Assembly (NCBI GenBank): GCA_009840385.1
Contig: VXNX01000013.1
Location: forward strand, 510,222-574,221
DNA from: Candidatus Dadabacteria bacterium
Lineage (GTDB): Bacteria; Desulfobacterota_D; UBA1144; Nemesobacterales; Nemesobacteraceae
Length of the DNA: 64,000 bases
Reading direction: 5' to 3'
A model generated the notes under the pieces. That model searched no databases and was not told the origin of the DNA. It worked only from the letters and a program-made list of their open reading frames with translations. Of the stretch, positions 1 to 64,000 are shown one piece after another. Numbering within the stretch: position 1 is the first letter of the stretch; each line of letters begins with the position of its first letter. Made by a program: the position numbers and the translations under genes.

Positions 1-802
1 CGTGCTTCGTCAAATCATCGTATATTATGAGCGCATGGCGGCCGGTGTCTCTGAAATACTCTCCCAGTGCACAGCCAGAGAAGGGAGCAAGGAACTGAAA
101 AGGAGCCGGGGTGCTGGCCGTGGCGGAAACTATGGTCGTGTACTTCATGGCATCGTGTTCCTTGAGCTTGTCGACTACCTGCGCTACTGTCGACTGTTTC
201 TGCCCTATGGCCACGTATATGCAGTGAACATCCTCTTCCCTCTGGTTTATTATCGTGTCAATTGCAATAGCGGTCTTTCCGACCTGACGGTCCCCCAGTA
301 TAAGCTCTCTCTGTCCCCTTCCTATCGGTATCATGGAATCGACGGCCTTAAGTCCAGTCTGAAGGGGTTCGTTTACCGACTGGCGGTAAATAACTCCAGG
401 GGCTTTCACCTCGATCTGCCTTGTTTCCGTGGTAGCTATTTCTCCGAGACCGTCAATCGGTCTTCCGAGAGCGTCAACTACCCTTCCGCCAAGAGCGTCT
501 CCGACCGGCACCTCGGCGATGCGGCCTGTGCGCTTTACCGTCCCCCCTTCGCTGAGGTGAGAGTCTTCTCCGAAAAGAGCGACTCCGACATTATCCTCTT
601 CAAGGTTTAGGACAAGTCCGGTGATTCCGCCGTCAAACTCGACGAGCTCTCCCGCTACCGCCTGGTCAAGACCGTAAACCCTGGCAATACCGTCGCCGAC
701 GGAAATAACCGTGCCGACTTCTTCGGTATCAACCTTTCGTTCATAGCCCTTTATCCTGTTTCTCAGAATCTCGCCTATACTTTCTGCTCTTAGTTCCTGC
801 AT
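1..802 (-). CDS. atpA: ATP synthase F1 subunit alpha (partial, C-terminus outside window)
   Basis: Nucleotide-binding, mostly regulatory subunit of the F1 head of the F-type ATP synthase at the cytoplasmic membrane. Reading from 802, the protein starts [13 protein letters not shown] and continues through the N-terminal beta-barrel ([11 protein letters not shown]) into the nucleotide-binding domain, with the P-loop GDRQVGKT and the YVAIGQK segment visible. An AAAGGAGC Shine-Dalgarno lies just upstream of the ATG. About 267 residues are present of a usual ~500; the gene runs off the left edge. It is the last visible gene of the b'-b-delta-alpha run and lies 26 nt downstream of atpH. Confidence 0.97.
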
Positions 803-828
803 TTCTAGCTCCTTTGGAATTATTGGAA

Positions 829-1371
829 TCAGGACGGGGAGAGAACTCCTCTTATTCTCTCAAGTTGCGTCCTAACGCTGTTATCGTAAACCTTGTCTCC
901 CACCTGCGCCTTTATTCCGCCTATCATGGAAGGATCGACCTTAAGCGATACTTCAACCGTTTTTCCGGTCGCCACGCGGAGTGCAGCGCTGAGTCTGTCG
1001 ACATCGCCCGGGCTAAGATCCCTAGCTGAGGTAACCTCGGCCGTCACCTTTCCTACCGCTTCGTCAAGTCTTGCGAGCACGGCTTCCCTTGAACCAAGAA
1101 GAGCCGGAACCTTCTCCATCTCCAAAACGAGCAGAATAAATCTTCTCGTAATATCAAGAAAAGACGCCGCCTCGAGAAAATCCCCCACAACCGCCTTTTT
1201 CTCCTCCATCGAAAACACCGTGCTCAAGAGAACGTCCCTTAGTTCCCCCGAACCGCAGAACCGTTCGAAGAAATTCTCCATGTCGGTTCTTACCCCCGAA
1301 AGCTCGCGCTCATCCGCAGCGGAATCCACAAGTGCCGAGACAAGATCTCTCAGTGTCGCAACTGTTGCCAT
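829..1371 (-). CDS. atpH: ATP synthase F1 subunit delta
   Basis: Peripheral-stalk subunit (OSCP type) linking the b/b' stalk to the top of F1. The 180-residue length is normal for the family. The C-terminal signature [16 protein letters not shown] followed by a TQLERIR helix is the conserved delta end. The ATG lies inside the end of atpF (22 nt overlap) and is preceded by a strong GAGGAAGGA ribosome-binding site, so translation is probably coupled to atpF. A mixed helical N-terminal domain (residues 1-105) precedes the conserved C-terminal domain. Confidence 0.95.
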
Positions 1372-1859
1372 TTTCCTTCCTCGATCATTTTTACAAAATC
1401 GTCAACCGAATCGGTCGTAAAATCTGCGTCCACCTTCTCCCTTATCATCTTCTCGGCAAGCACAAGAGCCGAGTCGACCACTTCGGACTGTATCTCGGAA
1501 ACCGCCTTTGTGGTCTCGAGCCGAATAGTATCCTCGACCTCTTTTTTTATCATCTCGCAGCTTTTCTCGGCCGCGGAGACAAGCTCATCCCTCTCGGTCT
1601 CACCCTGCTTTTTTATATTCTCCTGAAGAGCCGCTACCTCGGAGGCCACCGCATCAAGCTTCGCCGAGTATTCTTCAAGCGTCGCTTTCGCCTGCTCGGC
1701 CGCAGCGGCAGCGCGGTCCACTTCCGAGCGGAGTCTTTCTTTTCTGTTTTTCAGGAAGGAAAGAAAGGGCTTCCTGATGAGGTATATAAGAAGACCCATC
1801 AGCAGACCCAGGTTAACGGCGTGCTTTATTACAAACGCCCAATTAAAATGGCTATCCAA
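1350..1859 (-). CDS. atpF: ATP synthase Fo subunit b
   Basis: Stator-stalk subunit: one N-terminal membrane helix (about residues 9-27), then a long charged coiled coil rich in Ala, Glu and Lys to the C-terminus. At 169 residues it has the usual b length. It differs from the upstream b-like gene in having no signal-like leader, which suggests a b/b' heterodimeric stalk as in cyanobacteria, alphaproteobacteria and many deltaproteobacteria. The gene is followed with overlap by atpH. The a and c genes are not in this cluster, so they must lie elsewhere if the enzyme is complete. Confidence 0.94.
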   Translation of the reverse strand: MDSHFNWAFVIKHAVNLGLLMGLLIYLIRKPFLSFLKNRKERLRSEVDRAAAAAEQAKATLEEYSAKLDAVASEVAALQENIKKQGETERDELVSAAEKSCEMIKKEVEDTIRLETTKAVSEIQSEVVDSALVLAEKMIREKVDADFTTDSVDDFVKMIEEGKWQQLRH

Positions 1860-1904
1860 TTCGTGGTTCCCCCGAAAAATTAAAATCCGAATCCGCCCTC
1901 AAAG

Positions 1905-2423
1905 CTATACCCCCTTCCTCAAGACGCGCTGGCTTATTTCCCCGGCAAGTGACTCTATCTCGCCTTGCAGGTCTGCTCTTATCTTCGCTACCTCGCTCTC
2001 AAGAGTCCCTCTCGCCCCCTCAAGTTCCGCCTGAGCGGCCTCTCTTGCCTCAAGAAGCATCTTCGAAGATTCGGCCTGCCCCTGCTGACGGAGTTCGTTT
2101 CTGGTTTCGGTCGCCTGGGCCCTTGCCTCGGCAAGTTTCTCGTTGTACTCGGAAATGGCGCTCTCGGCCTTCCGAGTCATCTCTTCGGCTTCCCTGAGCG
2201 TGCCCGCGGTGAGCTCCTCCCTCCTGTCCCAAACCCCCAGAAGAGGGCGGAACACGAGCCTGTTAAGGAGAAAGAGCGCTATCAGAAAGATAACAAGCTG
2301 AATTACCAGCGTTTGATCGACGCTTAACAGGTTCTCCGCGGCGCTTGCCGGGGGAACAACCGCCAAAGTGAAAATCACAGCATATAACAATGTCTTAAGA
2401 CTGCAGAATCTCATGATTAACAC
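1905..2423 (-). CDS. atpF': ATP synthase Fo subunit b' (second b-type stalk subunit)
   Basis: Second b-type stator subunit, 172 residues. It has an N-terminal hydrophobic stretch resembling a signal sequence (residues 8-28), the true b-type membrane helix (about 37-57) followed by RPLLGVWDRREE, and then a long coiled coil with many Glu/Arg/Ala heptads. The listed start is GTG at 2423; an ATG three codons later (2414) is an equally possible start, since neither has a clear Shine-Dalgarno. It lies 17 nt downstream of the antiporter gene and 45 nt upstream of atpF, so it probably shares a transcript with both. Confidence 0.9.
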   Translation of the reverse strand: MLIMRFCSLKTLLYAVIFTLAVVPPASAAENLLSVDQTLVIQLVIFLIALFLLNRLVFRPLLGVWDRREELTAGTLREAEEMTRKAESAISEYNEKLAEARAQATETRNELRQQGQAESSKMLLEAREAAQAELEGARGTLESEVAKIRADLQGEIESLAGEISQRVLRKGV

Positions 2424-2440
2424 ATCTTCAAGGTTATTTG

Positions 2441-3721
2441 CTAAACCACACTTTCGTTCAGCTCGTGTTCCTTGCTTTCTTTCTCAAACATCCACTTTAG
2501 AAGCGGCGGCACTATGAAAGTTGTCAGTATGACCATAGCCGTGACGGCGGAGAAAAGATCAGTTTTGAAAACGCCGTACACAAGACCGATTTTAGCGAAA
2601 ATAAGCCCAACCTCACCTCTTGGGATCATTCCGACGCCGATTATACTTTTTCTTACACCTTTTTCATAGACCACATAGCCGCTCACGTACTTGCCTATAA
2701 CCGCGACCGCGAAAAGAATTAAAGCGATTGATATTACCATAATATTTTCAGATACAAAGGGGTTAAACACAGAAACATCAACGGCGGCGCCCACCATCAC
2801 GAAGAATATCGGTGCAAAAAAGTGCGAAACGGGCTTCACACCCTCCTCTATCGTTTTGAACTGGTCGGTTTCACGGAGAACCAGACCGGCCGCAAACGCA
2901 CCGACTATGGGGGCCAGAGAAAAAAGATTTGAGCAGTAGGCGTAGACAAAGCAGAAGGCTATTGCCATGATCCAGACGAGGTTGTTTCTATCGATACGGG
3001 CGAAAAACCCGAAAATTCTGGGAGCGACAATCCTGCCGACGACTATGGAAACGGCAAGAAAACCGAAGGCCTTCGCGGTTATAAAGGCCACCGAACCCAA
3101 GGTAATGCCTTCCGCCCCCGCACCGCCTGATTGAAGAGAACTCACTAGACCGCTTACGACCCCGAGAATTATGAGCCCGAGCACATCATCTATTATGGCA
3201 GCTGTAAGGACTATCCTGGCTTCTTTTGTCTGGAGCTGGTCAAGGTCCGCAAGGACCCTGGCCGTGATCCCGACGCTCGTGGCAGTAAGAGTTGCCCCCG
3301 TCACTATGGCCACTAGCCCGACCATGTTGGCTTCAAGGCTGAGTATGGCAAACTTCTGGAAGTAAATTATGGAAAAATATCCAAGCACAAACGGAAGCAC
3401 CACACCAACTATGGCGACAAGCGCAGAGACGGGACCCACTTTTATCAGGTCCGCTAGCCTGGTCTCAAGGCCTATTTCGAAAAGAAGAAGAACGACCCCT
3501 ATTTCCGCAAGAAGGTGAAAAACATCATATCCGACCATGCCTTCCGTAGAGGGAATAAGCGCCAGAACACCCGCGCTCAAAACAACCCCGGCAAGGAGCT
3601 CCCCCAGAACCGAAGGCTGTCCGATTCTTTCAGCCAGCCGGCCGAAGGCCTTGGCAAAAACAAGGATTATCAGAAGATAAAGAATGAATTTTTCTACTGA
3701 TAAATGCTCAACGTATTCCAT
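2441..3721 (-). CDS. CPA2-family cation:proton antiporter
   Basis: Integral membrane antiporter of the monovalent cation:proton antiporter-2 family, 426 residues with about 12 hydrophobic segments. Family hallmarks are RIGQPSVLGELLAGVVLS near residues 30-50, the ion-site AAIIDDVLGL (DD around residues 178-179) and the late MIPRGEVGL motif. There is no cytosolic RCK/TrkA-N domain, unlike the KefB-type gene at 56660-58435. It probably exchanges Na+ or K+ for H+. The gene runs in the same direction as, and just upstream of, the ATP synthase genes, so cation traffic and ATP synthesis may be co-expressed. Specific ion preference cannot be read from sequence. Confidence 0.88.
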   Translation of the reverse strand: MEYVEHLSVEKFILYLLIILVFAKAFGRLAERIGQPSVLGELLAGVVLSAGVLALIPSTEGMVGYDVFHLLAEIGVVLLLFEIGLETRLADLIKVGPVSALVAIVGVVLPFVLGYFSIIYFQKFAILSLEANMVGLVAIVTGATLTATSVGITARVLADLDQLQTKEARIVLTAAIIDDVLGLIILGVVSGLVSSLQSGGAGAEGITLGSVAFITAKAFGFLAVSIVVGRIVAPRIFGFFARIDRNNLVWIMAIAFCFVYAYCSNLFSLAPIVGAFAAGLVLRETDQFKTIEEGVKPVSHFFAPIFFVMVGAAVDVSVFNPFVSENIMVISIALILFAVAVIGKYVSGYVVYEKGVRKSIIGVGMIPRGEVGLIFAKIGLVYGVFKTDLFSAVTAMVILTTFIVPPLLKWMFEKESKEHELNESVV

Positions 3722-3848
3722 TGTCTCGTCTTGGGAAATTCGGGGGTTTCGTCAGATTAGAAAGCAGTTTACTATCATAAAACGGGGGGACTGTCAAAAA
3801 AGACTTGTCGGTTTATCTCAGCATATTAAGTTTAGGGTTAAGAGAATT

Positions 3849-3878
3849 TTGCATTTTCTGAATTTATCGACATATTTT
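3849..3878 (+). promoter_or_regulatory. Predicted leaderless promoter of pyruvate kinase
   Basis: TTGCAT (3849-3854), an 18 nt spacer and TATTTT (3873-3878) lie such that transcription would begin at or next to the ATG at 3886. The 20 nt before the ATG contain no purine-rich Shine-Dalgarno. Both boxes are imperfect, so this is the weakest member of the leaderless set. Confidence 0.4.
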
Positions 3879-3885
3879 CCCGCTT

Positions 3886-5292
3886 ATGAGACCTTCTAGA
3901 AAAACCAAGATAATCTGTACCGCCGGCCCTTCCACAAGCTCGTACGAGATGCTGACGAAAATGTACGAGGCGGGCATGAACGCCGTACGTCTTAATATGT
4001 CGCACGGCACTCACGAAAGCCACCTTGAAGTAATCAACACGGTGAAATCCATCAACAGTGAAGTCGAAGATTCAATCGCCCTGATACTTGACACGCAGGG
4101 ACCCGAGATCAGAACCGGAGTTCTGCAAAGTGATCTGCATATAAGCGAGGGAGACGTAATTACAGTGTCCGTAAGACCCGGTGACGTCGAAGAATCCTCA
4201 ATTCATATTAACTATGAGGACATTATCAACGAAGTTCAGATAGGGGAGAAGATAACCGTGGACAACGGTCTCATAAATCTGGAAGTGCTCAAGAAGGACC
4301 ACGGAACTATGAAATGCAAGGTAATCGACGGCGGAACCATGAAGAGCAAACGCCACGTCAATCTGCCCGGGGTAAAAGTCAATCTTCCTTCAATAACGGA
4401 TAAGGACAAGGCGGACATAGAATTCGGAGTCAAAAACGAAGTCGATTACATAGCCCTTTCCTTTGTGAGGGAAGCGCAAGACGTTTTGGATCTCAAAAAA
4501 CTGCTAGGACCCGACGGGGAGGGAATAAAAATCATCTCCAAAATCGAAGATCAGGAAGGGGTGCGCAATGTAGAGGAAATCGTCGAGGCATCAGACGCGG
4601 TAATGGTCGCCAGGGGAGATCTGGGCATTGAAATAAGCATCGAGGAATTGCCGGACGTGCAGAGAGTGATAGTCGGCAAATGCCAAGAGAAAGGCAAAAG
4701 AGTCATAGTAGCCACCCACCTTCTCGAATCAATGATCGATAACCCGATTCCTACCCGGGCTGAAGTAACGGACGTCTCAAACGCGGTCTATGAAGATGTG
4801 GACGCACTTATGCTCTCGGGGGAGACGACAATCGGGAAACACCCCATAAGGTCAATAGAGCATCTCGACAAAATAGCCTTAAGGGCAGAGAGCCTCAGGA
4901 GTCTGCAGATGGGCAAGCTTCTTGTTAAGCAAGATCTCAAACAGCATATAGCGGCTTCGGCAGTTGAACTCGCCGAATCAATTGACGCCAAATGCCTGGT
5001 CGTAATAACGAAAAAAGGATTGATGGCTCAACTGACGACAAACTGCAGGCCGGCCAAAACACCTATTCATGCGGTAACTTTCGATAGCAGAATAAAACGG
5101 CAACTGTCTCTGAACAGAGCCGTAATCGCGCATCGCATGGATGAATCCGAGGATCCCGAGGGGAGGACCCAAGAAGCATTCGAACTTCTGAAGAAAAAGC
5201 GGATATTAAATCCGGGTGACCGAGTCGTGTTAGTATCCGACGTCATAACGACTGCCGGCATAGACTCAATCCAGCTAAGAGAGATAGGGTAA
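3886..5292 (+). CDS. pyk: Pyruvate kinase
   Basis: Catalyses phosphoenolpyruvate + ADP to pyruvate + ATP, the last step of glycolysis. The 468-residue protein has the usual order: N-terminal barrel strands with AGPSTSS and VRLNMSHGTHE, the ILDTQGPEIRTG motif, a B domain, the catalytic ISKIEDQEG lysine region, VARGDLGIEI (Mg2+/substrate site) and LMLSGETTIGKHP, then a C-terminal allosteric-type domain. No fusion or truncation. The ATG has no Shine-Dalgarno and a -10-like box ends 7 nt upstream. It is divergent from the antiporter and convergent with the DASS transporter. Confidence 0.97.
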   Translation: MRPSRKTKIICTAGPSTSSYEMLTKMYEAGMNAVRLNMSHGTHESHLEVINTVKSINSEVEDSIALILDTQGPEIRTGVLQSDLHISEGDVITVSVRPGDVEESSIHINYEDIINEVQIGEKITVDNGLINLEVLKKDHGTMKCKVIDGGTMKSKRHVNLPGVKVNLPSITDKDKADIEFGVKNEVDYIALSFVREAQDVLDLKKLLGPDGEGIKIISKIEDQEGVRNVEEIVEASDAVMVARGDLGIEISIEELPDVQRVIVGKCQEKGKRVIVATHLLESMIDNPIPTRAEVTDVSNAVYEDVDALMLSGETTIGKHPIRSIEHLDKIALRAESLRSLQMGKLLVKQDLKQHIAASAVELAESIDAKCLVVITKKGLMAQLTTNCRPAKTPIHAVTFDSRIKRQLSLNRAVIAHRMDESEDPEGRTQEAFELLKKKRILNPGDRVVLVSDVITTAGIDSIQLREIG

Positions 5293-5308
5293 AGGAATTT
5301 AACTCTGC

Positions 5309-6706
5309 TTAAAGCAAAACCGCACACACAGCCGTAATAATAAACGCGCCGATAAAATTAAGCACTACCCCCTTCCTCGCCATCACCCTAGCCGGGAAGG
5401 CTCCTGTGCTGAATACCACAACGTTCGGCGCAGTCGCAACCGGAAGCATGAACGCGCAGCTTGCGCTCATCGCCGCGGGGACCATAAGCAGGGCCGGTTC
5501 AATGTCCATCGCCATCGCGGTAGCAGCCAGAATCGGCATCATCAGAGTTGTGGTTGCGGTATTGCTCGTGAGTTCCGTGAGAAAAGTAATCGTAAGGCAG
5601 ATAATGGCCAGTATCAAAACGATGTGCAAAACGCCAAGACCGGAAAGAGCTTCGCCGAGCGCAATGCTTAACCCGGACGAGATAAAAGCCTTTGCAATCG
5701 CGATACCGCCACCGAACAAAATGAGCATTCCCCAAGGAATGTCGCTTGCCGTATCCCAGTCAAGCAACCTGCCTCCCTTGCCGTTTGGGACGAGAAACAT
5801 CACTATAACGGCTGCAAGCGCCACACTGGCATCGGTCGCTCCAGGAACTCCAAACCAAGTTTTCCAACCGCCAAACGGCTCGCTGCGCGTCATCCAGGCA
5901 ACTGCAGTGAGTAGGAAGACAATCAGCACGCGCATCTCGTGAGCACTCCACTTCCCCACTTCCGGCATGGTGAAGCTGCCCGAACCGCTAAGATGCCGAG
6001 TTAGGTAGAACCCGATTATGGGAACGAAAATCACGACAACCGGAATTCCCCAGCTCATCCAAGTGAGAAACGGGATTTCCGCCCCGGTGTTCTGGAAATA
6101 AATCTCGCTGAACACTAGGTTGGGGGGAGTTCCTATGGGCGTTCCTATCCCTCCGACACTCGCCGCGTGTGCTATGCCGAGCAACAGTGGCACCGCTAGC
6201 GTTTTGTCTTTGGCTTTTTCCAGCACGGCTATGGCCACGGGGAGCATCATAAGAGTGGTGGCGGTGTTTGAAATCCACATGCTTAACACCGCCGAGGCTG
6301 CCATAAAACCGAATACCAGCCGCCTGTTGCTTGACCCTCCGAAAAAACTGACCATGGTGAGCGCTATGCGCCTGTGGGCTCCGCTGCCCGCCATCGCCGT
6401 TGACAGTATGAATCCGCCGAGAAGGAGCAATATAAGAGGAGCCCCATAGGATTCACTGATTTCCCTCGGAGAAAGAACACCCAGAATCGGAAACAGTGCA
6501 AATGGCAACAGGGAAGTCACAGGAATCGGCACGGGTTCAAAAATCCACCACACCGCACATACGGCGGAAACCGCGGCAGTCCAGCACGCGTCACTCTCCC
6601 ACCCAAGGGATTTTAGCGTGAAAAAAAGGACGGCCCCGAGAACAGGACCCATGATGAGAAAAAAAAGAGAGAGTCCGCTGGTCGGAAACTGTTTTTTTCC
6701 GCACAT
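5309..6706 (-). CDS. DASS/SLC13-family sodium-coupled carboxylate transporter
   Basis: Sodium:dicarboxylate (or sulfate) symporter of the divalent anion:sodium family, 465 residues, 11-12 membrane segments. Two SNT-type motifs are visible, ISNTATTLMMLP near residue 145 and TSNTATTTLMMP near 390, which in this family build the Na+ and carboxylate sites. Likely substrates are C4 dicarboxylates such as succinate or malate, by family knowledge. The start codon follows the gshA stop with one intervening base, so it is the last gene of the six-gene run from 11901. Uptake of C4 acids would fit the oxaloacetate decarboxylase pump elsewhere in the window. Confidence 0.9.
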   Translation of the reverse strand: MCGKKQFPTSGLSLFFLIMGPVLGAVLFFTLKSLGWESDACWTAAVSAVCAVWWIFEPVPIPVTSLLPFALFPILGVLSPREISESYGAPLILLLLGGFILSTAMAGSGAHRRIALTMVSFFGGSSNRRLVFGFMAASAVLSMWISNTATTLMMLPVAIAVLEKAKDKTLAVPLLLGIAHAASVGGIGTPIGTPPNLVFSEIYFQNTGAEIPFLTWMSWGIPVVVIFVPIIGFYLTRHLSGSGSFTMPEVGKWSAHEMRVLIVFLLTAVAWMTRSEPFGGWKTWFGVPGATDASVALAAVIVMFLVPNGKGGRLLDWDTASDIPWGMLILFGGGIAIAKAFISSGLSIALGEALSGLGVLHIVLILAIICLTITFLTELTSNTATTTLMMPILAATAMAMDIEPALLMVPAAMSASCAFMLPVATAPNVVVFSTGAFPARVMARKGVVLNFIGAFIITAVCAVLL

Positions 6707-6707
6707 T

Positions 6708-7928
6708 TCAGCAATCCACGTCTCTCAGCACCTTTTCTATCTCGTAACCCGCTGCTATGGTCGCAACCTTGGAAACAAGATCAAACGTTGACGGAATCCC
6801 GTTTGGCGAAGAGGTCTCACACGGCAGAAACTCCATCCCTTTTGAATTAAGGTTCTCAAGTTCACTCCGAAGAGGATTAACCCTGTAGAACATCCCCGCC
6901 ACTTGGGACTGAACGAGGTAAACAACGGGCTCGCCGACAAGACCGTCCCCGACGCGAAGCGATGTCGGCACACCCTCCTGTATGACAACGTCCCGAACAG
7001 GTACTCCTCCTTTTGAAACCCGCATTCTCTTCCTGTCGCGCGAGTTCATCCGCACTATGCTTTGCGGATCGATGACACTCGCAACAGCCATGCCGTAGGT
7101 CCCCGAATTGCTTTTGACGAAAAGTGAAGGCTCGTGATCTATGCCTCTTTTCGAATACTCGTCTTTGACTATTGAAAGAACTTCGCCGGCCCTTGCAGAA
7201 ACCCGCTCCCTGTCCTCGGGAAAATCGAAATCCACCCCGCTTTCCAAGACAGTTTCAACCGACATCACCCAGGGATCAACCTCCAGTATTTCGGCAAGTT
7301 CGCTGCAGAGACGATTATAAAACTCAAAATGTACGTCTTTTTTTCTCGCATGCCATCCTATTTCAACGGGCGGCAAGACGGGCTGGCGCAAATTATGAAG
7401 CGTCTTCGGACATCTTTCCGAAAAATCGTTGTTTATCATTACAATATCAGGAACGAAGCCGTCTATTTTTGCCAAGCCTCCCTCCTGAAAAACCCGTTTC
7501 GCCTCGATTACCTTCCCGCTTGCCGAACTGAACGAGACGCTTTCTCTTCGAAACTCCTCATTCGCGATTCCGACCTCTACCTCGTAGTCCTCGTCCTCCA
7601 GAACAGATTTTATTACCAAGACGTTTTCCCAGTAGTGGGTGTTCTTAGTATTCAACTCGGGAACCAAGAGAATTTTTTGGGCACTTGGATACCTGGAAAA
7701 AAGATATTCTCTGAAAAGCTTTCCAGCATTTTTCCTGAACCCTTCGGAAAGATTGTTAAAGCCCGCGGGAAAAACGTTGGTATCTATAGGGGCGATTTTG
7801 TGCTCGGAGAAACGCAGGTCGACGGAACTGTAAAGCGGCACCATAACCTTTTCGCAATGAGACCCTATCCAGCGGGAAATCTCCTCACTCTTGCCTTCTA
7901 TACTTTTTTCAAGCTGCTCCATAAACAT
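6708..7928 (-). CDS. gshA: Glutamate-cysteine ligase, ATP-grasp-like GshA type
   Basis: Proposed first step of glutathione synthesis, joining Glu and Cys. The 406-residue protein matches the uncommon GshA family first seen in acidithiobacilli, not the E. coli or plant types. I recognise it by IAPIDTNVFPAGFNNL near residue 50, the VMINNDFS segment, PPVEIGWHARKK, SLFVKSNSGTYGMAV and the RVNPLRSELENLNSKG end. No gshB is nearby. Genes upstream and downstream (DsbA-like, RDD, DASS) are spaced 1-22 nt, indicating one transcript. Start is ATG 7928, with an alternative ATG two codons later. Confidence 0.85.
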   Translation of the reverse strand: MFMEQLEKSIEGKSEEISRWIGSHCEKVMVPLYSSVDLRFSEHKIAPIDTNVFPAGFNNLSEGFRKNAGKLFREYLFSRYPSAQKILLVPELNTKNTHYWENVLVIKSVLEDEDYEVEVGIANEEFRRESVSFSSASGKVIEAKRVFQEGGLAKIDGFVPDIVMINNDFSERCPKTLHNLRQPVLPPVEIGWHARKKDVHFEFYNRLCSELAEILEVDPWVMSVETVLESGVDFDFPEDRERVSARAGEVLSIVKDEYSKRGIDHEPSLFVKSNSGTYGMAVASVIDPQSIVRMNSRDRKRMRVSKGGVPVRDVVIQEGVPTSLRVGDGLVGEPVVYLVQSQVAGMFYRVNPLRSELENLNSKGMEFLPCETSSPNGIPSTFDLVSKVATIAAGYEIEKVLRDVDC

Positions 7929-7934
7929 CGTACG

Positions 7935-8732
7935 CTATGAGACCCTTACGACGAAAGTTCCGCAGAGCCTGTCACTGAGAGTCTTGCGTTGAGGATCAGG
8001 TACCGCCAGTGCAAAACCCAAAAAAACCGTGGCCACGGAAAAAACCCAGCCTATCCACCTGAGTAAGTTTGCCTGAAACCCGGCAAGTGAACCGTCCTGC
8101 ATCACGACCCGAATACCCGCAACCGCATTTCCGAGAGTCGTTCCGCACAAGAAGGGAAGAAAAATAAAATAAGTGGTCGCCAAGATATAAGCGCAAAGAC
8201 ATACCCATCCCCATATGGAAACAAACTCGCTGAAACCCGGGAAAAAAGTCTCTCCGATCAGGTGCGCTCCCGAGAGAAGCGCAACAGCAGCCACGCAGAG
8301 AGTAAACAGAAGATCAACGGAGAACGCGAAAAATCTCTCTCCGAAAGTCGCAGGCACCATTCCGTGGGGCAGCGGCGGGGGACTCTCCTTTTCTATTTCT
8401 TCTTCCTTTGCTTCCGCCTCTACCTCCGCGATTTCCTCTCCCAGGTCCCTTTCAAACCTGAGAAAATCCTCCATCTCCTCTGTCTCATCCGCCGCCAAAC
8501 CCTCGTCCCGAAGCTCATCCGGGGCGCCAAGCTCGCTCAGGGCTTCAACAGTCTCGGACCAGGTAAGAACGCCGCTGGGTGCGAGTTCTCTGTCCCCGCC
8601 AATAACCACCTCCGTACTCAGCTCGTCTTCGTAGAGATACTTAAAAATAGGCACTGGTGACAGGACGGCTCCACATTTCTTGCATTCCTCAAGATAATCG
8701 AAGCTTGTGTAACCGCACTCAGGACATTTCAT
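7935..8732 (-). CDS. Zinc-ribbon plus RDD-family membrane protein
   Basis: 265 residues. The N-terminus has a CPxCG-x(11)-CKKCG zinc ribbon (residues 3-21). An acidic, Glu-rich linker (about 60-118) follows, and then an RDD domain with three or four membrane helices (about 135-250), whose Arg and Asp positions appear in ERFFAFSVDLLF and the later GIRVVMQDG/LSDRLCGTFVV segments. RDD proteins are of uncertain function; some act in ion transport. A zinc ribbon fused to RDD suggests a regulatory or anchoring N-terminus. It is placed between the DsbA-like gene and gshA in one operon. Confidence 0.8.
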   Translation of the reverse strand: MKCPECGYTSFDYLEECKKCGAVLSPVPIFKYLYEDELSTEVVIGGDRELAPSGVLTWSETVEALSELGAPDELRDEGLAADETEEMEDFLRFERDLGEEIAEVEAEAKEEEIEKESPPPLPHGMVPATFGERFFAFSVDLLFTLCVAAVALLSGAHLIGETFFPGFSEFVSIWGWVCLCAYILATTYFIFLPFLCGTTLGNAVAGIRVVMQDGSLAGFQANLLRWIGWVFSVATVFLGFALAVPDPQRKTLSDRLCGTFVVRVS

Positions 8733-8751
8733 GGTCAGGATCTTGCGGAGG

Positions 8752-9792
8752 CTATCTCCCGGAGCGCTCGGAGTTCAGGGAGAGACGGTAATCCACGGCA
8801 TTTCTGATCGCCTTTATGTTGGCCCCTCCCGAGATCACGAAACCATCAACAACGAATGTCGGCGTGCCGCTTACCCCGATCGATTTGCCTTCCTTCATAT
8901 CCGAAGCAACCCTGCGTTTGGCCTGCTCGGATTTTACGCACTCATTGTATTTTTTCATGTCGACCCCGAGCCCGCGTGCCAGCCCCTCAAGGGTCTTTTT
9001 AGCGTTGGCCACCTTTATCTCGCCCTGCTTTTCGAAAATGGCGTCGTGGAACTTCCAGAATTTCTCGTTCGACTGGTCATAGACGCAAAGAGAAGCAATC
9101 GAGGCTTCTTCGGCCCACTTGTGAAAGGAAAGCGGAAACTGCTTGTAAAAGAACTTGACTTTGCCTTTGTAATCCTTAAGAAAATCGGCCATCTGGTTCG
9201 CGGCTCTCGCACAGTAGCCGCACTGAAAATCCGAGTACTCAACCACCGTTACCTGGGCCTTGGGATCTCCTTTTGAAGGAACATTCTCAAGAGAGATTTT
9301 CCGGGCGGTCTCGGCGGCGGGATCCGCATCGAGATTTTCAAGATCGCCGACCATTATTGTTTTGCCATCGCCGGAAATCAGAATCGGAACCTGCCCGCCT
9401 TCAGTGGCAAGAAGCCCTCTCCTCATTCCTTCCACGCCAGTTTCCTCCATCTCATCCACCTTTACAGTGGGAGCACTGCCCATTATCAAAAACCTGCTGT
9501 CGCGGCTTACGAAAAACGGGTACGTCCTGCTTCGGCCATCGGGAAACCCGACCTGATATCCGCCTTCCCTGAATCCCTTTATATCAGAATCCTTCACTTT
9601 GACTACCTTTACTGTGAAACCACCGGGCAGATAAACCCCGTAGCGGTTCTTGAAGTGGTGCTCAAGTTTCCCGACATCAACGTTGTCGAGCGCGAAGAGG
9701 CTCCCGGGGAAAAGAAAAAACACGGCTAAAATAACCGATGCGGCTGTCGCCAGAATTGATTTTCTCATTTTCGAAGCAAGTATTTTTTCCAT
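8752..9792 (-). CDS. Exported DsbA-family thiol:disulfide oxidoreductase
   Basis: 346-residue periplasmic thioredoxin-fold protein. It has an N-terminal signal anchor (about 10-34), a DsbC-like or unassigned N-terminal region (about 38-165), and then a DsbA/BdbD-type thioredoxin domain with active site CGYC (C191, C194) and cis-proline motif GVSGTPTFVVDG. The helical insertion expected in DsbA-family proteins lies between. It probably oxidises or isomerises cysteines in exported proteins. An AAGGAG site precedes the ATG. The position next to gshA suggests thiol homeostasis as a shared theme, which is inference. Confidence 0.87.
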   Translation of the reverse strand: MEKILASKMRKSILATAASVILAVFFLFPGSLFALDNVDVGKLEHHFKNRYGVYLPGGFTVKVVKVKDSDIKGFREGGYQVGFPDGRSRTYPFFVSRDSRFLIMGSAPTVKVDEMEETGVEGMRRGLLATEGGQVPILISGDGKTIMVGDLENLDADPAAETARKISLENVPSKGDPKAQVTVVEYSDFQCGYCARAANQMADFLKDYKGKVKFFYKQFPLSFHKWAEEASIASLCVYDQSNEKFWKFHDAIFEKQGEIKVANAKKTLEGLARGLGVDMKKYNECVKSEQAKRRVASDMKEGKSIGVSGTPTFVVDGFVISGGANIKAIRNAVDYRLSLNSERSGR

Positions 9793-9814
9793 AAGAATGA
9801 AAGCTCCTTGTCAG

Positions 9815-11113
9815 TTATGACTCGCCGAATACCGTGGCGAAGATACGGTCCACGTTCTTAAGGTCTTCCTTGAGTTCAAAACACGAATCGATCTCTTTTT
9901 CCGAGAGAACATCCGTCACTTCCCCGTCGCTTTTCAGCATCTCCCGGAAGTCCTTTTTTTCCTCCCAGCACAGCATGGCGTTTCGCTGCACAAGCGAGTA
10001 GGCATCTTCCCTTGAAACGCCCTTTTTTACAAGTTCAAGCAGAACTTTCTGGGAAAAAACCAGTCCTCTAGTAATCCAGATGTTGCCCTCAAGCCTCTCG
10101 GGATAGACCCGCAGACCTTCAATGAGACCGCAAAGCCTCTCAAGCATGAAATCAACCAGTATGGTTCCGTCAGGACCTATAATTCTCTCAACGGAAGAAT
10201 GGCTTATGTCCCTTTCGTGCCAGAGCGCTATGTTTTCAAGAGCCGCGATTGAGTGAGACCTTACTATCCTTGAGAGCCCGCAGAGGTTCTCCGATAGCAC
10301 TGGATTTCTCTTATGGGGCATGGCGGAAGACCCCTTCTGTCCTTCGGTGAAGGGTTCCTCCATCTCCCCTATCTCGGTTCTCTGATAATGCCTTATCTCG
10401 GTAGCAATTTTCTCCACCGACGCCGCTATGAGAGAAAGGCAGAGAAAATACTGGGCGTAAATGTCTCTCTGTATAACCTGCGTCGATATTCCCGCGGGAC
10501 GGAGCCCAAGCAGTTCGCACGCGTAATGCTCAACCTCGGGAGTGATATTGGCGTAGGTGCCGACGGCGCCCGACATCATCCCCACGCTCACGGCCTCCCG
10601 TGCGACGTTCATCCTTTCAAGATTCCTTCTCATCTCGTCATACCAGAGCGCAAAGACGAGACCCAGTGTTCTGGGTTCGGCGTGTATGCCGTGGGAACGC
10701 CCGATCATGGCAGTGTCCTTGTAGTCAAACGCCTTTTTGCGAAGAACCCCAAGCAGCTTCTCAAGTCCCCCGACTATAAGTCCTCCCGCCTCGCGAAGCT
10801 GCATTGAAAAAGCGGTGTCAAGAACATCAGAAGAAGTCATCCCGAGATGGACGAATCTTGAATCGTCCCCCACATACTCGGAAACGCAGGTGAGAAAAGC
10901 CAGAACGTCGTGCTTAAGGGTTGTCTCAAGCTCCGCAATTCTTTTTACATCGAAGTCGGCTTTTTCCTTTATATTAGAGAGGGCGTAGGCGGGGATTTCC
11001 CCGTAATGCGCCCAAGCTTCGCACACGGCGAGTTCCACCTCGAGCCAGATACGGTAGCGGTTCTCATCCGACCATATCTGCGACATTTCCTCTCTTGAAT
11101 ATCTTGAGATCAA
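9815..11113 (-). CDS. purB: Adenylosuccinate lyase
   Basis: Cleaves adenylosuccinate and SAICAR in purine synthesis, releasing fumarate. The 432-residue length is normal. The lyase signature GSSAMPHKRNP (about residues 264-275) and the TSSDVLDTA and GRSHGIHAEP active-site segments are present. The ATG overlaps the upstream metallo-beta-lactamase gene by 4 nt (ATGA), so translation is coupled. Second gene of the run 11901 to 5309. Confidence 0.97.
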   Translation of the reverse strand: MISRYSREEMSQIWSDENRYRIWLEVELAVCEAWAHYGEIPAYALSNIKEKADFDVKRIAELETTLKHDVLAFLTCVSEYVGDDSRFVHLGMTSSDVLDTAFSMQLREAGGLIVGGLEKLLGVLRKKAFDYKDTAMIGRSHGIHAEPRTLGLVFALWYDEMRRNLERMNVAREAVSVGMMSGAVGTYANITPEVEHYACELLGLRPAGISTQVIQRDIYAQYFLCLSLIAASVEKIATEIRHYQRTEIGEMEEPFTEGQKGSSAMPHKRNPVLSENLCGLSRIVRSHSIAALENIALWHERDISHSSVERIIGPDGTILVDFMLERLCGLIEGLRVYPERLEGNIWITRGLVFSQKVLLELVKKGVSREDAYSLVQRNAMLCWEEKKDFREMLKSDGEVTDVLSEKEIDSCFELKEDLKNVDRIFATVFGES

Positions 11114-11901
11114 ACCGTTATAACCTCCCCGACCGTGTTTCGTGGAGCGATGGCCACGGCGACGCGGCCGTCAGCTCCCTTTCGGCGCAACACACCAAGC
11201 GAACATCCAAGTGCCTTCTCGGGCGTGTTGTTCTTCGTGCTTAGGTGCGCGAGCAGAACGTATTTTAACCTGTCGTGCAGAACATCGCCCAGAAGTGAAG
11301 CCGACTGATCGTTTGACAGATGTCCGTGTCCCCCGCTTATTCTCTGCTGCAGGTAGGGAGGGTAGGGACCCGAGAAAAGCATTTCCCTGTCATGATTCGA
11401 CTCGAGAACCAGCGCATCGCAGCCCTTAAGACTCTCCACGACAAGCGCCGTGGACTTTCCTATGTCGGTTACTACGCCTATCTTGACCCGGCCGTCGGTT
11501 ACGGCGAAGCCGACCGGATCAATCGCGTCGTGGGCCACCGAGAAGGGAGTTATGGTAAGGTCGTTTATACAAAACGGCTCCTCGGAATCAAATTCCCTCA
11601 GTTTCTCTATAGCGCCGTTTCCGTTGCTGTACCCGTTTCTCTTTCTCTCCCAGAAACCCACGGTTTCACCCGATACGTAAACGGGCACCTCGGACATTTT
11701 CCCGACGGCTCTCGAGTGGTCTTCGTGCTCGTGCGAAAGCACCACCGCATCAAGATCGGATACAGCTACGCCCATGCTCCCGAGACTCCGCGAGATCCTT
11801 CGGAAACTAATCCCCGCGTCAATCAGTATTTTCGAGTATTTCGACTCAAGATAAAGCGAGTTGCCAGAACTGCCGCTGGCAAGAGTGCAGAATTTCATCA
11901 T
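11110..11901 (-). CDS. Metallo-beta-lactamase-fold hydrolase, YycJ/WalJ-like
   Basis: About 263 residues. The reading frame opens 49 codons earlier, but the conserved N-terminus KFCTLASGSSGNS starts at M50/M51 (11901 or 11898), with a GGATGGA sequence upstream of the paired ATGs, so I place the start there. Metal-binding HEHEDHS and the later NHDREML and HGHLSNDQSA histidines mark the fold. The family includes exonuclease-like proteins linked to cell-wall signalling in Firmicutes and DNA metabolism elsewhere; the substrate here is unknown. It overlaps purB by 4 nt and is divergent from the PIN-TRAM gene. Confidence 0.85.
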   Translation of the reverse strand: MMKFCTLASGSSGNSLYLESKYSKILIDAGISFRRISRSLGSMGVAVSDLDAVVLSHEHEDHSRAVGKMSEVPVYVSGETVGFWERKRNGYSNGNGAIEKLREFDSEEPFCINDLTITPFSVAHDAIDPVGFAVTDGRVKIGVVTDIGKSTALVVESLKGCDALVLESNHDREMLFSGPYPPYLQQRISGGHGHLSNDQSASLLGDVLHDRLKYVLLAHLSTKNNTPEKALGCSLGVLRRKGADGRVAVAIAPRNTVGEVITV

Positions 11902-12087
11902 GTTCCATCCACGCGAAAACCGGCTGTGTGGAAAACCAGAGAACCGGGTCGTCTCGCCCGGCGAACCGTAATTATAACTGACCAGAAAAAATCGTGGAAA
12001 AGCCGCGCGCATCAATACCGGAAAACTTGTTAAAACCGAAGCCGTCATATATCCTATAATTGCTCCCTCGGAAGGGCCGGATTATTA

Positions 12088-13074
12088 ATGAGACTCTCGA
12101 TCACACTTTCCATAGCGTTTGCGCTCGTGGCGCTTGCACTCGGCCCTGATTACCTTTCGTTTTCCAGTTCGCTGCTTACGGCACTGGGTTGCGGGATATT
12201 CGCCTTTGTTGTGCTCTCAGGCTTCCGGGTCCTTTTCAGGAAGATATCCCCTCGCTGTGCGATCGGAATCTCGGCAGGTGCGCTTACGGGCGTTTTTATA
12301 TACCTTGCAGTGCTTACGATCCTTAACAGTTTTCCGATAGCCACCCATCTTCTGCCCCATGTAAAAGCGGGGATATTCCTTCTTCTAGTCTGCCTAGGCG
12401 CAGTAATAGGCTATGACAAAACATCCCTTGCCGGAGCGGCTTCCGACTCGTTTTTCAGGAAGCCCGAGGCGCTTGCTCCTAAAATACTCGACACGAGCGT
12501 GATAATAGACGGGCGCATCGCCGATATCGCGGAAACAGGATTTCTCCAAGGAGAGCTCATAATACCCAAATTCATCATACAGGAACTTCAGTACATAGCG
12601 GACTCCCCGGATCCCGCGAGAAAAACGCGAGGCAGAAGAGGGCTTGACATCATAACCAGGATGCAGAAGGAAATTCCCTTAATAAGCGTCAGCATCACCG
12701 ACCATGATTTCGAACACATAAAAGACGCCGACATAAAACTCATCGAGCTTTCAAAAAGACTGAACGGAATACTCGTCACCAACGACTACAACCTGAAAAA
12801 GATTGCCGACCTGGAAAAGGTCACCGTGCTCAACATAAACAACCTCAACCACGCCCTCAGGCCCGTCGTGGAACAGGGACAGACGATAAGAATAAGCCTC
12901 GTAAAGCCAGGGAAGGAACAGCATCAGGCAGTCGGCTACCTTGATGACGGAACCATGGTGGTAACAGACAACGCTTCGAGGCAGATAGGAAAAGACGTGG
13001 AGGTTTCAGTGAGGAGCATGGTGCAGACGCCTACTGGAAGAATAGTTTTCGCGAAACTGAAAAAAGAGGGCTAA
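12088..13074 (+). CDS. PIN and TRAM domain membrane protein (YacL-like)
   Basis: 328 residues: four N-terminal membrane helices (about 2-120), a PIN nuclease domain starting at ILDTSVIIDGR (about 129) with conserved acidic residues down to LVTNDYNLKK, and a C-terminal TRAM domain (from about 265) expected to bind RNA. Proteins with this architecture are often found beside ispD/ispF in Gram-positives and others, as here. Actual nuclease activity is unproven. A TATAAT (12055-12060) lies 27 nt upstream of the ATG without a good -35. The ispD gene follows after 5 nt. Confidence 0.92.
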   Translation: MRLSITLSIAFALVALALGPDYLSFSSSLLTALGCGIFAFVVLSGFRVLFRKISPRCAIGISAGALTGVFIYLAVLTILNSFPIATHLLPHVKAGIFLLLVCLGAVIGYDKTSLAGAASDSFFRKPEALAPKILDTSVIIDGRIADIAETGFLQGELIIPKFIIQELQYIADSPDPARKTRGRRGLDIITRMQKEIPLISVSITDHDFEHIKDADIKLIELSKRLNGILVTNDYNLKKIADLEKVTVLNINNLNHALRPVVEQGQTIRISLVKPGKEQHQAVGYLDDGTMVVTDNASRQIGKDVEVSVRSMVQTPTGRIVFAKLKKEG

Positions 13075-13079
13075 TCCCC

Positions 13080-13790
13080 GTGAGCGCGCCCAAAGTCTCA
13101 GCCGTAGTGCCGGCCGCAGGTCTCTCGAAAAGATTCTCCCTGAGTGAGAAAAAACAGTTCGCCACACTCGGCGGAAGACCTCTTCTCAGCTATTGTCTCT
13201 GGACCCTTGAGTCAAGCGAACTCATAACAAACATAGTGGTGGTGGTGCCTGAAGACGAGATCCAGAATTCCAGGAAGCTATTTGAGGACCTCGGGCTTAA
13301 AAAAATCACTTCGGTCGTTGGTGGCGGTTCAAAAAGACACATATCTGTAAGAAACGGTTTTCGCGCCACGTCCCCGGACAGCGAAATTGTAATCATTCAC
13401 GACGCCGCAAGGCCTTTTGTCGATAACGATACTATAAGAAGAGTAATAGAGCAGTGCATGCGCACAGGTGCTTCAATATGCGCCGTTCCCGTTACAGACA
13501 CTTTGAAACGGGCAGAAGAGCAAGGCTCGTTCATCTCGGAAACGGTTTCGAGAGAAAAACTTTGGAGAGCCCAGACTCCGCAGGCCTTTCGCCGGGGAAT
13601 ACTCGAAGAAATCTATTCATCTATCGGTACCGAGGATATAGCCGTAACTGACGAATCGGCACTTGCGGAAGCGAAAGGAATAAGAGTAAGTATAGTAATG
13701 GGAAGCGAACTCAACATGAAAGTCACTACCGCCGCAGACCTTGCATTCGCGGAGCTTATCGTAAGTAGAGGAATATGGAGCCATGTATAG
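13080..13790 (+). CDS. ispD: 2-C-methyl-D-erythritol 4-phosphate cytidylyltransferase
   Basis: Third step of the MEP isoprenoid pathway, making CDP-methylerythritol. 236 residues. The nucleotidyltransferase signature VPAAGLSKRF is at the N-terminus and IIHDAARPFVD with later TPQAFRRGIL is diagnostic for IspD. The start is GTG at 13080, five bases after the PIN-TRAM stop. The end overlaps ispF by 8 nt, so the two MEP enzymes are translationally coupled. Confidence 0.96.
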   Translation: MSAPKVSAVVPAAGLSKRFSLSEKKQFATLGGRPLLSYCLWTLESSELITNIVVVVPEDEIQNSRKLFEDLGLKKITSVVGGGSKRHISVRNGFRATSPDSEIVIIHDAARPFVDNDTIRRVIEQCMRTGASICAVPVTDTLKRAEEQGSFISETVSREKLWRAQTPQAFRRGILEEIYSSIGTEDIAVTDESALAEAKGIRVSIVMGSELNMKVTTAADLAFAELIVSRGIWSHV

Positions 13791-14271
13791 GATAGGGACG
13801 GGGTTTGACGCACACGCTTTCTCCGAGGAAAGAAAACTGGTACTTGGCGGAGTTGAGATCCAAGGTTGCCCGGGACTTGTCGGTCACTCAGACGCCGATG
13901 TGCTCTCCCATGCCGTTGCCGACGCTATTTTGGGAGCTATCGGAGAGGGAGACCTGGGAAAACATTTTCCGCCGAACGATCCGAAATACAAAGACGTATC
14001 AAGCCTCGAAATTCTCTCCCAGGTCGCCCGGATGATGGCAGACAAGGGCTACCGCATAGAAAATATTGACTGCACGGTGGTGTGCGAGGAGCCAAGAATT
14101 TCTCCTCACTCATCCGCTATGGAGGTGAAAATCGCCGATGCCCTGGGAATTTCAAGCGACGCCGTAAACGTAAAGGGAACTTCAACCGAAGGGCTGGGTT
14201 TTACGGGAAGAAAAGAGGGTATAGCGGCCATGGCCTCAGCGTGCCTAAGCCCGTATTCGCCGAAGCTATAA
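13783..14271 (+). CDS. ispF: 2-C-methyl-D-erythritol 2,4-cyclodiphosphate synthase
   Basis: Fifth step of the MEP pathway. 162 residues. The metal site GTGFDAH (D9, H11) and LVGHSDADVLSHA with the C-terminal VNVKGTSTEGLGFTGRKEG motif are all intact. ATG start lies inside the end of ispD. It ends the PIN-TRAM-ispD-ispF operon; the common next gene cysS is absent. Confidence 0.97.
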   Translation: MYRIGTGFDAHAFSEERKLVLGGVEIQGCPGLVGHSDADVLSHAVADAILGAIGEGDLGKHFPPNDPKYKDVSSLEILSQVARMMADKGYRIENIDCTVVCEEPRISPHSSAMEVKIADALGISSDAVNVKGTSTEGLGFTGRKEGIAAMASACLSPYSPKL

Positions 14272-14475
14272 TCCTTAGAAAAACTCCTTCCCAATAAGAA
14301 TTCTCCCTCTTTTTCGGGATCCGTCATGAAAGAATCTATGATCTTCTCGTTAATTCTTTCCAGTATTCACGGTTAACTGGAACTTCTTCTAAAAAGATCT
14401 ATGATTTAAACGATTTTTTACGAAGAATTTCCATCTCTTCTGCTCTTAGAACTCAAGAGTTGATGCAGATTTTCC

Positions 14476-14504
14476 TTGACAAAAATCAGGTTTTTTTGTT
14501 CAAT
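14476..14504 (+). promoter_or_regulatory. Sigma-70-type promoter of the Cache-domain gene
   Basis: Perfect TTGACA (14476-14481), 17 nt spacer, TTCAAT (14499-14504), 38 nt ahead of the ATG, with a strong AAAAGGAGAT ribosome-binding site at about 14525-14533. The remaining sequence from 14272 is AT-rich and I see no gene in it. Confidence 0.7.
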
Positions 14505-14542
14505 GAAAGCACGGAGTATTACTAAAAAGGAGATCTCAAAAA

Positions 14543-15991
14543 ATGAAAAATCCTCTGCTGTTTTCCTGCTTCATGTTTGTTCTTGCTGTTGTTTTTGCCG
14601 ATACGCATCCCGCTTCTGCGCATGAGATGTATACAACAACTGCCCAACAGGCGCGTGAGACGGGTACTATGGAAGCTATGAGAGATTTCGTACTGCACGT
14701 AAAAGAACACCGGGAGCAACTCAGAAACTACGATGATCACGCTGAATTCCGCAATGTCATGAGAACTGATGATGGAACATGGAAGAGCGGAAATACATAC
14801 ATTATCGCCGTTAATTCAGGAGAATTCGGCGGGAGGACAAAAGCAGGTGAAGTCATAAGCTTTCATGCGCAACACCCCGGCGCTACAGATAAGTCGTTGA
14901 GGAACATCAAAATTTTTGAAGAGCTCATGATCAAGCTAGAAGGAGCAGGCGGAGAAGCGGTCTGCGTTGAAGACCCAAGCGAGAATCATGGCAACCATAT
15001 CTGCGCCGTTGAAACTACCATTACGAACCAATTTGGTGTCAGAAATACTCTTATATCAGTCGCCGGCTTCCACCATGAACTGGGTGAAGAAGGCGATCAC
15101 AAGGTTGTGTGTCCTGATTTCGGCCCCCAATACTTTAGGGAGCCCGGAACAGACTCCAATGGAGAAAGCTTTACACGCGTAAGCGCTGGAATGCTTGATA
15201 TGGCTGCCGACAGGGAGACTCTCGTAAATTATGTGAAAACGGTAGACGAGCACATTACTGAGCAAATTAAACAAGTTACCGAAAGTCCGCAATACGCCGA
15301 GTTAGAGGGTAGCCCTACTAGGCAAGGAGGATTGATAACCACAAGACTAGTTCAACTCAGGCCCTGCTGGAGGCAGGAGCCCTGGAGATCGGAATCCATA
15401 TATTTCGTTATGTTCAGACATGCGGCGGGCAAACGATACAGTGTATTTAACGGGCTCAATCCGGCACTTAAGGATTCAACGCTTATTGCCTATGACGGCT
15501 GCGTCGATGTCGATCAGCTCGTTGTTCAGAAATCAGGAGAACAGGACGAGGACGACCGTTTTGTCGAATACTACTGGTCTAACCCTGTTAAAGACGATGA
15601 CGTAGTGCTTGATGAAGATGGAAACCCCATACCGGGCTTATCCCCTGGTACGTCGCTCAAGGTGAGCTATGTTTTACCAACAAACTTCGGCGGCGCGATA
15701 AGAGCGAATTTTGTTATTGTTTCCGGTATTTATCCCGAGGATAGAAAACGTTACGTTCCCGAGAGCGGGATGTGTCATCCCATCCCTGATAACTTATCAG
15801 CATTTGCCCGCGATCAGCTTCACAGATACCCCGGACCGGCAAAAGATGACGGAGGATGTGCAATTGCCTCCGGGGACCAAGGCAATATGAAGATTGCGGG
15901 GTTCAACCTGTTTTTGCTAACCGTGGTTCTGTTCTCCGCGATTTGGGGAAAAAGCCGCTCTGGCGGAAAGTTCTGGACTTCGAAGCTCTGA
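14543..15991 (+). CDS. Secreted tandem sCache-like protein with a C-terminal sorting-type tail
   Basis: 482 residues. A signal peptide (1-27, ending ASAHE) is followed by two regions that look like single-Cache sensor domains. The first (about 35-180) has YIIAVNSG, HAQHPG and TLISVAGFHHE. The second (about 260-400) has YYWSNPV, SLKVSYV and FVIVSGIY, close to the W-x-N-P and K-x-x-Y-V pattern of sCache_2. The C-terminus has GGC (Cys about 20 residues before the membrane segment), a hydrophobic helix and a basic end, resembling cysteine-type CTERM sorting tails. Cache domains bind small ligands, usually in kinases or chemoreceptors; here there is no signalling output domain. Base composition looks more AT-rich than neighbours. 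Ligand and exact family are unknown to me. Confidence 0.7.
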   Translation: MKNPLLFSCFMFVLAVVFADTHPASAHEMYTTTAQQARETGTMEAMRDFVLHVKEHREQLRNYDDHAEFRNVMRTDDGTWKSGNTYIIAVNSGEFGGRTKAGEVISFHAQHPGATDKSLRNIKIFEELMIKLEGAGGEAVCVEDPSENHGNHICAVETTITNQFGVRNTLISVAGFHHELGEEGDHKVVCPDFGPQYFREPGTDSNGESFTRVSAGMLDMAADRETLVNYVKTVDEHITEQIKQVTESPQYAELEGSPTRQGGLITTRLVQLRPCWRQEPWRSESIYFVMFRHAAGKRYSVFNGLNPALKDSTLIAYDGCVDVDQLVVQKSGEQDEDDRFVEYYWSNPVKDDDVVLDEDGNPIPGLSPGTSLKVSYVLPTNFGGAIRANFVIVSGIYPEDRKRYVPESGMCHPIPDNLSAFARDQLHRYPGPAKDDGGCAIASGDQGNMKIAGFNLFLLTVVLFSAIWGKSRSGGKFWTSKL

Positions 15992-16114
15992 GCGCGGCGG
16001 AAGAATCGGGGCCGGAAAGACTGAAGAACTGAAGATGCTGCTTTAATTTGGGAATTTGAAAGCCAAATGGAGAACCAATCGCAGTTACTTTAATCGAACC
16101 TGGTTACAATATCG

Positions 16115-16852
16115 CTACATCTTGCTATCGAGGAAATTCCTGAAAGTGGAAATGTTGCTCTCGCGGGCCTCAGGCACCGTTCCCGAGAAAATAATCTCCC
16201 CCTCGTAGAGAAAAGCCACCCTGTCTGAAACCTCGTAGGCGGTACCTATGTCGTGCGTGATGACAACCCCTGTTATGCTGAGCCGGTCTCTCATGTTTTT
16301 TATCAGCCTAGCGATCCTTTTCGTATTGGGAGGGTCAAGGCCGGTAGTGGGCTCGTCGTAGAGAAGAATCTTCGGACGCGTTGCGATTGCTCTTGCAAGA
16401 GCCACCCTTTTCTTCATTCCTCCGCTGAGCTCTCCTGGATACTTGTCCTCGATTCCGGGAAGGTCGACCAACTCGAGGTTCCTAGCAACCGCTTTTTTTA
16501 TCTCCTCTGGAGAGAGGTCGGAATTTTCAACCAGAGGATAAGCGATATTCTCCTCAACCGTAAGCGAGTCAAAAAGGGCCGAGCCCTGAAACAGCATGCC
16601 CGTTTCCTTTCTTATTCTCACAAGCTGTTTTTCATCCATCTGCGACGTGTCTTCCCCAAGAACCGCAACCTTCCCGCTGTCGGGCTTAACCAGACCGTTT
16701 ATTTCCTTGAGCAAAACGCTTTTCCCGACCCCGCTTTCCCCCAGAACCGTAACAATTTCCCCCCTTCTTACAAAAAGATTTATCCCCCTGTGAACCGGTT
16801 TCCCGTCAAAGGACTTATACACGTCCGTCATTTCAATTATATTTTCCGACAT
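16115..16852 (-). CDS. mlaF: ABC transporter ATPase, Mla/Ttg2 phospholipid type
   Basis: ATP-binding subunit of a lipid-transport ABC system that moves phospholipids between inner and outer membranes. 245 residues with Walker A GESGVGKS (about 38-45), Q-loop, signature LSGGMKKR, Walker B ILLYDEPTTGLDP and the H-loop ITHD. The GMKKR form of the signature is typical of MlaF. A GAGGT site precedes the ATG. The permease MlaE is 4.3 kb away (21206-22003) and no MlaD/MCE gene is seen, so the system is split. Divergent from sodA. Confidence 0.9.
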   Translation of the reverse strand: MSENIIEMTDVYKSFDGKPVHRGINLFVRRGEIVTVLGESGVGKSVLLKEINGLVKPDSGKVAVLGEDTSQMDEKQLVRIRKETGMLFQGSALFDSLTVEENIAYPLVENSDLSPEEIKKAVARNLELVDLPGIEDKYPGELSGGMKKRVALARAIATRPKILLYDEPTTGLDPPNTKRIARLIKNMRDRLSITGVVITHDIGTAYEVSDRVAFLYEGEIIFSGTVPEARESNISTFRNFLDSKM

Positions 16853-16912
16853 GGCGACCTCGGGTTTAAATTTACTTTATCGTAACTATATGTAAAAACG
16901 GAAGAAATTTTC

Positions 16913-16921
16913 TGGTATAAT
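16913..16921 (+). promoter_or_regulatory. Extended -10 promoter of sodA
   Basis: TGGTATAAT, an exact extended -10 (TGn plus TATAAT at 16916-16921), with no clear -35, 77 nt before the sodA ATG. A GGAGAGG ribosome-binding site lies at about 16989-16995. Confidence 0.55.
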
Positions 16922-16998
16922 TTACTTGTAACTGCCCGCAGTTGCTGATACAATGCCAGATTTAGCTTTTTATTTCGAGAGATTAACAGGAGAGGGAA

Positions 16999-17610
16999 AT
17001 GGCACACGAATTACCTGATCTTCCTTATGATCACGATGCTTTGGAACCGCATATAGACGCGGAAACGATGAGAATACATCATTCAAAGCACCATCAGGGG
17101 TATGTAAACAACTTAAACGCCGCACTGGAGAAACATCCGGAGCTTGCGGAAAAATCGCTTGAGGAACTGCTCAGTGATCTTGACTCGGTTCCCGAAGACA
17201 TAAGAACCGCAGTAAGAAACAACGGCGGAGGACATGCTAATCACAGCCTTTTCTGGCCGTGTATGGCTCCCGGTTCTGGAGGAACGCCATCGGGAGAGCT
17301 TGCCGACGCCATAGATTCCACATTTGGAAGCTTTGACGCTTTTGTCGAGATGTTCTCAAAGGCCGCCGCCACAAGATTCGGAAGCGGCTGGGCATGGCTT
17401 TGCGTGGATGGGAACGGAGGACTGGTGGTAACATCCACCGCGAACCAGGACAACCCGGTTTCCGATGGGCTGAAGCCGATTCTGGGTCTTGACGTCTGGG
17501 AGCATGCATATTATCTGAACTACCAGAACAGAAGGCCCGACTACGTGAAGGCGTGGTGGAATGTGGTGAACTGGGAACAGGTTTCCGAGAACTTCGCCGG
17601 GGCTAAATAA
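16999..17610 (+). CDS. sodA: Superoxide dismutase, Mn type
   Basis: Dismutates superoxide to peroxide and oxygen. 203 residues. Metal ligands are H27 ([11 protein letters not shown]), H82 ([10 protein letters not shown]), D165 and H169 ([10 protein letters not shown]). The Gly-rich GGGHANH segment and Gln150 in TANQDNP resemble Mn rather than Fe enzymes, though metal choice can vary. No signal peptide, so cytosolic. Stands alone, divergent from mlaF and upstream of the sigma factor. Confidence 0.96.
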
Positions 17611-17641
17611 TTCCCCGCAAAAACACTTTCGGAAAAAAACG

Positions 17642-17671
17642 CTTACATTTTAGCACGAAAAACCTTATAAT
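17642..17671 (+). promoter_or_regulatory. Promoter of the sigma factor gene
   Basis: CTTACA (17642-17647), 18 nt spacer, perfect TATAAT (17666-17671). The leader to the ATG at 17779 is about 100 nt, longer than most in this window, leaving room for post-transcriptional control. Confidence 0.55.
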
Positions 17672-17778
17672 GGCAGTAGGAACGGAAGGTGCCGATTTTC
17701 ATTGCCCGCTTGGGTTTTGAAGGTTTTTTTGTTGCCTCCGTATTCTGTTTTCAATCAGTAAATTGGTGAAAAATTAGT

Positions 17779-18924
17779 ATGGACATAAAATACAAGGATT
17801 TTCAGGATGACGCCGGGCACGACGCCAGTTTCGAATCCTACGATGTTGATGACGACATCGAGGAAGAGGAAGTCGAAAAGGATTTTGACTCCCAAGAAGA
17901 AGAGGAACTGAAACCTAGGGGAAAGGAAAAGGACAAGGACAAGTGGATCCCGGATGAACAGCTCCGCCTTCTCTATGTCTACTTCAAGGACATGGCCGTT
18001 GAGCCTCTTTTCGCCGCAAAGCAGGAAGTCGAGATATCCGCAAGAATCAAGATGTGCGAACTCAGGATGGCCAAGGTGCCTAAGAGCATCGAAAAATTCG
18101 AGAAAATCCGCACGAGGAAAAACTCAGCTAGGGCGCGCGCGATAGCGCGCAGAATAGCAATCCTGCGCGCGATGGAGAGAATTTACGTCGACTGGGCGCT
18201 TAAGCTCAAGCAGAAATTCGTAAAGGCAAACCTTAGGCTCGTGATAACGATCTCGAGACGGTATATGAGCAGGGGGCTTCCCCTCCCGGACCTTATCCAG
18301 GAAGGAAACCTCGGCCTTATGCGCGCGGTTGAAAGATTCGACTATACCAAGGGCTACAAGTTTTCCACCTACGCCTCCTGGTGGATACATCAGGCCATAC
18401 TGAGGGCTCTTCAGGGACAGACGAGAACCATAAAGGTTCCCGTTTACCTATTGGAGCAGGCAAACAGGGTTTACAAAACAAGCGCGAAGCTGAGCAAGGA
18501 AATGGGAAGGAAGCCGACACCGAAGGAAATATCCGAGGCTTCAGGTATCTCGGCCGAGGTAATAAACAGGATTCTCAATTCCACAAATGACGCCATAAGC
18601 CTTGACACGCCGGTTTTGGATGGGGAGAAAACCACGCTTCTTGATTCGGTTGCTGACAAGGAAGCTAAAATTCCCGATACCATCATAGCGAAAATGTCTC
18701 TTGCAGAAAAGCTCCAGGAAGCACTCACCCTTCTGAACTCAAGGGAAGAGGAGATCATCAGGCTCCGCTTTGGCATAGGACGCCAGAGCACCTACACGCT
18801 CGATGAGATCGGCAAGAGGTTCAATCTGACCAGGGAAAGAATAAGGCAGATAGAAAAAGCCGCCCTAGGAAAACTCGCAAGTTCCGGCGTGAGAAAAGAT
18901 CTGGAAAGCTTTCTCAAGCAGTAA
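17779..18924 (+). CDS. RNA polymerase sigma-70 family factor (group 1/2, RpoD/RpoS-like)
   Basis: 381 residues. A highly acidic N-terminus (about 1-60) replaces region 1.1. Region 1.2 starts near [14 protein letters not shown]. Region 2 has [33 protein letters not shown] and [13 protein letters not shown]; region 3 follows; region 4 has [17 protein letters not shown] and an HTH ending [40 protein letters not shown] has features of both RpoD and RpoS, so I do not assign a symbol. Codons around 18130-18170 include unusual runs of GCGCGC encoding Arg/Ala/Ile. Convergent with the inositol phosphate synthase gene. Confidence 0.9.
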
Positions 18925-18937
18925 GTCCGCGGTCCGT

Positions 18938-20281
18938 TCAGCCGAACCCGTAGTAATCAATCCCCAAGTGGCTTATCAGTTCCTCGCCCCGCAGATAGCG
19001 GAGCGTGTTCTGCAGCTTCGTGAACTGTACGAAAAGATCATGCTCCGGGTAGAGCCTTTTATCAACCATGGGGCTTTTGAAATAAAAGGAAAGCCACTCC
19101 TGGACTCCGTAGATGCCGGCTCGGTGAGCAAGATCCAGAAAAAGCACCAGATCCAAGACCACGGGGGCAGCCAGTATGCTGTCACGACAGAGAAAATTGA
19201 CCTTGATCTGCATAGGGTAATCGAGCCATCCAAAAACATCTATGTTGTCCCACGCCTCTTTCTCATCCCCGCGCGGCGGATAGTAGTTTATTCTCACCTT
19301 GTGGTAGTAATCCGAGTAAAGCTCTGGATTCATTTCGGGCTGGAATATGTACTCAAGCGCGCCCAATTTGCTTTCTTCCTTCGTTTTAAAAGAACCCGGG
19401 TCATCGAGCACCTCTCCGTCCCGGTTGCCCAGTATATTGGTTGAAAACCATCCGTTGAGCCCGAGCATCCTGCTTTTAAGCCCCGGCGCCAAGATGGTCT
19501 TCATGAGGGTCTGACCGGTTTTGAAATCTTTGCCGGCTATCGGAACCTCGTTTTCGATCGCAAGTTGCTGGAGAGCAGGGATGTCCACGGACAGATTCGG
19601 CGCCCCGTTCCCGTAGGCGGCCCCGCACTTTATGGCCGCATATGCATAGATCATGCTCGGGGAAATGTCCTCGTGATTTTCCCTGAGTCCTTTCTCGAAA
19701 CTCTCCACGGTTTCGTGAACTTCGGACGGTTCGAGATATACCTCGGTACTTCCGCACCAGAGCATTACAAGTCTTTCGATGTCATTTTCCCTCTGGAATT
19801 TCTTTATGTCCCTGATCAGCGCCTCGGCAAGATGCATCTTGGTCTTGCCCTTTTTTACGTAAGTGCCTTTGAGATTGCGGACATAGTCGTTATCGAAAAC
19901 GGCTCGCATCGGGGACTCTTTCTGAAGATCCCGCCTTATCTTTCCGAGAAGTTCTGGGTTAAGAACCCCTGCGCGAAGCGCGGAAGCGTAGCAGTCCTCG
20001 TCGTATATATCCCATCCGGCAAACACCATGTCCTGTATTCTCGCCAGTGGAACAAGATCTTTTATGAAGGGAAAATTCTTCTCGGTTCTCTTGCCGATTC
20101 TGATTTTGCCCATCTGAGTCAGGGAACCGATGGGTCTTCCAACCCCCTTTACCACCGCCTTTACGCCCGCTATGAAAGTCGTGCTTACCGCACCGCTCAT
20201 TCCGGGGATAAGAACGCCCAGCTTCCCCTTGGCGGGGCGGATGTCAAATTTCCTCTGAAACTTCTGGGTTGGATCGGTCAA
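18938..20281 (-). CDS. ino1: Myo-inositol-1-phosphate synthase
   Basis: Converts glucose 6-phosphate to inositol 1-phosphate with NAD. About 447 residues. Visible motifs are VLIPGMSGAVSTTF (nucleotide site), APNLSVDIPAL, GKDFKTGQTLMKT, GLNGWFSTNILGNRDG and KVNFLCRDSILAAPVVLDL, matching the INO1 family. I prefer TTG at 20281, which follows the rpsI stop and has AAAAGG 10 nt upstream; an in-frame ATG at 20335 would overlap rpsI by 47 nt and has no Shine-Dalgarno. It is the last gene of the rplM-rpsI operon. The product could feed phosphatidylinositol or an inositol-based solute; nothing nearby decides. Confidence 0.92.
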   Translation of the reverse strand: MTDPTQKFQRKFDIRPAKGKLGVLIPGMSGAVSTTFIAGVKAVVKGVGRPIGSLTQMGKIRIGKRTEKNFPFIKDLVPLARIQDMVFAGWDIYDEDCYASALRAGVLNPELLGKIRRDLQKESPMRAVFDNDYVRNLKGTYVKKGKTKMHLAEALIRDIKKFQRENDIERLVMLWCGSTEVYLEPSEVHETVESFEKGLRENHEDISPSMIYAYAAIKCGAAYGNGAPNLSVDIPALQQLAIENEVPIAGKDFKTGQTLMKTILAPGLKSRMLGLNGWFSTNILGNRDGEVLDDPGSFKTKEESKLGALEYIFQPEMNPELYSDYYHKVRINYYPPRGDEKEAWDNIDVFGWLDYPMQIKVNFLCRDSILAAPVVLDLVLFLDLAHRAGIYGVQEWLSFYFKSPMVDKRLYPEHDLFVQFTKLQNTLRYLRGEELISHLGIDYYGFG

Positions 20282-20288
20282 GTATGGA

Positions 20289-20684
20289 TTACCTTTTGGA
20301 GAACTGTTGTCCTCTTCTCGCCTTGCGCTTCCCATACTTTTTGCTTTCGACCATTCTGGGATCGCGTTTCAGCAGTCCGGAAACCTTTAGCTTCTTGCGA
20401 AGTGATTCGTTGGCCTTGAGAAGGGCTCTGGCAAGTCCGTGGCTCACGGCTCCCGCCTGACCGGTGAGTCCCCCTCCTTTCACCCTTACCATCACGTCAT
20501 ACTCCATGGAAGTGTCGGTGACGCTTAGAGGTTCGCGAGCCTTTATCTGCCACACTTCCCTGGGAAAATACTCTTCCACGGATTTTTTGTTCACAGTAAT
20601 GGAACCGCTGCCCCTTTTAAGCCAGACTCTGGCGATTGAGGTTTTTCTTCTCCCAGTGCCATTGTAAATAACGGTTTCAGGCAT
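20289..20684 (-). CDS. rpsI: Ribosomal protein S9
   Basis: Small-subunit protein contacting P-site tRNA with its C-terminal tail. 131 residues starting near YNGTGRRKTSIARVWLK, with GGGLTGQAGA and the ending KRKARRGQQFSKR. The terminal Lys-Arg is typical. Follows rplM by 6 nt. Confidence 0.98.
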   Translation of the reverse strand: MPETVIYNGTGRRKTSIARVWLKRGSGSITVNKKSVEEYFPREVWQIKAREPLSVTDTSMEYDVMVRVKGGGLTGQAGAVSHGLARALLKANESLRKKLKVSGLLKRDPRMVESKKYGKRKARRGQQFSKR

Positions 20685-20690
20685 AATGAA

Positions 20691-21119
20691 TCAGACCTCC
20701 AGAACCTCGGGATTTTGGGCCGCGTGCGGATGCTCGTCTCCGACGTAGACCTTCACTCGCTGTATAAGCTTCTTCTGCCACCTGTTTTTGGGAAGCATCC
20801 CCCAGACGGCCTTGCGGATTATCTCGCCCGGTTTCTTCTCGGCGAGTTTTTCCGCAGTCACGGATTTAAGTCCTCCAGGGTAGTGAGAATGGCTGTAGTA
20901 GGTCTTTTGCTCCCATTTCCTGCCCGTGAAACTGGCTTTGTCTGCATTGACTATCACGACGAAATCCCCGATATCCGAATGGGGAGCGAACTCTGGCTTG
21001 CCCTTCCCCCTGAGAATCGAGGCTACCCTGCTCGCAAGCCTTCCGACGGGTTTTCCCTGCGCGTCAATCAGGTACCACTTCTTTTCAAAATCGCCGTTTC
21101 TGGGCATGTATGACTTCAT
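20691..21119 (-). CDS. rplM: Ribosomal protein L13
   Basis: Large-subunit assembly protein, 142 residues. WYLIDAQGKPVGRLAS at the N-terminus and VWGMLPKNRWQKKLIQRVKVY are diagnostic. GAGAGGAT lies upstream of the ATG. First gene of rplM-rpsI-ino1. Confidence 0.98.
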   Translation of the reverse strand: MKSYMPRNGDFEKKWYLIDAQGKPVGRLASRVASILRGKGKPEFAPHSDIGDFVVIVNADKASFTGRKWEQKTYYSHSHYPGGLKSVTAEKLAEKKPGEIIRKAVWGMLPKNRWQKKLIQRVKVYVGDEHPHAAQNPEVLEV

Positions 21120-21151
21120 AATATCCTCTCTCGGAGAAATTAGGGGTCACA

Positions 21152-21179
21152 ATTCTACTGAATGTAACTTTAAAGTCAA
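21152..21179 (-). promoter_or_regulatory. Promoter of rplM-rpsI-ino1
   Basis: On the minus strand: TTGACT (21179-21174), 16 nt spacer, TAGAAT (21157-21152). It gives a leader of about 25 nt. A small inverted repeat AAAGTC/GACTTT (about 21172-21187) covers the -35. Confidence 0.65.
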
Positions 21180-21205
21180 AGGACTTTGCTCGGGCCGGGG
21201 AAAAC

Positions 21206-22003
21206 CTAGAAGTCGTAAATGGCGATAACGAATATCTTCGAGAGAATGAAGTCGAAAAGTATTATCAGAAAAAGCGAGATCACGACCGTTTTAGTGGTGG
21301 CGTTCCCGACTCCGCGCGTTCCTCCCTCGGCCTTCATTCCCACATAGCAGCCGGTAATCGCCACTATGATTCCGAAAAACAGCGTCTTGGAAATACCGGT
21401 CATAAGGTCCTCAAGAGAAACCCAGCCCCTTATGCTCTCGATAAAGAGAGTGGGTTTCACGTTAAGTTCCATCTGCGAGATAATCATCGCTCCCCCTATG
21501 CCGGCGAGGTTCGATATGACGGCAAGCAGCGGGAAGGAGATGATGCACGCCATAAGTCTCGGCGAAACGAGCTTTCTGATCGGATCGGCCCCAAGGGTCT
21601 TTATGGCGTCTATCTGCTCCGTGACCTTCATTGAACTTATCTCAGCCGTGATTCCGGAACCAACCCTGCCGCCCACGAGAAGAGAGGTTATTATGGGACC
21701 GAGTTCCCTAACGAATGCAAGCGTGACCATGGGACCCACAAGCCCCTTCGCCCCGAACCAGGCAAATCCCCACGCCATCTGCACCACCATCACCATTCCA
21801 ATCGCCATAGCAGAAACCACTACTATGGAAATTGAACGAAAGCCTATATCGTATATCTGGGCAACCAGAAGACCGTAGTCATAAGGAGGAGTAACAGTGG
21901 CCACGATCGAATTCCAGAAAAAAAAGCAGACCTCCCCGACCCCGAAAATGAAGTTAAGGCAACTGTTGGTCACCTCGGACAGAAACCTGCTCATTTGGCC
22001 CAC
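21206..22003 (-). CDS. mlaE: Phospholipid-transport ABC permease
   Basis: Inner-membrane permease of the Mla/Ttg2 lipid transport system, 265 residues with five or six membrane helices. The family core FVRELGPIITSLLVGGRVGSGITAE and IDAIKTLGADPIRKLVSPR is present. Its stop lies 86 nt before rplM and its start overlaps the preceding lipoprotein gene by 13 nt. The partner ATPase is at 16115-16852. Confidence 0.92.
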   Translation of the reverse strand: MGQMSRFLSEVTNSCLNFIFGVGEVCFFFWNSIVATVTPPYDYGLLVAQIYDIGFRSISIVVVSAMAIGMVMVVQMAWGFAWFGAKGLVGPMVTLAFVRELGPIITSLLVGGRVGSGITAEISSMKVTEQIDAIKTLGADPIRKLVSPRLMACIISFPLLAVISNLAGIGGAMIISQMELNVKPTLFIESIRGWVSLEDLMTGISKTLFFGIIVAITGCYVGMKAEGGTRGVGNATTKTVVISLFLIILFDFILSKIFVIAIYDF

Positions 22004-22545
22004 AGCTCCTCAAAACCGGAGAGAAAATCGAAGAACTTTCCGAGATGCGCCTGAAAGCCGGACGGGTCCGCGGAATAGCTAAAGTCATAATCGCATTTCT
22101 CGGACTTGTGCACTACCGTCGCAAGAGCAAAGCTCTCATCGTCAAGCAACGCCTCATACTCAGTGTAAAGTCCCGCGGCGCCGCCGACCTCGATATCCTT
22201 TCGCACTCTCATCCGCTTTTTGCTCAGACCAATCACCAAGGAGTCCGACAACGTCTCAAGATCGTAATCCCGGTCCTCCGTGCAAACGGAACTTACAGTG
22301 AACATGATATCGTCCGCAGAGTCATAAAAAGCGATGTCCCCACCTTCTATAGGAACTCTCTCCCAGCTTTGCGGAAGCGGCGCGACACGGTAGCTGTTTT
22401 GCTCCGCGGTGTAAACCCAGTCCTTTATCTTTCCGGGTTTTCTGTCATCGCCCGAGGCGTAGTTCATCAGAAACTTCGTGGCTGAGCACGAGCTTACAAG
22501 GAAAACCAGCGAAAGCGCAATGAAAAAAAAGGCTTTTTCCCGCAT
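21991..22545 (-). CDS. Predicted lipoprotein linked to mlaE
   Basis: 184 residues from ATG 22545 (the frame is open to 22581, but the signal peptide starts here: MREKAFFFIALSLVFLVSSC). The lipobox VSSC places the acylated cysteine at residue 20. The mature part is about 165 residues with repeated acidic and aromatic segments and no domain I recognise. Overlap with mlaE suggests a periplasmic or outer-membrane accessory of the lipid transporter, which is inference from context only. Confidence 0.7.
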   Translation of the reverse strand: MREKAFFFIALSLVFLVSSCSATKFLMNYASGDDRKPGKIKDWVYTAEQNSYRVAPLPQSWERVPIEGGDIAFYDSADDIMFTVSSVCTEDRDYDLETLSDSLVIGLSKKRMRVRKDIEVGGAAGLYTEYEALLDDESFALATVVHKSEKCDYDFSYSADPSGFQAHLGKFFDFLSGFEELWAK

Positions 22546-22653
22546 AACGTAGAGACTCCATCGCCTGTCAAGGGCGCGCAAACGCTTAAAGTACTTGAAT
22601 ATCTACAAAAAACCAAGCATTCTAGGACCCAAAGAACAAACCGAGGTGCAATA

Positions 22654-22926
22654 TTGAGTTCCGTAACGATATACACGAGCGCTTACTGCACTTACTGCAG
22701 AAGGGCAAAAAAGCTTCTTGAGAGAAAACAGGTGGATTATGAAGAGGTAAGGCTTGACGAAGATGCGGAGAAAAGAAAAGAGATGGTTGAGAGACTGAAC
22801 TGGAGAACCGTGCCCATGATCTTCGTAAACGAGCAATTCATAGGAGGTTACGATCAGCTCGCGGCCCTTGAGCGCTCAGGAGAGCTTGACAGCATGCTCG
22901 GTTCCGCCGCCCCAGGCGATTCCTGA
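22654..22926 (+). CDS. grxC: Glutaredoxin
   Basis: Small GSH-dependent thiol oxidoreductase, 90 residues. Active site CTYC (C12, C15), the TVP cis-proline segment and the FIGGYDQL glutathione-binding loop are intact. Start is TTG at 22654, supported by GAGGT 6 nt upstream. Presence fits gshA in the same window. Confidence 0.93.
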   Translation: MSSVTIYTSAYCTYCRRAKKLLERKQVDYEEVRLDEDAEKRKEMVERLNWRTVPMIFVNEQFIGGYDQLAALERSGELDSMLGSAAPGDS

Positions 22927-22953
22927 CTGCGCCACCCGTCCCCCCTCCGGCTT

Positions 22954-22982
22954 TTGACACCGGAGGCCCTAGCACGTAGAGT
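22954..22982 (+). promoter_or_regulatory. Promoter of the cobalamin riboswitch transcript
   Basis: TTGACA (22954-22959), 17 nt spacer, TAGAGT (22977-22982), directly in front of the riboswitch. The -35 sits in the loop of a perfect 7 bp inverted repeat CCTCCGG/CCGGAGG (22944-22966), which may be the grxC terminator stem or a protein operator. Confidence 0.6.
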
Positions 22983-22989
22983 TATCTTC

Positions 22990-23185
22990 AGATTCAGGTT
23001 AAGGGAATCGGGTGAGAATCCCGAACTGTTCCCGCAGCCGTAATAAGGGTTTTTTCCATGCCCTAGCGGAGCGCGCCTGCGCTTCGGGTCACTGGCTTTG
23101 AGAAAAGCCGGGAAGGCCGCATTTGGAAAACCAGTTCTGTTTTGACAACAGATGGCCCTTTGAGTCGGAAGACCTGCCTGCGTCA
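22990..23185 (+). ncRNA. Cobalamin (B12) riboswitch
   Basis: The leader of the BtuB-like gene contains the conserved cobalamin aptamer blocks: GGGAA paired with TTCCC, GGTGAGAATCCC, the CCCGCAGCCGTAA core (about 23030-23042), GGGTCACTGG with GCCGGGAAGGC (about 23086-23117) and a 3' B12-box-like GTCGGAAGACCTGCC (about 23164-23178). Order and spacing match the family. It should turn expression down when adenosyl- or other cobalamin is plentiful. Confidence 0.93.
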
Positions 23186-23245
23186 ATCTAGTAGCTTTGC
23201 CTCGGGAGTTAGGCGCATGATCTATAGAAACACATTTTTCGTTTT

Positions 23246-23270
23246 CCGCGCTGTCGCGCGGTTGTTGTTT
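23246..23270 (+). terminator. Hairpin of the riboswitch expression platform
   Basis: Perfect 6 bp GC stem CCGCGC/GCGCGG with loop TGTC (23246-23261), followed by a T-rich run (TTGTTGTTT). It lies between the aptamer and the btuB ribosome-binding site, as expected for a cobalamin-dependent terminator. Confidence 0.55.
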
Positions 23271-23343
23271 CCTGCCTTACACGTTCATTCAGGCAACCAC
23301 TCTTCCAGGAAAAGCTATATACCAGCACCTGGAGGAGCTAAGA

Positions 23344-25281
23344 ATGAACGGCCTTAAGGCATTTTTTACCTTTATTTTGCTTGTGTTCCTGTTCCCGCAC
23401 GCGGGTTTTTCCGAGCAAGAGGAACCGAAAAAGATCATAGTAACGGGGACAAAAACCTGGATTGACGTCGACCGTCTAGGGTCTTCCGTTACCGTCATCA
23501 ACAGAGAGGAGATTGAGAGAAGCGGGGAAAAAGACATCTCGTCCATACTCTCGAGAGTAACGGGATTCAACGTAGTCGGCACGGGAAGCCGTGGAGGCAA
23601 CTCCTCGATTTTCGTGAGGGGCGGTCAGTCGGATTACAATCTCGTGATGATAAACGGCGTTCAGATAAACCAGGCCGGAGGAGGTTTCGACATCTCTTCT
23701 CTTACTACCGAGAGTGTAGAGAGAATAGAGATAATAAAAGGCGCACACTCTTCTCTTTACGGTTCAGACGCGGCGTCTTCCGTTATAAACATAATAACGA
23801 AGCGCGGCAGCGGAAAAATCAAAAGGACAGGATCAGTGGCCCTAGGATTCCGTGCCGAAGACGCCATGATCCTCGAGCATTCCGCGAGTGTATCGGGCAG
23901 CTTGGAGAAACTGGGATATTTTCTTTCTCACCAGAGAATCGTCGATGAGGGCATTTTAGAGATCAACAACGATTACAAAAACAATAACTTCACGGCAAAC
24001 CTGAACTTGGAAGCAAGCGATAATTTAAATCTCTCCTTCTTCTCCTTATACAGAGACTCAAAGTTTGAATTCCCGACCGCAGGCGCGGGGGACAGATTCG
24101 ACGCTTTCGCCGACCCCGACAGCCAGACTAAAGAAAAATCATTTATCACGGGTTCGGACATCGTTTTTTCCCCGACGCAATGGTGGGAGAATTCACTTAA
24201 GATCGGCTATATGAGGCTTGACCGGGAAAGCTACGATGGTCCCGAGCCCGTTGAACTGGATGGGGCAGAGTCAGAGTTTGACACTCTCGACAAAAGAATA
24301 TCCCTTGAATACGGGTCCAGCCTCTTTGTCGACCTTGATCAGATCTCGAGCATAATCTCAACTGGGTTTGAGTATGAAAAGGAAAGCTTCAAGACCGACT
24401 CCCTAGATGAATCAAGAAAAAACTACGCCTTCTACGCTCAGAAAAACCTCGCACTGCTTAAAACGTTTTTCGTAACAGCGGGCATAAGGTATGACGACAA
24501 TGAAGCGTTCGGGAGCGAGTGGAGTCCGAGCATCTTCGTTAAGTGGAAGGTAAAAGAATCGGGAACCGAGATAAGGGGAGGGGTAAGCAGGGGAATCAAG
24601 GAAGCGAACTTCTTTGAAAATTTCAGTACGGCTTTCGGAACAATACCTAACCAGGACCTAAAACCCGAAGAGACCCTGACCGCGGAAATAGGCATTAATC
24701 AGCCGCTGTTTGACAACGCGGTCGAATTCGACCTGAGCTTTTTCCAGAACAAATTCAAAAACATTATCGCCTACAGTTTCACACCTTTTGAGAATGGAAC
24801 TAACTACGAGAACATAAGCCGTGCGGAGTCAGAGGGCGCAGAAGCCGTAATCCGCTTCTACCCGAGCGACACTTTAACTCTGAGCACAGCCTACACGTAC
24901 GTTAAAACCGATGTGACTGACGACGGCGGCTTGGGGTCTGCGGCCTTTTCCGAAGGGGAAAGGCTCATACGGGTACCCGAACATTCGCTCTCATTTAACG
25001 CAGGATATTCAAAAAACGCTATTAACCTCAGTCTTTCGGGAAGCTACGTAGGCAGCAGGGATGACGTGGACTGGAGCGGGTTTCCGAGCACCAGAGTTAA
25101 AAACGATTCTTTTTTCCTCGTTGACGCGGCGGCTTCCTACGAAATCAGCCTGAAGGGGTTTGTCGACAAAATCAGGCTGTTCTCAAGAGTAAACAACCTG
25201 TTCAATAAGGATTACGAAAATGTTTTCGGCTTTTCATCCCCGGGGTTCAGCATGATTTCAGGAGTTTCAGTAGTGCGGTAG
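23344..25281 (+). CDS. btuB: TonB-dependent cobalamin receptor, BtuB-like
   Basis: Outer-membrane receptor, 645 residues. Signal peptide 1-23; a possible TonB box near KKIIVTGTK; plug domain (about 40-150) with VFVRGG-type motif IFVRGGQSDYNLVMINGV and IEIIKGAHSSLYGSDAASSVINIITK; then a beta-barrel to the C-terminus with SRVNNLFNKDYENVFGF. GGAGGAGC precedes the ATG. The B12 riboswitch upstream is the best evidence for the ligand. No btuCD is in the window; a BtuF-like protein is at 36933. Confidence 0.92.
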   Translation: MNGLKAFFTFILLVFLFPHAGFSEQEEPKKIIVTGTKTWIDVDRLGSSVTVINREEIERSGEKDISSILSRVTGFNVVGTGSRGGNSSIFVRGGQSDYNLVMINGVQINQAGGGFDISSLTTESVERIEIIKGAHSSLYGSDAASSVINIITKRGSGKIKRTGSVALGFRAEDAMILEHSASVSGSLEKLGYFLSHQRIVDEGILEINNDYKNNNFTANLNLEASDNLNLSFFSLYRDSKFEFPTAGAGDRFDAFADPDSQTKEKSFITGSDIVFSPTQWWENSLKIGYMRLDRESYDGPEPVELDGAESEFDTLDKRISLEYGSSLFVDLDQISSIISTGFEYEKESFKTDSLDESRKNYAFYAQKNLALLKTFFVTAGIRYDDNEAFGSEWSPSIFVKWKVKESGTEIRGGVSRGIKEANFFENFSTAFGTIPNQDLKPEETLTAEIGINQPLFDNAVEFDLSFFQNKFKNIIAYSFTPFENGTNYENISRAESEGAEAVIRFYPSDTLTLSTAYTYVKTDVTDDGGLGSAAFSEGERLIRVPEHSLSFNAGYSKNAINLSLSGSYVGSRDDVDWSGFPSTRVKNDSFFLVDAAASYEISLKGFVDKIRLFSRVNNLFNKDYENVFGFSSPGFSMISGVSVVR

Positions 25282-25293
25282 CGAAGCGAGTTT

Positions 25294-25405
25294 GGGAAGC
25301 TGTCTCAGCAGATGAGAATCAAGGGCCTGTCTCGACAGGCCCGGGTGGTTGCTTGAGTCAATCCGGCCAAAAGACCGGATGACATCTCATCCGCAGGCAG
25401 CTCCC
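25294..25405. other. Multi-hairpin structured element between convergent genes
   Basis: A 112 nt segment folds on paper into a closed three-way junction. The outer helix is GGG/CCC plus AGCTGTC (25298-25304) with GGCAGCT (25396-25402), and GATGAGA (25311-25317) with TCTCATC (25385-25391). Inside are two hairpins: GGGCCTGT/ACAGGCCC with a CTCG loop (25323-25342) and ATCCGG/CCGGAT (25361-25380), joined by an 18 nt linker. No T-run follows. It could be a structured RNA, a bidirectional terminator or an interspersed repeat; I recognise no known family and see no second copy in the window. Confidence 0.6.
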
Positions 25406-25430
25406 TGAATTTGCCCTTCCCTGATTCGCC

Positions 25431-26456
25431 TTAAGATTTGAATTCGGGAATTACCTCTTTGCCGAAAAGCTCAATTGAGCGCGTTATAACTTCGGCGGGG
25501 GCTTGAGGAAACACCATCCTGCACATTATGTTGCGGATCCCCGTTTTCTCCTCATATTTTTTTACCTCCCGGGCGCAGTGCTCAGGGGTGCCGATCATGA
25601 AACGGTCTTCCGCCATGTATTCAAAGAAAGGATCGTCGGGATCCGTTATGCTTTTTCCCCTTATCACTATTTTAACCCCGAGGCTCAGGTAAAACCTGTA
25701 CATGTTTATTATGTATTCGGTTCCACCGGCAAGAGCTTGTTCAGTACTTTCGCCCACGTAAGTTTCCCGAAGCAGTACGTGCTCCACTTCGGACGGATCG
25801 CGGCCGGCTTTTTTGGCTTCGTCATCATACCACCCGAGGGTATCCATGATCATTGGAACCGTCCTGCCGGGACCGATAAGAAGCGGGTAGCCAAGCCGCC
25901 CGGCCCTTCTTACGGCAGGTTCTTCGAAGGCTCCTATGTATATGGGTATGGGCCTCTGCACAGGCTTGGGAGTGACATCTATGTTCGAGAAACTGAACCT
26001 TTTGCCATCGTAGGAGAAAGGCCCGTCCTCCCAGCATTTTTCAATTATCTCTATGGCTTCTTCAATTCTCGAGGGTCTTTGCTTTATCGTAAGGCCGAAT
26101 CCTTCAAACTCCTCTTTTCTGTATCCTATAGCAACTCCTAGGTCGAACCTTCCGTTCGAAATCAGATCGACCGTGGCGGCATCCTCGGCGATCCTCACTG
26201 GATTATGAAGCGTGAGTATCAGGGCCCCGGTACCTATCCTCACCCTTTCGGTCACAGCCGCTATTGCGGCGGCCATCGTGAGAGGGGAAGAGCAGTAACC
26301 GTCCTCAAGAAAATGGTGCTCGGAGAGCCATACGGAATCGAAATTCACCGCTTCGGCGAGTTTTACGTGCTCCAGGGAATTTCCGTAAAGGTCCACATGG
26401 TCGTAGTCAAGATCCTTGTGGGTCTGCATGCTGAAGAGTCCTACTCCGAATTTCAT
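25431..26456 (-). CDS. Luciferase-like (LLM class) flavin-dependent oxidoreductase
   Basis: 341-residue TIM-barrel oxidoreductase of the bacterial luciferase family, using FMNH2 or F420. Visible are FDSVWLSEHHFLEDGY near the N-terminus, RVRIGTGALILTLHNPVRIAEDAATVD and GRFDLGVAIGYRKEEF, close to the alkanal-monooxygenase side of the family. A GGAGGT site precedes the ATG. Substrate unknown. Divergent from a second LLM enzyme, probably a functional pair. Confidence 0.88.
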   Translation of the reverse strand: MKFGVGLFSMQTHKDLDYDHVDLYGNSLEHVKLAEAVNFDSVWLSEHHFLEDGYCSSPLTMAAAIAAVTERVRIGTGALILTLHNPVRIAEDAATVDLISNGRFDLGVAIGYRKEEFEGFGLTIKQRPSRIEEAIEIIEKCWEDGPFSYDGKRFSFSNIDVTPKPVQRPIPIYIGAFEEPAVRRAGRLGYPLLIGPGRTVPMIMDTLGWYDDEAKKAGRDPSEVEHVLLRETYVGESTEQALAGGTEYIINMYRFYLSLGVKIVIRGKSITDPDDPFFEYMAEDRFMIGTPEHCAREVKKYEEKTGIRNIMCRMVFPQAPAEVITRSIELFGKEVIPEFKS

Positions 26457-26486
26457 TTCGTACCTCCGGTATATTGGCTGGATTAT

Positions 26487-26515
26487 TTGCCTTTGGACAG
26501 CAAATCAACCATAAT
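26487..26515 (+). promoter_or_regulatory. Promoter of the second LLM oxidoreductase gene
   Basis: TTGCCT (26487-26492), 17 nt spacer, CATAAT (26510-26515), about 45 nt leader to the ATG at 26567. Confidence 0.5.
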
Positions 26516-26566
26516 TTTAACCGTGATCGCTATCTACTTCCAAAACCATCCACGAGGTACTACACA

Positions 26567-27622
26567 ATGGGAAAAGAAATAAAATTCGGACTTTCGGCTC
26601 CGATGCCAGGAGCTGACGTTGACGGACTCGTAAATTTTTCGGTAAAGGCCGACCAGCTTGGATTCGACACCATATGGTACCCCGATCATCTGCTTTTCGT
26701 GGCACCGGGAGCCATCGCTCCCGAGGCGTGGACCGTAGCTGCGGCGGCAGCGATGAGAACGGAAAACATAGCTTTGGGAACGGTTTCCGATCCCCACAGA
26801 ATGCATCCTGCCGTTTTCGCCCAGAGGCTCGCAACTGTTGACCAGCTTTCAAAGGGTAGGGTAGTGCTCTCCCTCGGGGTAGGCGAATCGATGAATCTTG
26901 ACGCGTTTGGAATCGAGTGGGGAAAACCTCTTTCGAAGCTCAGAGAATCCATAGAAGTCATGGAACTTCTTTGGGAAACCGACGAACCCGCGGACTTTAA
27001 CGGGCAGTTCTACAATCTCGAGAGCGCGTTTTTGCAGATAAAACCCTACGAGAGAAACAAAATACCGTTTTACATGGCTACCCACACCCCAAAAGGACTT
27101 CAGTTGACGGGAGAAAAAGGCGACGGGTGGCTGCCGATAGATCTAAATCCCGATCTCTACTCCCATTACCTGGGAGAAATAAAGGCCGCGGCGGATAACG
27201 CGGGAAGGTCGCTTGACAACGGTTTCGATCCCGCTTTATGGGTATTCACCTCTCTTGGAGAAAGCGTTGATGCCGCCTACGAGACGCTTGAACCCTTCAA
27301 GTACGTACTGGTTATGCAGGACCAGCTGCTGAAGGCCGGATACGATGTCGAGATACCCGAAGAATATCACGGTCTTAACTACTTCAACATAGTTCCGACG
27401 GATGAAGAGGGAAGGCAGAGGTTCAGGCAGCTCGGACAGCTTTTCCCGAGAGAAGCCATACTTGATTTCACAATTACGGGGTCGAAAAAAGACTGCATAG
27501 AAAAAATCGAGAAATTTATAGACGCCGGGGTAAGAAATTTCGTCTTGTTCTACAGGTTCAGCCCCGATCCTGATCTGGCGCTTGAGACTTACTCGAAGGA
27601 AATAATTCCTTATTTCAAATAA
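26567..27622 (+). CDS. LLM class flavin- or F420-dependent oxidoreductase
   Basis: 351 residues from ATG 26567; the open frame extends 31 codons further upstream but the conserved KFGLSAPMPGAD begins here and GAGGT lies 8 nt before this ATG. LGFDTIWYPDHLL, TENIALGTVSDPHRMHPAVFAQRLATVDQLSKGRVVLSLGVGE-type motifs resemble F420-dependent reductases more than luciferase. C-terminal barrel strands end in NFVLFYRFSPDP. Cofactor cannot be decided from the sequence alone. Divergent from the LLM gene at 25431. Confidence 0.86.
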   Translation: MGKEIKFGLSAPMPGADVDGLVNFSVKADQLGFDTIWYPDHLLFVAPGAIAPEAWTVAAAAAMRTENIALGTVSDPHRMHPAVFAQRLATVDQLSKGRVVLSLGVGESMNLDAFGIEWGKPLSKLRESIEVMELLWETDEPADFNGQFYNLESAFLQIKPYERNKIPFYMATHTPKGLQLTGEKGDGWLPIDLNPDLYSHYLGEIKAAADNAGRSLDNGFDPALWVFTSLGESVDAAYETLEPFKYVLVMQDQLLKAGYDVEIPEEYHGLNYFNIVPTDEEGRQRFRQLGQLFPREAILDFTITGSKKDCIEKIEKFIDAGVRNFVLFYRFSPDPDLALETYSKEIIPYFK

Positions 27623-27714
27623 AGTCTCCGGCGGTCTCAGGATCTCTTTGCAAACAGTTTCTGTATCTTTGTTAGGACTTACCGTCTCGTATTGCCTTGA
27701 AATCACTTTATTTC

Positions 27715-27743
27715 TTGACAATCCTCCAAATCCTTTGTTAAAT
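27715..27743 (+). promoter_or_regulatory. Promoter of the 186-residue membrane protein gene
   Basis: Perfect TTGACA (27715-27720), 17 nt spacer, TTAAAT (27738-27743), 54 nt before the ATG; GGAAGGA lies just upstream of the start. Confidence 0.6.
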
Positions 27744-27797
27744 ATAAAAGTGGCATTTGGCATCTAAAACCACCGGAATAAGAACTCCGGAAGGAAA

Positions 27798-28358
27798 ATG
27801 CTTTTGAAGAAAGCGACCGCCGTTATACTTTGCGCTATAATTCTCCTAGCTTGGGGATCCGTGTCATGGATGGTTCTTCCATGGCACCAGATGGTGGCCA
27901 ATGAATTTACAAACGAATCCGAAGTCGCCGAAGCCATAAGGGCAAATGCCCCGAAAGCCGGAATTTACTGGCTGCCGTTCTCGCATAAGGATCATAAGCC
28001 GGGAGAGACAGCAGCGTTTGTAAACGCCCTTCCTCAGGGCTACGGTCCCGGCATGATAAAACAGCTTGTCACCCAGTTCATCGGCGATCTTGTAAGCGTC
28101 CTGATCGTTGTCTGCCTTCTATCCCTGACAGCAGGACTTGGTTACTGGGGACGAGTGGGGTTTGTCACTTTAGTCGGAGTGGCCATAGGCTTTGTAGGCC
28201 ATTTTGCTTACTGGAACTGGTTCGGGTTTCCAACTCCGTACCTGATCGTCACCGTCGCCGACAGTGTGATCGCCTGGCTTCTCGCGGGACTCGCGATGGC
28301 CAGATTTGTAGCAAAAGATACCAAAAAGTTAACCACCGCCGGTGGAAGGTACGGTTAG
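27798..28358 (+). CDS. Membrane protein of unknown function
   Basis: 186 residues: an N-terminal hydrophobic helix (about 6-26), a periplasmic loop of about 60 residues containing FTNESEVAEAIRANAP and WLPFSHKD, and three further helices (about 88-110, 114-137, 144-168) with a short basic C-terminus. The loop between helix 1 and 2 and the WNWFGFPTPY segment look conserved in style, but I do not recognise the family. It has its own promoter and stands alone between the LLM gene and the oppositely oriented binding-protein operon. Confidence 0.75.
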   Translation: MLLKKATAVILCAIILLAWGSVSWMVLPWHQMVANEFTNESEVAEAIRANAPKAGIYWLPFSHKDHKPGETAAFVNALPQGYGPGMIKQLVTQFIGDLVSVLIVVCLLSLTAGLGYWGRVGFVTLVGVAIGFVGHFAYWNWFGFPTPYLIVTVADSVIAWLLAGLAMARFVAKDTKKLTTAGGRYG

Positions 28359-28415
28359 GCCGGCAAATAATCCGTGCTCAGACATTCTCTTCGAGCGCAG
28401 AATCCTGGTGGATCC

Positions 28416-30023
28416 TTAACGTTCGCCGGAGGCGGAAGGACTTGCAAACCTGACTTTGCTGAAGTAAAGAAAATTGAGGCGGTCGGGCTCGAGTCCCTCC
28501 ACATACGGCTTGATCATATTCTGCTGAACCGAGTTCAGGTAAGGAACTATCGCAACTCCCGTTTCCACGAGAATTCTCTGAGCACCGTTGTAAAGAACCG
28601 CTCTTTGCTTGCGATCCAGAACCCCGGCGGCCTTTTCAACCAGACGGTCGTATTCCGGATCGCACCAGCCTGTACGGTTGTTCCCGCTTCCGCACTCAAA
28701 GAGGTTCATGAAATTGTGAGGATCCGGGAAATCCGCCTGCCATCCGGCTCTGAATACGGGAGGAGGGTCGGTTCTGAGCGTACTCAGGTAAACGGCCCAT
28801 TCTTGATTCATAAGCTTGACTTCAATGCCCAGATGCTCCTTCCACATGCCCTGGAACGCCTCAGCGACAATTCTATTGTTTCCGGTATCCGGGTAGAGAA
28901 AGGTAGTCTGCGGAAAATTCTCTCCGTTCGGATATCCGGCCATCTCAAGAAATTCCCGCGCCTTTTGCACATCGAACGAAATACCGATCCGAGGATTGTG
29001 GGCAAGCATGTCGATCGGTATCCATGAAGTTACGGGTACTCCAGCCCCCTGAAGAAGTCCGGCGAGGCTTTCCCTGTCTATCGAACTCGCAAAAGCCTTT
29101 CTCACCAGAGGATTGTCAAATGGGGCTTTCTTGGTGTTGAATCCTATGTAGTTGTTTCTGAAAACTATGCTCTGCTTAAAATCCGGAAGTTTCATAACCC
29201 TTGGAACCTCAAGCAGGGGAATTCCCTTGCTGTCAAGAAAATCGAGCTCCCCGCTCTCATAAAGGGCCAGAGTGGATACGGGATTTTCGTTCATTATCAT
29301 CTTTACCTTCTTAGCGCTTTTGGGTTTCTCCCCCCAGTAGCCTTCGTACTCCTTGATAAGAACTTCCTTATGATGCTTCCATTCTTTCAATCTGTAAGGT
29401 CCCAGAGTTGCTATGTTTTCGGCTTCAGTCCACCTGGTTCCGTATTTCTCAACAATATCCTTTCTCATCGGAAAAGTGGACATGAAAGTCACCAGGTTCA
29501 GAAAATAGGCCCTCGGCTTTTCAAGAGTAACGACAAGAGTATGTTCATCCGGGGCTTTTACCCCGACTTTGCCAAAATCCTTTATCTCCCCCGAGTTAAA
29601 CTCCCTGGCGTTTTTTATGTCAAAAAGAAAGTAGGCGTAGCTTCCGGCGGTTTCCGGCTTGAGAATCCTTTTCCATGAATAAAGGAAATCCCCGGCCTTA
29701 AGGGGCTTTCCATCCGTCCACAAGACTTTTTCCCTTATTTTAAAAGTATAAGTCCTTCCGTCCTCGCTTACTCGCCAGCTTCGCGCGAGAGCGGGTACGG
29801 GCTCATATTTTTCATCAAACGCCGCGAGGCCGTCCATTATGTTCTCTATGATTGTAAAAGATGTGACATCGGTAGCGAGAGACCAGTCAAGCGTGGGAGG
29901 TTCGGTGCCGATATTTATGTTAAGCGTGTCCTTGCGGGAGATATCTGCGGCGTCGGGGGCCCTGTTTCCAGAACCGCAGGAAATAAAAAGCATGGAGAAG
30001 AAAACGCAAAAAAAGACTCTCAA
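28416..30023 (-). CDS. Peptide/oligopeptide ABC substrate-binding lipoprotein (OppA-like)
   Basis: 535 residues, solute-binding family 5. Short signal peptide with lipobox FISC (cysteine near residue 16), then NINIGTEPPTLDWSLATDVTSFTIIENIMDGL, LKAGDFLYSWKRIL and the C-terminal PDPHNFMNLFECGSG segment, typical of OppA/DppA proteins. Start is TTG at 30023, six bases after the preceding gene. No permease or ATPase gene accompanies it here. Last gene of the acyl-CoA carboxylase operon. Confidence 0.88.
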   Translation of the reverse strand: MRVFFCVFFSMLFISCGSGNRAPDAADISRKDTLNINIGTEPPTLDWSLATDVTSFTIIENIMDGLAAFDEKYEPVPALARSWRVSEDGRTYTFKIREKVLWTDGKPLKAGDFLYSWKRILKPETAGSYAYFLFDIKNAREFNSGEIKDFGKVGVKAPDEHTLVVTLEKPRAYFLNLVTFMSTFPMRKDIVEKYGTRWTEAENIATLGPYRLKEWKHHKEVLIKEYEGYWGEKPKSAKKVKMIMNENPVSTLALYESGELDFLDSKGIPLLEVPRVMKLPDFKQSIVFRNNYIGFNTKKAPFDNPLVRKAFASSIDRESLAGLLQGAGVPVTSWIPIDMLAHNPRIGISFDVQKAREFLEMAGYPNGENFPQTTFLYPDTGNNRIVAEAFQGMWKEHLGIEVKLMNQEWAVYLSTLRTDPPPVFRAGWQADFPDPHNFMNLFECGSGNNRTGWCDPEYDRLVEKAAGVLDRKQRAVLYNGAQRILVETGVAIVPYLNSVQQNMIKPYVEGLEPDRLNFLYFSKVRFASPSASGER

Positions 30024-30030
30024 CTGAAAA

Positions 30031-31188
30031 TTACTGGCCTAAAACTTTGAACCCGCCGTCTTGCTCTATTCCTACAACCGGGTCGTAAACGGCGTCTCCG
30101 TTAAGATCAAAATAGAAATCGCTGCCGTAAATACTGTTCTCCAGCCTCACATTCTCCATTGCGTCGCGAATCGCCTCCCGGTCGGTTGAACCCGCGTCAG
30201 CTACAGACTGTGCGAAAATCCTGACGGCTTCGTAGGCCCGTGCGGTAAAAGAGCTGGCATCTTCACCCGTTCTCTCTTTGTACTCGTCGCGGAACTTGCG
30301 GTTCTCCGGCGTATCGATGGAAGGAAGCCAGACCGTAAAGGTAAGCGCGCCTTTCCCCGCCCCGGCCTCTTCTTGCTGTGCGTCTCTGATTTCGTTGGTT
30401 GTGAGAAGAATTCCTATAATGGAAGCTTCCAGTCCGTCAACCCTTTCGGCCTGAACCAGGATTCCCGTGCGCTCTGTCCCCTGAGCCGACATGAATATAT
30501 ACTCTGCTCCTGAGTTTGCTATCTGGGTCAACTGGGCGGTCAGGTCAGGCAACTCTTCGCTTGAAGGTACTGTATAAGTCTGGTCGCTGACGATCGAGAT
30601 GCTTCGGTCCTTTTCAATCTCCCGCTTCACCGCCTCATAAGCGCTAGCTGAAAAAGTGTCCCCCGCATTTGTTATCATGGCCACTTTAGTATAGTTAAGC
30701 TCCCGCTTAGATTCTTCGACCCCGTGAGGAACCAGTCGCTCCACGGTGAGAGATGAACGGAAAAGAAATTCGCTTCGGGCGCTGAGCCCCATAGCGGCCG
30801 AGGTCGGGCTTAAAGAGACGGTCCTGTTTTTATCAATGATATCAATAATATCTTCGGTCCTGCTTGAACTGAAGGGACCGAGTACGGCTGCCACTTCGTC
30901 CTGTTCAATAAGCTTTGTGTACGCTTCCCGCACGGATTGCCGATTACTTTTGGAATCCCCAAAAATGAATCTGATTTCCTGGTCCCCGAGAAGCGGCGAT
31001 TCGTGAATTTCTTCAAGGGCAAACTCCATAGCTTTTCTCATGGACACGCCTATCGATGCGTGCGGGCCCGAAAAGGGAAGAACAACACCTACCGGAATCT
31101 CATTGGCGCTTTCCCTGTCATCGCAGGAGGCAAAAACCAGTACCGCAGCGACCGCGGCGAAGAGCATAACAACAGCAATTTTTTTCAT
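30031..31188 (-). CDS. Branched-chain-type ABC substrate-binding lipoprotein (LivJ-like)
   Basis: 385 residues, periplasmic-binding family 6. Signal peptide with lipobox FASC (cysteine at about 22), then IPVGVVLPFSGPHASIGVSMRKAMEFALEEI and VAAVLGPFSSSRTEDI, the usual first-lobe pattern. An AAGGAG site lies about 11 nt before the ATG. It follows the BCCP gene by 30 nt and precedes the OppA-like gene by 7 nt. Ligand could be an amino acid, amide or aromatic acid; no transporter subunits are adjacent. Confidence 0.87.
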   Translation of the reverse strand: MKKIAVVMLFAAVAAVLVFASCDDRESANEIPVGVVLPFSGPHASIGVSMRKAMEFALEEIHESPLLGDQEIRFIFGDSKSNRQSVREAYTKLIEQDEVAAVLGPFSSSRTEDIIDIIDKNRTVSLSPTSAAMGLSARSEFLFRSSLTVERLVPHGVEESKRELNYTKVAMITNAGDTFSASAYEAVKREIEKDRSISIVSDQTYTVPSSEELPDLTAQLTQIANSGAEYIFMSAQGTERTGILVQAERVDGLEASIIGILLTTNEIRDAQQEEAGAGKGALTFTVWLPSIDTPENRKFRDEYKERTGEDASSFTARAYEAVRIFAQSVADAGSTDREAIRDAMENVRLENSIYGSDFYFDLNGDAVYDPVVGIEQDGGFKVLGQ

Positions 31189-31218
31189 AACCAGGCTATC
31201 TCCTTGCTCTGAATACTT

Positions 31219-31707
31219 CTACTCATCGGAGAGAACGACCAGAACAGAGTCCTTCTCAGCCGTTTCCCCTTCCTTGACCCTTATTTCCTTTATTGTACCC
31301 GAAGCGGATGCCTTAAGCTCGCTTTCCATCTTCATGGCTTCAACCACTATGACGCTGTCTCCCACCTCGACGCTGTCTCCCTGCTTCTTAAGGATCTTCA
31401 CTACCCTGCTGTGCATCGGCGCCGTTATGTTAAGACTTCCCGTGCCTTCCTCCTGCGAAGCGTCCCTTCCGGAAACGGCCTCTATCTCATAGAGGTCGCC
31501 CTCGTGGAAAACCTGTATTTTCTTCCCTTCCCTGAATATCCCTACGGTAATGCTTTTGTTATCAACTAGGATCGAATACGTATTTTCGTCTATACGCAGA
31601 AATTCTATCTCTTTCTGCTCGCCGTCGATGCCGAAGAGACTAAGCCCCTCCTTCTCTTCGAAGTCTACTTTGTAGGTTTTGTTCCCCAGTTTGAAAGTGT
31701 ATGTCAT
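31219..31707 (-). CDS. Biotin carboxyl carrier protein of acyl-CoA carboxylase
   Basis: 162 residues. The N-terminal 80 residues form a beta-rich region resembling the BT domain of propionyl-CoA carboxylase alpha chains. The C-terminal biotinyl domain (about 92-161) has the EAMKMES motif with biotinylated K126. Overlaps the biotin carboxylase gene by 4 nt, so the alpha chain appears split into two proteins. Works with the biotin carboxylase and carboxyltransferase encoded upstream. Confidence 0.92.
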   Translation of the reverse strand: MTYTFKLGNKTYKVDFEEKEGLSLFGIDGEQKEIEFLRIDENTYSILVDNKSITVGIFREGKKIQVFHEGDLYEIEAVSGRDASQEEGTGSLNITAPMHSRVVKILKKQGDSVEVGDSVIVVEAMKMESELKASASGTIKEIRVKEGETAEKDSVLVVLSDE

Positions 31708-33200
31708 AAAAGCGGATTCCCGGATACGCCCATTCTTCTGGCAAAATGCTTCCAGCCTGAAGAGATAGCCTTTGTTCCCTGCGCGATTTGGTTTGAGCCG
31801 CCGTTCATGGCGACAGCCGCAGCCATGAGTATAAGTTCAGGATCGGATTCCTCGGGCACCAGAGTCTCCGGATGTCTTTCTATAAAACCCGTGTCAATCT
31901 GCGCCTTGCGGAACTCAGGGTCCCGCATCATTCTGATCAGAAAACCGAGATTGGTTCTCACTCCAAGAACCACGTATTCCCTCAGGGCAGAGAGCATTCT
32001 GTCTACCGCGTCTTCCCGGGAATTTCCCCAGACGACAAGCTTTGAGAGCATCGGGTCGTAGAAAGACGTTATCTCGCAGCCGCTGTAAACGGATGAATCA
32101 TCCCTTACTCCCGGACCGCTGGGAGCCCGCACGTACCGAAGGACTCCTGGCGAGGGAAGAAAATTGGTGGCGGGATCCTCCGCGTAAACCCTGCACTCAA
32201 GGGCGTGGCCTTGCATTTTTATGGCGGACTGTTTAAACGGCAGTTTCTCTCCCGAAGCTATCCTTATCATCCACTTCACAATATCGATTCCTGTGATCAT
32301 TTCCGTGACCGGATGCTCAACCTGCACCCTGGTGTTCATCTCCAGAAAATAGAAATTCTCCTCTTGGTCCATTATGAACTCGACAGTGCCGGCCCCGAAA
32401 TAGTCAACCGCCTTTGCTATGCGAAGGGCGACTTCGCACATGTTTTTTCTGGTCTTAGCGCTTATAAACCCCGAGGGGGCTTCCTCTATCACTTTCTGGT
32501 GGCGCCTCTGTATTGAGCATTCCCGCTCAAACAGATGCAGTAGGTTTCCATGCTTGTCCCCAAGAACCTGGACTTCTACATGTCTCGGTTGCTGAATAAA
32601 CTTCTCTATGAATACAGAATCATCCCCAAAAGAGGAAAACGCTTCGCTTCTGGCCATTCGGAGGGACGATTCGAACTCTTCCTTGGAATTAACAAGCCTC
32701 ATTCCCTTTCCGCCTCCGCCCGCAGAAGCCTTTATCATGACCGGGTAGCCGATTCTCTTCGCCACCCTTGAGGCCTCAACGTCGGACACGGCTCCTTCGG
32801 ATCCCGGGACAAGCGGCAGTTTCGCGTCTCTGGCTATTTTCCTCGCGGTGACCTTGTCCCCCATAAGCCTTATAGCCTCGGCGGAAGGCCCTATGAAAAC
32901 TACGCCTTCTTTCTCGCACAGCTCGGCGAAAGAATCGTTTTCGGAGAGAAATCCGAATCCGGGGTGTATGGCTTCGGCTCCCGACTCCTTGGCAGCGGCG
33001 ACTATCTTTTCTCCGACCAGGTAGCTTTCCGAGGGTTTCGGCGATCCTATGTGGTAGGCCTCGTCCGCGAGCATCACGTGAAGAGCGTCTCTGTCAGCGT
33101 CTGAGTAGACAGCCACGGTAGCGATCCCAAGCTCCCGGCACGCCCTGATGATTCTTACCGCTATCTCTCCCCTGTTTGCTATCAGTATCTTCTTGAACAT
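31704..33200 (-). CDS. accC: Acyl-CoA carboxylase biotin carboxylase subunit
   Basis: ATP-dependent carboxylation of biotin. 498 residues: KILIANRGEIAVRIIRACRELGI, ATP-grasp loop KASAGGGGKGMRLV, SIQRRHQKVIEEAPS and the FLEMNTRVQVEHPVTE catalytic segment are intact. A C-terminal extension of about 45 residues beyond standard AccC resembles acyl-CoA carboxylase alpha chains. Sixteen bases separate it from pccB. The substrate is set by the carboxyltransferase. Confidence 0.94.
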   Translation of the reverse strand: MFKKILIANRGEIAVRIIRACRELGIATVAVYSDADRDALHVMLADEAYHIGSPKPSESYLVGEKIVAAAKESGAEAIHPGFGFLSENDSFAELCEKEGVVFIGPSAEAIRLMGDKVTARKIARDAKLPLVPGSEGAVSDVEASRVAKRIGYPVMIKASAGGGGKGMRLVNSKEEFESSLRMARSEAFSSFGDDSVFIEKFIQQPRHVEVQVLGDKHGNLLHLFERECSIQRRHQKVIEEAPSGFISAKTRKNMCEVALRIAKAVDYFGAGTVEFIMDQEENFYFLEMNTRVQVEHPVTEMITGIDIVKWMIRIASGEKLPFKQSAIKMQGHALECRVYAEDPATNFLPSPGVLRYVRAPSGPGVRDDSSVYSGCEITSFYDPMLSKLVVWGNSREDAVDRMLSALREYVVLGVRTNLGFLIRMMRDPEFRKAQIDTGFIERHPETLVPEESDPELILMAAAVAMNGGSNQIAQGTKAISSGWKHFARRMGVSGNPLL

Positions 33201-33216
33201 CTTTCTAACCGGCCGC

Positions 33217-34779
33217 TCAGAGGGGAATGTTCCCGTGCTTTTTCGGCGGGAGCGTCTGTCTTTTTCCGCTTAGCATCTCCAGTGCCGCTATCACTCTGTG
33301 TCTCGTGTCTTCGGGTTTTATGACCTCGTCTATGTAACCTAGGCTCGCAGCGCGATACGGATTCGCGAAATTCTTTTTGTACTCCTCAATGAGCCTGATT
33401 CTCTCGGCGTCGGGGTCGTCCGCGGCGGCTATTTCCCCGCGGGAAATTATGTTCACGGCCCCGTCGGGCCCCATGACCGCTATTTCCGCCGTGGGATAGG
33501 CGAGGTTAACGTCTCCCCTTATGTGTTTTGAGGACATGACGTCGTAAGCTCCTCCGTAGGCCTTTCTGGTTATCACCGTGATTCTCGGAACCGTGGCCTC
33601 GCAGTAGGCGTAAAGCAGCTTCGCACCGTGCCTTATGATTCCCCCCCATTCCTGCGAGGTTCCCGGAAGAAAGCCCGGCACGTCGACAAAAGTAAGAAGC
33701 GGGATATTAAAAGCGTCGCAGAACCTCACGAACCTGGCTCCCTTAACCGAAGCGTCTATGTCAAGGCATCCCGCCAGCACCTTGGGCTGGTTCCCGACGA
33801 TGCCGACTGTATGTCCGTTCATCCTCGCGAACCCTATAACTATGTTTTTCGCGTAGTGCTCCTGCACCTCAAAGAAATACGAATTATCGACTATAGGTCT
33901 GATCACATCCAGTATGTCGTAGGGCTTGTTGGGGTTATCAGGGATAAGTTCGCGAAGACTCATCTCCTTTCTGTCCACGGGGTCATCGCACGGGACCACC
34001 GGCGGATCCTCCATGTTGTTTGAGGGAAGAAAACCCAAGAGTTCCTTTATTATCTCTATCGAGTCGCCGTCGTCCTCGGAGGCAAAATGCGCGACGCCGC
34101 TCACGGAATTGTGAACCATGGCGCCGCCAAGCTCTTCAGAGGACACCTCTTCATGCGTAACGGTCTTGATCACGTCGGGACCCGTCACGAACATGTAGCT
34201 TGTGCTCTTTGACATGATCGTGAAGTCGTTCATTACCGGGGAGTAAACGGCCCCGCCGGCGCACGGGCCCATGATCGCGGATATCTGCGGTATGACTCCC
34301 GAAGAGATGACGTTTCGGAGGAATATTTCCCCGTAAGCCCCGAGGCTCTTGACCCCTTCCTGGATTCTGGCCCCGCCGGAATCGTTAAGACCTATGATAG
34401 GCGCCCCGGTTGAGAGGGCAAGATCCATTATCTTGCATATCTTTTTTCCCTGCTCAAGGCCCAGAGAACCGCCGAAAACCGTAAAGTCCTGGGCATAGAC
34501 AAACACTTGGCGCCCTTCAATTTTTCCGTAGCCCGTAACCACGCCGTCGCCGAGGATTCTCCTTTTCTCCATGCCGAAATCGGTGCAGTCGTGAAGAACG
34601 AACTTGTCAAGTTCGACAAAAGTATCCCTGTCAAGGAGCTCGGCTATTCGTTCGCGGGCCGTCTGCTTGCCGGAATCATGCTGTCTCTTGATTCTGGCTT
34701 CGCCGCCGCCTAAGCCCGCCTCTTTTTCTTTATCTTCTAGAATTCTGACTTTCTCTTTCATTAGATGCTCCAGACCCAC
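33217..34779 (-). CDS. pccB: Acyl-CoA carboxylase carboxyltransferase (propionyl-CoA carboxylase beta type)
   Basis: Transfers carboxyl from biotin to an acyl-CoA such as propionyl-, acetyl- or methylcrotonyl-CoA. 520 residues in the crotonase fold: [56 protein letters not shown], and the C-terminal half with [27 protein letters not shown] and [12 protein letters not shown]. The latter motifs match PccB. First gene of a five-gene operon. Confidence 0.93.
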
Positions 34780-34804
34780 CCACAGCTAAAAAACGGATCA
34801 GTCA

Positions 34805-34832
34805 ATCATAACACGCGGGGACGCTGTTTCAA
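34805..34832 (-). promoter_or_regulatory. Promoter of the pccB-accC-BCCP operon
   Basis: Minus strand: TTGAAA (34832-34827), 16 nt spacer, TATGAT (34810-34805), giving a leader of about 20 nt. The -35 overlaps the coaE stop codon; GGAG lies 9 nt before the pccB ATG. Confidence 0.6.
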
Positions 34833-35440
34833 GACTCAACGGCGCAAAGAGCCTCGAATAAGGCACACACCTGAGCGCCCAGATTCTCCATGTCGGAGGA
34901 ATTTTCTATCAGAAAATCGGCCTGGGATGCCTTTTCCGCTTCAGACATCTGGGAATCCATGCGGCGACGGATTTCCTCAGGCGACATGCCGTCGCGCTCC
35001 GCCACCCTGCGCTCCCTCAACTCCCCGGGACACGTAACCACCACCAGACCGTCGATCAGGTCATTAAGACCGCCGCTTTTGCGATCTATGAGAGATGCCT
35101 CGACGAACACCATCTGTTGCTCGTCGTCTCGGGTGGATATTCTCTCCTTTATGCGCTCAAGAATCCTAGGATGGGTTATCCGGTTTAGCCGCGCGCGCTC
35201 TCTTTCGTCTGCAAACACCACTTCGGCAAGGGCCTCGCGGTCAAGTGTGCCGTCCTCGCGGAGAATTTCCCTGCCGAAGCCGGCAACGATTTCCGCAAGC
35301 GCCGGTTCCCCTGGGCTCACGATTTCCCTCGCCACCTCATCCGCGTCCAGGGTGAAGGCCCCCAGTTCGCGAAGCATCCGCGCCACCGTCGACTTGCCCG
35401 AACCTATGTTTCCCGTGAGTCCGTATATTTTCATCTTCAA
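34829..35440 (-). CDS. coaE: Dephospho-CoA kinase
   Basis: Last step of coenzyme A synthesis. 203 residues with P-loop GLTGNIGSGKST, the LDADEVAREIV segment and LID-type region. The ATG overlaps the gltX stop by 4 nt. A second in-frame ATG lies two codons in. Confidence 0.95.
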   Translation of the reverse strand: MKMKIYGLTGNIGSGKSTVARMLRELGAFTLDADEVAREIVSPGEPALAEIVAGFGREILREDGTLDREALAEVVFADERERARLNRITHPRILERIKERISTRDDEQQMVFVEASLIDRKSGGLNDLIDGLVVVTCPGELRERRVAERDGMSPEEIRRRMDSQMSEAEKASQADFLIENSSDMENLGAQVCALFEALCAVES

Positions 35441-36840
35441 GCACTCCGGGACCTTGTAAAGTCAATTGCCCTGGCAAGGCGCCGCGCAACTGTGTCCCTG
35501 CCCAGTATCTCAACGACATCGAAGATTCCCGGGCTCTTTGTCGAACCGGTAAGCGCTACTCTTACGGGCTGGGCTATCTTCCCGAGGCCGAGACCCGTGC
35601 GCTGCATTACGCGCTCGAAGCCTCCGTGAATATCATCATGGGAAAAATTCTCAACTCGGGAGAGCTCTTCTGAGAGAAGCTCGAAAATCTCGCCGCTTCG
35701 CTCCACCAGGAATTTATCCGCCGCCTTTTCGTCGTATTCAAAATCATCGGTGAAAAAATAAAGGGACTGCTCCACAATTTCGTTCAGCGTCTCCGAACGC
35801 TCGCGCATCTGTGCGATTATTTTGCGAAGCTGTGCGGGAGGCGGTTCAGGCAGCTCCGTCTGCTTAATGAGAGAAACCACCCCTTCTGATATGCGCTCCT
35901 CGGGCAGGTCCCTTAAGTATTTTCCGTTAAGCCAGAGGAATTTCTGAGAGTCAAACACCGAAGGGGATTTACCGATGCCTTTCAGGCTGAATTTTTCAAT
36001 GAGTTCCTCTACTGTAAAAATCTCCTGATCCCCGAAAGACCACCCCAGTCTCACCAGGTAGTTAAGTACCGCCTCGGGAAGATATCCGCGCAGTCGGTAC
36101 TCCGTAACGGATTCCGCTCCGTGGCGCTTTGAGAGTTTTTTTCCGTCAGACCCGAGTATCATCGGAACATGGGCAAGCTTGGGCTTCGCCAGACCGAGCG
36201 CGTCGGCTATCAGTATCTGCCTCGGGGCGTTTATTATGTGGTCATCGCCCCTTATAACGTGAGATATTCCCATCTGCGCGTCATCAACCGCGGCAGCGAA
36301 ATTGTAGGTCGGAAACCCGTCGGCTTTCAGTATCACGAAGTCTTCAATTTCCGAAGAGTCAAAAACTATCCCGCCGCGGACGAGATCCTCAACGGAAATC
36401 TTTTCTCCCAGGGACACGGAAAGCCTAACGGCGTAGGGTTTTCCGGGGGCGGCGCCGATCTGCGACCACTCCCTTCTGTATCTGAAGACCTCCCCTTTCT
36501 CTCTGGCTTCTTCTCTCCTGCGCGCGAGTTCCTCGGCCGCAACATAGCATCTGTACGCTTTTTCCTCGTCAACCAGCCGCTCGGCAAGTTGTCCGTAAGT
36601 GTCAAGTCGCTCTGACTGGCGGACGATTTCCCCCTGCCACTTAAGTCCGAGCCACTTAAGCGATTCTACGATCTGCCGTTCGAATTTCTCCTCGGAGCGC
36701 GCGCGGTCGGTATCCTCAATCCTGAGCAGGAAATCTCCGCCAAGACTCGCGGAAAAAAGCCAGTTGAAAATAGCGGTGCGGGCCGCTCCCACATGAAGAG
36801 CGCCCGTGGGGCTGGGAGCGAATCTTGTTACGATCTTCAC
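35437..36840 (-). CDS. gltX: Glutamyl-tRNA synthetase
   Basis: Charges tRNA-Glu (and perhaps tRNA-Gln). 467 residues from GTG 36840; the frame is open 87 codons further upstream, but the conserved KIVTRFAPSPTGALHVGAART starts here. KLSKRH stands for the KMSKS motif. There is no Shine-Dalgarno; TAAAAT lies 7 nt upstream of the GTG. Coupled to coaE by a 4 nt overlap. Divergent from the BtuF-like gene. Confidence 0.95.
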   Translation of the reverse strand: MKIVTRFAPSPTGALHVGAARTAIFNWLFSASLGGDFLLRIEDTDRARSEEKFERQIVESLKWLGLKWQGEIVRQSERLDTYGQLAERLVDEEKAYRCYVAAEELARRREEAREKGEVFRYRREWSQIGAAPGKPYAVRLSVSLGEKISVEDLVRGGIVFDSSEIEDFVILKADGFPTYNFAAAVDDAQMGISHVIRGDDHIINAPRQILIADALGLAKPKLAHVPMILGSDGKKLSKRHGAESVTEYRLRGYLPEAVLNYLVRLGWSFGDQEIFTVEELIEKFSLKGIGKSPSVFDSQKFLWLNGKYLRDLPEERISEGVVSLIKQTELPEPPPAQLRKIIAQMRERSETLNEIVEQSLYFFTDDFEYDEKAADKFLVERSGEIFELLSEELSRVENFSHDDIHGGFERVMQRTGLGLGKIAQPVRVALTGSTKSPGIFDVVEILGRDTVARRLARAIDFTRSRSA

Positions 36841-36847
36841 AAAGACT

Positions 36848-36853
36848 ATTTTA
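36848..36853 (-). promoter_or_regulatory. -10 box for leaderless gltX mRNA
   Basis: TAAAAT on the minus strand (36853-36848), seven bases before the GTG start at 36840. No strong -35 is visible 16-18 nt upstream (T-rich), so confidence is moderate. Confidence 0.5.
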
Positions 36854-36896
36854 CACGCCGAAGCGGTAAAAAAAGAAATGCTCCATGGAAGGGGGC

Positions 36897-36926
36897 TTGG
36901 GAGTTCTCTTGCGGCGACTGTATAAT
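36897..36926 (+). promoter_or_regulatory. Promoter for leaderless BtuF-like mRNA
   Basis: TTGGGA (36897-36902), 18 nt spacer, perfect TATAAT (36921-36926), then six bases to the ATG at 36933. AAGG at 36927-36930 is too near the ATG to act as a normal Shine-Dalgarno. Confidence 0.6.
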
Positions 36927-36932
36927 AAGGGC

Positions 36933-37883
36933 ATGAGAATATGTTCTCTCCTCCCGAGCTCAACCGAGATAATATTCGCCCTTGGGCTTGAGGAAACCCT
37001 GGTCGGAGTAACGCACGAATGCGATTACCCTCCGCAGGCGCGAGACAAGCCCGTGGTGGTAAACAGCATTCTCGAAGGAAAAGGCAAGCTCTCAAGCGCA
37101 CGCATAGACGAACTTGTAAGCAGCAGCCGCTCGGAGGGAAAAAGCGTTTATCTGATCGACTCCGAGCTCCTAAAGGAGATGAAACCGGATCTCATAGTAA
37201 CCCAAGGGCTTTGTGACGTCTGCGCGGTATCTGAAAACGAGGTGACGGATGCCTGCGAAATTCTCGAGAACAGTCCTGAAATACTGTCCCTTGACCCTAC
37301 CACCGTCGGCGAGATAATGGATTCCATACTGGTTCTGGGAGAAATCACGCGCACCAGAAGCAAGGCTTCGCAACTCGTAGAGAATCTTCGCAAAAGAGTC
37401 GAGACCGTCGAGAAAAAACTTTCGGGAGAAAGATACCGTCCGGGGGTTTTCTGCCTTGAGTGGCTTGACCCTCCGTATGCGGCCGGGCACTGGGTGCCGG
37501 AAATGGTAATGACGGCTGGAGGAGAACCGCTCATCTCAAGGGTGGGAGAACCTTCGTTTAAGACAAGCTGGAATGAGATACTAGAGGCGAACCCTGATTA
37601 CATGATCATAATGCCCTGCGGGTTCGACATAGAAAAAACGCTTGACGGAATAGAAGAGGTAACGGGCAGGGTAAGGCAATGGCACGTACTGCGCTCCGTA
37701 AGAAAAGGCCACTGTTACGTAGTGGATGCGAATTCCTATTTCAGCAGGTCTTCACCCAGGGTAGTTGATGGAATTGAACTGCTGGCAGGAGTAATCCACC
37801 CCGACATATTTACGCAACGACCGAAGGATAACTCGGTCTTAAACTTGAAAAACCACTTCTATCTGCAGACTTTTCTCGGTTAG
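36933..37883 (+). CDS. BtuF-like cobalamin-binding-fold protein without signal peptide
   Basis: 316 residues from ATG 36933 (open frame to 36885). The protein starts directly with MRICSLLPSSTEIIFALGL, the first strand of the periplasmic-binding fold, followed by VGVTHECDYPP, DLIVTQGLCDVCAVS, and CLEWLDPPYAAGHWVPEMV. These are hallmarks of the stand-alone cobalamin-binding protein group related to BtuF/FepB. Neither possible start gives an export signal, so it is probably cytosolic. The TATAAT box six bases before this ATG supports the start. Role is unclear: intracellular corrinoid handling is inference. Confidence 0.83.
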   Translation: MRICSLLPSSTEIIFALGLEETLVGVTHECDYPPQARDKPVVVNSILEGKGKLSSARIDELVSSSRSEGKSVYLIDSELLKEMKPDLIVTQGLCDVCAVSENEVTDACEILENSPEILSLDPTTVGEIMDSILVLGEITRTRSKASQLVENLRKRVETVEKKLSGERYRPGVFCLEWLDPPYAAGHWVPEMVMTAGGEPLISRVGEPSFKTSWNEILEANPDYMIIMPCGFDIEKTLDGIEEVTGRVRQWHVLRSVRKGHCYVVDANSYFSRSSPRVVDGIELLAGVIHPDIFTQRPKDNSVLNLKNHFYLQTFLG

Positions 37884-37885
37884 GA

Positions 37886-38143
37886 TTATTGCGGAGCCTG
37901 AAAGGGATCCACTTCTCCCGAAGCAGCACCGGAATCCGAGGGAGCCGCTGCGCTAGCTTCCTGTGGAGCCGCTTGAGCAGACTGGAAAGGATCCGCATCG
38001 CCTTGGGACTCCTGAGGTTCAGGCGGAGCGGGTGGTTCGGAAGCCTGCTGCCCACCTCCTCCTCCTTCGTTTACCATAAGGAATATTCCTATGATAAGAA
38101 TCACGATAGCTAACAGCACTAACTCATTCCCTTGTATAGTCAT
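37886..38143 (-). CDS. Small single-span membrane protein with Pro/Gln/Ala-rich tail
   Basis: 85 residues: a membrane helix (about 7-24), a GGGGG hinge, and a low-complexity tail rich in Pro, Glu, Gln and Ala containing two copies of a DPFQ motif (DPFQSAQ and DPFQAPQ). A perfect AGGAGG lies upstream of the ATG, though 13 nt away. Convergent with the BtuF-like gene by two bases. I do not recognise a family; the tail may be a periplasmic or cytosolic interaction segment. Confidence 0.6.
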   Translation of the reverse strand: MTIQGNELVLLAIVILIIGIFLMVNEGGGGGQQASEPPAPPEPQESQGDADPFQSAQAAPQEASAAAPSDSGAASGEVDPFQAPQ

Positions 38144-38253
38144 GAAATCTATCTATCCTCCTGATACTCTTTATACTACTATGTCAGGACCACGAACCTA
38201 AAGTCCGCAATAACCTGCGTCCTACCCTTAATGATACTGATTGATCGAGCGAT

Positions 38254-38709
38254 ATGTCAAGGATATTTTCAGCGCCTCAAACAGCATACGACACCCTTGA
38301 GCGGGACATGGAGCTGCAAATAGCGCTCTCGCAAATCCTCTACGGCTGCGTGCCGCACGCAACGGACGAGGAATGCCTGATGATTTTCAAGGAGAAACCG
38401 GAAAAAATCGCAGCGATTGCCGACACCCGGAAAATATCAACCCGCTTTTTCGCAGTGGAAAAAGAGGAATTCCCCTCGGTAGCCATGGAGATAAGGATAA
38501 CGACGGGCAAAGATCTCAGGCTTAAGTACGAATACTTCTTCCTCACCGAGTCCTCTGAGGAAGCCCTGTTTCTGACCACCCTGACGAAATCGGGGAAGTA
38601 TTTCCTTATTTTTCTCTGCGACGAGGCTCGTCATGCGCTCGCGGCGGAGATAACCGAGGCGGAGATGGAGCCGCTGAGGGAGATTGTCTCCTCGATCGGA
38701 GATGTTTGA
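38254..38709 (+). CDS. Hypothetical cytosolic protein
   Basis: 151 residues with no signal peptide or membrane helix. Alternating helix and strand propensity, with LRLKYEYFFLTE and KYFLIFLCDEARHALAAEI as possible core strands and helices. Two cysteines in YGCVPHATDEEC. The codon pattern looks like its neighbours, so it is probably a real gene, but the start lacks a clear Shine-Dalgarno. It precedes fabH by 56 nt on the same strand. Function unknown. Confidence 0.6.
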   Translation: MSRIFSAPQTAYDTLERDMELQIALSQILYGCVPHATDEECLMIFKEKPEKIAAIADTRKISTRFFAVEKEEFPSVAMEIRITTGKDLRLKYEYFFLTESSEEALFLTTLTKSGKYFLIFLCDEARHALAAEITEAEMEPLREIVSSIGDV

Positions 38710-38765
38710 CAAAATCAGGGCTTTAAACTATTATTGCGCTAACCGCTTCGGAGAGAAATTCCAAG

Positions 38766-39743
38766 TTGAAGTACGCAAAGATCATAGGAACCGGTTCTTC
38801 GGTTCCCGAGACCGTGCTTTCCAATTCAGACCTGGAAAAGATGGTCGACACTTCCGACGAGTGGATTACGTCCAGGACCGGAATTAAAGAACGGAGAATC
38901 GCGGATGAAAACACTGCCGCCTCCGATGTTGCCTATGGCGCCGCCGAAAAAGCCCTGAAGGCCGCCGGCGTAAGCCCCCAGCAGCTAGACGTGATCATAG
39001 TTGGAACCATAACCCCGGATTTTATCTTCCCCTCAACCGGCTGCATTCTCCAGAGCCGCCTCGGAGCGAAGAAGGCATACGCCTTCGATCTTATGGCCGG
39101 CTGCTCGGGATTTCTTTACGCACTTCACGTCGCCGAGGGAATTATAAAATCTGGAGGCGCGGAAAAAATCCTCGTAATAGGCGCAGACGTTCTCTCGAAA
39201 GTCACTGATTTTGAGGACCGCTCAACCTGCATACTTTTCGGTGACGGGGCGGGGGCCGCAGTTCTCACCGCCTCTGACGAACCGGGAATTCTCTCATCCA
39301 TTCTCAATTCGGACGGAAACGACTGGGACCTTCTCTATGTTCCGGCGGGAGGCTCGAGAACGCCGATTGACGAGGAAGTGCTTAAGAGCAGGGAGCAGTA
39401 CATAAAGATGGAGGGAAACGACGTCTTCAAGGTCGCGGTCAAAAGTATGGAGTCGGCAACCATGGACGCCATCTCCAAGGCAAACGTCTCTCCCGAAGAC
39501 ATTGATCTCTTCGTCCCGCACCAGGCAAACTACAGGATTTTGGAAGCCGTGAGGAAAAGACTTGATTTCCCGGAGGAAAAAGTGTTCGCAAACCTCGACA
39601 AATACGGGAACACCTCAGGGGCATCCATTCCGCTCGCCCTTGACGAGGCAGTTCGCCAGGGAAGCGTAGGAGAAGGAAGTCTTGTGCTGTTCGCGGCTTT
39701 CGGAGCCGGTTTTACCTGGGGCGCTTCGGTGGTAAAGTTCTGA
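38766..39743 (+). CDS. fabH: 3-oxoacyl-ACP synthase III
   Basis: Starts fatty-acid synthesis by condensing an acyl-CoA with malonyl-ACP. 325 residues with the full catalytic triad: C113 (AGCSGF), H252 (VPHQANYRI) and N282 (GNTSGAS). Start is TTG at 38766, supported by GGAGAG nine bases upstream. No plsX, fabD or fabG is adjacent, which is unusual for fabH. Confidence 0.95.
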   Translation: MKYAKIIGTGSSVPETVLSNSDLEKMVDTSDEWITSRTGIKERRIADENTAASDVAYGAAEKALKAAGVSPQQLDVIIVGTITPDFIFPSTGCILQSRLGAKKAYAFDLMAGCSGFLYALHVAEGIIKSGGAEKILVIGADVLSKVTDFEDRSTCILFGDGAGAAVLTASDEPGILSSILNSDGNDWDLLYVPAGGSRTPIDEEVLKSREQYIKMEGNDVFKVAVKSMESATMDAISKANVSPEDIDLFVPHQANYRILEAVRKRLDFPEEKVFANLDKYGNTSGASIPLALDEAVRQGSVGEGSLVLFAAFGAGFTWGASVVKF

Positions 39744-39813
39744 GCACCTTCCATGACGCCGTATCGGGCTTGTCAAGGATACGGTTTGTTTTCTTCGCGG
39801 AAAAAAGCAGAAC

Positions 39814-40707
39814 ATGACTCTTTCCTCAATCCCAGAGCTTGCAAACATCGTCCTGCCTGCGTTTCTTGTAATCGCCGCGGGTTTTCTTTTCAGCAGAACA
39901 AAGAAAATAGACATTTCCTCGATTAACGAGCTTGTGGTCTACGTGACCACGCCGTGTCTCATAATCTCGTCCCTCTCAGACTTCACGATGGACCCGTCCG
40001 TGACGGCAAGGCTGTTTCTCTCGATATCGGCGGTCATTTTCGTCACCATCATAATCGGCGGGGCGCTCGCGAAGGCACTTAAGCTTGACTCGAGGGTGTA
40101 CGTGCCTCCCGTGGTTTTCGCGAACACGGGAAACCTGGGGCTTCCCCTCTGTCTTTTCGCATTCGGGCAGTACGGGTTCAACATTGCGATACTCTGTGTC
40201 GTCTCGACCATGCTGCTTCACTACACTGTGGGAATTCTGATTCTCGGGTCCGGGAAGAATCATCTGCGCGAGATATTCAGGCTTCCCCTGATATACGCCA
40301 CCGTAGCCGGAATAATCATAAACTCGGTCGGCTTTCAGATCCCGGTAGTTATCGAGAGGCCAGTAGCCCTTCTCGGGGATATCACCATACCCGCGATGCT
40401 TTTCTCGCTCGGATACAAGCTCTCCGAGATGAAAATCTCCAGGCTTTGGCTTTCATTCTTCTTCGGTTCCGCGAGGATATTCCTCGGGGTCTTTCTGGGA
40501 GTACTGTTCGTAAATATGTTCGGCCTGAAGGGAGTCGAGGCGAAAGTGGTCATTCTCGAGTGCTCGATGCCTCCCGCGGTCTTTAACTTCGTGCTCGCGG
40601 AGAAATACGGGAGGGACTCGGAGACGGTCGCGTCAATAATAGTGGCCGGAACGGCAGTTTCCCTTCTGGTGCTTCCGTTCGTTATTTCGTATCTCGTAAA
40701 TCAGTGA
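39814..40707 (+). CDS. AEC-family transporter
   Basis: 297-residue membrane protein of the auxin efflux carrier family, about 10 helices. NELVVYVTTPCLIISSLS near residue 40, VFANTGNLGLPL near 105 and the late CSMPPAVFNFVLAEKYG with the crossing-helix prolines are typical. Family members export or import organic acids such as malate. No partner genes nearby. Confidence 0.85.
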   Translation: MTLSSIPELANIVLPAFLVIAAGFLFSRTKKIDISSINELVVYVTTPCLIISSLSDFTMDPSVTARLFLSISAVIFVTIIIGGALAKALKLDSRVYVPPVVFANTGNLGLPLCLFAFGQYGFNIAILCVVSTMLLHYTVGILILGSGKNHLREIFRLPLIYATVAGIIINSVGFQIPVVIERPVALLGDITIPAMLFSLGYKLSEMKISRLWLSFFFGSARIFLGVFLGVLFVNMFGLKGVEAKVVILECSMPPAVFNFVLAEKYGRDSETVASIIVAGTAVSLLVLPFVISYLVNQ

Positions 40708-40711
40708 GAGT

Positions 40712-40954
40712 TCAGCGGGTTATGTCTCTCAGGGTGAGGCCCTCGTCCCTCAGGTAGGGCATAAGACCTTTTTTGGTGATTGTCCTCAGCGCACGGGCGG
40801 AGATTTTTACCCTCACGTATCTGTCCAGCTCCGGAACGTATATTCTCTTCCAGTGCAGGTTCGGATTCTGGCGTCTTTTAACGTGGTTGTTCGCGTGGGA
40901 AACGCTGTTTCCGAAAAGGGGCTTTTTTCCTGTTATAGCGCAGCGGCGGGCCAT
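40712..40954 (-). CDS. rpmB: Ribosomal protein L28
   Basis: 80 residues beginning MARRCAITGKKPLFGNSVSHANN with the RRQNPNLHWKRIYVPE core. Only one cysteine is present, so this is the zinc-free form. Follows rpmG by 15 nt. Confidence 0.97.
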   Translation of the reverse strand: MARRCAITGKKPLFGNSVSHANNHVKRRQNPNLHWKRIYVPELDRYVRVKISARALRTITKKGLMPYLRDEGLTLRDITR

Positions 40955-40969
40955 AGGGATCTCCTTCGA

Positions 40970-41131
40970 CTACTTGGTCTCCTTGAAAACGACATGTTTT
41001 CTTATGACCGGGTCGTACTTTTTGAGCTCAAGGCGGTCCGGAGTATTCATCTTGTTTTTCTTCGTGTAGTAGATGTAAGGACTCTCGGTGCTTTTCATCT
41101 TCACGAGTACTCTGTTTAACGACTTTCCCAT
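40970..41131 (-). CDS. rpmG: Ribosomal protein L33
   Basis: 53 residues read directly from the minus strand: start [14 protein letters not shown], middle [23 protein letters not shown] and end VFKETK. It lacks the CxxC pairs, so it is the zinc-independent form, matching L28. GAGGGT lies before the ATG. First gene of the rpmG-rpmB operon. Confidence 0.95.
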
Positions 41132-41157
41132 TTTAACCCTCGAAAAAGTGAATGGTT

Positions 41158-41185
41158 ATTATCCACAAAAAAAAACTGTTTTCAA
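41158..41185 (-). promoter_or_regulatory. Promoter of rpmG-rpmB, overlapping a DnaA box
   Basis: Minus strand: TTGAAA (41185-41180), 16 nt spacer, GATAAT (41163-41158). The -10 overlaps TTATCCACA (41159-41167, plus strand), a perfect DnaA-box consensus. Confidence 0.6.
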
Positions 41186-41302
41186 GAAAATTTTAAAATT
41201 TCTTTCGTTTTATCCCGACGAGAAATCCATTGCGGGCAATTAAGTTCCGTGCTTTAACGCCACAATCTTGCGGTTTTGATGTTCAAAAAAAGTGGTGAAG
41301 GC

Positions 41303-41698
41303 TCAGTGCTCGCAGTGCTCACAACTATCTTCCCTGCAGAGCCTGAAATTACGCAGGTGGCCGGAAATCATGATAAAAGCGCCGATAAGAGTAAGAATCG
41401 ATTCTAAGTAGCCCGTAACGGCGAAAGCTCCGACTAGGAGAAAATAAAGTCCCACACCCCCCAGCATGATCACGCTGAAATCCTTATGCCGCCTACAGCC
41501 AAGAAACATGGCGACCGCACTTGCCGGAATGACCATAAAAAGCATCAGCTCGTGGAAAACCTCTTCAAATACTAATGTCGAACCCACAACCGGGAACAGT
41601 ATGAGTGCCACTGGCGTCAGAAAACAGTGGACGACGCAGATACCCGCAAGGGATATCGAAGTATAATCGGTCAACCTCTGAATTTTTACCTGGTTCAT
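41303..41698 (-). CDS. MerC-family membrane protein
   Basis: 131 residues with four membrane helices. GICVVHCFLTP carries the MerC-type cysteine pair (C21, C25) in the first helix. The C-terminus ends in a short Cys/His cluster (CREDSCEHCEH), a plausible metal-binding tail. MerC proteins bring Hg2+ into the cell in mer operons; here no merA or merR is present, and the gene lies 7 nt after a Fur-family regulator, so transport of another metal such as zinc is more likely. That assignment is inference. Confidence 0.85.
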   Translation of the reverse strand: MNQVKIQRLTDYTSISLAGICVVHCFLTPVALILFPVVGSTLVFEEVFHELMLFMVIPASAVAMFLGCRRHKDFSVIMLGGVGLYFLLVGAFAVTGYLESILTLIGAFIMISGHLRNFRLCREDSCEHCEH

Positions 41699-41705
41699 TG
41701 TATCG

Positions 41706-42152
41706 TTAAGCCGCCTCCGCGCATTTTCCGCATTGACCGAAAAGCTGTATAAAATGATCCTTCACGCGAAAACCCTGCCTTTCGACCGAAGCGTAATCAA
41801 AGCTTTCCACCGGACACTCGGGAAAATCGAAAACCTCCCTGCAGTCAACGCATACCATGTGATGAACATGCTCGCCCTGGGAAAACGCGTAGCCGTGGCC
41901 CCCGTCGGGGAAATGAAGGCGCTTCACGATGCCCAGGTCCTCAAACATCTCAAGCGTTCTGTAGATGGTGGCAAGCCCCGCGGCACCGAGCATTTCCTTC
42001 ACCCCGTCGTGTATTTCTCCGACCGAAAGCGATTTTCCGCTCGTGTGGAGAACATGAACGACGGCAAGGCGCTGCGTGGTGGACTTAAGTCCCTTTTCCC
42101 GCAGAACCTCCCTAGCATACAATTCCTGAGTGCATTCAAAATCTTTCATCAT
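41706..42152 (-). CDS. Fur-family metalloregulator (Fur/Zur type)
   Basis: 148 residues. Winged-helix DNA-binding domain with recognition segment ATIYRTLEMFEDLGIV (61-76); dimerisation domain with HVHHMVCVDC (H95-C104) and C141GKC144, giving two CxxC pairs for structural zinc. Fur, Zur or PerR identity is not decided; pairing with the MerC gene favours a zinc or other metal sensor. The start ATG has no Shine-Dalgarno, with TTTAAT seven bases upstream. A tandem operator overlaps the start. Confidence 0.88.
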   Translation of the reverse strand: MMKDFECTQELYAREVLREKGLKSTTQRLAVVHVLHTSGKSLSVGEIHDGVKEMLGAAGLATIYRTLEMFEDLGIVKRLHFPDGGHGYAFSQGEHVHHMVCVDCREVFDFPECPVESFDYASVERQGFRVKDHFIQLFGQCGKCAEAA

Positions 42153-42180
42153 GAGAATGATTAAATGAGAATGATTTTCA
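42151..42180 (-). promoter_or_regulatory. Tandem Fur-type operator and -10 box at the fur-merC start
   Basis: The 12-mer ATGAGAATGATT occurs twice, at 42151-42162 and 42165-42176. The upstream copy extends to TGAGAATGATTTTCA (42166-42180), an imperfect 7-1-7 palindrome like the Fur core. The minus-strand -10 TTTAAT (42165-42160) lies between the copies, so a bound repressor would cover it. Autoregulation is likely. The rest of the gap to 42436 shows no gene. Confidence 0.7.
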
Positions 42181-42436
42181 ATTAGCTCTTATTCTAAATC
42201 GCTTATTACGAACCGTCAAGGACAAAAACCGAAATTAAAAAGACGCAACCGCGGAAAGCAAGGAGCCTATTTGCGAGGTGATTACATATCGGAAAATCCA
42301 TGTGAATAAGGGTGCCCAGCGTTTGTTCCCATAAGTATTCAGGGTTATACTCTCATCGGAATAAAGATGTATTCGGGTTTCCATTTCCAGAAAAACGATT
42401 TCAATTTGACATGCGCGGGAGACAGTTAAGTTCATC

Positions 42437-43747
42437 ATGAGAATTCTGAGAGGAGTACTTTCGATTGCGCTTCTTGTCTTTGCCTTCCTTCTCCTGTCCC
42501 CGGGATGTGACGACGGAACCAACGAGCAAGTCGGCACCGGCTGCGAAGACGCCTTTTGCATAGGGACGCTTTTTCGGGCAGGCGATTCTCCTTCCTCCGT
42601 AATAAAGGCCGCAGAATTCGCAAGGGACGACATTAACAAAGCAGGTGGAAACGTAAAGCTTATCACCGGAGACGGCGCCACGCCTCTTGCCTCAGCCATG
42701 GAACTCCTGGAAATGGGCGTGAAGGCGATAATCGGACCCGGAACCTCGCAGAGTTCCGTTGAAATTTTTGATTTCCTAGTTGACAACGGCCTAGTCGCGG
42801 TTTCACCTTCCGCAACCTCCGTCACCCTGACCGAAAAAAACAGGGAAATTTCCCAAGCCGGTGGGACACCCTTTTTCTTCAGGACCGTTCCAACGGATTC
42901 GTTCCAAGCGAAAATTCTGGCGGCCGAAGTCCGAAACGGAAGCGAAGTGCTGATAGTCCATCGAAACGACAACTACGGAGTGAAACTTGCGGAACTGATC
43001 AACGAGGAATTCCTTTCCCGAAATCGTCCCGCCGCCAAGGTCGTCTGGTACGAGCGATACTATTCTGACGATCCAAGGTTCGATGAGAAAACCCAGGCCT
43101 TGCTTGACGATATCGAGGCGGTAAGTGGAATCGGTGACATAAGTTCCGTAATACTGATCCTGTCGATAGACGAAGGAGGGAAGATAATAAAGGGCATGCT
43201 TGACTCCACGGTCGTTCCGTCCGCCGCGAGATATTACATCTCCGACTCATTCGCAGTTGAGAACCTGTATGAACGCGTGGACCGGAACAACCCGGCCGCG
43301 GTTGAGGGCTTCAAAAGCACGACTCCGTGCTCTCTGCCGAACCCTCCCGAGAGAAAAGACGAGTTTGAAAAGCGATTTGACCGGGAGACGTACCCTTCCC
43401 TTCGATTCGCCGTCCATGCTTATGACGCAGTGGTAGCGGTAGCACTCGCGGCCTTGAGCGCCGGAAGTAACGACCCTTCCGAATATGTCTCCGAAATGGC
43501 AGACGTTACGGGAGGAGGAAACCGGTGCTTAAGCTACGCGGAATGCGCCGCCGCCATTACTGATGAGACCGCAGCCAACGACGACATTGACTACGAAGGG
43601 GTTTCAGGACCGATCGAGTTTGATGAAGATGGGAACATAGGAGCCGGATGCTATTCCGTCTACACATATGATGCCACGGGCGGGCGCACGAGACGAATTT
43701 TCGACGTTCCGGGATTAAACGACGTAACACCTGGCCGGATGCCTTAA
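42437..43747 (+). CDS. ABC-type branched-chain substrate-binding lipoprotein (Peripl_BP_6)
   Basis: 436 residues. Signal peptide with lipobox SPGC (cysteine about residue 24), then DAFCIGTLFRAGDSP, AAEFARDDINKAGGNVKLITGDGAT and AIIGPGTSQSSVEIF, the LivJ-like first lobe. The second lobe contains YYISDSFAVENLYERV and AVHAYDAVVAVALAALSAG. Several extra cysteines may form disulfides. No transport partners adjacent; third orphan binding protein in the window. A TTGACA at 42406-42411 lacks a good -10. Confidence 0.83.
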   Translation: MRILRGVLSIALLVFAFLLLSPGCDDGTNEQVGTGCEDAFCIGTLFRAGDSPSSVIKAAEFARDDINKAGGNVKLITGDGATPLASAMELLEMGVKAIIGPGTSQSSVEIFDFLVDNGLVAVSPSATSVTLTEKNREISQAGGTPFFFRTVPTDSFQAKILAAEVRNGSEVLIVHRNDNYGVKLAELINEEFLSRNRPAAKVVWYERYYSDDPRFDEKTQALLDDIEAVSGIGDISSVILILSIDEGGKIIKGMLDSTVVPSAARYYISDSFAVENLYERVDRNNPAAVEGFKSTTPCSLPNPPERKDEFEKRFDRETYPSLRFAVHAYDAVVAVALAALSAGSNDPSEYVSEMADVTGGGNRCLSYAECAAAITDETAANDDIDYEGVSGPIEFDEDGNIGAGCYSVYTYDATGGRTRRIFDVPGLNDVTPGRMP

Positions 43748-43783
43748 AACCGCCTGGGCACCAAAGCGGTTTCGAATAATGAA

Positions 43784-44545
43784 TTATTTAGCTATAATGC
43801 CGCCGTCGATGGAGAGCATAGAGCCCGTGTTGAACATGGCTTTCTCATCGCAGAGAAACAGGACCGCTTCTGCTATCTCATACGGATCGGCCAGCCGCCC
43901 CATGGGGTGAAGCGACTCCATGAACGCCAGGGCTGCGTCGGCATCCTCGGCTCTCTCAAGATAGGAGTCAAACATCGGCGTCCAAACTCCGCCGGGACAG
44001 ACGGCGTTTATTCTAAGTCCCTTGTCCGCATACTCAAGAGCCATGCTTCTTGTGAGCTGAACAAGGGCCCCCTTGGATGCCGAGTAGGCCGAAAGTCCCG
44101 CGAACCCCTTTAACCCGATAACAGAAGAGTTGTTGACGATAAAACCCCTGCCCGCGGAAATCATGTGAGGAATCGCATATTTGCACATCATGAACGCTCC
44201 CCTCACGTTTATGTCGAAGATCTGCTGGAATCTTTCGGTTTCGACTTCGTGGAGGGGACCGGAAAAAATGATACCGGCATTATTAAAAAGAATGTCGATC
44301 TTTCCGTGCTCAGAAAGTCCAGCCTCTACGGTGGCCGCGCAGTCGCTCTCAACGGAGACATCACAAACCTTGTATGCTATCGAAAGCCCCTCTTCCTCCG
44401 CTTTCTCACATACCTCTTTTAGCTTCTCCTCTCTTCTCCCGGCAATCAGAACCCTGGCTCCATTTCGCGCCAGCAGAAGTGCCGTAGCCTCACCGATTCC
44501 GGTGCCTCCTCCGGTAATAATCGCAGACCGTCCTTCAAATCTCAT
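43784..44545 (-). CDS. Short-chain dehydrogenase/reductase
   Basis: 253-residue NAD(P)-dependent oxidoreductase. Nucleotide motif TGGGTGIGEA (11-20), NNAG (88-91), catalytic S140/S141, Y154 and K158 (YSASK), and the PGGVWTPMF loop. The charged residues after the second strand (GRREEK) suggest NADP(H). Substrate unknown. It lies 41 nt downstream of oadB and may be co-transcribed with the oad genes. Confidence 0.9.
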   Translation of the reverse strand: MRFEGRSAIITGGGTGIGEATALLLARNGARVLIAGRREEKLKEVCEKAEEEGLSIAYKVCDVSVESDCAATVEAGLSEHGKIDILFNNAGIIFSGPLHEVETERFQQIFDINVRGAFMMCKYAIPHMISAGRGFIVNNSSVIGLKGFAGLSAYSASKGALVQLTRSMALEYADKGLRINAVCPGGVWTPMFDSYLERAEDADAALAFMESLHPMGRLADPYEIAEAVLFLCDEKAMFNTGSMLSIDGGIIAK

Positions 44546-44586
44546 TGTAGGCTCCGCAAAAACATCTCTTTGAAGAAGTCAAAAAC

Positions 44587-45885
44587 TTACTGAAAAAACG
44601 CAAGCAGCATTCCCGCCGCCACAGCCGAACCTATGACCCCGGCTACGTTCGGACCCATGGCATGCATAATAAGCACGTTCTGGGGATCCTCCTTCGACCC
44701 CATATCCTGTGAAACCCGGGCAGCCATAGGAACCGCCGAAACCCCGGCTGAACCGATCAGAGGGTTGATCTTGGTTTCTGAGAAAACATTCATAAGCTTG
44801 GCCATCAGCACTCCGGAGGCCGTGCCTATGCAGAAAGCTACGATCCCAAGAAGAAGTATGCCGAGGGTCTCAAGGGAAAGAAATTCGGAGGCCAGCAGCT
44901 GCGACCCGACTCCGAGGCCGAGAAATATCGTAACTATGTTGATAAGCGCGTTTCTCGTCGTATCCGATAGCCGGTCAACCACTCCGCACTCCCTCATCAG
45001 GTTACCGAAAGCGAAAAAACCTATGAGCGGCGCCGCGGATGGAAGAAAAAGAAAGCAGAGGGTAAGGGCAATCAGCGGGAACATTATTTTTTCTCTTTTC
45101 GCCACGGGACGAAGCTGCTTCATTCTTATTTTTCTCTCCTCAGAGGAAGTAAGAGCCTTCATTATCGGGGGCTGGATTATCGGCACAAGCGCCATGTATG
45201 AATACGCGGCGACAGAGACCGCACCGAGAAGCCTTGGGGAAAGCTGCGAAGAAATATAAATAGAGGTCGGTCCGTCCGCTGATCCTATTATTCCTATAGA
45301 CGCCGCGTCGGTTAAGGAAAAATCAATTCCGGGCACATACTGGGTAAGCACAAGCGCACCGATCAATGTTGAGAAAATACCGAACTGTGCGGCGCCTCCC
45401 AGAAGAACCGTCTTGGGATTGGCCAGAAGCGGCCCGAAATCGGTAAGCGCCCCCACTCCCATGAATATCAGAAGGGGAAAAATACCGGTCTTTATACCAA
45501 CATCGTATACGTAGTAAAGTACCCCTCCGGGGTCGTTTATCCCCGCAAGCGGAATGTTGGCTAATATGCACCCGAAGGCTATTGTAACCAGAAGAAGAGG
45601 TTCGAATTTCTTCGCGATCCCGAGGTAGAGAAGAAGGAACCCTACCAGAATCATCAGAAACATCCCGAACCCGTTAACCCAGGAAGACGCATTGCCCGCA
45701 ATGAACCCGTAGATACCTGTACTGGTAGCCACGTTCTTCAAAAGCTGGGAGAAAGACGCAAGCTCCCTGGTTTCCTCGGCGGCGACTTCCCCGGCGCTCA
45801 CAGTTTCCCCAAGACAATCGGGTATACCGGCAAACACTCCCAGAGAAAACGCAAGGATCCCAAAAATGAATATGAATCTTTTCAT
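44587..45885 (-). CDS. oadB: Na+-translocating decarboxylase beta subunit
   Basis: Membrane subunit that couples decarboxylation of carboxybiotin to Na+ export. 432 residues with an N-terminal signal-like helix, 9 or more membrane segments and the diagnostic [20 protein letters not shown] motif containing the Na+-site aspartate. [16 protein letters not shown] and [14 protein letters not shown] near the end are conserved too. Starts 4 nt after oadA. Together with oadA and oadG it makes a primary sodium pump. Confidence 0.94.
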
Positions 45886-45889
45886 GAAC

Positions 45890-47707
45890 TCAAGAGGGAA
45901 GAATGGTCAGGATGAGCTGACCCGCTTCGACGACCTGTCCCTGTTCAACCTCGATTGACACCACTTCCCCGTCGCACGGAGAGGCAACCGGAGTTTCCAT
46001 TTTCATGGCTTCAAGCATGATCAGCGTTTGATTTTCCTTTACCTTGTCCCCCTCCCCGACTAACACCCTGTATATGTTGCCCGGCACGCTCGCCGTAACA
46101 GCCACAACATCGGGAGAATCCTCTTCCTTAACGGAGGATGTCGTCGCAACAGGCGCTTCGGTTACTGAAGCGACCTCCGAAGACCCCTCCTTCACTGTTA
46201 CGTTATAGCTTCTCCCGTCAACAGTAATTACGAAGTTCTCTCCGGTACCGGACACCTTAGACGCCACGCTTGTGGTAAGACCGCGTTTTGGCGGAGACTT
46301 ATCTTCAGGTGTTTCCCTTCTGACGTTGACGCTGAAGTTCCCCTTGAGGAAATCAAGACCCTTGTTTCCGCCCTGGGTCTGAAGCGCCCCGACTATGAAT
46401 ATGTTTTCTTCTGTGACCTCAAGGCCTTCTTTTTCAAGAATTTCGGTCGCCTTCGGAATTCCGGGGTCGAGTATATCAAGCGGGTCGCCTTCAAAGCGGG
46501 GCTTGCCCATCTGCTCTTCCGCTATGGCCACCACTTCGGGATCGGGCTCGACGGGCGTGCGTCCGAAGTAGCCGAGGACCATGTTCCCGTAGCCGTCTGT
46601 GATTTTCTTCCACGGTCCCTGAGTGACATTAGCATAAGCCTGCTGGAAATAGAACTGGGAAACCGGTGTGACCGAGGTTCCGAATCCTCCCTTTGCGACG
46701 CATTCGCTCATCGCCTCTATAACCTTCGGGTAGAGATCGAGGGTGCCCGTGTCCCTCATCATCATGGTGTTCGCGGTAAGCGCCCCGCCGGGCATCGGAG
46801 AGAGAAGAACCTCCGAGGAGACCCGAAGGGCCTCGGGCGGGAAATAATAGCCCGACATGCATTCCTTGAACACGGAATTAGCCTCGAGAACCTTATTTAT
46901 GTCCACATCCAAGGTGTATTCCGTTCCCTTAAGGGCGTTCCACATTGATATCAGATCGGGCTGTGACGTTCCCCCGGAAACCGGGGCTCTCGCGACGCAG
47001 ATTCCGTCGCACCCGCCGTTTATGGCGGCCATGTACTGATTGACTCCCTGAGCAGCCGTCTCATGGGTGTGCACCCAGAGAATGGTGTCTTCTCCGACCA
47101 GCTTTCTCGCGGCCTTAAGCGTCTCGTAAATCTTTTGGGGATTCGAGGTTCCCGAAGCGTCCTTGAAGCATATGGAATCGTATGGAAGTCCCGAATCGAG
47201 TATTTTTCTCAGCCTATCTATATAGAAATCAACGTCGTGGGCTCCCTCGCAGCCCGGGGGAAGCTCCATGAGCGTCACCACGGCCTGGTGATGCAAGCCC
47301 GCGTTTTTTATGCACTGGCCTGAGTACTCGAGGTTTCTTACGTCGTTTAAGGCGTCGAAGTTTCTTATGTGCGTTATGCCGTGCTTCTTGAACATCCTAG
47401 CATGAAGATCTATCATGTCCTTGGGCTGCTGGGACAGCGCGACCACGTTAATTCCCCTTGCAAGCGTCTGCAGGTTGGCATCCGGCCCAGCCGCCTCGCG
47501 GAAGCGGTCCATCATGTCAAAAGCAGACTCTCCGCAGTAAAGAAACAGGCTCTGGAACCTAGCTCCCCCGCCCGCCTCGAAGTGGGTTATTCCGGCTTCC
47601 CTCGCGGCTTCAACCGCCGGGATAAAGTCTTCCGTAAGTACTCTCGCGCCGAAAACGGACTGAAATCCGTCGCGAAAAGATGTATCCTGAAATAAAATTT
47701 TCTTCAT
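45890..47707 (-). CDS. oadA: Oxaloacetate decarboxylase alpha subunit (carboxyltransferase plus biotin domain)
   Basis: 605 residues. Carboxyltransferase TIM barrel with metal ligands in FQDTSFRDG, the lysine in CFKDASG and HTHETA; a PYC-OADA conserved domain; a linker rich in Ser, Val and Ala; and a biotinyl domain with EAMKMET (biotinylated K569). Transfers CO2 from oxaloacetate, by family, to biotin for the OadB pump. The usual RDAHQS is replaced by RDGFQS, so this is a divergent branch and the 2-oxoacid substrate is not certain. AAGG precedes the ATG. Confidence 0.9.
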
Positions 47708-47732
47708 GACAAAACCTTGGGATTTTCAAGAT

Positions 47733-47957
47733 CTAGCCGTCGTCGGCATGCTTCGCCCTGTAGGCCGCAACCGCCGCGGCTATAATCGGAATGACGTCCC
47801 TTCGGGACTTTTGGGGTGCTGCGGAATCCGAAGGCTCGCGGGCGTCGCTGTCTTTAAACAGCTTCGCCGACAGCATTACGCTCAGCATCAAAACAAGCAG
47901 AAAAACATATACTATGGCCATACCGATGACCATAAGTTTTACACCTTCAAGGATCAT
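47733..47957 (-). CDS. oadG: Oxaloacetate decarboxylase gamma-type subunit
   Basis: 74 residues: one N-terminal membrane helix (about 8-30), then a short polar stretch and an Ala-rich C-terminal segment, the usual OadG layout. It assembles the alpha and beta subunits. First gene of oadG-oadA-oadB; 25 nt before oadA. No clear Shine-Dalgarno. Confidence 0.85.
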   Translation of the reverse strand: MILEGVKLMVIGMAIVYVFLLVLMLSVMLSAKLFKDSDAREPSDSAAPQKSRRDVIPIIAAAVAAYRAKHADDG

Positions 47958-47990
47958 AATGGACGAAGAATCTCGAAAATCGATTTGAAT

Positions 47991-48032
47991 TTGATAGCTA
48001 TCAATTATTTATAAGAACTTGTTTGTTGTCAA
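47991..48032 (-). promoter_or_regulatory. oad operon promoter with a perfect palindromic operator
   Basis: Minus strand: perfect TTGACA (48032-48027), 17 nt spacer, AATAAT (48009-48004). A perfect 14 bp palindrome TTGATAGCTATCAA (47991-48004) begins at the last base of the -10 and covers the predicted transcription start, the classical position for a repressor. The regulator is unknown and no regulator gene is adjacent. Confidence 0.75.
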
Positions 48033-48063
48033 TTTGGACCCGGGCCTCGCGCTGATGTCACGG

Positions 48064-48123
48064 ATTCTGACCCCCCTGCTTTTCTCTTGACCTTCAAATC
48101 CTTACGTGTTATTCTGACCCCCC
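48064..48123 (+). repeat. Direct repeat of ATTCTGACCCCCC
   Basis: A 13 nt sequence occurs exactly at 48064-48076 and 48111-48123, 47 bp apart, in the gap before rpmH. The second copy overlaps the rpmH -10 box and its short leader. It could be a regulator site or the relic of a small mobile repeat. Confidence 0.55.
48087..48115 (+). promoter_or_regulatory. Promoter of rpmH-rnpA
   Basis: TTGACC (48087-48092), 17 nt spacer, TATTCT (48110-48115) with an extended -10 TGn in front. Predicted leader is only about 5 nt, with no Shine-Dalgarno before the ATG. Confidence 0.6.
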
Positions 48124-48126
48124 ACT

Positions 48127-48276
48127 ATGAAAAGGACTTATCAACCGCACGTAAAAAAGAGACTGAGAACGCACGGCTTCCGCGCGAGGCTCAGCACTAG
48201 GGGAGGAAGGAGCATACTGAGGAGAAGAACCGCCAAGGGAAGGTATGTTCTAACGGTTGGGAGATGGAAAAAGTAG
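48127..48276 (+). CDS. rpmH: Ribosomal protein L34
   Basis: 49 residues read directly: [18 protein letters not shown] at the N-terminus and [15 protein letters not shown] at the end, a standard L34. The last 13 nt overlap the rnpA start in another frame, a common arrangement. dnaA, often upstream of rpmH, is not here; oadG lies upstream on the other strand. Confidence 0.97.
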
Positions 48277-48623
48277 CGATTGAGTCCGATAATTCGTTCC
48301 CCGCAAAATTCAAGATAAAGACATCCCGCGACTTTCGCAACATACTCGCAGAAGGCACTAAAACCCACTCGAAAAACTTCATACTCTACGTAAAACCTAA
48401 TTCCCTGGGCTTCCCCCGCCTCGGAGTGTCCGTGGGCAAAAAGACATCGGCAAGTTCCGTCAGAAGAAACAGGATGAAAAGGGTGCTGAGGGAGGTTTTC
48501 AGGAAAAACAAGCCTGTCTTTTCCTCAAACGATATTGTGTTCGTAGTAAAAAACGATGTGTCGGACAGGAAGTTCTCGGATCTTTACTCGGAAATAAAAA
48601 AACTCGCAGGCCGTATCAAATGA
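48264..48623 (+). CDS. rnpA: Ribonuclease P protein component
   Basis: 119 residues. Basic protein subunit of RNase P that matures tRNA 5' ends. [29 protein letters not shown] is the conserved RNR motif region. The ATG lies within the end of rpmH; the stop overlaps yidD by 4 nt. Confidence 0.95.
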
Positions 48624-48856
48624 AAGGAAATTTCACAGTCAGATTCTTTGTTTTCCTGGTAAGACTCTACCAGAGGGCGATCTCTCCCCTGTTTCCCTCG
48701 ACCTGCAGGTTTTACCCCAGCTGCTCTGCGTATTCGATTGAAGCACTAAGGGAACACGGAGCTCTCAGGGGAATATGGATGACCCTTAGGAGAATACTGC
48801 GCTGTCATCCGCTAAGTGCGGGGGGATATGATCCCGTGAGGAAAAAAAAGCGATAG
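48620..48856 (+). CDS. yidD: Membrane protein insertion efficiency factor
   Basis: 78 residues. [23 protein letters not shown] with the following [12 protein letters not shown] is the complete YidD signature. Amphipathic peripheral membrane protein that assists YidC. Overlaps rnpA by 4 nt (ATGA). Confidence 0.96.
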
Positions 48857-48894
48857 GCGGGAAGGCGCATAGACAAAAAACGGTCTATTCCTAT

Positions 48895-48923
48895 TTGAAC
48901 TTATCATGTATCATTGCTTTAAT
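48895..48923 (+). promoter_or_regulatory. Promoter of yidC-khpB
   Basis: TTGAAC (48895-48900), 17 nt spacer, TTTAAT (48918-48923). It would give yidC its own transcript with a leader of about 120 nt. The 195 nt gap shows no gene. Confidence 0.5.
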
Positions 48924-49051
48924 GAGTTTTTGCCATTTGATCTCCTGCTACATGCTAAAACCACGCACAGAAAAAGGGAGCGGTTTCACAAGTGTTTCGC
49001 GGAAATCACTATAGCGTCCCACATCCCGGATAAAGCCCGAAGAAACAGCAT

Positions 49052-50719
49052 ATGAACAGCGACCTCAAGAAAAACTATATTTTATTCCTTGTACTGTCGG
49101 TACTGGTAATCGTCGGTTACTCGGCATTTTTCGCAGAAGCCCCGAAGGAAAAACAGCCGGCAAAAATAGATCAACCCGCATCGGCGTCCGCCGCCCCGGG
49201 GAAAACATCCGAAGAAACGGGTTCCATGCAGGAACTCCCTACGGAATTCGAGCCGATAAGATCTTCCTACGCTTCCAAGATCATAAAAGTCAAATCCGAT
49301 CTTTACACAGCCGAGATAGACACTCTCGGAGGAAGGGTGGTCGGCTGGAATCTTGCCGAATACAAAAAGACGATTGAGTCGGACTCGGTTCCGGTGGAAG
49401 TGATAAACGAAGGGAAGAAGTCGTTTAACACAATACTGAGAGTCAAGAACGAAAAAATGCCGGAGCTAATCCCATTTTCCTACAATGGGAGCACGAATCT
49501 GGTCGTGGGTCCCGATGGACTTAACGTCAATTTGGTCTGGAAAAAGCCCGGCGGACTCGCGGTTCGAAAAACCATCTCCTTTTACCCCGGGAAATATTTC
49601 ATCAAGGAAAACCTCGAGATTCTTAACGGAACCCAGAGACAGATAAACCAGAAAGTTTACGTTTCTTGGGAGAACACGGTATATGAAAGCGGTTCAAACA
49701 GCCTGTACGAATTTATTTCCATGGTCGCAGGCGATGTCAACCGGACCAAAAAACCTCTGAAGGAAACCAAGATGTTTAACGGAGAGATAAACTGGTTCGG
49801 CTTTGGCGACAAGTATTTCCTCGGCGCATTTCTACCCGAAATAGGAGGAGACCAGGGGCTCTACCTGCAACCCCTCGACGCAAAAGGTCTGGCGGGAGCG
49901 GGTTTTTCCTACCCGCAGCAGAGAATCGCCGCGGGAAAAAGCTATAAGGTCGGGTGGAAATCGTATTTCGGTCCGAAAAATGAACCGGACCTCAGGGAAG
50001 CCGGTTACAACCTCGAGAAGTCCATTGACTACGGCTATGCGGGAGTACTTACCAAGATTGCCGTCATAGCTCTTAAGTTCGTCAACGACTTTTTCAGCAA
50101 CTTCGGGATCTCCATAATAGTGCTTACGGTTCTTCTCAGGGTGATATTCTTCCCCCTTACCGTGAAAAGCATGAAATCGATGAAAGCCGTGCAGAACAAG
50201 ATGAAGAAGCTGAAACCTGAAATCGACGCCTTGAAAGAAAAATACAAGGATGACAAGTCGACGCAGCAGGCTGAGATGATGAAGCTTTACACGAGCAACA
50301 ACATAAACCCTCTCAGCAGTCTCGGGGGATGTCTGCCCCTGCTCATACAGCTTCCCGTTTTCATAGCTCTTTATTTTGCGCTTCTGTATTCGATAGATTT
50401 AAGACACAGCTCGTTTCTCTGGGTAAATGACCTCTCCCAGCCCGAACATCTGTTTGACGTACTGGGGATACCGTTTCGGATACTGCCCCTCTTGATGGGC
50501 GTTTCGTGGTTTCTCTCTCAGAGGCTCACCCCCATGACTGCTCCGGGAAGCGAAACGATGGAACTGCAGATGAAACTCATGCAGTTTATGCCTATAATTT
50601 TTACCGTAATGTTCTGGGGCCTGCCCTCCGGTCTGATACTTTACTGGACCGTGAGCAACATTCTTTCCGTCGGTCAGCAGCTTTACATCAATCGACAGGT
50701 TCCGGAAGAAGGAGGATAA
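49052..50719 (+). CDS. yidC: Membrane protein insertase YidC
   Basis: Inserts and folds inner-membrane proteins. 555 residues: N-terminal membrane anchor (about 9-27), a large periplasmic beta domain (about 55-330) and five C-terminal helices containing the conserved basic cytosolic segment VKSMKSMKAVQNKMKKLKPEI and FWGLPSGLILYWTVSNILS. Gram-negative type with the P1 domain, consistent with a diderm. Followed after 2 nt by khpB. Confidence 0.96.
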   Translation: MNSDLKKNYILFLVLSVLVIVGYSAFFAEAPKEKQPAKIDQPASASAAPGKTSEETGSMQELPTEFEPIRSSYASKIIKVKSDLYTAEIDTLGGRVVGWNLAEYKKTIESDSVPVEVINEGKKSFNTILRVKNEKMPELIPFSYNGSTNLVVGPDGLNVNLVWKKPGGLAVRKTISFYPGKYFIKENLEILNGTQRQINQKVYVSWENTVYESGSNSLYEFISMVAGDVNRTKKPLKETKMFNGEINWFGFGDKYFLGAFLPEIGGDQGLYLQPLDAKGLAGAGFSYPQQRIAAGKSYKVGWKSYFGPKNEPDLREAGYNLEKSIDYGYAGVLTKIAVIALKFVNDFFSNFGISIIVLTVLLRVIFFPLTVKSMKSMKAVQNKMKKLKPEIDALKEKYKDDKSTQQAEMMKLYTSNNINPLSSLGGCLPLLIQLPVFIALYFALLYSIDLRHSSFLWVNDLSQPEHLFDVLGIPFRILPLLMGVSWFLSQRLTPMTAPGSETMELQMKLMQFMPIIFTVMFWGLPSGLILYWTVSNILSVGQQLYINRQVPEEGG

Positions 50720-50721
50720 CG

Positions 50722-51372
50722 ATGGCCAATGTAATAGAAAAGGAAGGAAAAACCATTTCCGAAGCCGTAGTAAACGCCTGCGAAGAACTCGGAGTCTCAA
50801 AAGACGAAGTAGAAATCGAAGTTATCAGGGAAGACTCCAAGGGGGTTCTGGGGATAGGCAGCAGGAACGCCATAGTCAGGGTGGAGGTAAAAACGGGAGG
50901 ACTGGGCGAAAAGGCGTTCTGGGCGAAAAAAACTCTTGAAACCGTTCTGGGCTTCTTGTTTTCAACACCGCAGAGCGTAAAAGCCGAGGAGACCGAGAAC
51001 AGGATAATACTTGAAGTATGGCCCGTTAAAGACAAGAAATTCCTCATAGGAAAAAACGGGGAAGTGATAAAGTCCCTCGAGTACATAGTCGGGAAGATAG
51101 CTTCGAAAAACAGCGACGAGGGAAAAAGCAAGCGGGTGGCCATAAACATCGGAGGCCATGATGGCAAGAAAAAGGACACTGACGTGCCGAAAAAAGTCGC
51201 AGAGACGGTACAGAAGGTAAAAGAGAGCGGAAACTCTCACTCAATCGAGCGGCTCTCCTCTTACGAAAGAAAAATGGCCTACATCGAGCTTAAGAAGCAG
51301 GAAAACATAACGTACGAGACTGTCCCCAGCAAAGGCAACTCGAAAAAAATTGTCGTAAGCCCCCAGGCCTGA
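50722..51372 (+). CDS. khpB: RNA-binding protein KhpB (Jag)
   Basis: 216 residues from ATG 50722. GGAGG at 50711-50715, at the end of yidC, sets this start although the frame is open further upstream. Jag_N domain (EKEGKTISEAVVNACEELGV), KH domain with LIGKNGEVIKSLEYIVGKI and R3H domain with SYERKMAYIELKK. Post-transcriptional regulator usually placed after yidC, as here. Confidence 0.93.
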   Translation: MANVIEKEGKTISEAVVNACEELGVSKDEVEIEVIREDSKGVLGIGSRNAIVRVEVKTGGLGEKAFWAKKTLETVLGFLFSTPQSVKAEETENRIILEVWPVKDKKFLIGKNGEVIKSLEYIVGKIASKNSDEGKSKRVAINIGGHDGKKKDTDVPKKVAETVQKVKESGNSHSIERLSSYERKMAYIELKKQENITYETVPSKGNSKKIVVSPQA

Positions 51373-51374
51373 GC

Positions 51375-51845
51375 TCAGGAATCCCGAAGCATCCTGAAAA
51401 AATCCTCTAGAATCTGTGCGCATTGCTCACCGCACACCCCCCCGGAGAACTCCACCTGGTGATTGAGTTCCCCTCCTGCGCCGATTCCGAAGTTGCTTAC
51501 AAGCGCTCCACCCTTTGGGTCGGGAGCGCCGAACACAACTTTGGTTATTCTTGCGTTAACAATGGCTCCCATGCACATGGCGCATGGCTCGAGAGTAACG
51601 TAAATAGAGGTATCTGGAAGTCTCCAGCTTCCTAGAACTTCGCACGCGCGCCTTATGGCAAGAATCTCGGCGTGAGCGGTCGCGTCCGAGGCGGACTCCC
51701 TCAGGTTGTGGGCCGCCGATATTACAGCTCCTTCCCCATCGACGATAACGGCACCGACCGGCACCTCGCCCTCCGAAGCGGCCCTCTCGGCCTCCCTGAT
51801 AGCCAGGGCCATAATGCTTTCATCTGACTGCCCTGCCACGGACAA
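51375..51845 (-). CDS. tadA: tRNA-adenosine deaminase
   Basis: Makes inosine at the wobble base of tRNA-Arg(ACG). 156 residues; zinc site H58-A-E60 and PCAMC (C88, C91). VPVGAVIVDGEG and EILAIRRAC are typical. The listed start is TTG 51845 with TAGG upstream; GTG 51839 is possible. Convergent with khpB by 2 nt. Confidence 0.94.
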   Translation of the reverse strand: MSVAGQSDESIMALAIREAERAASEGEVPVGAVIVDGEGAVISAAHNLRESASDATAHAEILAIRRACEVLGSWRLPDTSIYVTLEPCAMCMGAIVNARITKVVFGAPDPKGGALVSNFGIGAGGELNHQVEFSGGVCGEQCAQILEDFFRMLRDS

Positions 51846-51854
51846 ACGGCGAAC

Positions 51855-53576
51855 CTACTTTCTCGCGCTGAATTTAAGACCCGTTTCGTTTCTGTCCCAG
51901 GTGTTGTCGGTGATTTCCTTTATCTCGGCAACTTTCACTTTCTGGGTCGCAGTTACAGGGAACCCTTCCTCGTAAACCTCTATGAACCTGGGAACCATGG
52001 CCACTATGACCCTTTCGGCCATCCACTTGGAGAACTCGACCGGATCGAATTCCTCACCCGCCTTGAGCGTCACGCAGAGCTTGACCTCGTCATCCGAAAC
52101 GTTCGGAAGCCTTATGCCGACCGCTATGGCCTCCTGGATCGCGGGATAGAGCATAGCCTCGTCTCCGACGGCTACCGGATCCACGTTTTCACCCGAAACC
52201 CTGATGCGGCTGAATCTTCCAACAAAATAATATCTCCCGTCAATACCTCTGGCGAAGAGATCATCCGAATTGAAAAAGCCGTCATCGTCAAACGCCTCTC
52301 TGGTTCTTCTCTCGTCCTTGAAATATTCATTCAGGGTTGTATGCGGAACAAGCGGCTTTACGAAAAGAAGCCCCTTGGCCTCGTCGGGAGGAGTAATATC
52401 GTCGGTAGAGTCCCAGAACGGTCTTACCACGGCATCGATATCTTCGGGGTCTCTGAGCTCAACGTAATATCCTTCCATGGGAAAACCCGATGACCCTGGA
52501 CGGTGATCCTCGGGATCTTTCCAAAGAACCATGCCCATCTCGGTCGAACCATATCCGTCTATTACCCTGACCCCGAACCTTTCCTGGAATTCCTTCAGGT
52601 TTCTCGGAGCCGGTGAACCCAGCATTATCCTTACGTTGTGCTTCTGATCCCACTCGCTCTCGGGCGCCGCCCAGAGGTACTCGGCAACCGCCCCCAGCAT
52701 GTTAATGCAAGTAGCGCCGCACCCGCCTGCCCACTTCCAGAAATTAGAAGCGGAAAATCTCGGGAAAAACACGGCCGTCGCACCAGACGCCATGGCACTG
52801 AAAAGACACATTACCTGAGCGTTAGCGTGGCCGAGGGAAAGTATGCTCATAAGCACGTCATCGCTCCTTACCCCCTGCTGCTGCAGATAAGAGCGAACCG
52901 TCATGATCACTCCTCCGTGATCCCTGGCAACCCCCTTGGGCATCCCGGTAGTACCGGACGTGAACATGCATCTCTCCATGTCGGCTGTAGTAACATCCAC
53001 CCCGGGATTAGTATCGTCATATTTGTCGAATTCTGAAAAAGGTAGTGCTTTTATGCCCCCGATTTCTTCAGGAGGGCTGTCAACCGTTACGAAAATCACT
53101 TCAAGATGCTCGAGACTGTCGCCAATCTCTTCTATAAATGATATGCTCCCCTCGTCAATAACAAGGGCTCTCATGTCCGAATAGTTGATCACGTAGGCAA
53201 GTCTTTCGCCCTTTTCGTCCTTGTTTACCGGAACCTGCACTCCGCCACACTTGTGTATGGCGATAATCGATATCACGTGCTCAGAACAGTTAAGCATGTA
53301 CATGCCTATTTTGTCCCCTTTCTTTATGCCGAACCCCTCGGAAAAACCATTTGCCACCCTGTTGGCCCATGCGTTGGTTTCCGCGTAAGTGTAGCTCTCG
53401 ACAATGTTTCCATCCCGGTCTCCGACCTTGAACATTGCCTTTTCTGGAAACGCTTCGGCACCTTTTTCGAGATTTCTAGTTATAGGTTCCCACTGCGAAG
53501 TGTCCTCAAATCTGCCGAAGGGAAGGTCTCCGCTCCCCAGATAAGAAGCTTCGCGCGGTTTGAATAATAATTGCAT
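51855..53576 (-). CDS. AMP-dependent acyl-CoA ligase, CaiC-like (copy 1)
   Basis: 573 residues of the ANL family. MERCMFTSGTTGMPKGV is the phosphate-binding P-loop, GYGSTEMGM the adenine motif, YYFVGRFSRIRVSGENVDP the hinge, and TQKVKVAE near the end carries the catalytic lysine. Activates a carboxylic acid as acyl-AMP and then acyl-CoA; similarity in style to crotonobetaine/carnitine-CoA ligases. A perfect AGGAGGT precedes the ATG. Very similar to the gene at 54692-56410 along its whole length, so they are recent paralogs. Confidence 0.88.
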   Translation of the reverse strand: MQLLFKPREASYLGSGDLPFGRFEDTSQWEPITRNLEKGAEAFPEKAMFKVGDRDGNIVESYTYAETNAWANRVANGFSEGFGIKKGDKIGMYMLNCSEHVISIIAIHKCGGVQVPVNKDEKGERLAYVINYSDMRALVIDEGSISFIEEIGDSLEHLEVIFVTVDSPPEEIGGIKALPFSEFDKYDDTNPGVDVTTADMERCMFTSGTTGMPKGVARDHGGVIMTVRSYLQQQGVRSDDVLMSILSLGHANAQVMCLFSAMASGATAVFFPRFSASNFWKWAGGCGATCINMLGAVAEYLWAAPESEWDQKHNVRIMLGSPAPRNLKEFQERFGVRVIDGYGSTEMGMVLWKDPEDHRPGSSGFPMEGYYVELRDPEDIDAVVRPFWDSTDDITPPDEAKGLLFVKPLVPHTTLNEYFKDERRTREAFDDDGFFNSDDLFARGIDGRYYFVGRFSRIRVSGENVDPVAVGDEAMLYPAIQEAIAVGIRLPNVSDDEVKLCVTLKAGEEFDPVEFSKWMAERVIVAMVPRFIEVYEEGFPVTATQKVKVAEIKEITDNTWDRNETGLKFSARK

Positions 53577-53631
53577 TTACTGTAACCTCCTGAAAGTCTT
53601 ATAACGTTGGAAATAAAAAAACACCCGGACT

Positions 53632-53660
53632 ATTATAGGTTAATCGGTGCTTCATTGCAA
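53632..53660 (-). promoter_or_regulatory. Promoter of CaiC-like ligase copy 1
   Basis: Minus strand: TTGCAA (53660-53655), 17 nt spacer, perfect TATAAT (53637-53632), giving a leader of about 50 nt. Confidence 0.6.
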
Positions 53661-53731
53661 ACCTTGTTCTTTCCGGTTCCTGAAAAAAGCTCTGGCCTGC
53701 CATATAAGGACTGAGTTCCGCTTCTGATCAT

Positions 53732-54703
53732 ATGGAAATTTTGAATCTGCTGATTTTTGTCGCAAGTTTATTTGTTCTCTGGAAAGGAGCCGACTTCCTC
53801 GTTAAAGGCGCATCGGGGATCGCGAAGCTGACCGGCATGGGTGCTTTTCTCGCAGGATTTATTGTGGTCGCACTTGGAACATCCGCTCCTGAATTCGTGG
53901 TTTCCCTCATAGCCATCGTAATGAACTCAAGCGACATAGCGGTCGGGAACATGGTCGGGAGCAATATCGCTAACATCGGGCTTATTTTCGGCCTGACAGT
54001 CCTTATAAGTCCCATAATGATAAGCAAGGAAGCATGGAATGAGCAGAAGCTTCCACTTGGTTTCCTAGTGCTTATGACTCTTGCCGCTTATGGTCTCAGC
54101 CGCATGGGATTCTCCATCGGAAGAGGCGAGGGGGTACTGCTGTTTTTTCTGCTCATCGTCTTCTTGTCTGTTCCCTACAGAAGATCAAGGGAAGAAAAAA
54201 ACGAGATTTTGTCCGCCCAACAAAGCGACAGCGGGTGGAAACTTCTTTTCTACGTGGTCCTAGGCTCCGTGCTTCTGTCGGGAAGCGCGCATTTTCTTGT
54301 TAAAAGCGCAATAGGGATGGCGACAGAGCTTGGAATAAGCGAACTGTTCATAGGCGTAACGGCGGTTGCTCTCGGAACCTCACTTCCGGAACTTGGCGCT
54401 TCGCTTGTGGCAGCGTGGAGAAAAGAACAGAACATAGTGGTGGGAAACATAATAGGCAGCAACTTCTTTAACCTCGGCTTTCTGGGTCTCGTGGCAGTCA
54501 TCCGGCCCCCCGTAGACGTAAACCAAAATATGTTCGGGAACACGTCCGAATTCGCATTTCTTATCCTGCTTACAGTCCTTTTCGTGGGATTAATCGGAAA
54601 AACCCGGATCAGCAGCAGAAACAGGATCGGAAAAAAGAAAGGGGCGCTTCTGCTTATCCTTTATGCGGCATTTCTGTATTTTATCTCAGGCTCACTTTCT
54701 TGA
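53732..54703 (+). CDS. Calcium/sodium antiporter (CaCA family, YrbG-like)
   Basis: 323 residues, 10 membrane helices in two inverted halves. The two alpha-repeats are complete: VALGTSAPEFVVSLIA with GNMVGSNIANIGLI near residues 50-90, and VALGTSLPELGASLVAA with GNIIGSNFFNLGFLG near 210-250. Exchanges Ca2+ for Na+ or H+. Lies between the two ligase copies on the opposite strand; its end overlaps the end of copy 2 by 12 nt. Confidence 0.94.
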   Translation: MEILNLLIFVASLFVLWKGADFLVKGASGIAKLTGMGAFLAGFIVVALGTSAPEFVVSLIAIVMNSSDIAVGNMVGSNIANIGLIFGLTVLISPIMISKEAWNEQKLPLGFLVLMTLAAYGLSRMGFSIGRGEGVLLFFLLIVFLSVPYRRSREEKNEILSAQQSDSGWKLLFYVVLGSVLLSGSAHFLVKSAIGMATELGISELFIGVTAVALGTSLPELGASLVAAWRKEQNIVVGNIIGSNFFNLGFLGLVAVIRPPVDVNQNMFGNTSEFAFLILLTVLFVGLIGKTRISSRNRIGKKKGALLLILYAAFLYFISGSLS

Positions 54704-56410
54704 TCTGAGCTTGAGCCCGCTTTCGTGCCTGTCCCAGGTGGAATCGGATATATTCTTAAGTTCTGAAACCGCGATCTTCTGCGTTGAGGTGAGCGGAAAC
54801 TCCTCGTAGATTTCGATGAACCTTGGAACCATGGCCACCATAACTTTCTCGGCCATCCACTCGCAGAACTCCACGGGATCGAAGTCCGCACCTTCCTTGA
54901 GTATCAGGTTAAGCTTGATCTCGTCATCCGATATGTCGGGCAGTCTCAGTCCTACGGCCACGGCTTCCCGAACGGAAGGATGTTCCTCCGAGACATCGGC
55001 CACAGCTACCGGATCCACGTTCTCTCCCGACACCCGTATCCTGCTGTAGCGACCCATGAAGTAATATCTGCCGTCGGTCCCTGCGGCGAACAGGTCATCC
55101 GAATTGAAAAAACCTTGGTCGTCAAAGGCGTTTCTCGTTCTCTTTTCATCCTTGAAATATTCATCGAGGGTAGTGTGCGGAACTAGGGGCTTTATGAAAA
55201 GAAGCCCTTTTTCCTCCTCGGCGGGAGCGGGATTCTCATCCACATCCCAGAGTTTGTCTATGATTTCGTCTGTGTTTTGCGGGTCTCTTATTTCAAGGTG
55301 GTATCCCTCGACAGGAAATCCGCAGGAACCGGGTTTCTCGTCCTCGGGGTCTTTCCAGAGCGGCATTCCCATCTCGGTCGAGCCGTAGCCCTCCACTATC
55401 TTCGTGTTGAACCTTTCCTCGAACTCGCGAAGCTTTTTCGGCGCGGGGCCTGAAAGCATCATCCTTATCCCATGCTTTGAATCCCATTCAGACAGCGGCG
55501 AAGCCCATATGTACTCGGGCACCGCCCCGAGCATGTTCGCCCCGGTCGCCCCGCATCCGGCTGCCCATTTCCAGAAATTGGAAGCGGAGAATCTCGGGAA
55601 GAAAACAGCAGAACCACCAACAGCTACTGAAACAAAAAGGCACATCACCTGGGCGTTCGCGTGTCCCAGGGAAAGGATCGTCATTAAAACGTCCTCGCTT
55701 CTGAGTCCCTGCTGCTGTATGAAGGAGCGGACCGTCATGATCACTCCCCCGTGATCGCGGATAACCCCCTTGGGCATCCCTGTGGTGCCGGAAGTGAACA
55801 TGCACCTTTCCTTATCGGCGATTGTCACGTCAACTCCCGGGTTTTCGGATGAGTATTGGTCAAAAGTGGAAAAAGGAAGTGTCCTGATGCCCCCGATATC
55901 TGCCGGAGCATCCTCCGAGACAAGAAAAATCGCCTCAAGGTTCTCAAGCTTATCCGCTATCTCACTTATGTAGGGAAGGCTCTGGGTGTCAACCACGAGC
56001 ACACGCATCTCGGAGTAGTTTATTACGTAAGCCAGCCTATCGCCTTTTTCATCCTTGTTTATCGGAACCTGGACGGCGCCCGATTTGTGCGCGGCGATGA
56101 TCGATATAACGTATTCGGAACAGTTGAGCATATACATGCCGACCTTGTCCCCTTTTTCTATGCCAAACTCATCGACAAGACCATTTGCCACCTTGTTCGC
56201 CCAAGAGTTGGTCTCGCCGTAGCTGTAGCTTTCTGCTACTTTGCCGTCCGAATCCCCGAGGCTGAACATCGTTTTTTCCGGATATGACTCAGCCCCCGCC
56301 TCAAGGTATCTGGTTATTGGAAGCCATTTGTCGGTATCGTCTAAGGGGCCGTTTGGAAGAGTCCCTTTCCCTATGTATTTTTCGTCTCTCGGACGCAAAG
56401 GCAGTTTCAT
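54692..56410 (-). CDS. AMP-dependent acyl-CoA ligase, CaiC-like (copy 2)
   Basis: 572 residues with the same motifs as copy 1: MFTSGTTGMPKGVIRDHGG, GYGSTEMGMPLWKDPED, YYFMGRYSRIRVSGENVDP and TQKIAVSELK. The two copies align end to end with few gaps and roughly two thirds or more identical residues by eye. Divergence is strongest in the N-terminal 30 residues and around residues 150-190, which could change substrate. AAGAGGG precedes the ATG; TAAAAT lies a short distance upstream. Substrate not determined. Confidence 0.88.
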   Translation of the reverse strand: MKLPLRPRDEKYIGKGTLPNGPLDDTDKWLPITRYLEAGAESYPEKTMFSLGDSDGKVAESYSYGETNSWANKVANGLVDEFGIEKGDKVGMYMLNCSEYVISIIAAHKSGAVQVPINKDEKGDRLAYVINYSEMRVLVVDTQSLPYISEIADKLENLEAIFLVSEDAPADIGGIRTLPFSTFDQYSSENPGVDVTIADKERCMFTSGTTGMPKGVIRDHGGVIMTVRSFIQQQGLRSEDVLMTILSLGHANAQVMCLFVSVAVGGSAVFFPRFSASNFWKWAAGCGATGANMLGAVPEYIWASPLSEWDSKHGIRMMLSGPAPKKLREFEERFNTKIVEGYGSTEMGMPLWKDPEDEKPGSCGFPVEGYHLEIRDPQNTDEIIDKLWDVDENPAPAEEEKGLLFIKPLVPHTTLDEYFKDEKRTRNAFDDQGFFNSDDLFAAGTDGRYYFMGRYSRIRVSGENVDPVAVADVSEEHPSVREAVAVGLRLPDISDDEIKLNLILKEGADFDPVEFCEWMAEKVMVAMVPRFIEIYEEFPLTSTQKIAVSELKNISDSTWDRHESGLKLRSRK

Positions 56411-56659
56411 TTTTTCCCTCTTGCGTATTTTAGTTTCAGGATAAAAATGGGAACTTTTGACGGTTCTTAACCATTGTCTATTCTGAGCGTCCTAGTTTAC
56501 CTGAAAAACAATTGACCGGAACTTGATATCCACACGCTTACGGCCTACCGGGTTATTGTGCGTTTTCTTTAAACTGACAAAAAACGCTGTTCAAAGGACT
56601 TCCGCTTAATTTTGCACAACTTGAATTGGCTAGTATGGCCGGATTCGCAAAAAAACTTA

Positions 56660-58435
56660 TCAAGTTTTATTTTCGACGCGGAGACTGGTTTTTTTATCTT
56701 CCTTGAACAATTCCTTTAGTTCCTGTGTCGTATCAAACACATCTTCGGGAAACCCGGCCTTATCGTGATAAACCGCCATCTGATTATCCAGAGCTTGGGC
56801 ATCGTGTTCTCGAAATGCCTGAATTATCCTCGCCGCATCGGGCGGGGTTAATCCCAGATGCTCAAGCAGCTGGGTTGAAAGAGCAAGGCTTGAAAGTAGA
56901 GTCTCGCGAATCACGGAAGTCACTCCAAGCTCGCGGAGCTTTATTTCGTGAAAACGATTCCTAGCACGTGCCATGATTTTAAGGTTCGGAAAAGAGTTAG
57001 ATACTTGGCTGACTATTTTCAGAGACGATTCGACATCGTCAATCGCCACGATAATCGCAGGAGCCCGGTCAATATGAGCGGACAGCAGAACCCGCAGGCT
57101 TGATGCGTTGCCATAGTATGTTTCGCTTGCAAACTGACGAACGAAATCAACCCTCTTGGGATCGAGTTCAATTACCGTAAACGGAATTTCAAGTATGGTC
57201 AGTATTCGGGCTACAGTCTGGCCGAACGGACCAAAACCTACGATGATAACGGAATTTTGCGATCCATGAGTTTCCTCTAACGGCACAGGTGCACTGTCCT
57301 TTTCGGCACCGAACCGGGAACCGAGCGCAACGAGAAAAGGTGTTGCTGCCATTGACAGCGTTACCACCAAAACGGCAATATCGACAATGAATTGATCTAC
57401 AAGCTGCGCCGAAACGCCTATGGTAAACAGAATAAAGGCAAACTCCCCGCTCTGGGAAAGCACAAGTCCCGTCCGTACCGCTTCATCGTGCTTAAGACCC
57501 TGCAATCTGGCAAGCGGGTATATAACGAGCGATTTTACGACCATGAGAACCGCAGTCAGTCCGACGATTAAAAGCGGCTTGCTGATCAATAAACCCAGGT
57601 TGGCCGACATGCCGACCGCAATGAAGAAAAGACCCACAAGCAACCCCTTAAAGGGCATTACGTCCGCTTCAAGCTGGTGGCGATACTCAGAATCGGCAAC
57701 CATAACGCCCGCTACGAAAGCCCCGAGCCCCATTGAAAAACCGATGCTGTGCATCGCTAAGGCAGCGCCTGTCACGAGCGTAAGCGCGGCGGCCGTGAAA
57801 AGTTCATGGACTCCCGTGGAGGCAACAAAACGCAGGGCGGGGCGAAGCGTAAACCGAGCAATCACGAATCCAGCCACAACAGCGATAAGAAGCAGCAAGT
57901 TCAACGACACCGAATCCCCGGGCTTAGAAGACAAGATGCCTATTAAGGCTATTGCAGGGATAACGGCAACATCCTGCATAAGCAGCGTGCCGAAAGCCGC
58001 ACGTCCATGGGGCCTGTTAAATTCCTTGTGCTCCCCGAGCCACTGCACGACAAATGCCGTGCTTGAAAGAGCAAGGGAGAACCCGATCAGCATTGACGCA
58101 GGCGTTCCCATCCCCAGCAACATGAAGCAGAGCACCGCAATGACGACTGAAGTGATAAGGATCTGGGTTATACCCAGCCCGAAGAGAAATCTCCGCATGG
58201 TCCAGAGACGATGCGGACGAAGTTCGAGACCGATGAGAAACATCAACAAAACGATTCCGAACTCAGCGAAGTGCAGAACTTCCGTTGCATTGCCCACAAG
58301 CCCGAACACGCTTGGACCGATCAACAATCCGACAAGCAGGTAGCCAAGCACGCTGCTCAATCCGAACTTACGGCAGACAGGAACAACGACAATCGTCGCC
58401 AGCAGGAAAATGAAAGCTTCAACCAGAAGACTCAT
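56660..58435 (-). CDS. KefB/GerN-type cation:proton antiporter with RCK (TrkA-N) domain
   Basis: 591 residues. Membrane part (about 1-385) of the CPA2 family with FGLSSVLGYLLVGLLIGPSVFG, the FSLALSSTAFVVQWL and LLMQDVAVIPAIALIG ion-path helices. The cytosolic part is an RCK_N/TrkA-N domain starting at SVIIVGFGPFGQTVARIL, a Rossmann nucleotide-binding motif, plus an acidic C-terminal tail. Likely K+ efflux gated by a nucleotide or glutathione adduct, as in KefB/KefC; gshA in the window would supply glutathione. A perfect AGGAGGT precedes the ATG. The 249 nt downstream (56411-56659) hold no gene I can support. Confidence 0.9.
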   Translation of the reverse strand: MSLLVEAFIFLLATIVVVPVCRKFGLSSVLGYLLVGLLIGPSVFGLVGNATEVLHFAEFGIVLLMFLIGLELRPHRLWTMRRFLFGLGITQILITSVVIAVLCFMLLGMGTPASMLIGFSLALSSTAFVVQWLGEHKEFNRPHGRAAFGTLLMQDVAVIPAIALIGILSSKPGDSVSLNLLLLIAVVAGFVIARFTLRPALRFVASTGVHELFTAAALTLVTGAALAMHSIGFSMGLGAFVAGVMVADSEYRHQLEADVMPFKGLLVGLFFIAVGMSANLGLLISKPLLIVGLTAVLMVVKSLVIYPLARLQGLKHDEAVRTGLVLSQSGEFAFILFTIGVSAQLVDQFIVDIAVLVVTLSMAATPFLVALGSRFGAEKDSAPVPLEETHGSQNSVIIVGFGPFGQTVARILTILEIPFTVIELDPKRVDFVRQFASETYYGNASSLRVLLSAHIDRAPAIIVAIDDVESSLKIVSQVSNSFPNLKIMARARNRFHEIKLRELGVTSVIRETLLSSLALSTQLLEHLGLTPPDAARIIQAFREHDAQALDNQMAVYHDKAGFPEDVFDTTQELKELFKEDKKTSLRVENKT

Positions 58436-58566
58436 CTGACCTCCTGCGAAACGGACTCGAATCCTGCTCTCTTAAAACTTCTCTTTGTTTAACCAACTCA
58501 GACATAGCTTACTCCTTCGGGACTTTGCGCTCACACTGAAATGTGGGCAAGTAAAAACAGACCGTA

Positions 58567-58623
58567 AACCGCTTTTTCGGTTCAGGGCCGCATTTGGGTG
58601 AAAAGCCGGTCAAAATGCGGTCC
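58567..58623. repeat. Two adjacent hairpins in a gene-free gap
   Basis: AACCG/CGGTT with loop CTTTTT (58567-58582), then GGGCCGCATTT/AAATGCGGTCC (58585-58595 with 58613-58623, one G-T pair, 17 nt loop). They lie in the 343 nt between the KefB-type gene and trpG. A further AAAGCCG/CGGCTTT hairpin (58764-58780) overlaps the trpG stop codon and may be part of its terminator. No T-run is convincing. Confidence 0.5.
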
Positions 58624-58778
58624 TATGCTCTAAATATGTTAATAAGTCGAAAGGGTTTCTCAAACAGGAAAAAAGAAACGGTTCCTCTGCGGTTTGCAAA
58701 ACGGGATGAAAGATTCAGAACTTGGTTATTTCCCAGGATACGGAGTTATGAGGAAGAAACGGGAAAGCCGTATCGGCT

Positions 58779-59369
58779 TTACCCATAGTAGTCAATAAAG
58801 TTTCTTAGAAGATCCTTTCCACACTCTGTAAGGATGGACTCGGGATGGAACTGAACGCCCTCAACGGGGAATTCCCTGTGCCTTATTCCCATGATCTCAC
58901 CTTCCTCGGTCCAAGCGGAAATCTCGAACTCAGGGGGAAGAGATTCCTCTTCAACAAGAAGCGAATGATATCTAGTGGCTTCAAAAGGATTAGGAAGGTC
59001 TTTGAAAATAGTTTTTCCGTCATGGAGAATCGGGGAGGTTTTTCCGTGCAGAAGTCTTTCAGCCCGCACTATGTTCGCCCCGTGGGCGTAGCCAACCGCC
59101 TGGTGTCCCAGGCAGACGCCGAGAATGGGTTTTTTCCCGACGTACCTTTTTATTATGTCGACCGAAAGCCCCGCCTCCTTGGGCGTACAGGGACCCGGAG
59201 AGATTACAATCATGTCGGGGTCGAGGCCGTCCACGAAATCAAAATCAAGACTATCGTTTCTCTTCACCTCGATCCGCTGGCCGAGCTCCCCGAGGTAATG
59301 AACCAAGTTATAGGTAAAGGAATCGTAATTATCGATCATCAAAATCATTTTCCTTTCGCTCTCGGTCAT
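58779..59369 (-). CDS. trpG: Anthranilate/aminodeoxychorismate synthase glutamine amidotransferase
   Basis: Supplies ammonia to TrpE (and possibly PabB). 196 residues, class-I amidotransferase with SPGPCTPKEAG, nucleophile C86 in GVCLGHQ and the VQFHPES catalytic His/Glu. The ATG at 59369 shares one base with the trpE stop (TGATG), indicating coupled translation; an ATG seven codons later (59348) matches the usual N-terminus MILMIDNYDSF. Confidence 0.94.
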   Translation of the reverse strand: MTESERKMILMIDNYDSFTYNLVHYLGELGQRIEVKRNDSLDFDFVDGLDPDMIVISPGPCTPKEAGLSVDIIKRYVGKKPILGVCLGHQAVGYAHGANIVRAERLLHGKTSPILHDGKTIFKDLPNPFEATRYHSLLVEEESLPPEFEISAWTEEGEIMGIRHREFPVEGVQFHPESILTECGKDLLRNFIDYYG

Positions 59370-60856
59370 CAGATTCCGTCCTTCGCAAGCTCAACGGATT
59401 TAACCAAGGCCTTTACCTTGTTAACCGTTTCCTGGTACTCGGTCTCGGGATTCGAATCGGCTACTATGCCGGCTCCCGCCTGTATGTAGACTTTACCGTC
59501 TTTTATCACAAATGTTCTTATTGTTATGCAGCTGTCCATATTGCCCGAGAAACTGAAGTAACAGACGCAGCCTCCGTAGGCCCCTCTCGTTGCCGGCTCG
59601 GCCTCCTCAATTATTTCCATAGCCCTTACCTTGGGCGCCCCGGAAAGGGTGCCCGCCGGGAAAGTCGCCTTTATTACGTCAAAGGCATCCGCCCCGTCGG
59701 CAAGCAACGCGGTCACGTTGGAAACTATATGCATCACGTGGGAATATCTCTCCACAACCATGAACTCTTCAACTTTGACCGAGCCCGTGTCGGAGACCCT
59801 TCCCAGATCATTTCTCGCCAAGTCAACAAGCATTATATGCTCCGCTCTTTCCTTAGGATCCGCAACGAGTTCGGCCGCAAGGTCATCGTCCTCGGAAACG
59901 GTTTTTCCCCTGGGCCTGGTCCCGGCTATAGGCCGGCTCGCTATTCTTTCTCCCTCGACCCTAACCATCACCTCGGGAGAAGATCCGGTGAGCATTTCAT
60001 CTCCCATCCTCAGGAAAAACATGTACGGAGACGGATTTAGCATCCTAAGGGCCCTGTAAAGATCAAAAGGATCAACTCTAAGGTCCGTTTTCCACCTTTG
60101 CGATATGACCGCCTGTATTATGTCTCCCGATTTTATGTATTCCTTGGTTTTCAGGACCGCTTCTTTGAACTGCTCGGGCTCGAAATTGGACTCAAGTTCG
60201 AATTCTTCCTCGGAAGCACCTTCGGAAATACCGTTTGTAAACGTCTCGTCCAGTGAACTTCTAAGCTTTCCTCTAAGCTCGGCTATTTTCGCCAGGGATT
60301 TTTCGTATTCCTCTTTTGCGTTTTCTGCGTCGGGAACATAGGCGTTTGAAATGATCTTTATCTTGCTGGTGACGTTATCGAAGGCCAAAACGGTGTCCAT
60401 GATCATGTAAATGGAATCCCACAGGTCAAGCTCATCGGGAGAAGTGTCGGGAATATCTTCGATGAACCTCACCATGTCGTAACCGAAATAACCGACCGCT
60501 CCACCGTGAAACCTCGGAAGTTCCTCGCAGGAAACCGGCCTGTAGCACGAAAGCAGATCCCTTAGCGCCAGAATCGGATCGCCCGTTAACGCTTCGGTTT
60601 CCCCGTCCGCACGCATTATCTCGATGCTTCGGCCCTTGGAGCGGAACACCACCGAGGGTTCCGTGCCCATAAAACTGTAGCGCGCCCACTTGTCTCCTCC
60701 TTCGACGCTTTCGAGAAGAAAGGAGTACTCGGGCGATTCTATCTTCCTGAAAACCGAAACCGGGGTGTCATAATCGACCAGAACCTCCTCCCACACGGGT
60801 ATAAGATTCCCGTGTTCGAGGTGTTCGAGAAACTGCTCGTAGGAGGGAGAAATCAT
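59369..60856 (-). CDS. trpE: Anthranilate synthase component I
   Basis: Converts chorismate to anthranilate. 495 residues from ATG 60856; the frame is open 57 codons more, but the conserved N-terminal region begins with PSYEQFLEHLEHGNLIPV. Chorismate-binding core: IKSGDIIQAVISQRWKTD, PSPYMFFLR, GSSPEVMVR, RPIAGTRPRG, LVDLARNDLGRV and FPAGTLSGAPKVRAMEII. The N-terminal LLESVEGG tryptophan-feedback segment is intact. No Shine-Dalgarno; TATCAT lies eight bases upstream. Other trp genes are not adjacent. Confidence 0.94.
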   Translation of the reverse strand: MISPSYEQFLEHLEHGNLIPVWEEVLVDYDTPVSVFRKIESPEYSFLLESVEGGDKWARYSFMGTEPSVVFRSKGRSIEIMRADGETEALTGDPILALRDLLSCYRPVSCEELPRFHGGAVGYFGYDMVRFIEDIPDTSPDELDLWDSIYMIMDTVLAFDNVTSKIKIISNAYVPDAENAKEEYEKSLAKIAELRGKLRSSLDETFTNGISEGASEEEFELESNFEPEQFKEAVLKTKEYIKSGDIIQAVISQRWKTDLRVDPFDLYRALRMLNPSPYMFFLRMGDEMLTGSSPEVMVRVEGERIASRPIAGTRPRGKTVSEDDDLAAELVADPKERAEHIMLVDLARNDLGRVSDTGSVKVEEFMVVERYSHVMHIVSNVTALLADGADAFDVIKATFPAGTLSGAPKVRAMEIIEEAEPATRGAYGGCVCYFSFSGNMDSCITIRTFVIKDGKVYIQAGAGIVADSNPETEYQETVNKVKALVKSVELAKDGI

Positions 60857-60864
60857 GAGAGGAA

Positions 60865-60892
60865 ATGATAAGACCCGAAAAACTAAAGTCAA
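60865..60892 (-). promoter_or_regulatory. Promoter for leaderless trpE mRNA
   Basis: Minus strand: TTGACT (60892-60887), 16 nt spacer, TATCAT (60870-60865), then eight bases (TTCCTCTC) before the ATG at 60856. Confidence 0.6.
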
Positions 60893-60924
60893 GAAAGGAG
60901 GCTTCCATAAATTCCCGGGGACAT

Positions 60925-60930
60925 TATAAT
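60925..60930 (+). promoter_or_regulatory. -10 box of the phosphohexomutase gene
   Basis: Perfect TATAAT 32 nt before the TTG start; the -35 (CTTCCA at 60902-60907, 17 nt spacing) is weak. GGAG at 60949-60952 supports the TTG start at 60963. Confidence 0.5.
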
Positions 60931-60962
60931 TAAGGGCTTGAAAATAAAGGAGCAAGTGAAAG

Positions 60963-62324
60963 TTGATTCCCGATAAAGCGATATTCAGAGAGTACGACAT
61001 AAGGGGCATAGCGGGGGAGAGCATCACAGAGGAAGTCGTCGAGAGGATCGGAAAAGCCTACGGAACCATGGTAGCCGATGGCGGCGGAGCGGAGGTTTCC
61101 GTGGGATACGACTGCAGGAAATCTTCCCCGGCATTTCGTGACGCGCTTTGCGAAGGAATAACCTCAACCGGCGTGGGGGTAGTCGACATAGGAATGGTGA
61201 CGACTCCCATGGTTTATTTTTCCACCTTCACCTCGGGCGTCGACGGCGGGGTGATGGTAACCGCGAGTCACAACCCCTCCGAATACAACGGGCTTAAAAT
61301 GTGCGTTGGCCAGGACTCCCTTTTCGGCGAAGGCATACAAAGAATAAGAAAATCGGTCGAAAAAGGAAAATTCAGAGCGGGAAAAGGGAAAAAAAGAGAG
61401 ACCGATATAATTGAACGCTACCTCGAGTTTTTCGAGCGGAATCTCCACATAGACCCGGGGATAAAGGTCGCTGCCGACGGCGGCAATGGAACCGCGGGGG
61501 TTGCCTGCCCGGAGATACTCAGAAGATTTGGCTGTGAGACCCACGAGCTTTACATGGATCCCGACGGGGATTTTCCGAACCACCATCCGGATCCCACGGT
61601 CGAGGAGAATCTCTCCGACATAAAGAAAAAAATTGTGGAAGCCGGTCTTGACGTGGGTTTGGCATTTGACGGGGACGCGGACAGGATAGGTATCGTCGAT
61701 GAGCGGGGAAGCTCCATGAGCGGCGACATGCTGCTTCTTGTCTATTCGCTTGATCTTCTCGAAACGAATCCGGGAGCGACCATAATAGGGGACGTTAAAT
61801 GTTCGGGGAATCTTTTTGCCAAGATACGGGAAGTTGGCGGAAACCCCATCATGTGGAAAACGGGTCATTCCGTTATCAAGGACAAGATGAAAAAGGAGGG
61901 TGCGGAACTCGGAGGGGAAATGAGCGGCCACATCTTCTTTAAACACAGATTTTTCGGATACGACGACGCGCTATACGCGGGACTTCGTTTTCTCGAAATT
62001 CTCTCGAAAACGGGCAAAAAAGCATCTGAATTGCTCTCAGGACTTCCAGAGACTTTCGCGACTCCTGAAATAAGAATCGACTGTCCGGATGAAATCAAGT
62101 TTCAGGTTACCGAAGCGGTAAAGAGAAAGCTCGGGGAGCAAAACGAAGTGATCGATATAGACGGGGTCAGGGTCGAGTACCCGGACGGCTGGGGGCTTCT
62201 GCGGGCGTCCAACACCCAGCCAGCCCTTGTGCTCCGGTTCGAAGCGCAGACCGAATCCAGGCTCGCGGAAATAAGGGAAACCGTGGAGAGGACGCTTAAA
62301 GAAACGATCAGTGAAATTAGCTGA
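60963..62324 (+). CDS. Phosphomannomutase/phosphoglucomutase
   Basis: Interconverts hexose 1- and 6-phosphates for nucleotide-sugar and lipopolysaccharide supply. 453 residues in four domains: FREYDIRGIAG at the start, active phosphoserine S102 (TASHNPSEYNG), metal loop FDGDADRIG, sugar loop GGEMSGHIFF and phosphate loop in RASNTQPALVLRFEA. Closest in style to AlgC/ManB. Start is TTG. Convergent with the DUF35 gene with no gap. Confidence 0.94.
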   Translation: MIPDKAIFREYDIRGIAGESITEEVVERIGKAYGTMVADGGGAEVSVGYDCRKSSPAFRDALCEGITSTGVGVVDIGMVTTPMVYFSTFTSGVDGGVMVTASHNPSEYNGLKMCVGQDSLFGEGIQRIRKSVEKGKFRAGKGKKRETDIIERYLEFFERNLHIDPGIKVAADGGNGTAGVACPEILRRFGCETHELYMDPDGDFPNHHPDPTVEENLSDIKKKIVEAGLDVGLAFDGDADRIGIVDERGSSMSGDMLLLVYSLDLLETNPGATIIGDVKCSGNLFAKIREVGGNPIMWKTGHSVIKDKMKKEGAELGGEMSGHIFFKHRFFGYDDALYAGLRFLEILSKTGKKASELLSGLPETFATPEIRIDCPDEIKFQVTEAVKRKLGEQNEVIDIDGVRVEYPDGWGLLRASNTQPALVLRFEAQTESRLAEIRETVERTLKETISEIS

Positions 62325-62732
62325 TCAGGAACACTCTCTTGCGGGAATGAACTTGTAGGATCTTACATCCGTTCCGTCGGGCGCCGTCTTTATCACACCG
62401 ATCGTAACGGCCATCTCCTCGCCGAATTCAAGAGAATCGGGGTCTTCTGTTTCAACCTGTGCCATGACCCTTACCCCTTCCGGAAAATCAACAAGAGCGA
62501 GAACATAGGGCACCTTGAATTCCGGCATGCTTCTTCTCACGACCGTAAAGGAATGCAGAACGCCCGTGGGGCTTAGAAACTTCTCCTCCACGTCGTCTGT
62601 AAAACTCACGGGGTCCGCAAGGTACTTTGGAAAGGTCCAGTTGTCGGATTCCTTGCAGTAACCCGCGATCAGCCTAATTCTGCCCTCATCGTCGGTTGAA
62701 AACAAATCCTGTCTGAAAATATCTTCGCTCAT
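62325..62732 (-). CDS. DUF35-type OB-fold protein
   Basis: 135 residues. C-terminal OB fold (about 52-130) with TGVLHSFTVVRR and PYVLALVDFPEGVRVMAQV, the pattern of proteins that accompany thiolases and acyl-CoA hydratases (ACAC/ChsH2-like). The N-terminal rubredoxin-like zinc ribbon is degenerate: AGYCKESDNWTFPKYLADP keeps only one of the usual four cysteines. AAGGAG precedes the ATG. Two palindromes on its promoter point to tight control, probably by an acyl-CoA or fatty-acid responsive repressor; that is inference. Confidence 0.82.
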   Translation of the reverse strand: MSEDIFRQDLFSTDDEGRIRLIAGYCKESDNWTFPKYLADPVSFTDDVEEKFLSPTGVLHSFTVVRRSMPEFKVPYVLALVDFPEGVRVMAQVETEDPDSLEFGEEMAVTIGVIKTAPDGTDVRSYKFIPARECS

Positions 62733-62745
62733 GACACTCTCTCCT

Positions 62746-62759
62746 TAAACGATCGTTTA
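62746..62759 (-). promoter_or_regulatory. Palindromic operator (TetR-like) before the DUF35 gene
   Basis: TAAACGATCGTTTA is a perfect 14 bp palindrome lying between the predicted transcription start (about 62765) and the ribosome-binding site. Form and position resemble operators of TetR-family regulators of fatty-acid and acyl-CoA catabolism. Confidence 0.7.
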
Positions 62760-62771
62760 GCGTGAAGGGAA

Positions 62772-62799
62772 ATTATATACAACTGAAAACAGTTTTCAA
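62772..62799 (-). promoter_or_regulatory. Promoter of the DUF35 gene with second palindrome on the -35
   Basis: Minus strand: TTGAAA (62799-62794), 16 nt spacer, perfect TATAAT (62777-62772). The -35 is inside a perfect 7-1-7 palindrome TGAAAACAGTTTTCA (62784-62798), a different sequence from the operator at 62746-62759. Confidence 0.7.
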
Positions 62800-62839
62800 T
62801 TCCCGCAAAATCACATTGAGGCAAAGTCCGCGTCCGGGT

Positions 62840-62868
62840 TTGTAAAACAACGGCCGAATTTGTAGAAT
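62840..62868 (+). promoter_or_regulatory. Promoter for leaderless thiD mRNA
   Basis: TTGTAA (62840-62845), 17 nt spacer, TAGAAT (62863-62868), then six bases to the GTG at 62875. No Shine-Dalgarno. Confidence 0.65.
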
Positions 62869-62874
62869 CCTTAC

Positions 62875-63669
62875 GTGCCGGAAAAAATCCCAAGAGCACT
62901 GACCGTAGCCGGGTCCGATTCAAGCGGAGGGGCGGGAATCCAGGCGGACCTTAAAACCTTTACCGCACTGGGAGTATACGGACTTTCCGTGCTCACCTCC
63001 GTTACCGCACAGAACACTGTTGAAGTAAGCGCGATACATGATCTTCCCGAACAGTTCGTGGGGTTGCAGTTCGACGCCGTGATGAGCGATATAGGCTGCG
63101 ACGCGGCGAAACTAGGGATGCTTTCCAACGAAAAAATCGTCGAGACAGTAGCTGAAAAAATAGATCAGTACGGAATCGAAAAACTTGTTGTAGACCCTGT
63201 GATGCGTTCAAAAGGCGGAACCGCTCTTTTAAGGGACTCAACGGAACTTCTGAAGGAGAAGATTCTCCCAAGAGCGCTTATAGTTACCCCAAACATACCC
63301 GAGGCCGAGATACTGAGCTCCGTGAGCATAAGCGACATAAGCGACATGAAGACCGCAGCTGAGAAGATTCACTCGCTCGGAGCGAAGACGGTTCTTGTAA
63401 AAGGCGGACATCTCGCGAAAGACCACCCGGCGGTGGACCTTTTTTTCGATGGGGAGAGTTTTAAAGAGCTGGTTAGCGAGAGAATCGAAACGAAAAACAC
63501 CCACGGGACCGGCTGCACTTTTTCAGCGGCAGTATGCGCTTTTCTGGCAAAAGGAATGTCTCTTTCGGCTTCCTTGGAAAATTCGAAGTCCTTTATCACG
63601 GAGGCAATAAAGAATTCCTTGGAAATAGGAAAAGGCCATGGGCCTCTTAATCACCTCGGAAAGACCTGA
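62875..63669 (+). CDS. thiD: Hydroxymethylpyrimidine/phosphomethylpyrimidine kinase
   Basis: Two-step phosphorylation of the pyrimidine half of thiamine. 264 residues, ribokinase fold: [47 protein letters not shown] and the catalytic [11 protein letters not shown] anion hole. Start GTG with a -10 six bases upstream. No other thi genes nearby. Divergent from the DUF35 gene. Confidence 0.94.
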
Positions 63670-63896
63670 ACCACAAGGCTGACCGATTTTGCCTGCTGCG
63701 CACCGCTACAGCTTTCGCGCCTCTTGCCGATGAACAATTTCAGCAGGGAAGTCAGGTTTTTTCTTGACTATTGTATATAATTCCCCTATCGAAAGTATCC
63801 GTCTGGAGCACGGCAAGTTTGTCCGGAACGTGAGACGCTCCGAAGAGTACAATGTAGCGAGGCGTAACGCCAGGCTTTTTCCGAGGATCAGAACAA
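63670..63896 (+). other. Gene-free gap before the last gene
   Basis: 227 nt with a TATAAT at 63776-63781 but no matching -35 17 nt upstream, and a small palindrome GGCGTAACGCC near 63860. A real promoter for the next gene is possible. I see no other gene. Confidence 0.4.
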
Positions 63897-64000
63897 ATGC
63901 CCGAAAACCGAACCGACCGAGCACACTCCGAACCCGGAGCACCCCAGACCCGGCTGGCAATTTCGGCAGTGCTGTTCACAGTGCTGATTATCGCGACCCT
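63897..64000 (+). CDS. Membrane protein (partial, N-terminus only)
   Basis: 34 residues visible before the right edge: a polar N-terminus (MPENRTDRAHSEPGAP) and the start of a membrane helix (LAISAVLFTVLIIAT). GAGGATC lies about 10 nt before the ATG. Family cannot be told from this fragment. Confidence 0.55.
   Translation, partial: MPENRTDRAHSEPGAPQTRLAISAVLFTVLIIAT

Follow-up and report, generated by a model that had tools for sequence, protein, structure and literature searches.

Between two convergent genes of an uncultured Candidatus Dadabacteria bacterium, a btuB-like receptor gene on the + strand and a luciferase-like monooxygenase (LLM) gene on the - strand, lies a 112-nt element (25294-25405) that, on balance, is probably a structured transcript-end element common to the mRNAs of both genes. 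All positions refer to the window, the whole 64-kb stretch of DNA that was analyzed. The convergent gene order, a very stable fold, the absence of a U-tract and the presence of Rho together lead to a shared transcript-end structure, and this reading is supported by the conserved position of the element, compensatory changes in one of its hairpins (P4), the missing U-tract and the rho gene found in the source genome. Several observations weigh against it: the pairing of the outer stem (P1) stays within a tree-aware null, the strand under selection is ambiguous, U-tracts are unconserved, a GGGTGG motif is superfluous for a simple end structure, and one genome of the genus (G004) carries a reduced version that the covariance model does not match. 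More broadly, a fold is kept between convergent genes in an uncultured lineage while its sequence drifts and the adjoining T-runs vary, and the genus provides a natural series in which to examine how transcripts of convergent genes are ended when no standard terminator is present; in other respects, the element matters mainly within its genus.

Genomic setting and fold stability

The convergence of the flanking genes proposed in the initial annotation is borne out by their coordinates. The TonB-dependent receptor gene (23344-25281, +) has the Pfam TonB barrel and plug, and its top NCBIfam match is a B12 receptor model, with a score under that model's cut-off. Its close relatives in the named collection belong to Candidatus Dadabacteria at eight of nine loci, the remaining locus being a distant match from Bacteroidales. 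Upstream of btuB, a cobalamin riboswitch (RF00174, 67.8 bits) occupies 22979-23195 on the + strand. The LLM gene (25431-26456, -) matches PF00296 and passes the TIGR03619 cut-off marginally. A second LLM-type gene (26474-27622), divergent from the first, is 90-96% conserved in all 12 relatives searched. Farther along, an open reading frame at 30031-31188 shows 48-52% identity in six relatives vs 77-84% in two, and its neighbors behave otherwise.

Folding recovered the previously assigned boundaries, 25294-25405, and the enclosing stem with two hairpins. The predicted free energy is -56.0 kcal/mol (z -5.1) on the + strand and -61.2 kcal/mol (z -6.8) on the - strand; in the comparison with shuffled sequence that the initial annotation had suggested, none of 200 shuffles per strand was equally stable. 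On both strands, moreover, no 112-nt stretch of the window is more stable than the element: among 2282 sliding windows of this length, 2274 were counted as distant from it, and none of these matches its energy on either strand. The strongest z after the element among the 60 most stable windows (-5.5) belongs to 42001-42112 (+), which overlaps open reading frames on both strands.

Across the genus, the mean fold z of the locus is -2.8 (+) and -2.7 (-), compared with -1.9 to +0.2 for five control intergenic regions, and values of -2 or lower occur at the btuB/LLM intergenic region in 8 of 13 genomes (+) and 9 of 13 (-). Aligned identity of the element region is 0.68; three control regions are more conserved (0.84-0.89) and two less (0.61 and 0.44), which makes its conservation at the sequence level unremarkable. 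The sequence of the element drifts, whereas its fold persists.

Architecture, covariation and distribution

The element as a whole (25294-25405) is defined, with no strand assigned, by its stability on both strands and by a covariance-model match at 25291-25409 (+, 109.3 bits, the source sequence being itself among those used to build the model). Its features are given here in + strand orientation. The outer stem, P1, pairs a 5' arm at 25294-25305 (GGGAAGCTGTCT, with one bulged A in the source species) with a 3' arm at 25395-25405 (AGGCAGCTCCC), and 142 of 156 P1 cells are paired over 13 sequences. Inward of P1, the outer stem continues as a segment with arms at 25308-25317 and 25385-25394. 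The initial annotation had described an outer stem of about 17 bp with small interior loops; the loops are present, and the minimum-energy fold has 20 pairs. That fold also contains the two expected hairpins, P4 (25323-25342; 63 of 65 cells paired across the genus) and P7 (25357-25383).

Three sequence types can be distinguished. Group A (G000, G005, G006 and L111) has the three-way junction initially described, which thus holds for the source species and its group, 4 of 13 sequences, and not as a genus-wide form; P7 and the inner outer-stem segment in this form are likewise limited to these four. The seven genomes of group B also carry P1, P4 and P6, their interior is different, and most add a hairpin with a T-run beyond P1 on the + strand. 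Group C (G009 and G011) has a short element. P6 is a short helix between TCAAG (25319-25323) and CTTGA (25352-25356), with 52 of 52 cells paired over four modelled pairs, one of them changed on both sides. Its 3' arm lies within a segment that had been taken for an 18-nt linker; across the genus this segment carries that arm together with GGGTGG (25343-25348), which is nearly invariant and unpaired in the core model. The genus-wide core comprises the outer stem, the P4 hairpin and the short helix closing the GGGTGG bulge.

Overall, 257 of 273 cells (94.1%) are paired in the 13 sequences, compared with 25-51% when partners are slid by one to three columns. Pairing was further evaluated against a tree-aware null, in which substitutions were re-placed randomly on the LLM gene tree in 1000 runs. 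For the whole structure, which was chosen with the same sequences in view and is biased in its favor to that extent, the null reached the observed paired cells in 18 of 1000 runs and the double changes in 1 (4 and 1 of 1000 on the btuB tree). Individual helices differ. P4 stands out, with paired cells reached in 1 and double changes in 2 of 1000 runs; P6 is borderline (double changes, 57 of 1000); P1 stays within the null (563 of 1000 for paired cells and 123 of 1000 for double changes), and slow change by itself could account for its pairing. Covariation therefore argues strongly for hairpin P4, and the search for covarying relatives proposed in the initial annotation did yield compensatory changes, those of P4 exceeding the tree-aware null.

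RNAalifold prefers the + strand in every subset, and there are 40 G-U cells to 11 A-C cells. Selection on the + strand was considered from this excess, and the claim was dropped because the tree-aware null equals or exceeds the difference in 780 of 1000 runs. GGGTGG shows three changes over its six columns, tied for the lowest among 63 six-column windows (mean changes per column, 1.14), and, more than any other feature, it is left unexplained by a plain stem at the transcript end. A pseudoknot between GGGTGG and CCACC was rejected, as by eye only group B permits it and it is not conserved.

The two genes are adjacent in all 13 genus genomes and, by their coordinates, lie 105-227 nt apart. The element sits at the same position in 12 of them; the G004 version is too reduced, and that genome was excluded from alignments A2, A4 and A6 for this reason. 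A covariance model built from the 12 positive genomes gives one match in each and none in G004, and it matches the L111 contig, which lay outside model building and has the element in the equivalent btuB/LLM location, at 97.8 bits. Among the other 44 of 57 genomes of the class, searched with stricter filters that lose weak matches, the model has no match at E 0.01; two matches at E of about 0.8-0.95 in another family of the same order were taken as chance. In three genomes of other genera (G015, G017 and G019), relatives of the receptor and LLM genes lie close together and, by coordinates, are co-directional; the model search found no element there. The G009 LLM gene (L126:1627-2654) was matched as two pieces in a frameshift-like manner, possibly through an assembly error.

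Gene trees may connect the element types with one flank. The LLM tree clusters G005 with G006 and L111 (and G000), G008 with G002, and G010 with G007 and G012, in agreement with the element types; the btuB tree, unlike the LLM tree and the element types, places G005, G008 and G010 elsewhere. As far as small trees with weak support at some branches allow, this disagreement hints that btuB may have been exchanged by recombination and that the element may be tied to the LLM side.

Transcript ends and alternative explanations

If the element ends both transcripts, btuB (+) and LLM (-) RNAs would enter the same near-palindromic stem, and RNA polymerase would halt at the stem or slightly past it, through Rho or weak intrinsic signals. 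The stem would presumably block 3'-to-5' exonucleases, fixing and protecting the 3' ends; it would keep the two genes apart, and RNA ends would be expected to map there. Precedents exist for parts of this scheme. Stable stems of Escherichia coli that lack a U-tract are considered to block 3' exonucleases (PMC5927463), and structured 3' ends lacking a U-tract are described for Streptomyces (PMC8269248). The hallmark of such protective stems, a stable stem downstream of a gene for which a U-tract is not required, is present here.

Signals for intrinsic termination are less uniform. Within 25282-25430, T runs reach at most three on the + strand and four on the - strand, so the initial statement that T-runs are lacking was nearly correct: none is long on +, and a loose T-rich tail occurs on -. 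In the source species, a GC-rich hairpin directly before a U-tract is found on neither strand. Among relatives, most have T-runs beside hairpins on one or both strands. On +, a downstream T5 run occurs in G001, G003, G007, G010 and G012; on -, P4/P6 is followed by a T-rich tail in G011 and most group B members. No terminator candidate was found on either strand of G009, and U-tracts are not conserved.

These T-runs, which count in favor of the transcript-end reading as well, keep a rival alive, namely that the element is a classical bidirectional intrinsic terminator, its hairpin region flanked by T-tracts, that has decayed in the source species. The convergent genes agree with this explanation, as does the minus-strand hairpin 25342-25323, which is followed by the T-rich tail TTGATTCTCA, is terminator-like by a loose scan and heads the resulting list. 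However, the scan yields many candidates by chance (37 found vs 24.8 expected), the + strand T-run of relatives lies several bases past its hairpin, and neither the short T-runs of the source species nor the lack of a candidate in G009 fits; we consider a decayed classical terminator unlikely. Of the three readings first proposed, a bidirectional terminator is nonetheless the nearest to ours, and the broader transcript-end structure is preferred over it because the source species lacks a U-tract on both strands.

It is quite unlikely that the element is a genus-restricted structured RNA whose near-invariant GGGUGG bulge, positioned beside P4 by the P6 helix, is a binding site for a protein or a target RNA. 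If GGGUGG were such a recognition site, the btuB 3' end would be a regulator, beyond a mere transcript end. A DNA-level element, or a mostly neutral palindrome without an RNA role, is improbable: P1 pairing within the null and the ambiguous strand would suit it, whereas the paired cells and double changes of P4 (1 and 2 of 1000) do not. Least probable is a btuB 3' UTR-derived small RNA, made under low cobalamin via the upstream riboswitch and using the GGGTGG bulge to act in trans, for although the riboswitch and the near-invariance of this unpaired motif suit it, the source species has no U-tract, the promoter scan found no sigma-70-like site and the element groups with the LLM gene, not btuB, for G005, G008 and G010.

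The structured small RNA of the initial annotation is supported as far as a conserved, covarying fold is concerned; an independent RNA gains no support from the promoter scan, which covered sigma-70-like sites and found none in 25100-25600. Coding read-through past the btuB stop was also rejected; in some genomes the frame, as read from the sequences, continues uninterrupted over tens of codons, and it is broken elsewhere (TAG TGA in G008; indels).

Relation to known systems

REP/BIME and MITE elements are palindromic intergenic folds with multiple dispersed copies. The present element resembles them in its palindromic intergenic fold and differs in being single copy at a fixed orthologous position. 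A repeat of this kind, suggested initially, was abandoned: the copy search in the source genome returned the element as one copy (one DNA match at E 0.001), the model gave one match per positive genus genome, and the position is the same in 12 of 13. The cobalamin riboswitch (RF00174) belongs to the same locus and lies upstream of btuB; the element lies downstream and matches no family. No Rfam 15 family passes its gathering threshold at the element, searched within the window and alone at E up to 10, and only the riboswitch upstream of btuB passes when the loci of eight genus genomes (of 13) are searched. A riboswitch or other known RNA at the element was rejected for this lack of an Rfam match. 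In the titles and abstract openings of literature on Dadabacteria (sponges, RNA), on Rho-linked and bidirectional transcript ends and on btuB small RNAs, the element is undescribed.

Two other known systems compare with the preferred transcript-end structure. The element resembles bidirectional intrinsic terminators of convergent genes (PMC5381666) in where it lies and in pairing near-symmetrically on the two strands; unlike them, it lacks a U-tract in the source species and has an extra helix and the GGGTGG bulge. Like the malE-malF type of 3' protective stem, from the E. coli operon set of PMC5927463, it is a stable downstream stem without a U-tract that is conserved in relatives; those stems are intra-operonic, whereas the element lies between convergent genes. 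Most likely, then, it is of an ordinary kind in a new sequence, conserved in one genus and belonging to no Rfam family.

Follow-up and report, generated by a model that had tools for sequence, protein, structure and literature searches.

Do the mRNAs of a divergent gene pair in an uncultured, sponge-associated Dadabacteria lineage begin at their own start codons? The question is raised by gltX and a BtuF-like gene, each of which has a −10-like hexamer a few bases before its start codon and no Shine-Dalgarno (SD) site. The pair lies in the stretch of 64,000 nucleotides that we analysed (the window), which comes from a 1.66 Mb Candidatus Dadabacteria genome (G000; 14 contigs, 97.75% complete). 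The window gltX product shares 82–89% amino-acid identity with those of ten Candidatus Dadabacteria and ~54–63% with those of more distant Dadabacteria. The features of the pair are as follows.

35437..36840, minus strand: gltX, glutamate–tRNA ligase (TIGR00464, 522.8 bits)
36838..36840, minus strand: gltX start codon GTG; N-terminus MKIVTRFAPSPTG, TIGR00464 match from residue 2
36848..36853, minus strand: gltX −10 hexamer TAAAAT, 7 nt to the GTG, without SD
36921..36926, plus strand: BtuF-like −10 hexamer TATAAT, 6 nt to ATG 36933, without SD
36933..37883, plus strand: gene for a BtuF-like periplasmic binding protein (Peripla_BP_2; similarity to BtuF weak)

The N-terminal sequence fixes the gltX start to within a few codons, and the GTG occupies the same alignment column in all congeners, being ATG in one species. 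Both ends of the intergenic region of 90-odd bp were kept in the congeners, while its middle varied and contained indels. On the gltX side the congeners carry TGTAAAAT followed by 7 nt and GTG or ATG (one species has TGTAGAAT), and on the other side TATAAT was retained in 10 congeners, 6–10 nt from the ATG. A canonical −35 was sought before gltX in its own genus and was found in 0/16 cases at 3 of 6 matches; a conserved T-tract stands upstream instead. In several other Dadabacteria families gltX is preceded by TTGACT-17-TAACAT-9-ATG or TTGACT-17-TAACCT-8-ATG. In family f8, TATAAT was seen 6 or 10 nt before the ATG in some, not all, of the members checked, and in family f5 gltX instead starts directly after an upstream reading frame. 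When a comparable −35/−10 test was applied to gltX outside the phylum, 0/64 genes passed; it is the other Dadabacteria families that provide the contrast, because the congeners, having no −35, would fail the test too. We also noticed two related genomes (L230 and L233, in G025 and G024) in which a single in-frame TAA interrupts the reading frame matched to gltX.

The BtuF-like gene is of leaderless type in its own family (TATAAT, 7 nt to the start in L111) and carries SD-like sites in another (GGGAGG in L112, GGGGAGG in L113), so the mode of initiation can switch. As a separate observation, its tail is partially duplicated: a second stretch ~130–250 bp downstream is 64–84% identical to the last 32–45 residues (G002:C1:197376-197507, with similar places in G003, G004, G005, G009 and G015). 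A cobalamin riboswitch aptamer (RF00174, 67.8 bits) is located at 22979–23195 on the plus strand of the window, just 5' of an open reading frame at 23344.

The sequence-only reading had proposed the same arrangement for further genes of the window. Their family profile matches are TIGR00564 for trpE, TIGR00097 for thiD, TIGR01064 for pyk, TIGR01030 for rpmH and, for the Fur-type gene, the FUR family.

60865..60870, minus strand: trpE −10 TATCAT, 8 nt before ATG 60856, without SD
60887..60892, minus strand: trpE −35 TTGACT, 16-nt spacer
62863..62868, plus strand: thiD −10 TAGAAT, 6 nt before GTG 62875, without SD
62840..62845, plus strand: thiD −35-like TTGTAA, 17-nt spacer
3871..3876, plus strand: pyk conserved −10 CATATT, 9 nt before ATG 3886
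3849..3854, plus strand: pyk −35-like TTGCAT
48110..48115, plus strand: rpmH −10 TATTCT, 11 nt before ATG 48127, leader of ~3–5 nt
48087..48092, plus strand: rpmH −35 TTGACC, 17-nt spacer
42160..42165, minus strand: TTTAAT, 7 nt from ATG 42152 of the Fur-type gene, an ambiguous and weak hexamer
42191..42196, minus strand: alternative −10 of the Fur-type gene, TAGAAT/TACAAT, better conserved, giving a leader of ~30 nt without SD

All hexamers and distances that had been quoted are present, and gltX, the BtuF-like gene, trpE and thiD indeed have no SD. The hexamers of these four genes were kept in 10–14 congeners; for trpE and thiD they were also kept in every member of other families that was sampled. 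A −35, a 16–17 nt spacer and a −10 ending 7–9 nt before the start were found upstream of trpE in 36/36 Dadabacteria examined, and an SD in none of the 36; thiD has an abutting promoter in 29/29, with gaps of 5–8. Shuffled sequences passed the same rule at a rate of 0.09–0.13.

The remaining genes fared differently. The TATTTT named for pyk (3873–3878, 7 nt from the ATG) exists, although all 11 congeners have C in place of its last T, and it was rejected as the −10; the hexamer that is kept is CATATT, two bases away, at a gap of 9 in 12/12 of the genus. For rpmH, the block TTGACC-17-TATTCT-11-ATG is nearly invariant in 4 relatives. The TTTAAT of the Fur-type gene is present but decays in relatives, as far as TTTGAC. 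It adjoins TGAAAATCATTCTCA (42166..42180, minus strand), spotted by eye from the consensus 5' of the gene, which we take to be a Fur-box-like 7-1-7 inverted repeat. The repeat is kept in congeners, a second genus of the family has it as AATTGAGAAATATTCTCAATT, and autoregulation of the gene through it is probable. Because TTTAAT is not kept, the repeat overlaps and the better TAGAAT/TACAAT lies upstream, the leader of this gene is ambiguous and the gene is an unsafe case.

To see how common the arrangement is, we compared a 424-kb part of contig C13 that contains the window with the sister species G009; the sequence stretches sampled cover about half of the genome. Start codons were chosen by coding score and by conservation in both species, ignoring upstream motifs; starts chosen by coding potential only gave a blurred profile, orthologue-supported starts a sharper one. 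A gene was counted as first of its unit when the neighbour upstream had the opposite orientation or was over 40 nt away. Among 294 genes with orthologue-supported starts, 199 were first genes, 99 with an SD-like 4-mer and 100 without, which bears out the coexistence of both modes. TATAAT with at most one mismatch was found at gaps of 6–10 in 20/100 SD-less first genes, against 3.1±1.7 in dinucleotide shuffles, and in 0/99 first genes with SD. The motif was also conserved in the sister species in 17 SD-less genes vs 0 with SD (Fisher p = 7e-6). The enrichment that the sequence-only reading had predicted, of −10-like hexamers at −14 to −6 from SD-less starts, was likewise seen (TANNNT at gaps 5–8, 21 vs 6.7±2.5, 0/500 shuffles).

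The recurrence within the window exceeds chance (5/19 SD-less first genes vs 0.5±0.7, 0/1000 shuffles), and so does that outside it (15/81 vs 2.5±1.5, 0/1000). The same single-genome pipeline, with 0/200 shuffles in every case, gave 18 vs 4.9 in a held-out 397 kb of the same genome, 16 vs 5.0 in the sister species G009, and 8 vs 1.3 and 20 vs 10.6 in the distant Dadabacteria G027 and the AT-rich G072, respectively. Applied to E. coli K-12, it gave no excess over 200 kb (3 vs 2.0). After subtraction of chance, ~17/294 genes of the 424 kb remain, that is ~6% of genes and ~8% of first genes, and about 1 in 12 transcription units seems, from these upstream sequences, to have an mRNA whose 5' end coincides with the start codon or precedes it by a few bases.

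An alternative reading is that these genes have ordinary, longer SD-less leaders, initiated through S1 or an unstructured leader, and that the AT-rich hexamers are low-structure elements or secondary promoters. An abutting −10 is missing from about 80 of the 100 SD-less first genes, and therefore some leadered SD-less mode probably exists; binding of S1 may account for an AT-rich bias at −20 to −10 (Nakagawa 2017, PMC5397173), and the Fur-type gene, with its TAGAAT at 42191–42196, fits such a leader better. However, the hexamers keep a narrow distance: control gaps of 0–4 and 12–16 were mostly at expectation, and conserved hexamers occurred in 14 genes at gaps 5–9, in 5 at 10–14 and in 2 at 15–19, ordinary leaders beginning at ~30. 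−35-like hexamers with at least 4 matches were found in 11/60 tests at spacers of 16–18 vs 5/260 at other spacers, and thus at the spacing that a promoter requires; a sigma-70-type −35 is clear for trpE, thiD, pyk and rpmH and enriched for the whole set. In addition, the motif is nearly absent from operon-internal SD-less genes (2/51), and upstream of trpE the −35, the spacer and the distance to the ATG are constant while the other bases vary. We consider longer leaders an improbable explanation for the abutting hexamers.

Mis-assigned start codons, with true starts downstream preceded by SD sites, are a still less likely explanation: the family matches of GluRS, ThiD and Pyk begin at the first residues, and the start codons were retained in all congeners, although mis-assignment is probably true for folK just beyond the window. 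There, ~3.4 kb past the window end (G000:C13:577632-577660), 27 bp separate the start codons of a folK/phhB-like pair and hold a −10 for both. We rejected it as a second divergent leaderless pair, the folK GTG being lost in five congeners and phhB having an SD in distant relatives. The 27 bp contain the near-symmetrical TTAATATATAAT. Upstream of phhB, AAGGAG is kept in one congener (L393) and only GAG in the others, which points to a lost SD site. That −10-like hexamers were picked by chance from AT-rich upstream regions, as the failure of the pyk and Fur hexamers in their first form might indicate, has next to no probability given that no shuffle reached the counts, also outside the window, and that conservation is class-wide; chance is refuted for the gene set, while single genes may carry the motif by chance (~3/20 listed genes expected; one, folK, shown false).

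Nor do the SD-less genes reflect a damaged translation apparatus. The anti-SD of the window genome is intact, its 16S gene ending in GGATCACCTCCTTT, and a 576-codon open frame with five S1 domains was found; loss of either as the cause is ruled out.

Sigma-70-type promoters abutting start codons, giving leaderless mRNAs or leaders of 0–4 nt beside the normal SD mode, are thus what we very probably see here, judging from sequence. The hexamers would be −10 elements of housekeeping sigma-70-type promoters, with transcription beginning at the start codon or 0–4 nt before it. Base −1 was a pyrimidine in 15/18 of the genes vs 37/99 SD genes (p = 5e-4), a bias that fits transcription starting on the start-codon purine; GTG starts were found in 5/18 vs 8/99 (p = 0.03), and TTG was absent, all of this on small numbers. 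The mRNAs of gltX, the BtuF-like gene, trpE and thiD would be leaderless or nearly so, those of pyk and rpmH having a slightly longer leader. If transcription began exactly 7 nt after the −10, gaps of 8–11 would leave leaders of 2–5 nt, so that trpE, pyk and rpmH may have such short leaders and not be strictly leaderless. An mRNA starting at or near the start codon would leave the ribosome no upstream landing site, and we infer both the RNA 5' end and translation from a 5'-terminal AUG or GUG without SD interaction. About half of the first genes keep ordinary SD sites, which the same ribosome would read. Going further, we lean slightly towards the view that initiation without a leader is an ancient trait of particular genes, shared by the whole class, the abutting promoters of trpE, thiD and gltX having been retained as it diversified, that ribosomes of this lineage accept a 5'-terminal GUG well, and that genes of the BtuF-like type switch modes between families.

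This would add an uncultured phylum to the lineages that use this minority mode of initiation, and gene finders that look for SD sites may assign wrong starts there. The orthologues, with a BtuF-like gene leaderless or SD-led by family and the conserved GTG of thiD, form a set in which the mode switch and the tolerance of 5'-terminal GUG could be tested with reporters. In the open-access literature, most subscription journals lying outside this scope, we found no earlier report of leaderless genes in Dadabacteria. Leaderless mRNA had been described by the sequence-only reading as widespread in Actinobacteria, Deinococcus and archaea and little known from Gram-negative candidate lineages; the candidate lineage itself does appear undescribed, but the Gram-negative part was too strong, because leaderless genes have already been predicted in delta-Proteobacteria (8/33 genomes, mean share 15.8%), Acidobacteria (13.3%) and Aquificae (26.5%) (PMC3160421).

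The phenomenon is in fact already established and is not confined to Gram-positives (PMC3160421, PMC12340547, PMC9031893). TA-led leaderless genes were reported in 207/953 bacterial genomes (Zheng et al. 2011, PMC3160421), and the Dadabacteria genes resemble this class in having TANNNT/TATAAT with its first T ~12 bp ahead of the start codon, in lacking an SD and in occurring beside SD-led genes. This spacing is found in gltX, the BtuF-like gene, trpE and thiD (gaps 6–8), whereas pyk (9) and rpmH (11) would have a short leader. Similarly, leaderless mRNA in Deinococcus-Thermus is transcribed from a −10 that lies a few bp ahead of the ORF, with an optional but stimulating −35, and genes with ribosome-binding sites coexist (Zhong et al. 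2025, PMC12340547); the evidence there is experimental and covers ~30% of ORFs, whereas in Dadabacteria the mode is predicted and rarer. Leaderless translation by 70S ribosomes (PMC9031893) would be the corresponding mode of initiation. Leaderless mRNAs that start with GUG are translated efficiently in Mycobacterium and Streptomyces and weakly in E. coli and Caulobacter (PMC9031893); the GTG of thiD in most species and of gltX in nearly all congeners may, by analogy, resemble the actinobacterial preference, in a lineage of Gram-negative type. Dadabacteria were not among the groups of the TA-led survey (PMC3160421), the share here is lower at ~6% of genes, and single promoters could be traced across the whole class. 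What is new is the lineage and the depth to which single promoters are conserved.
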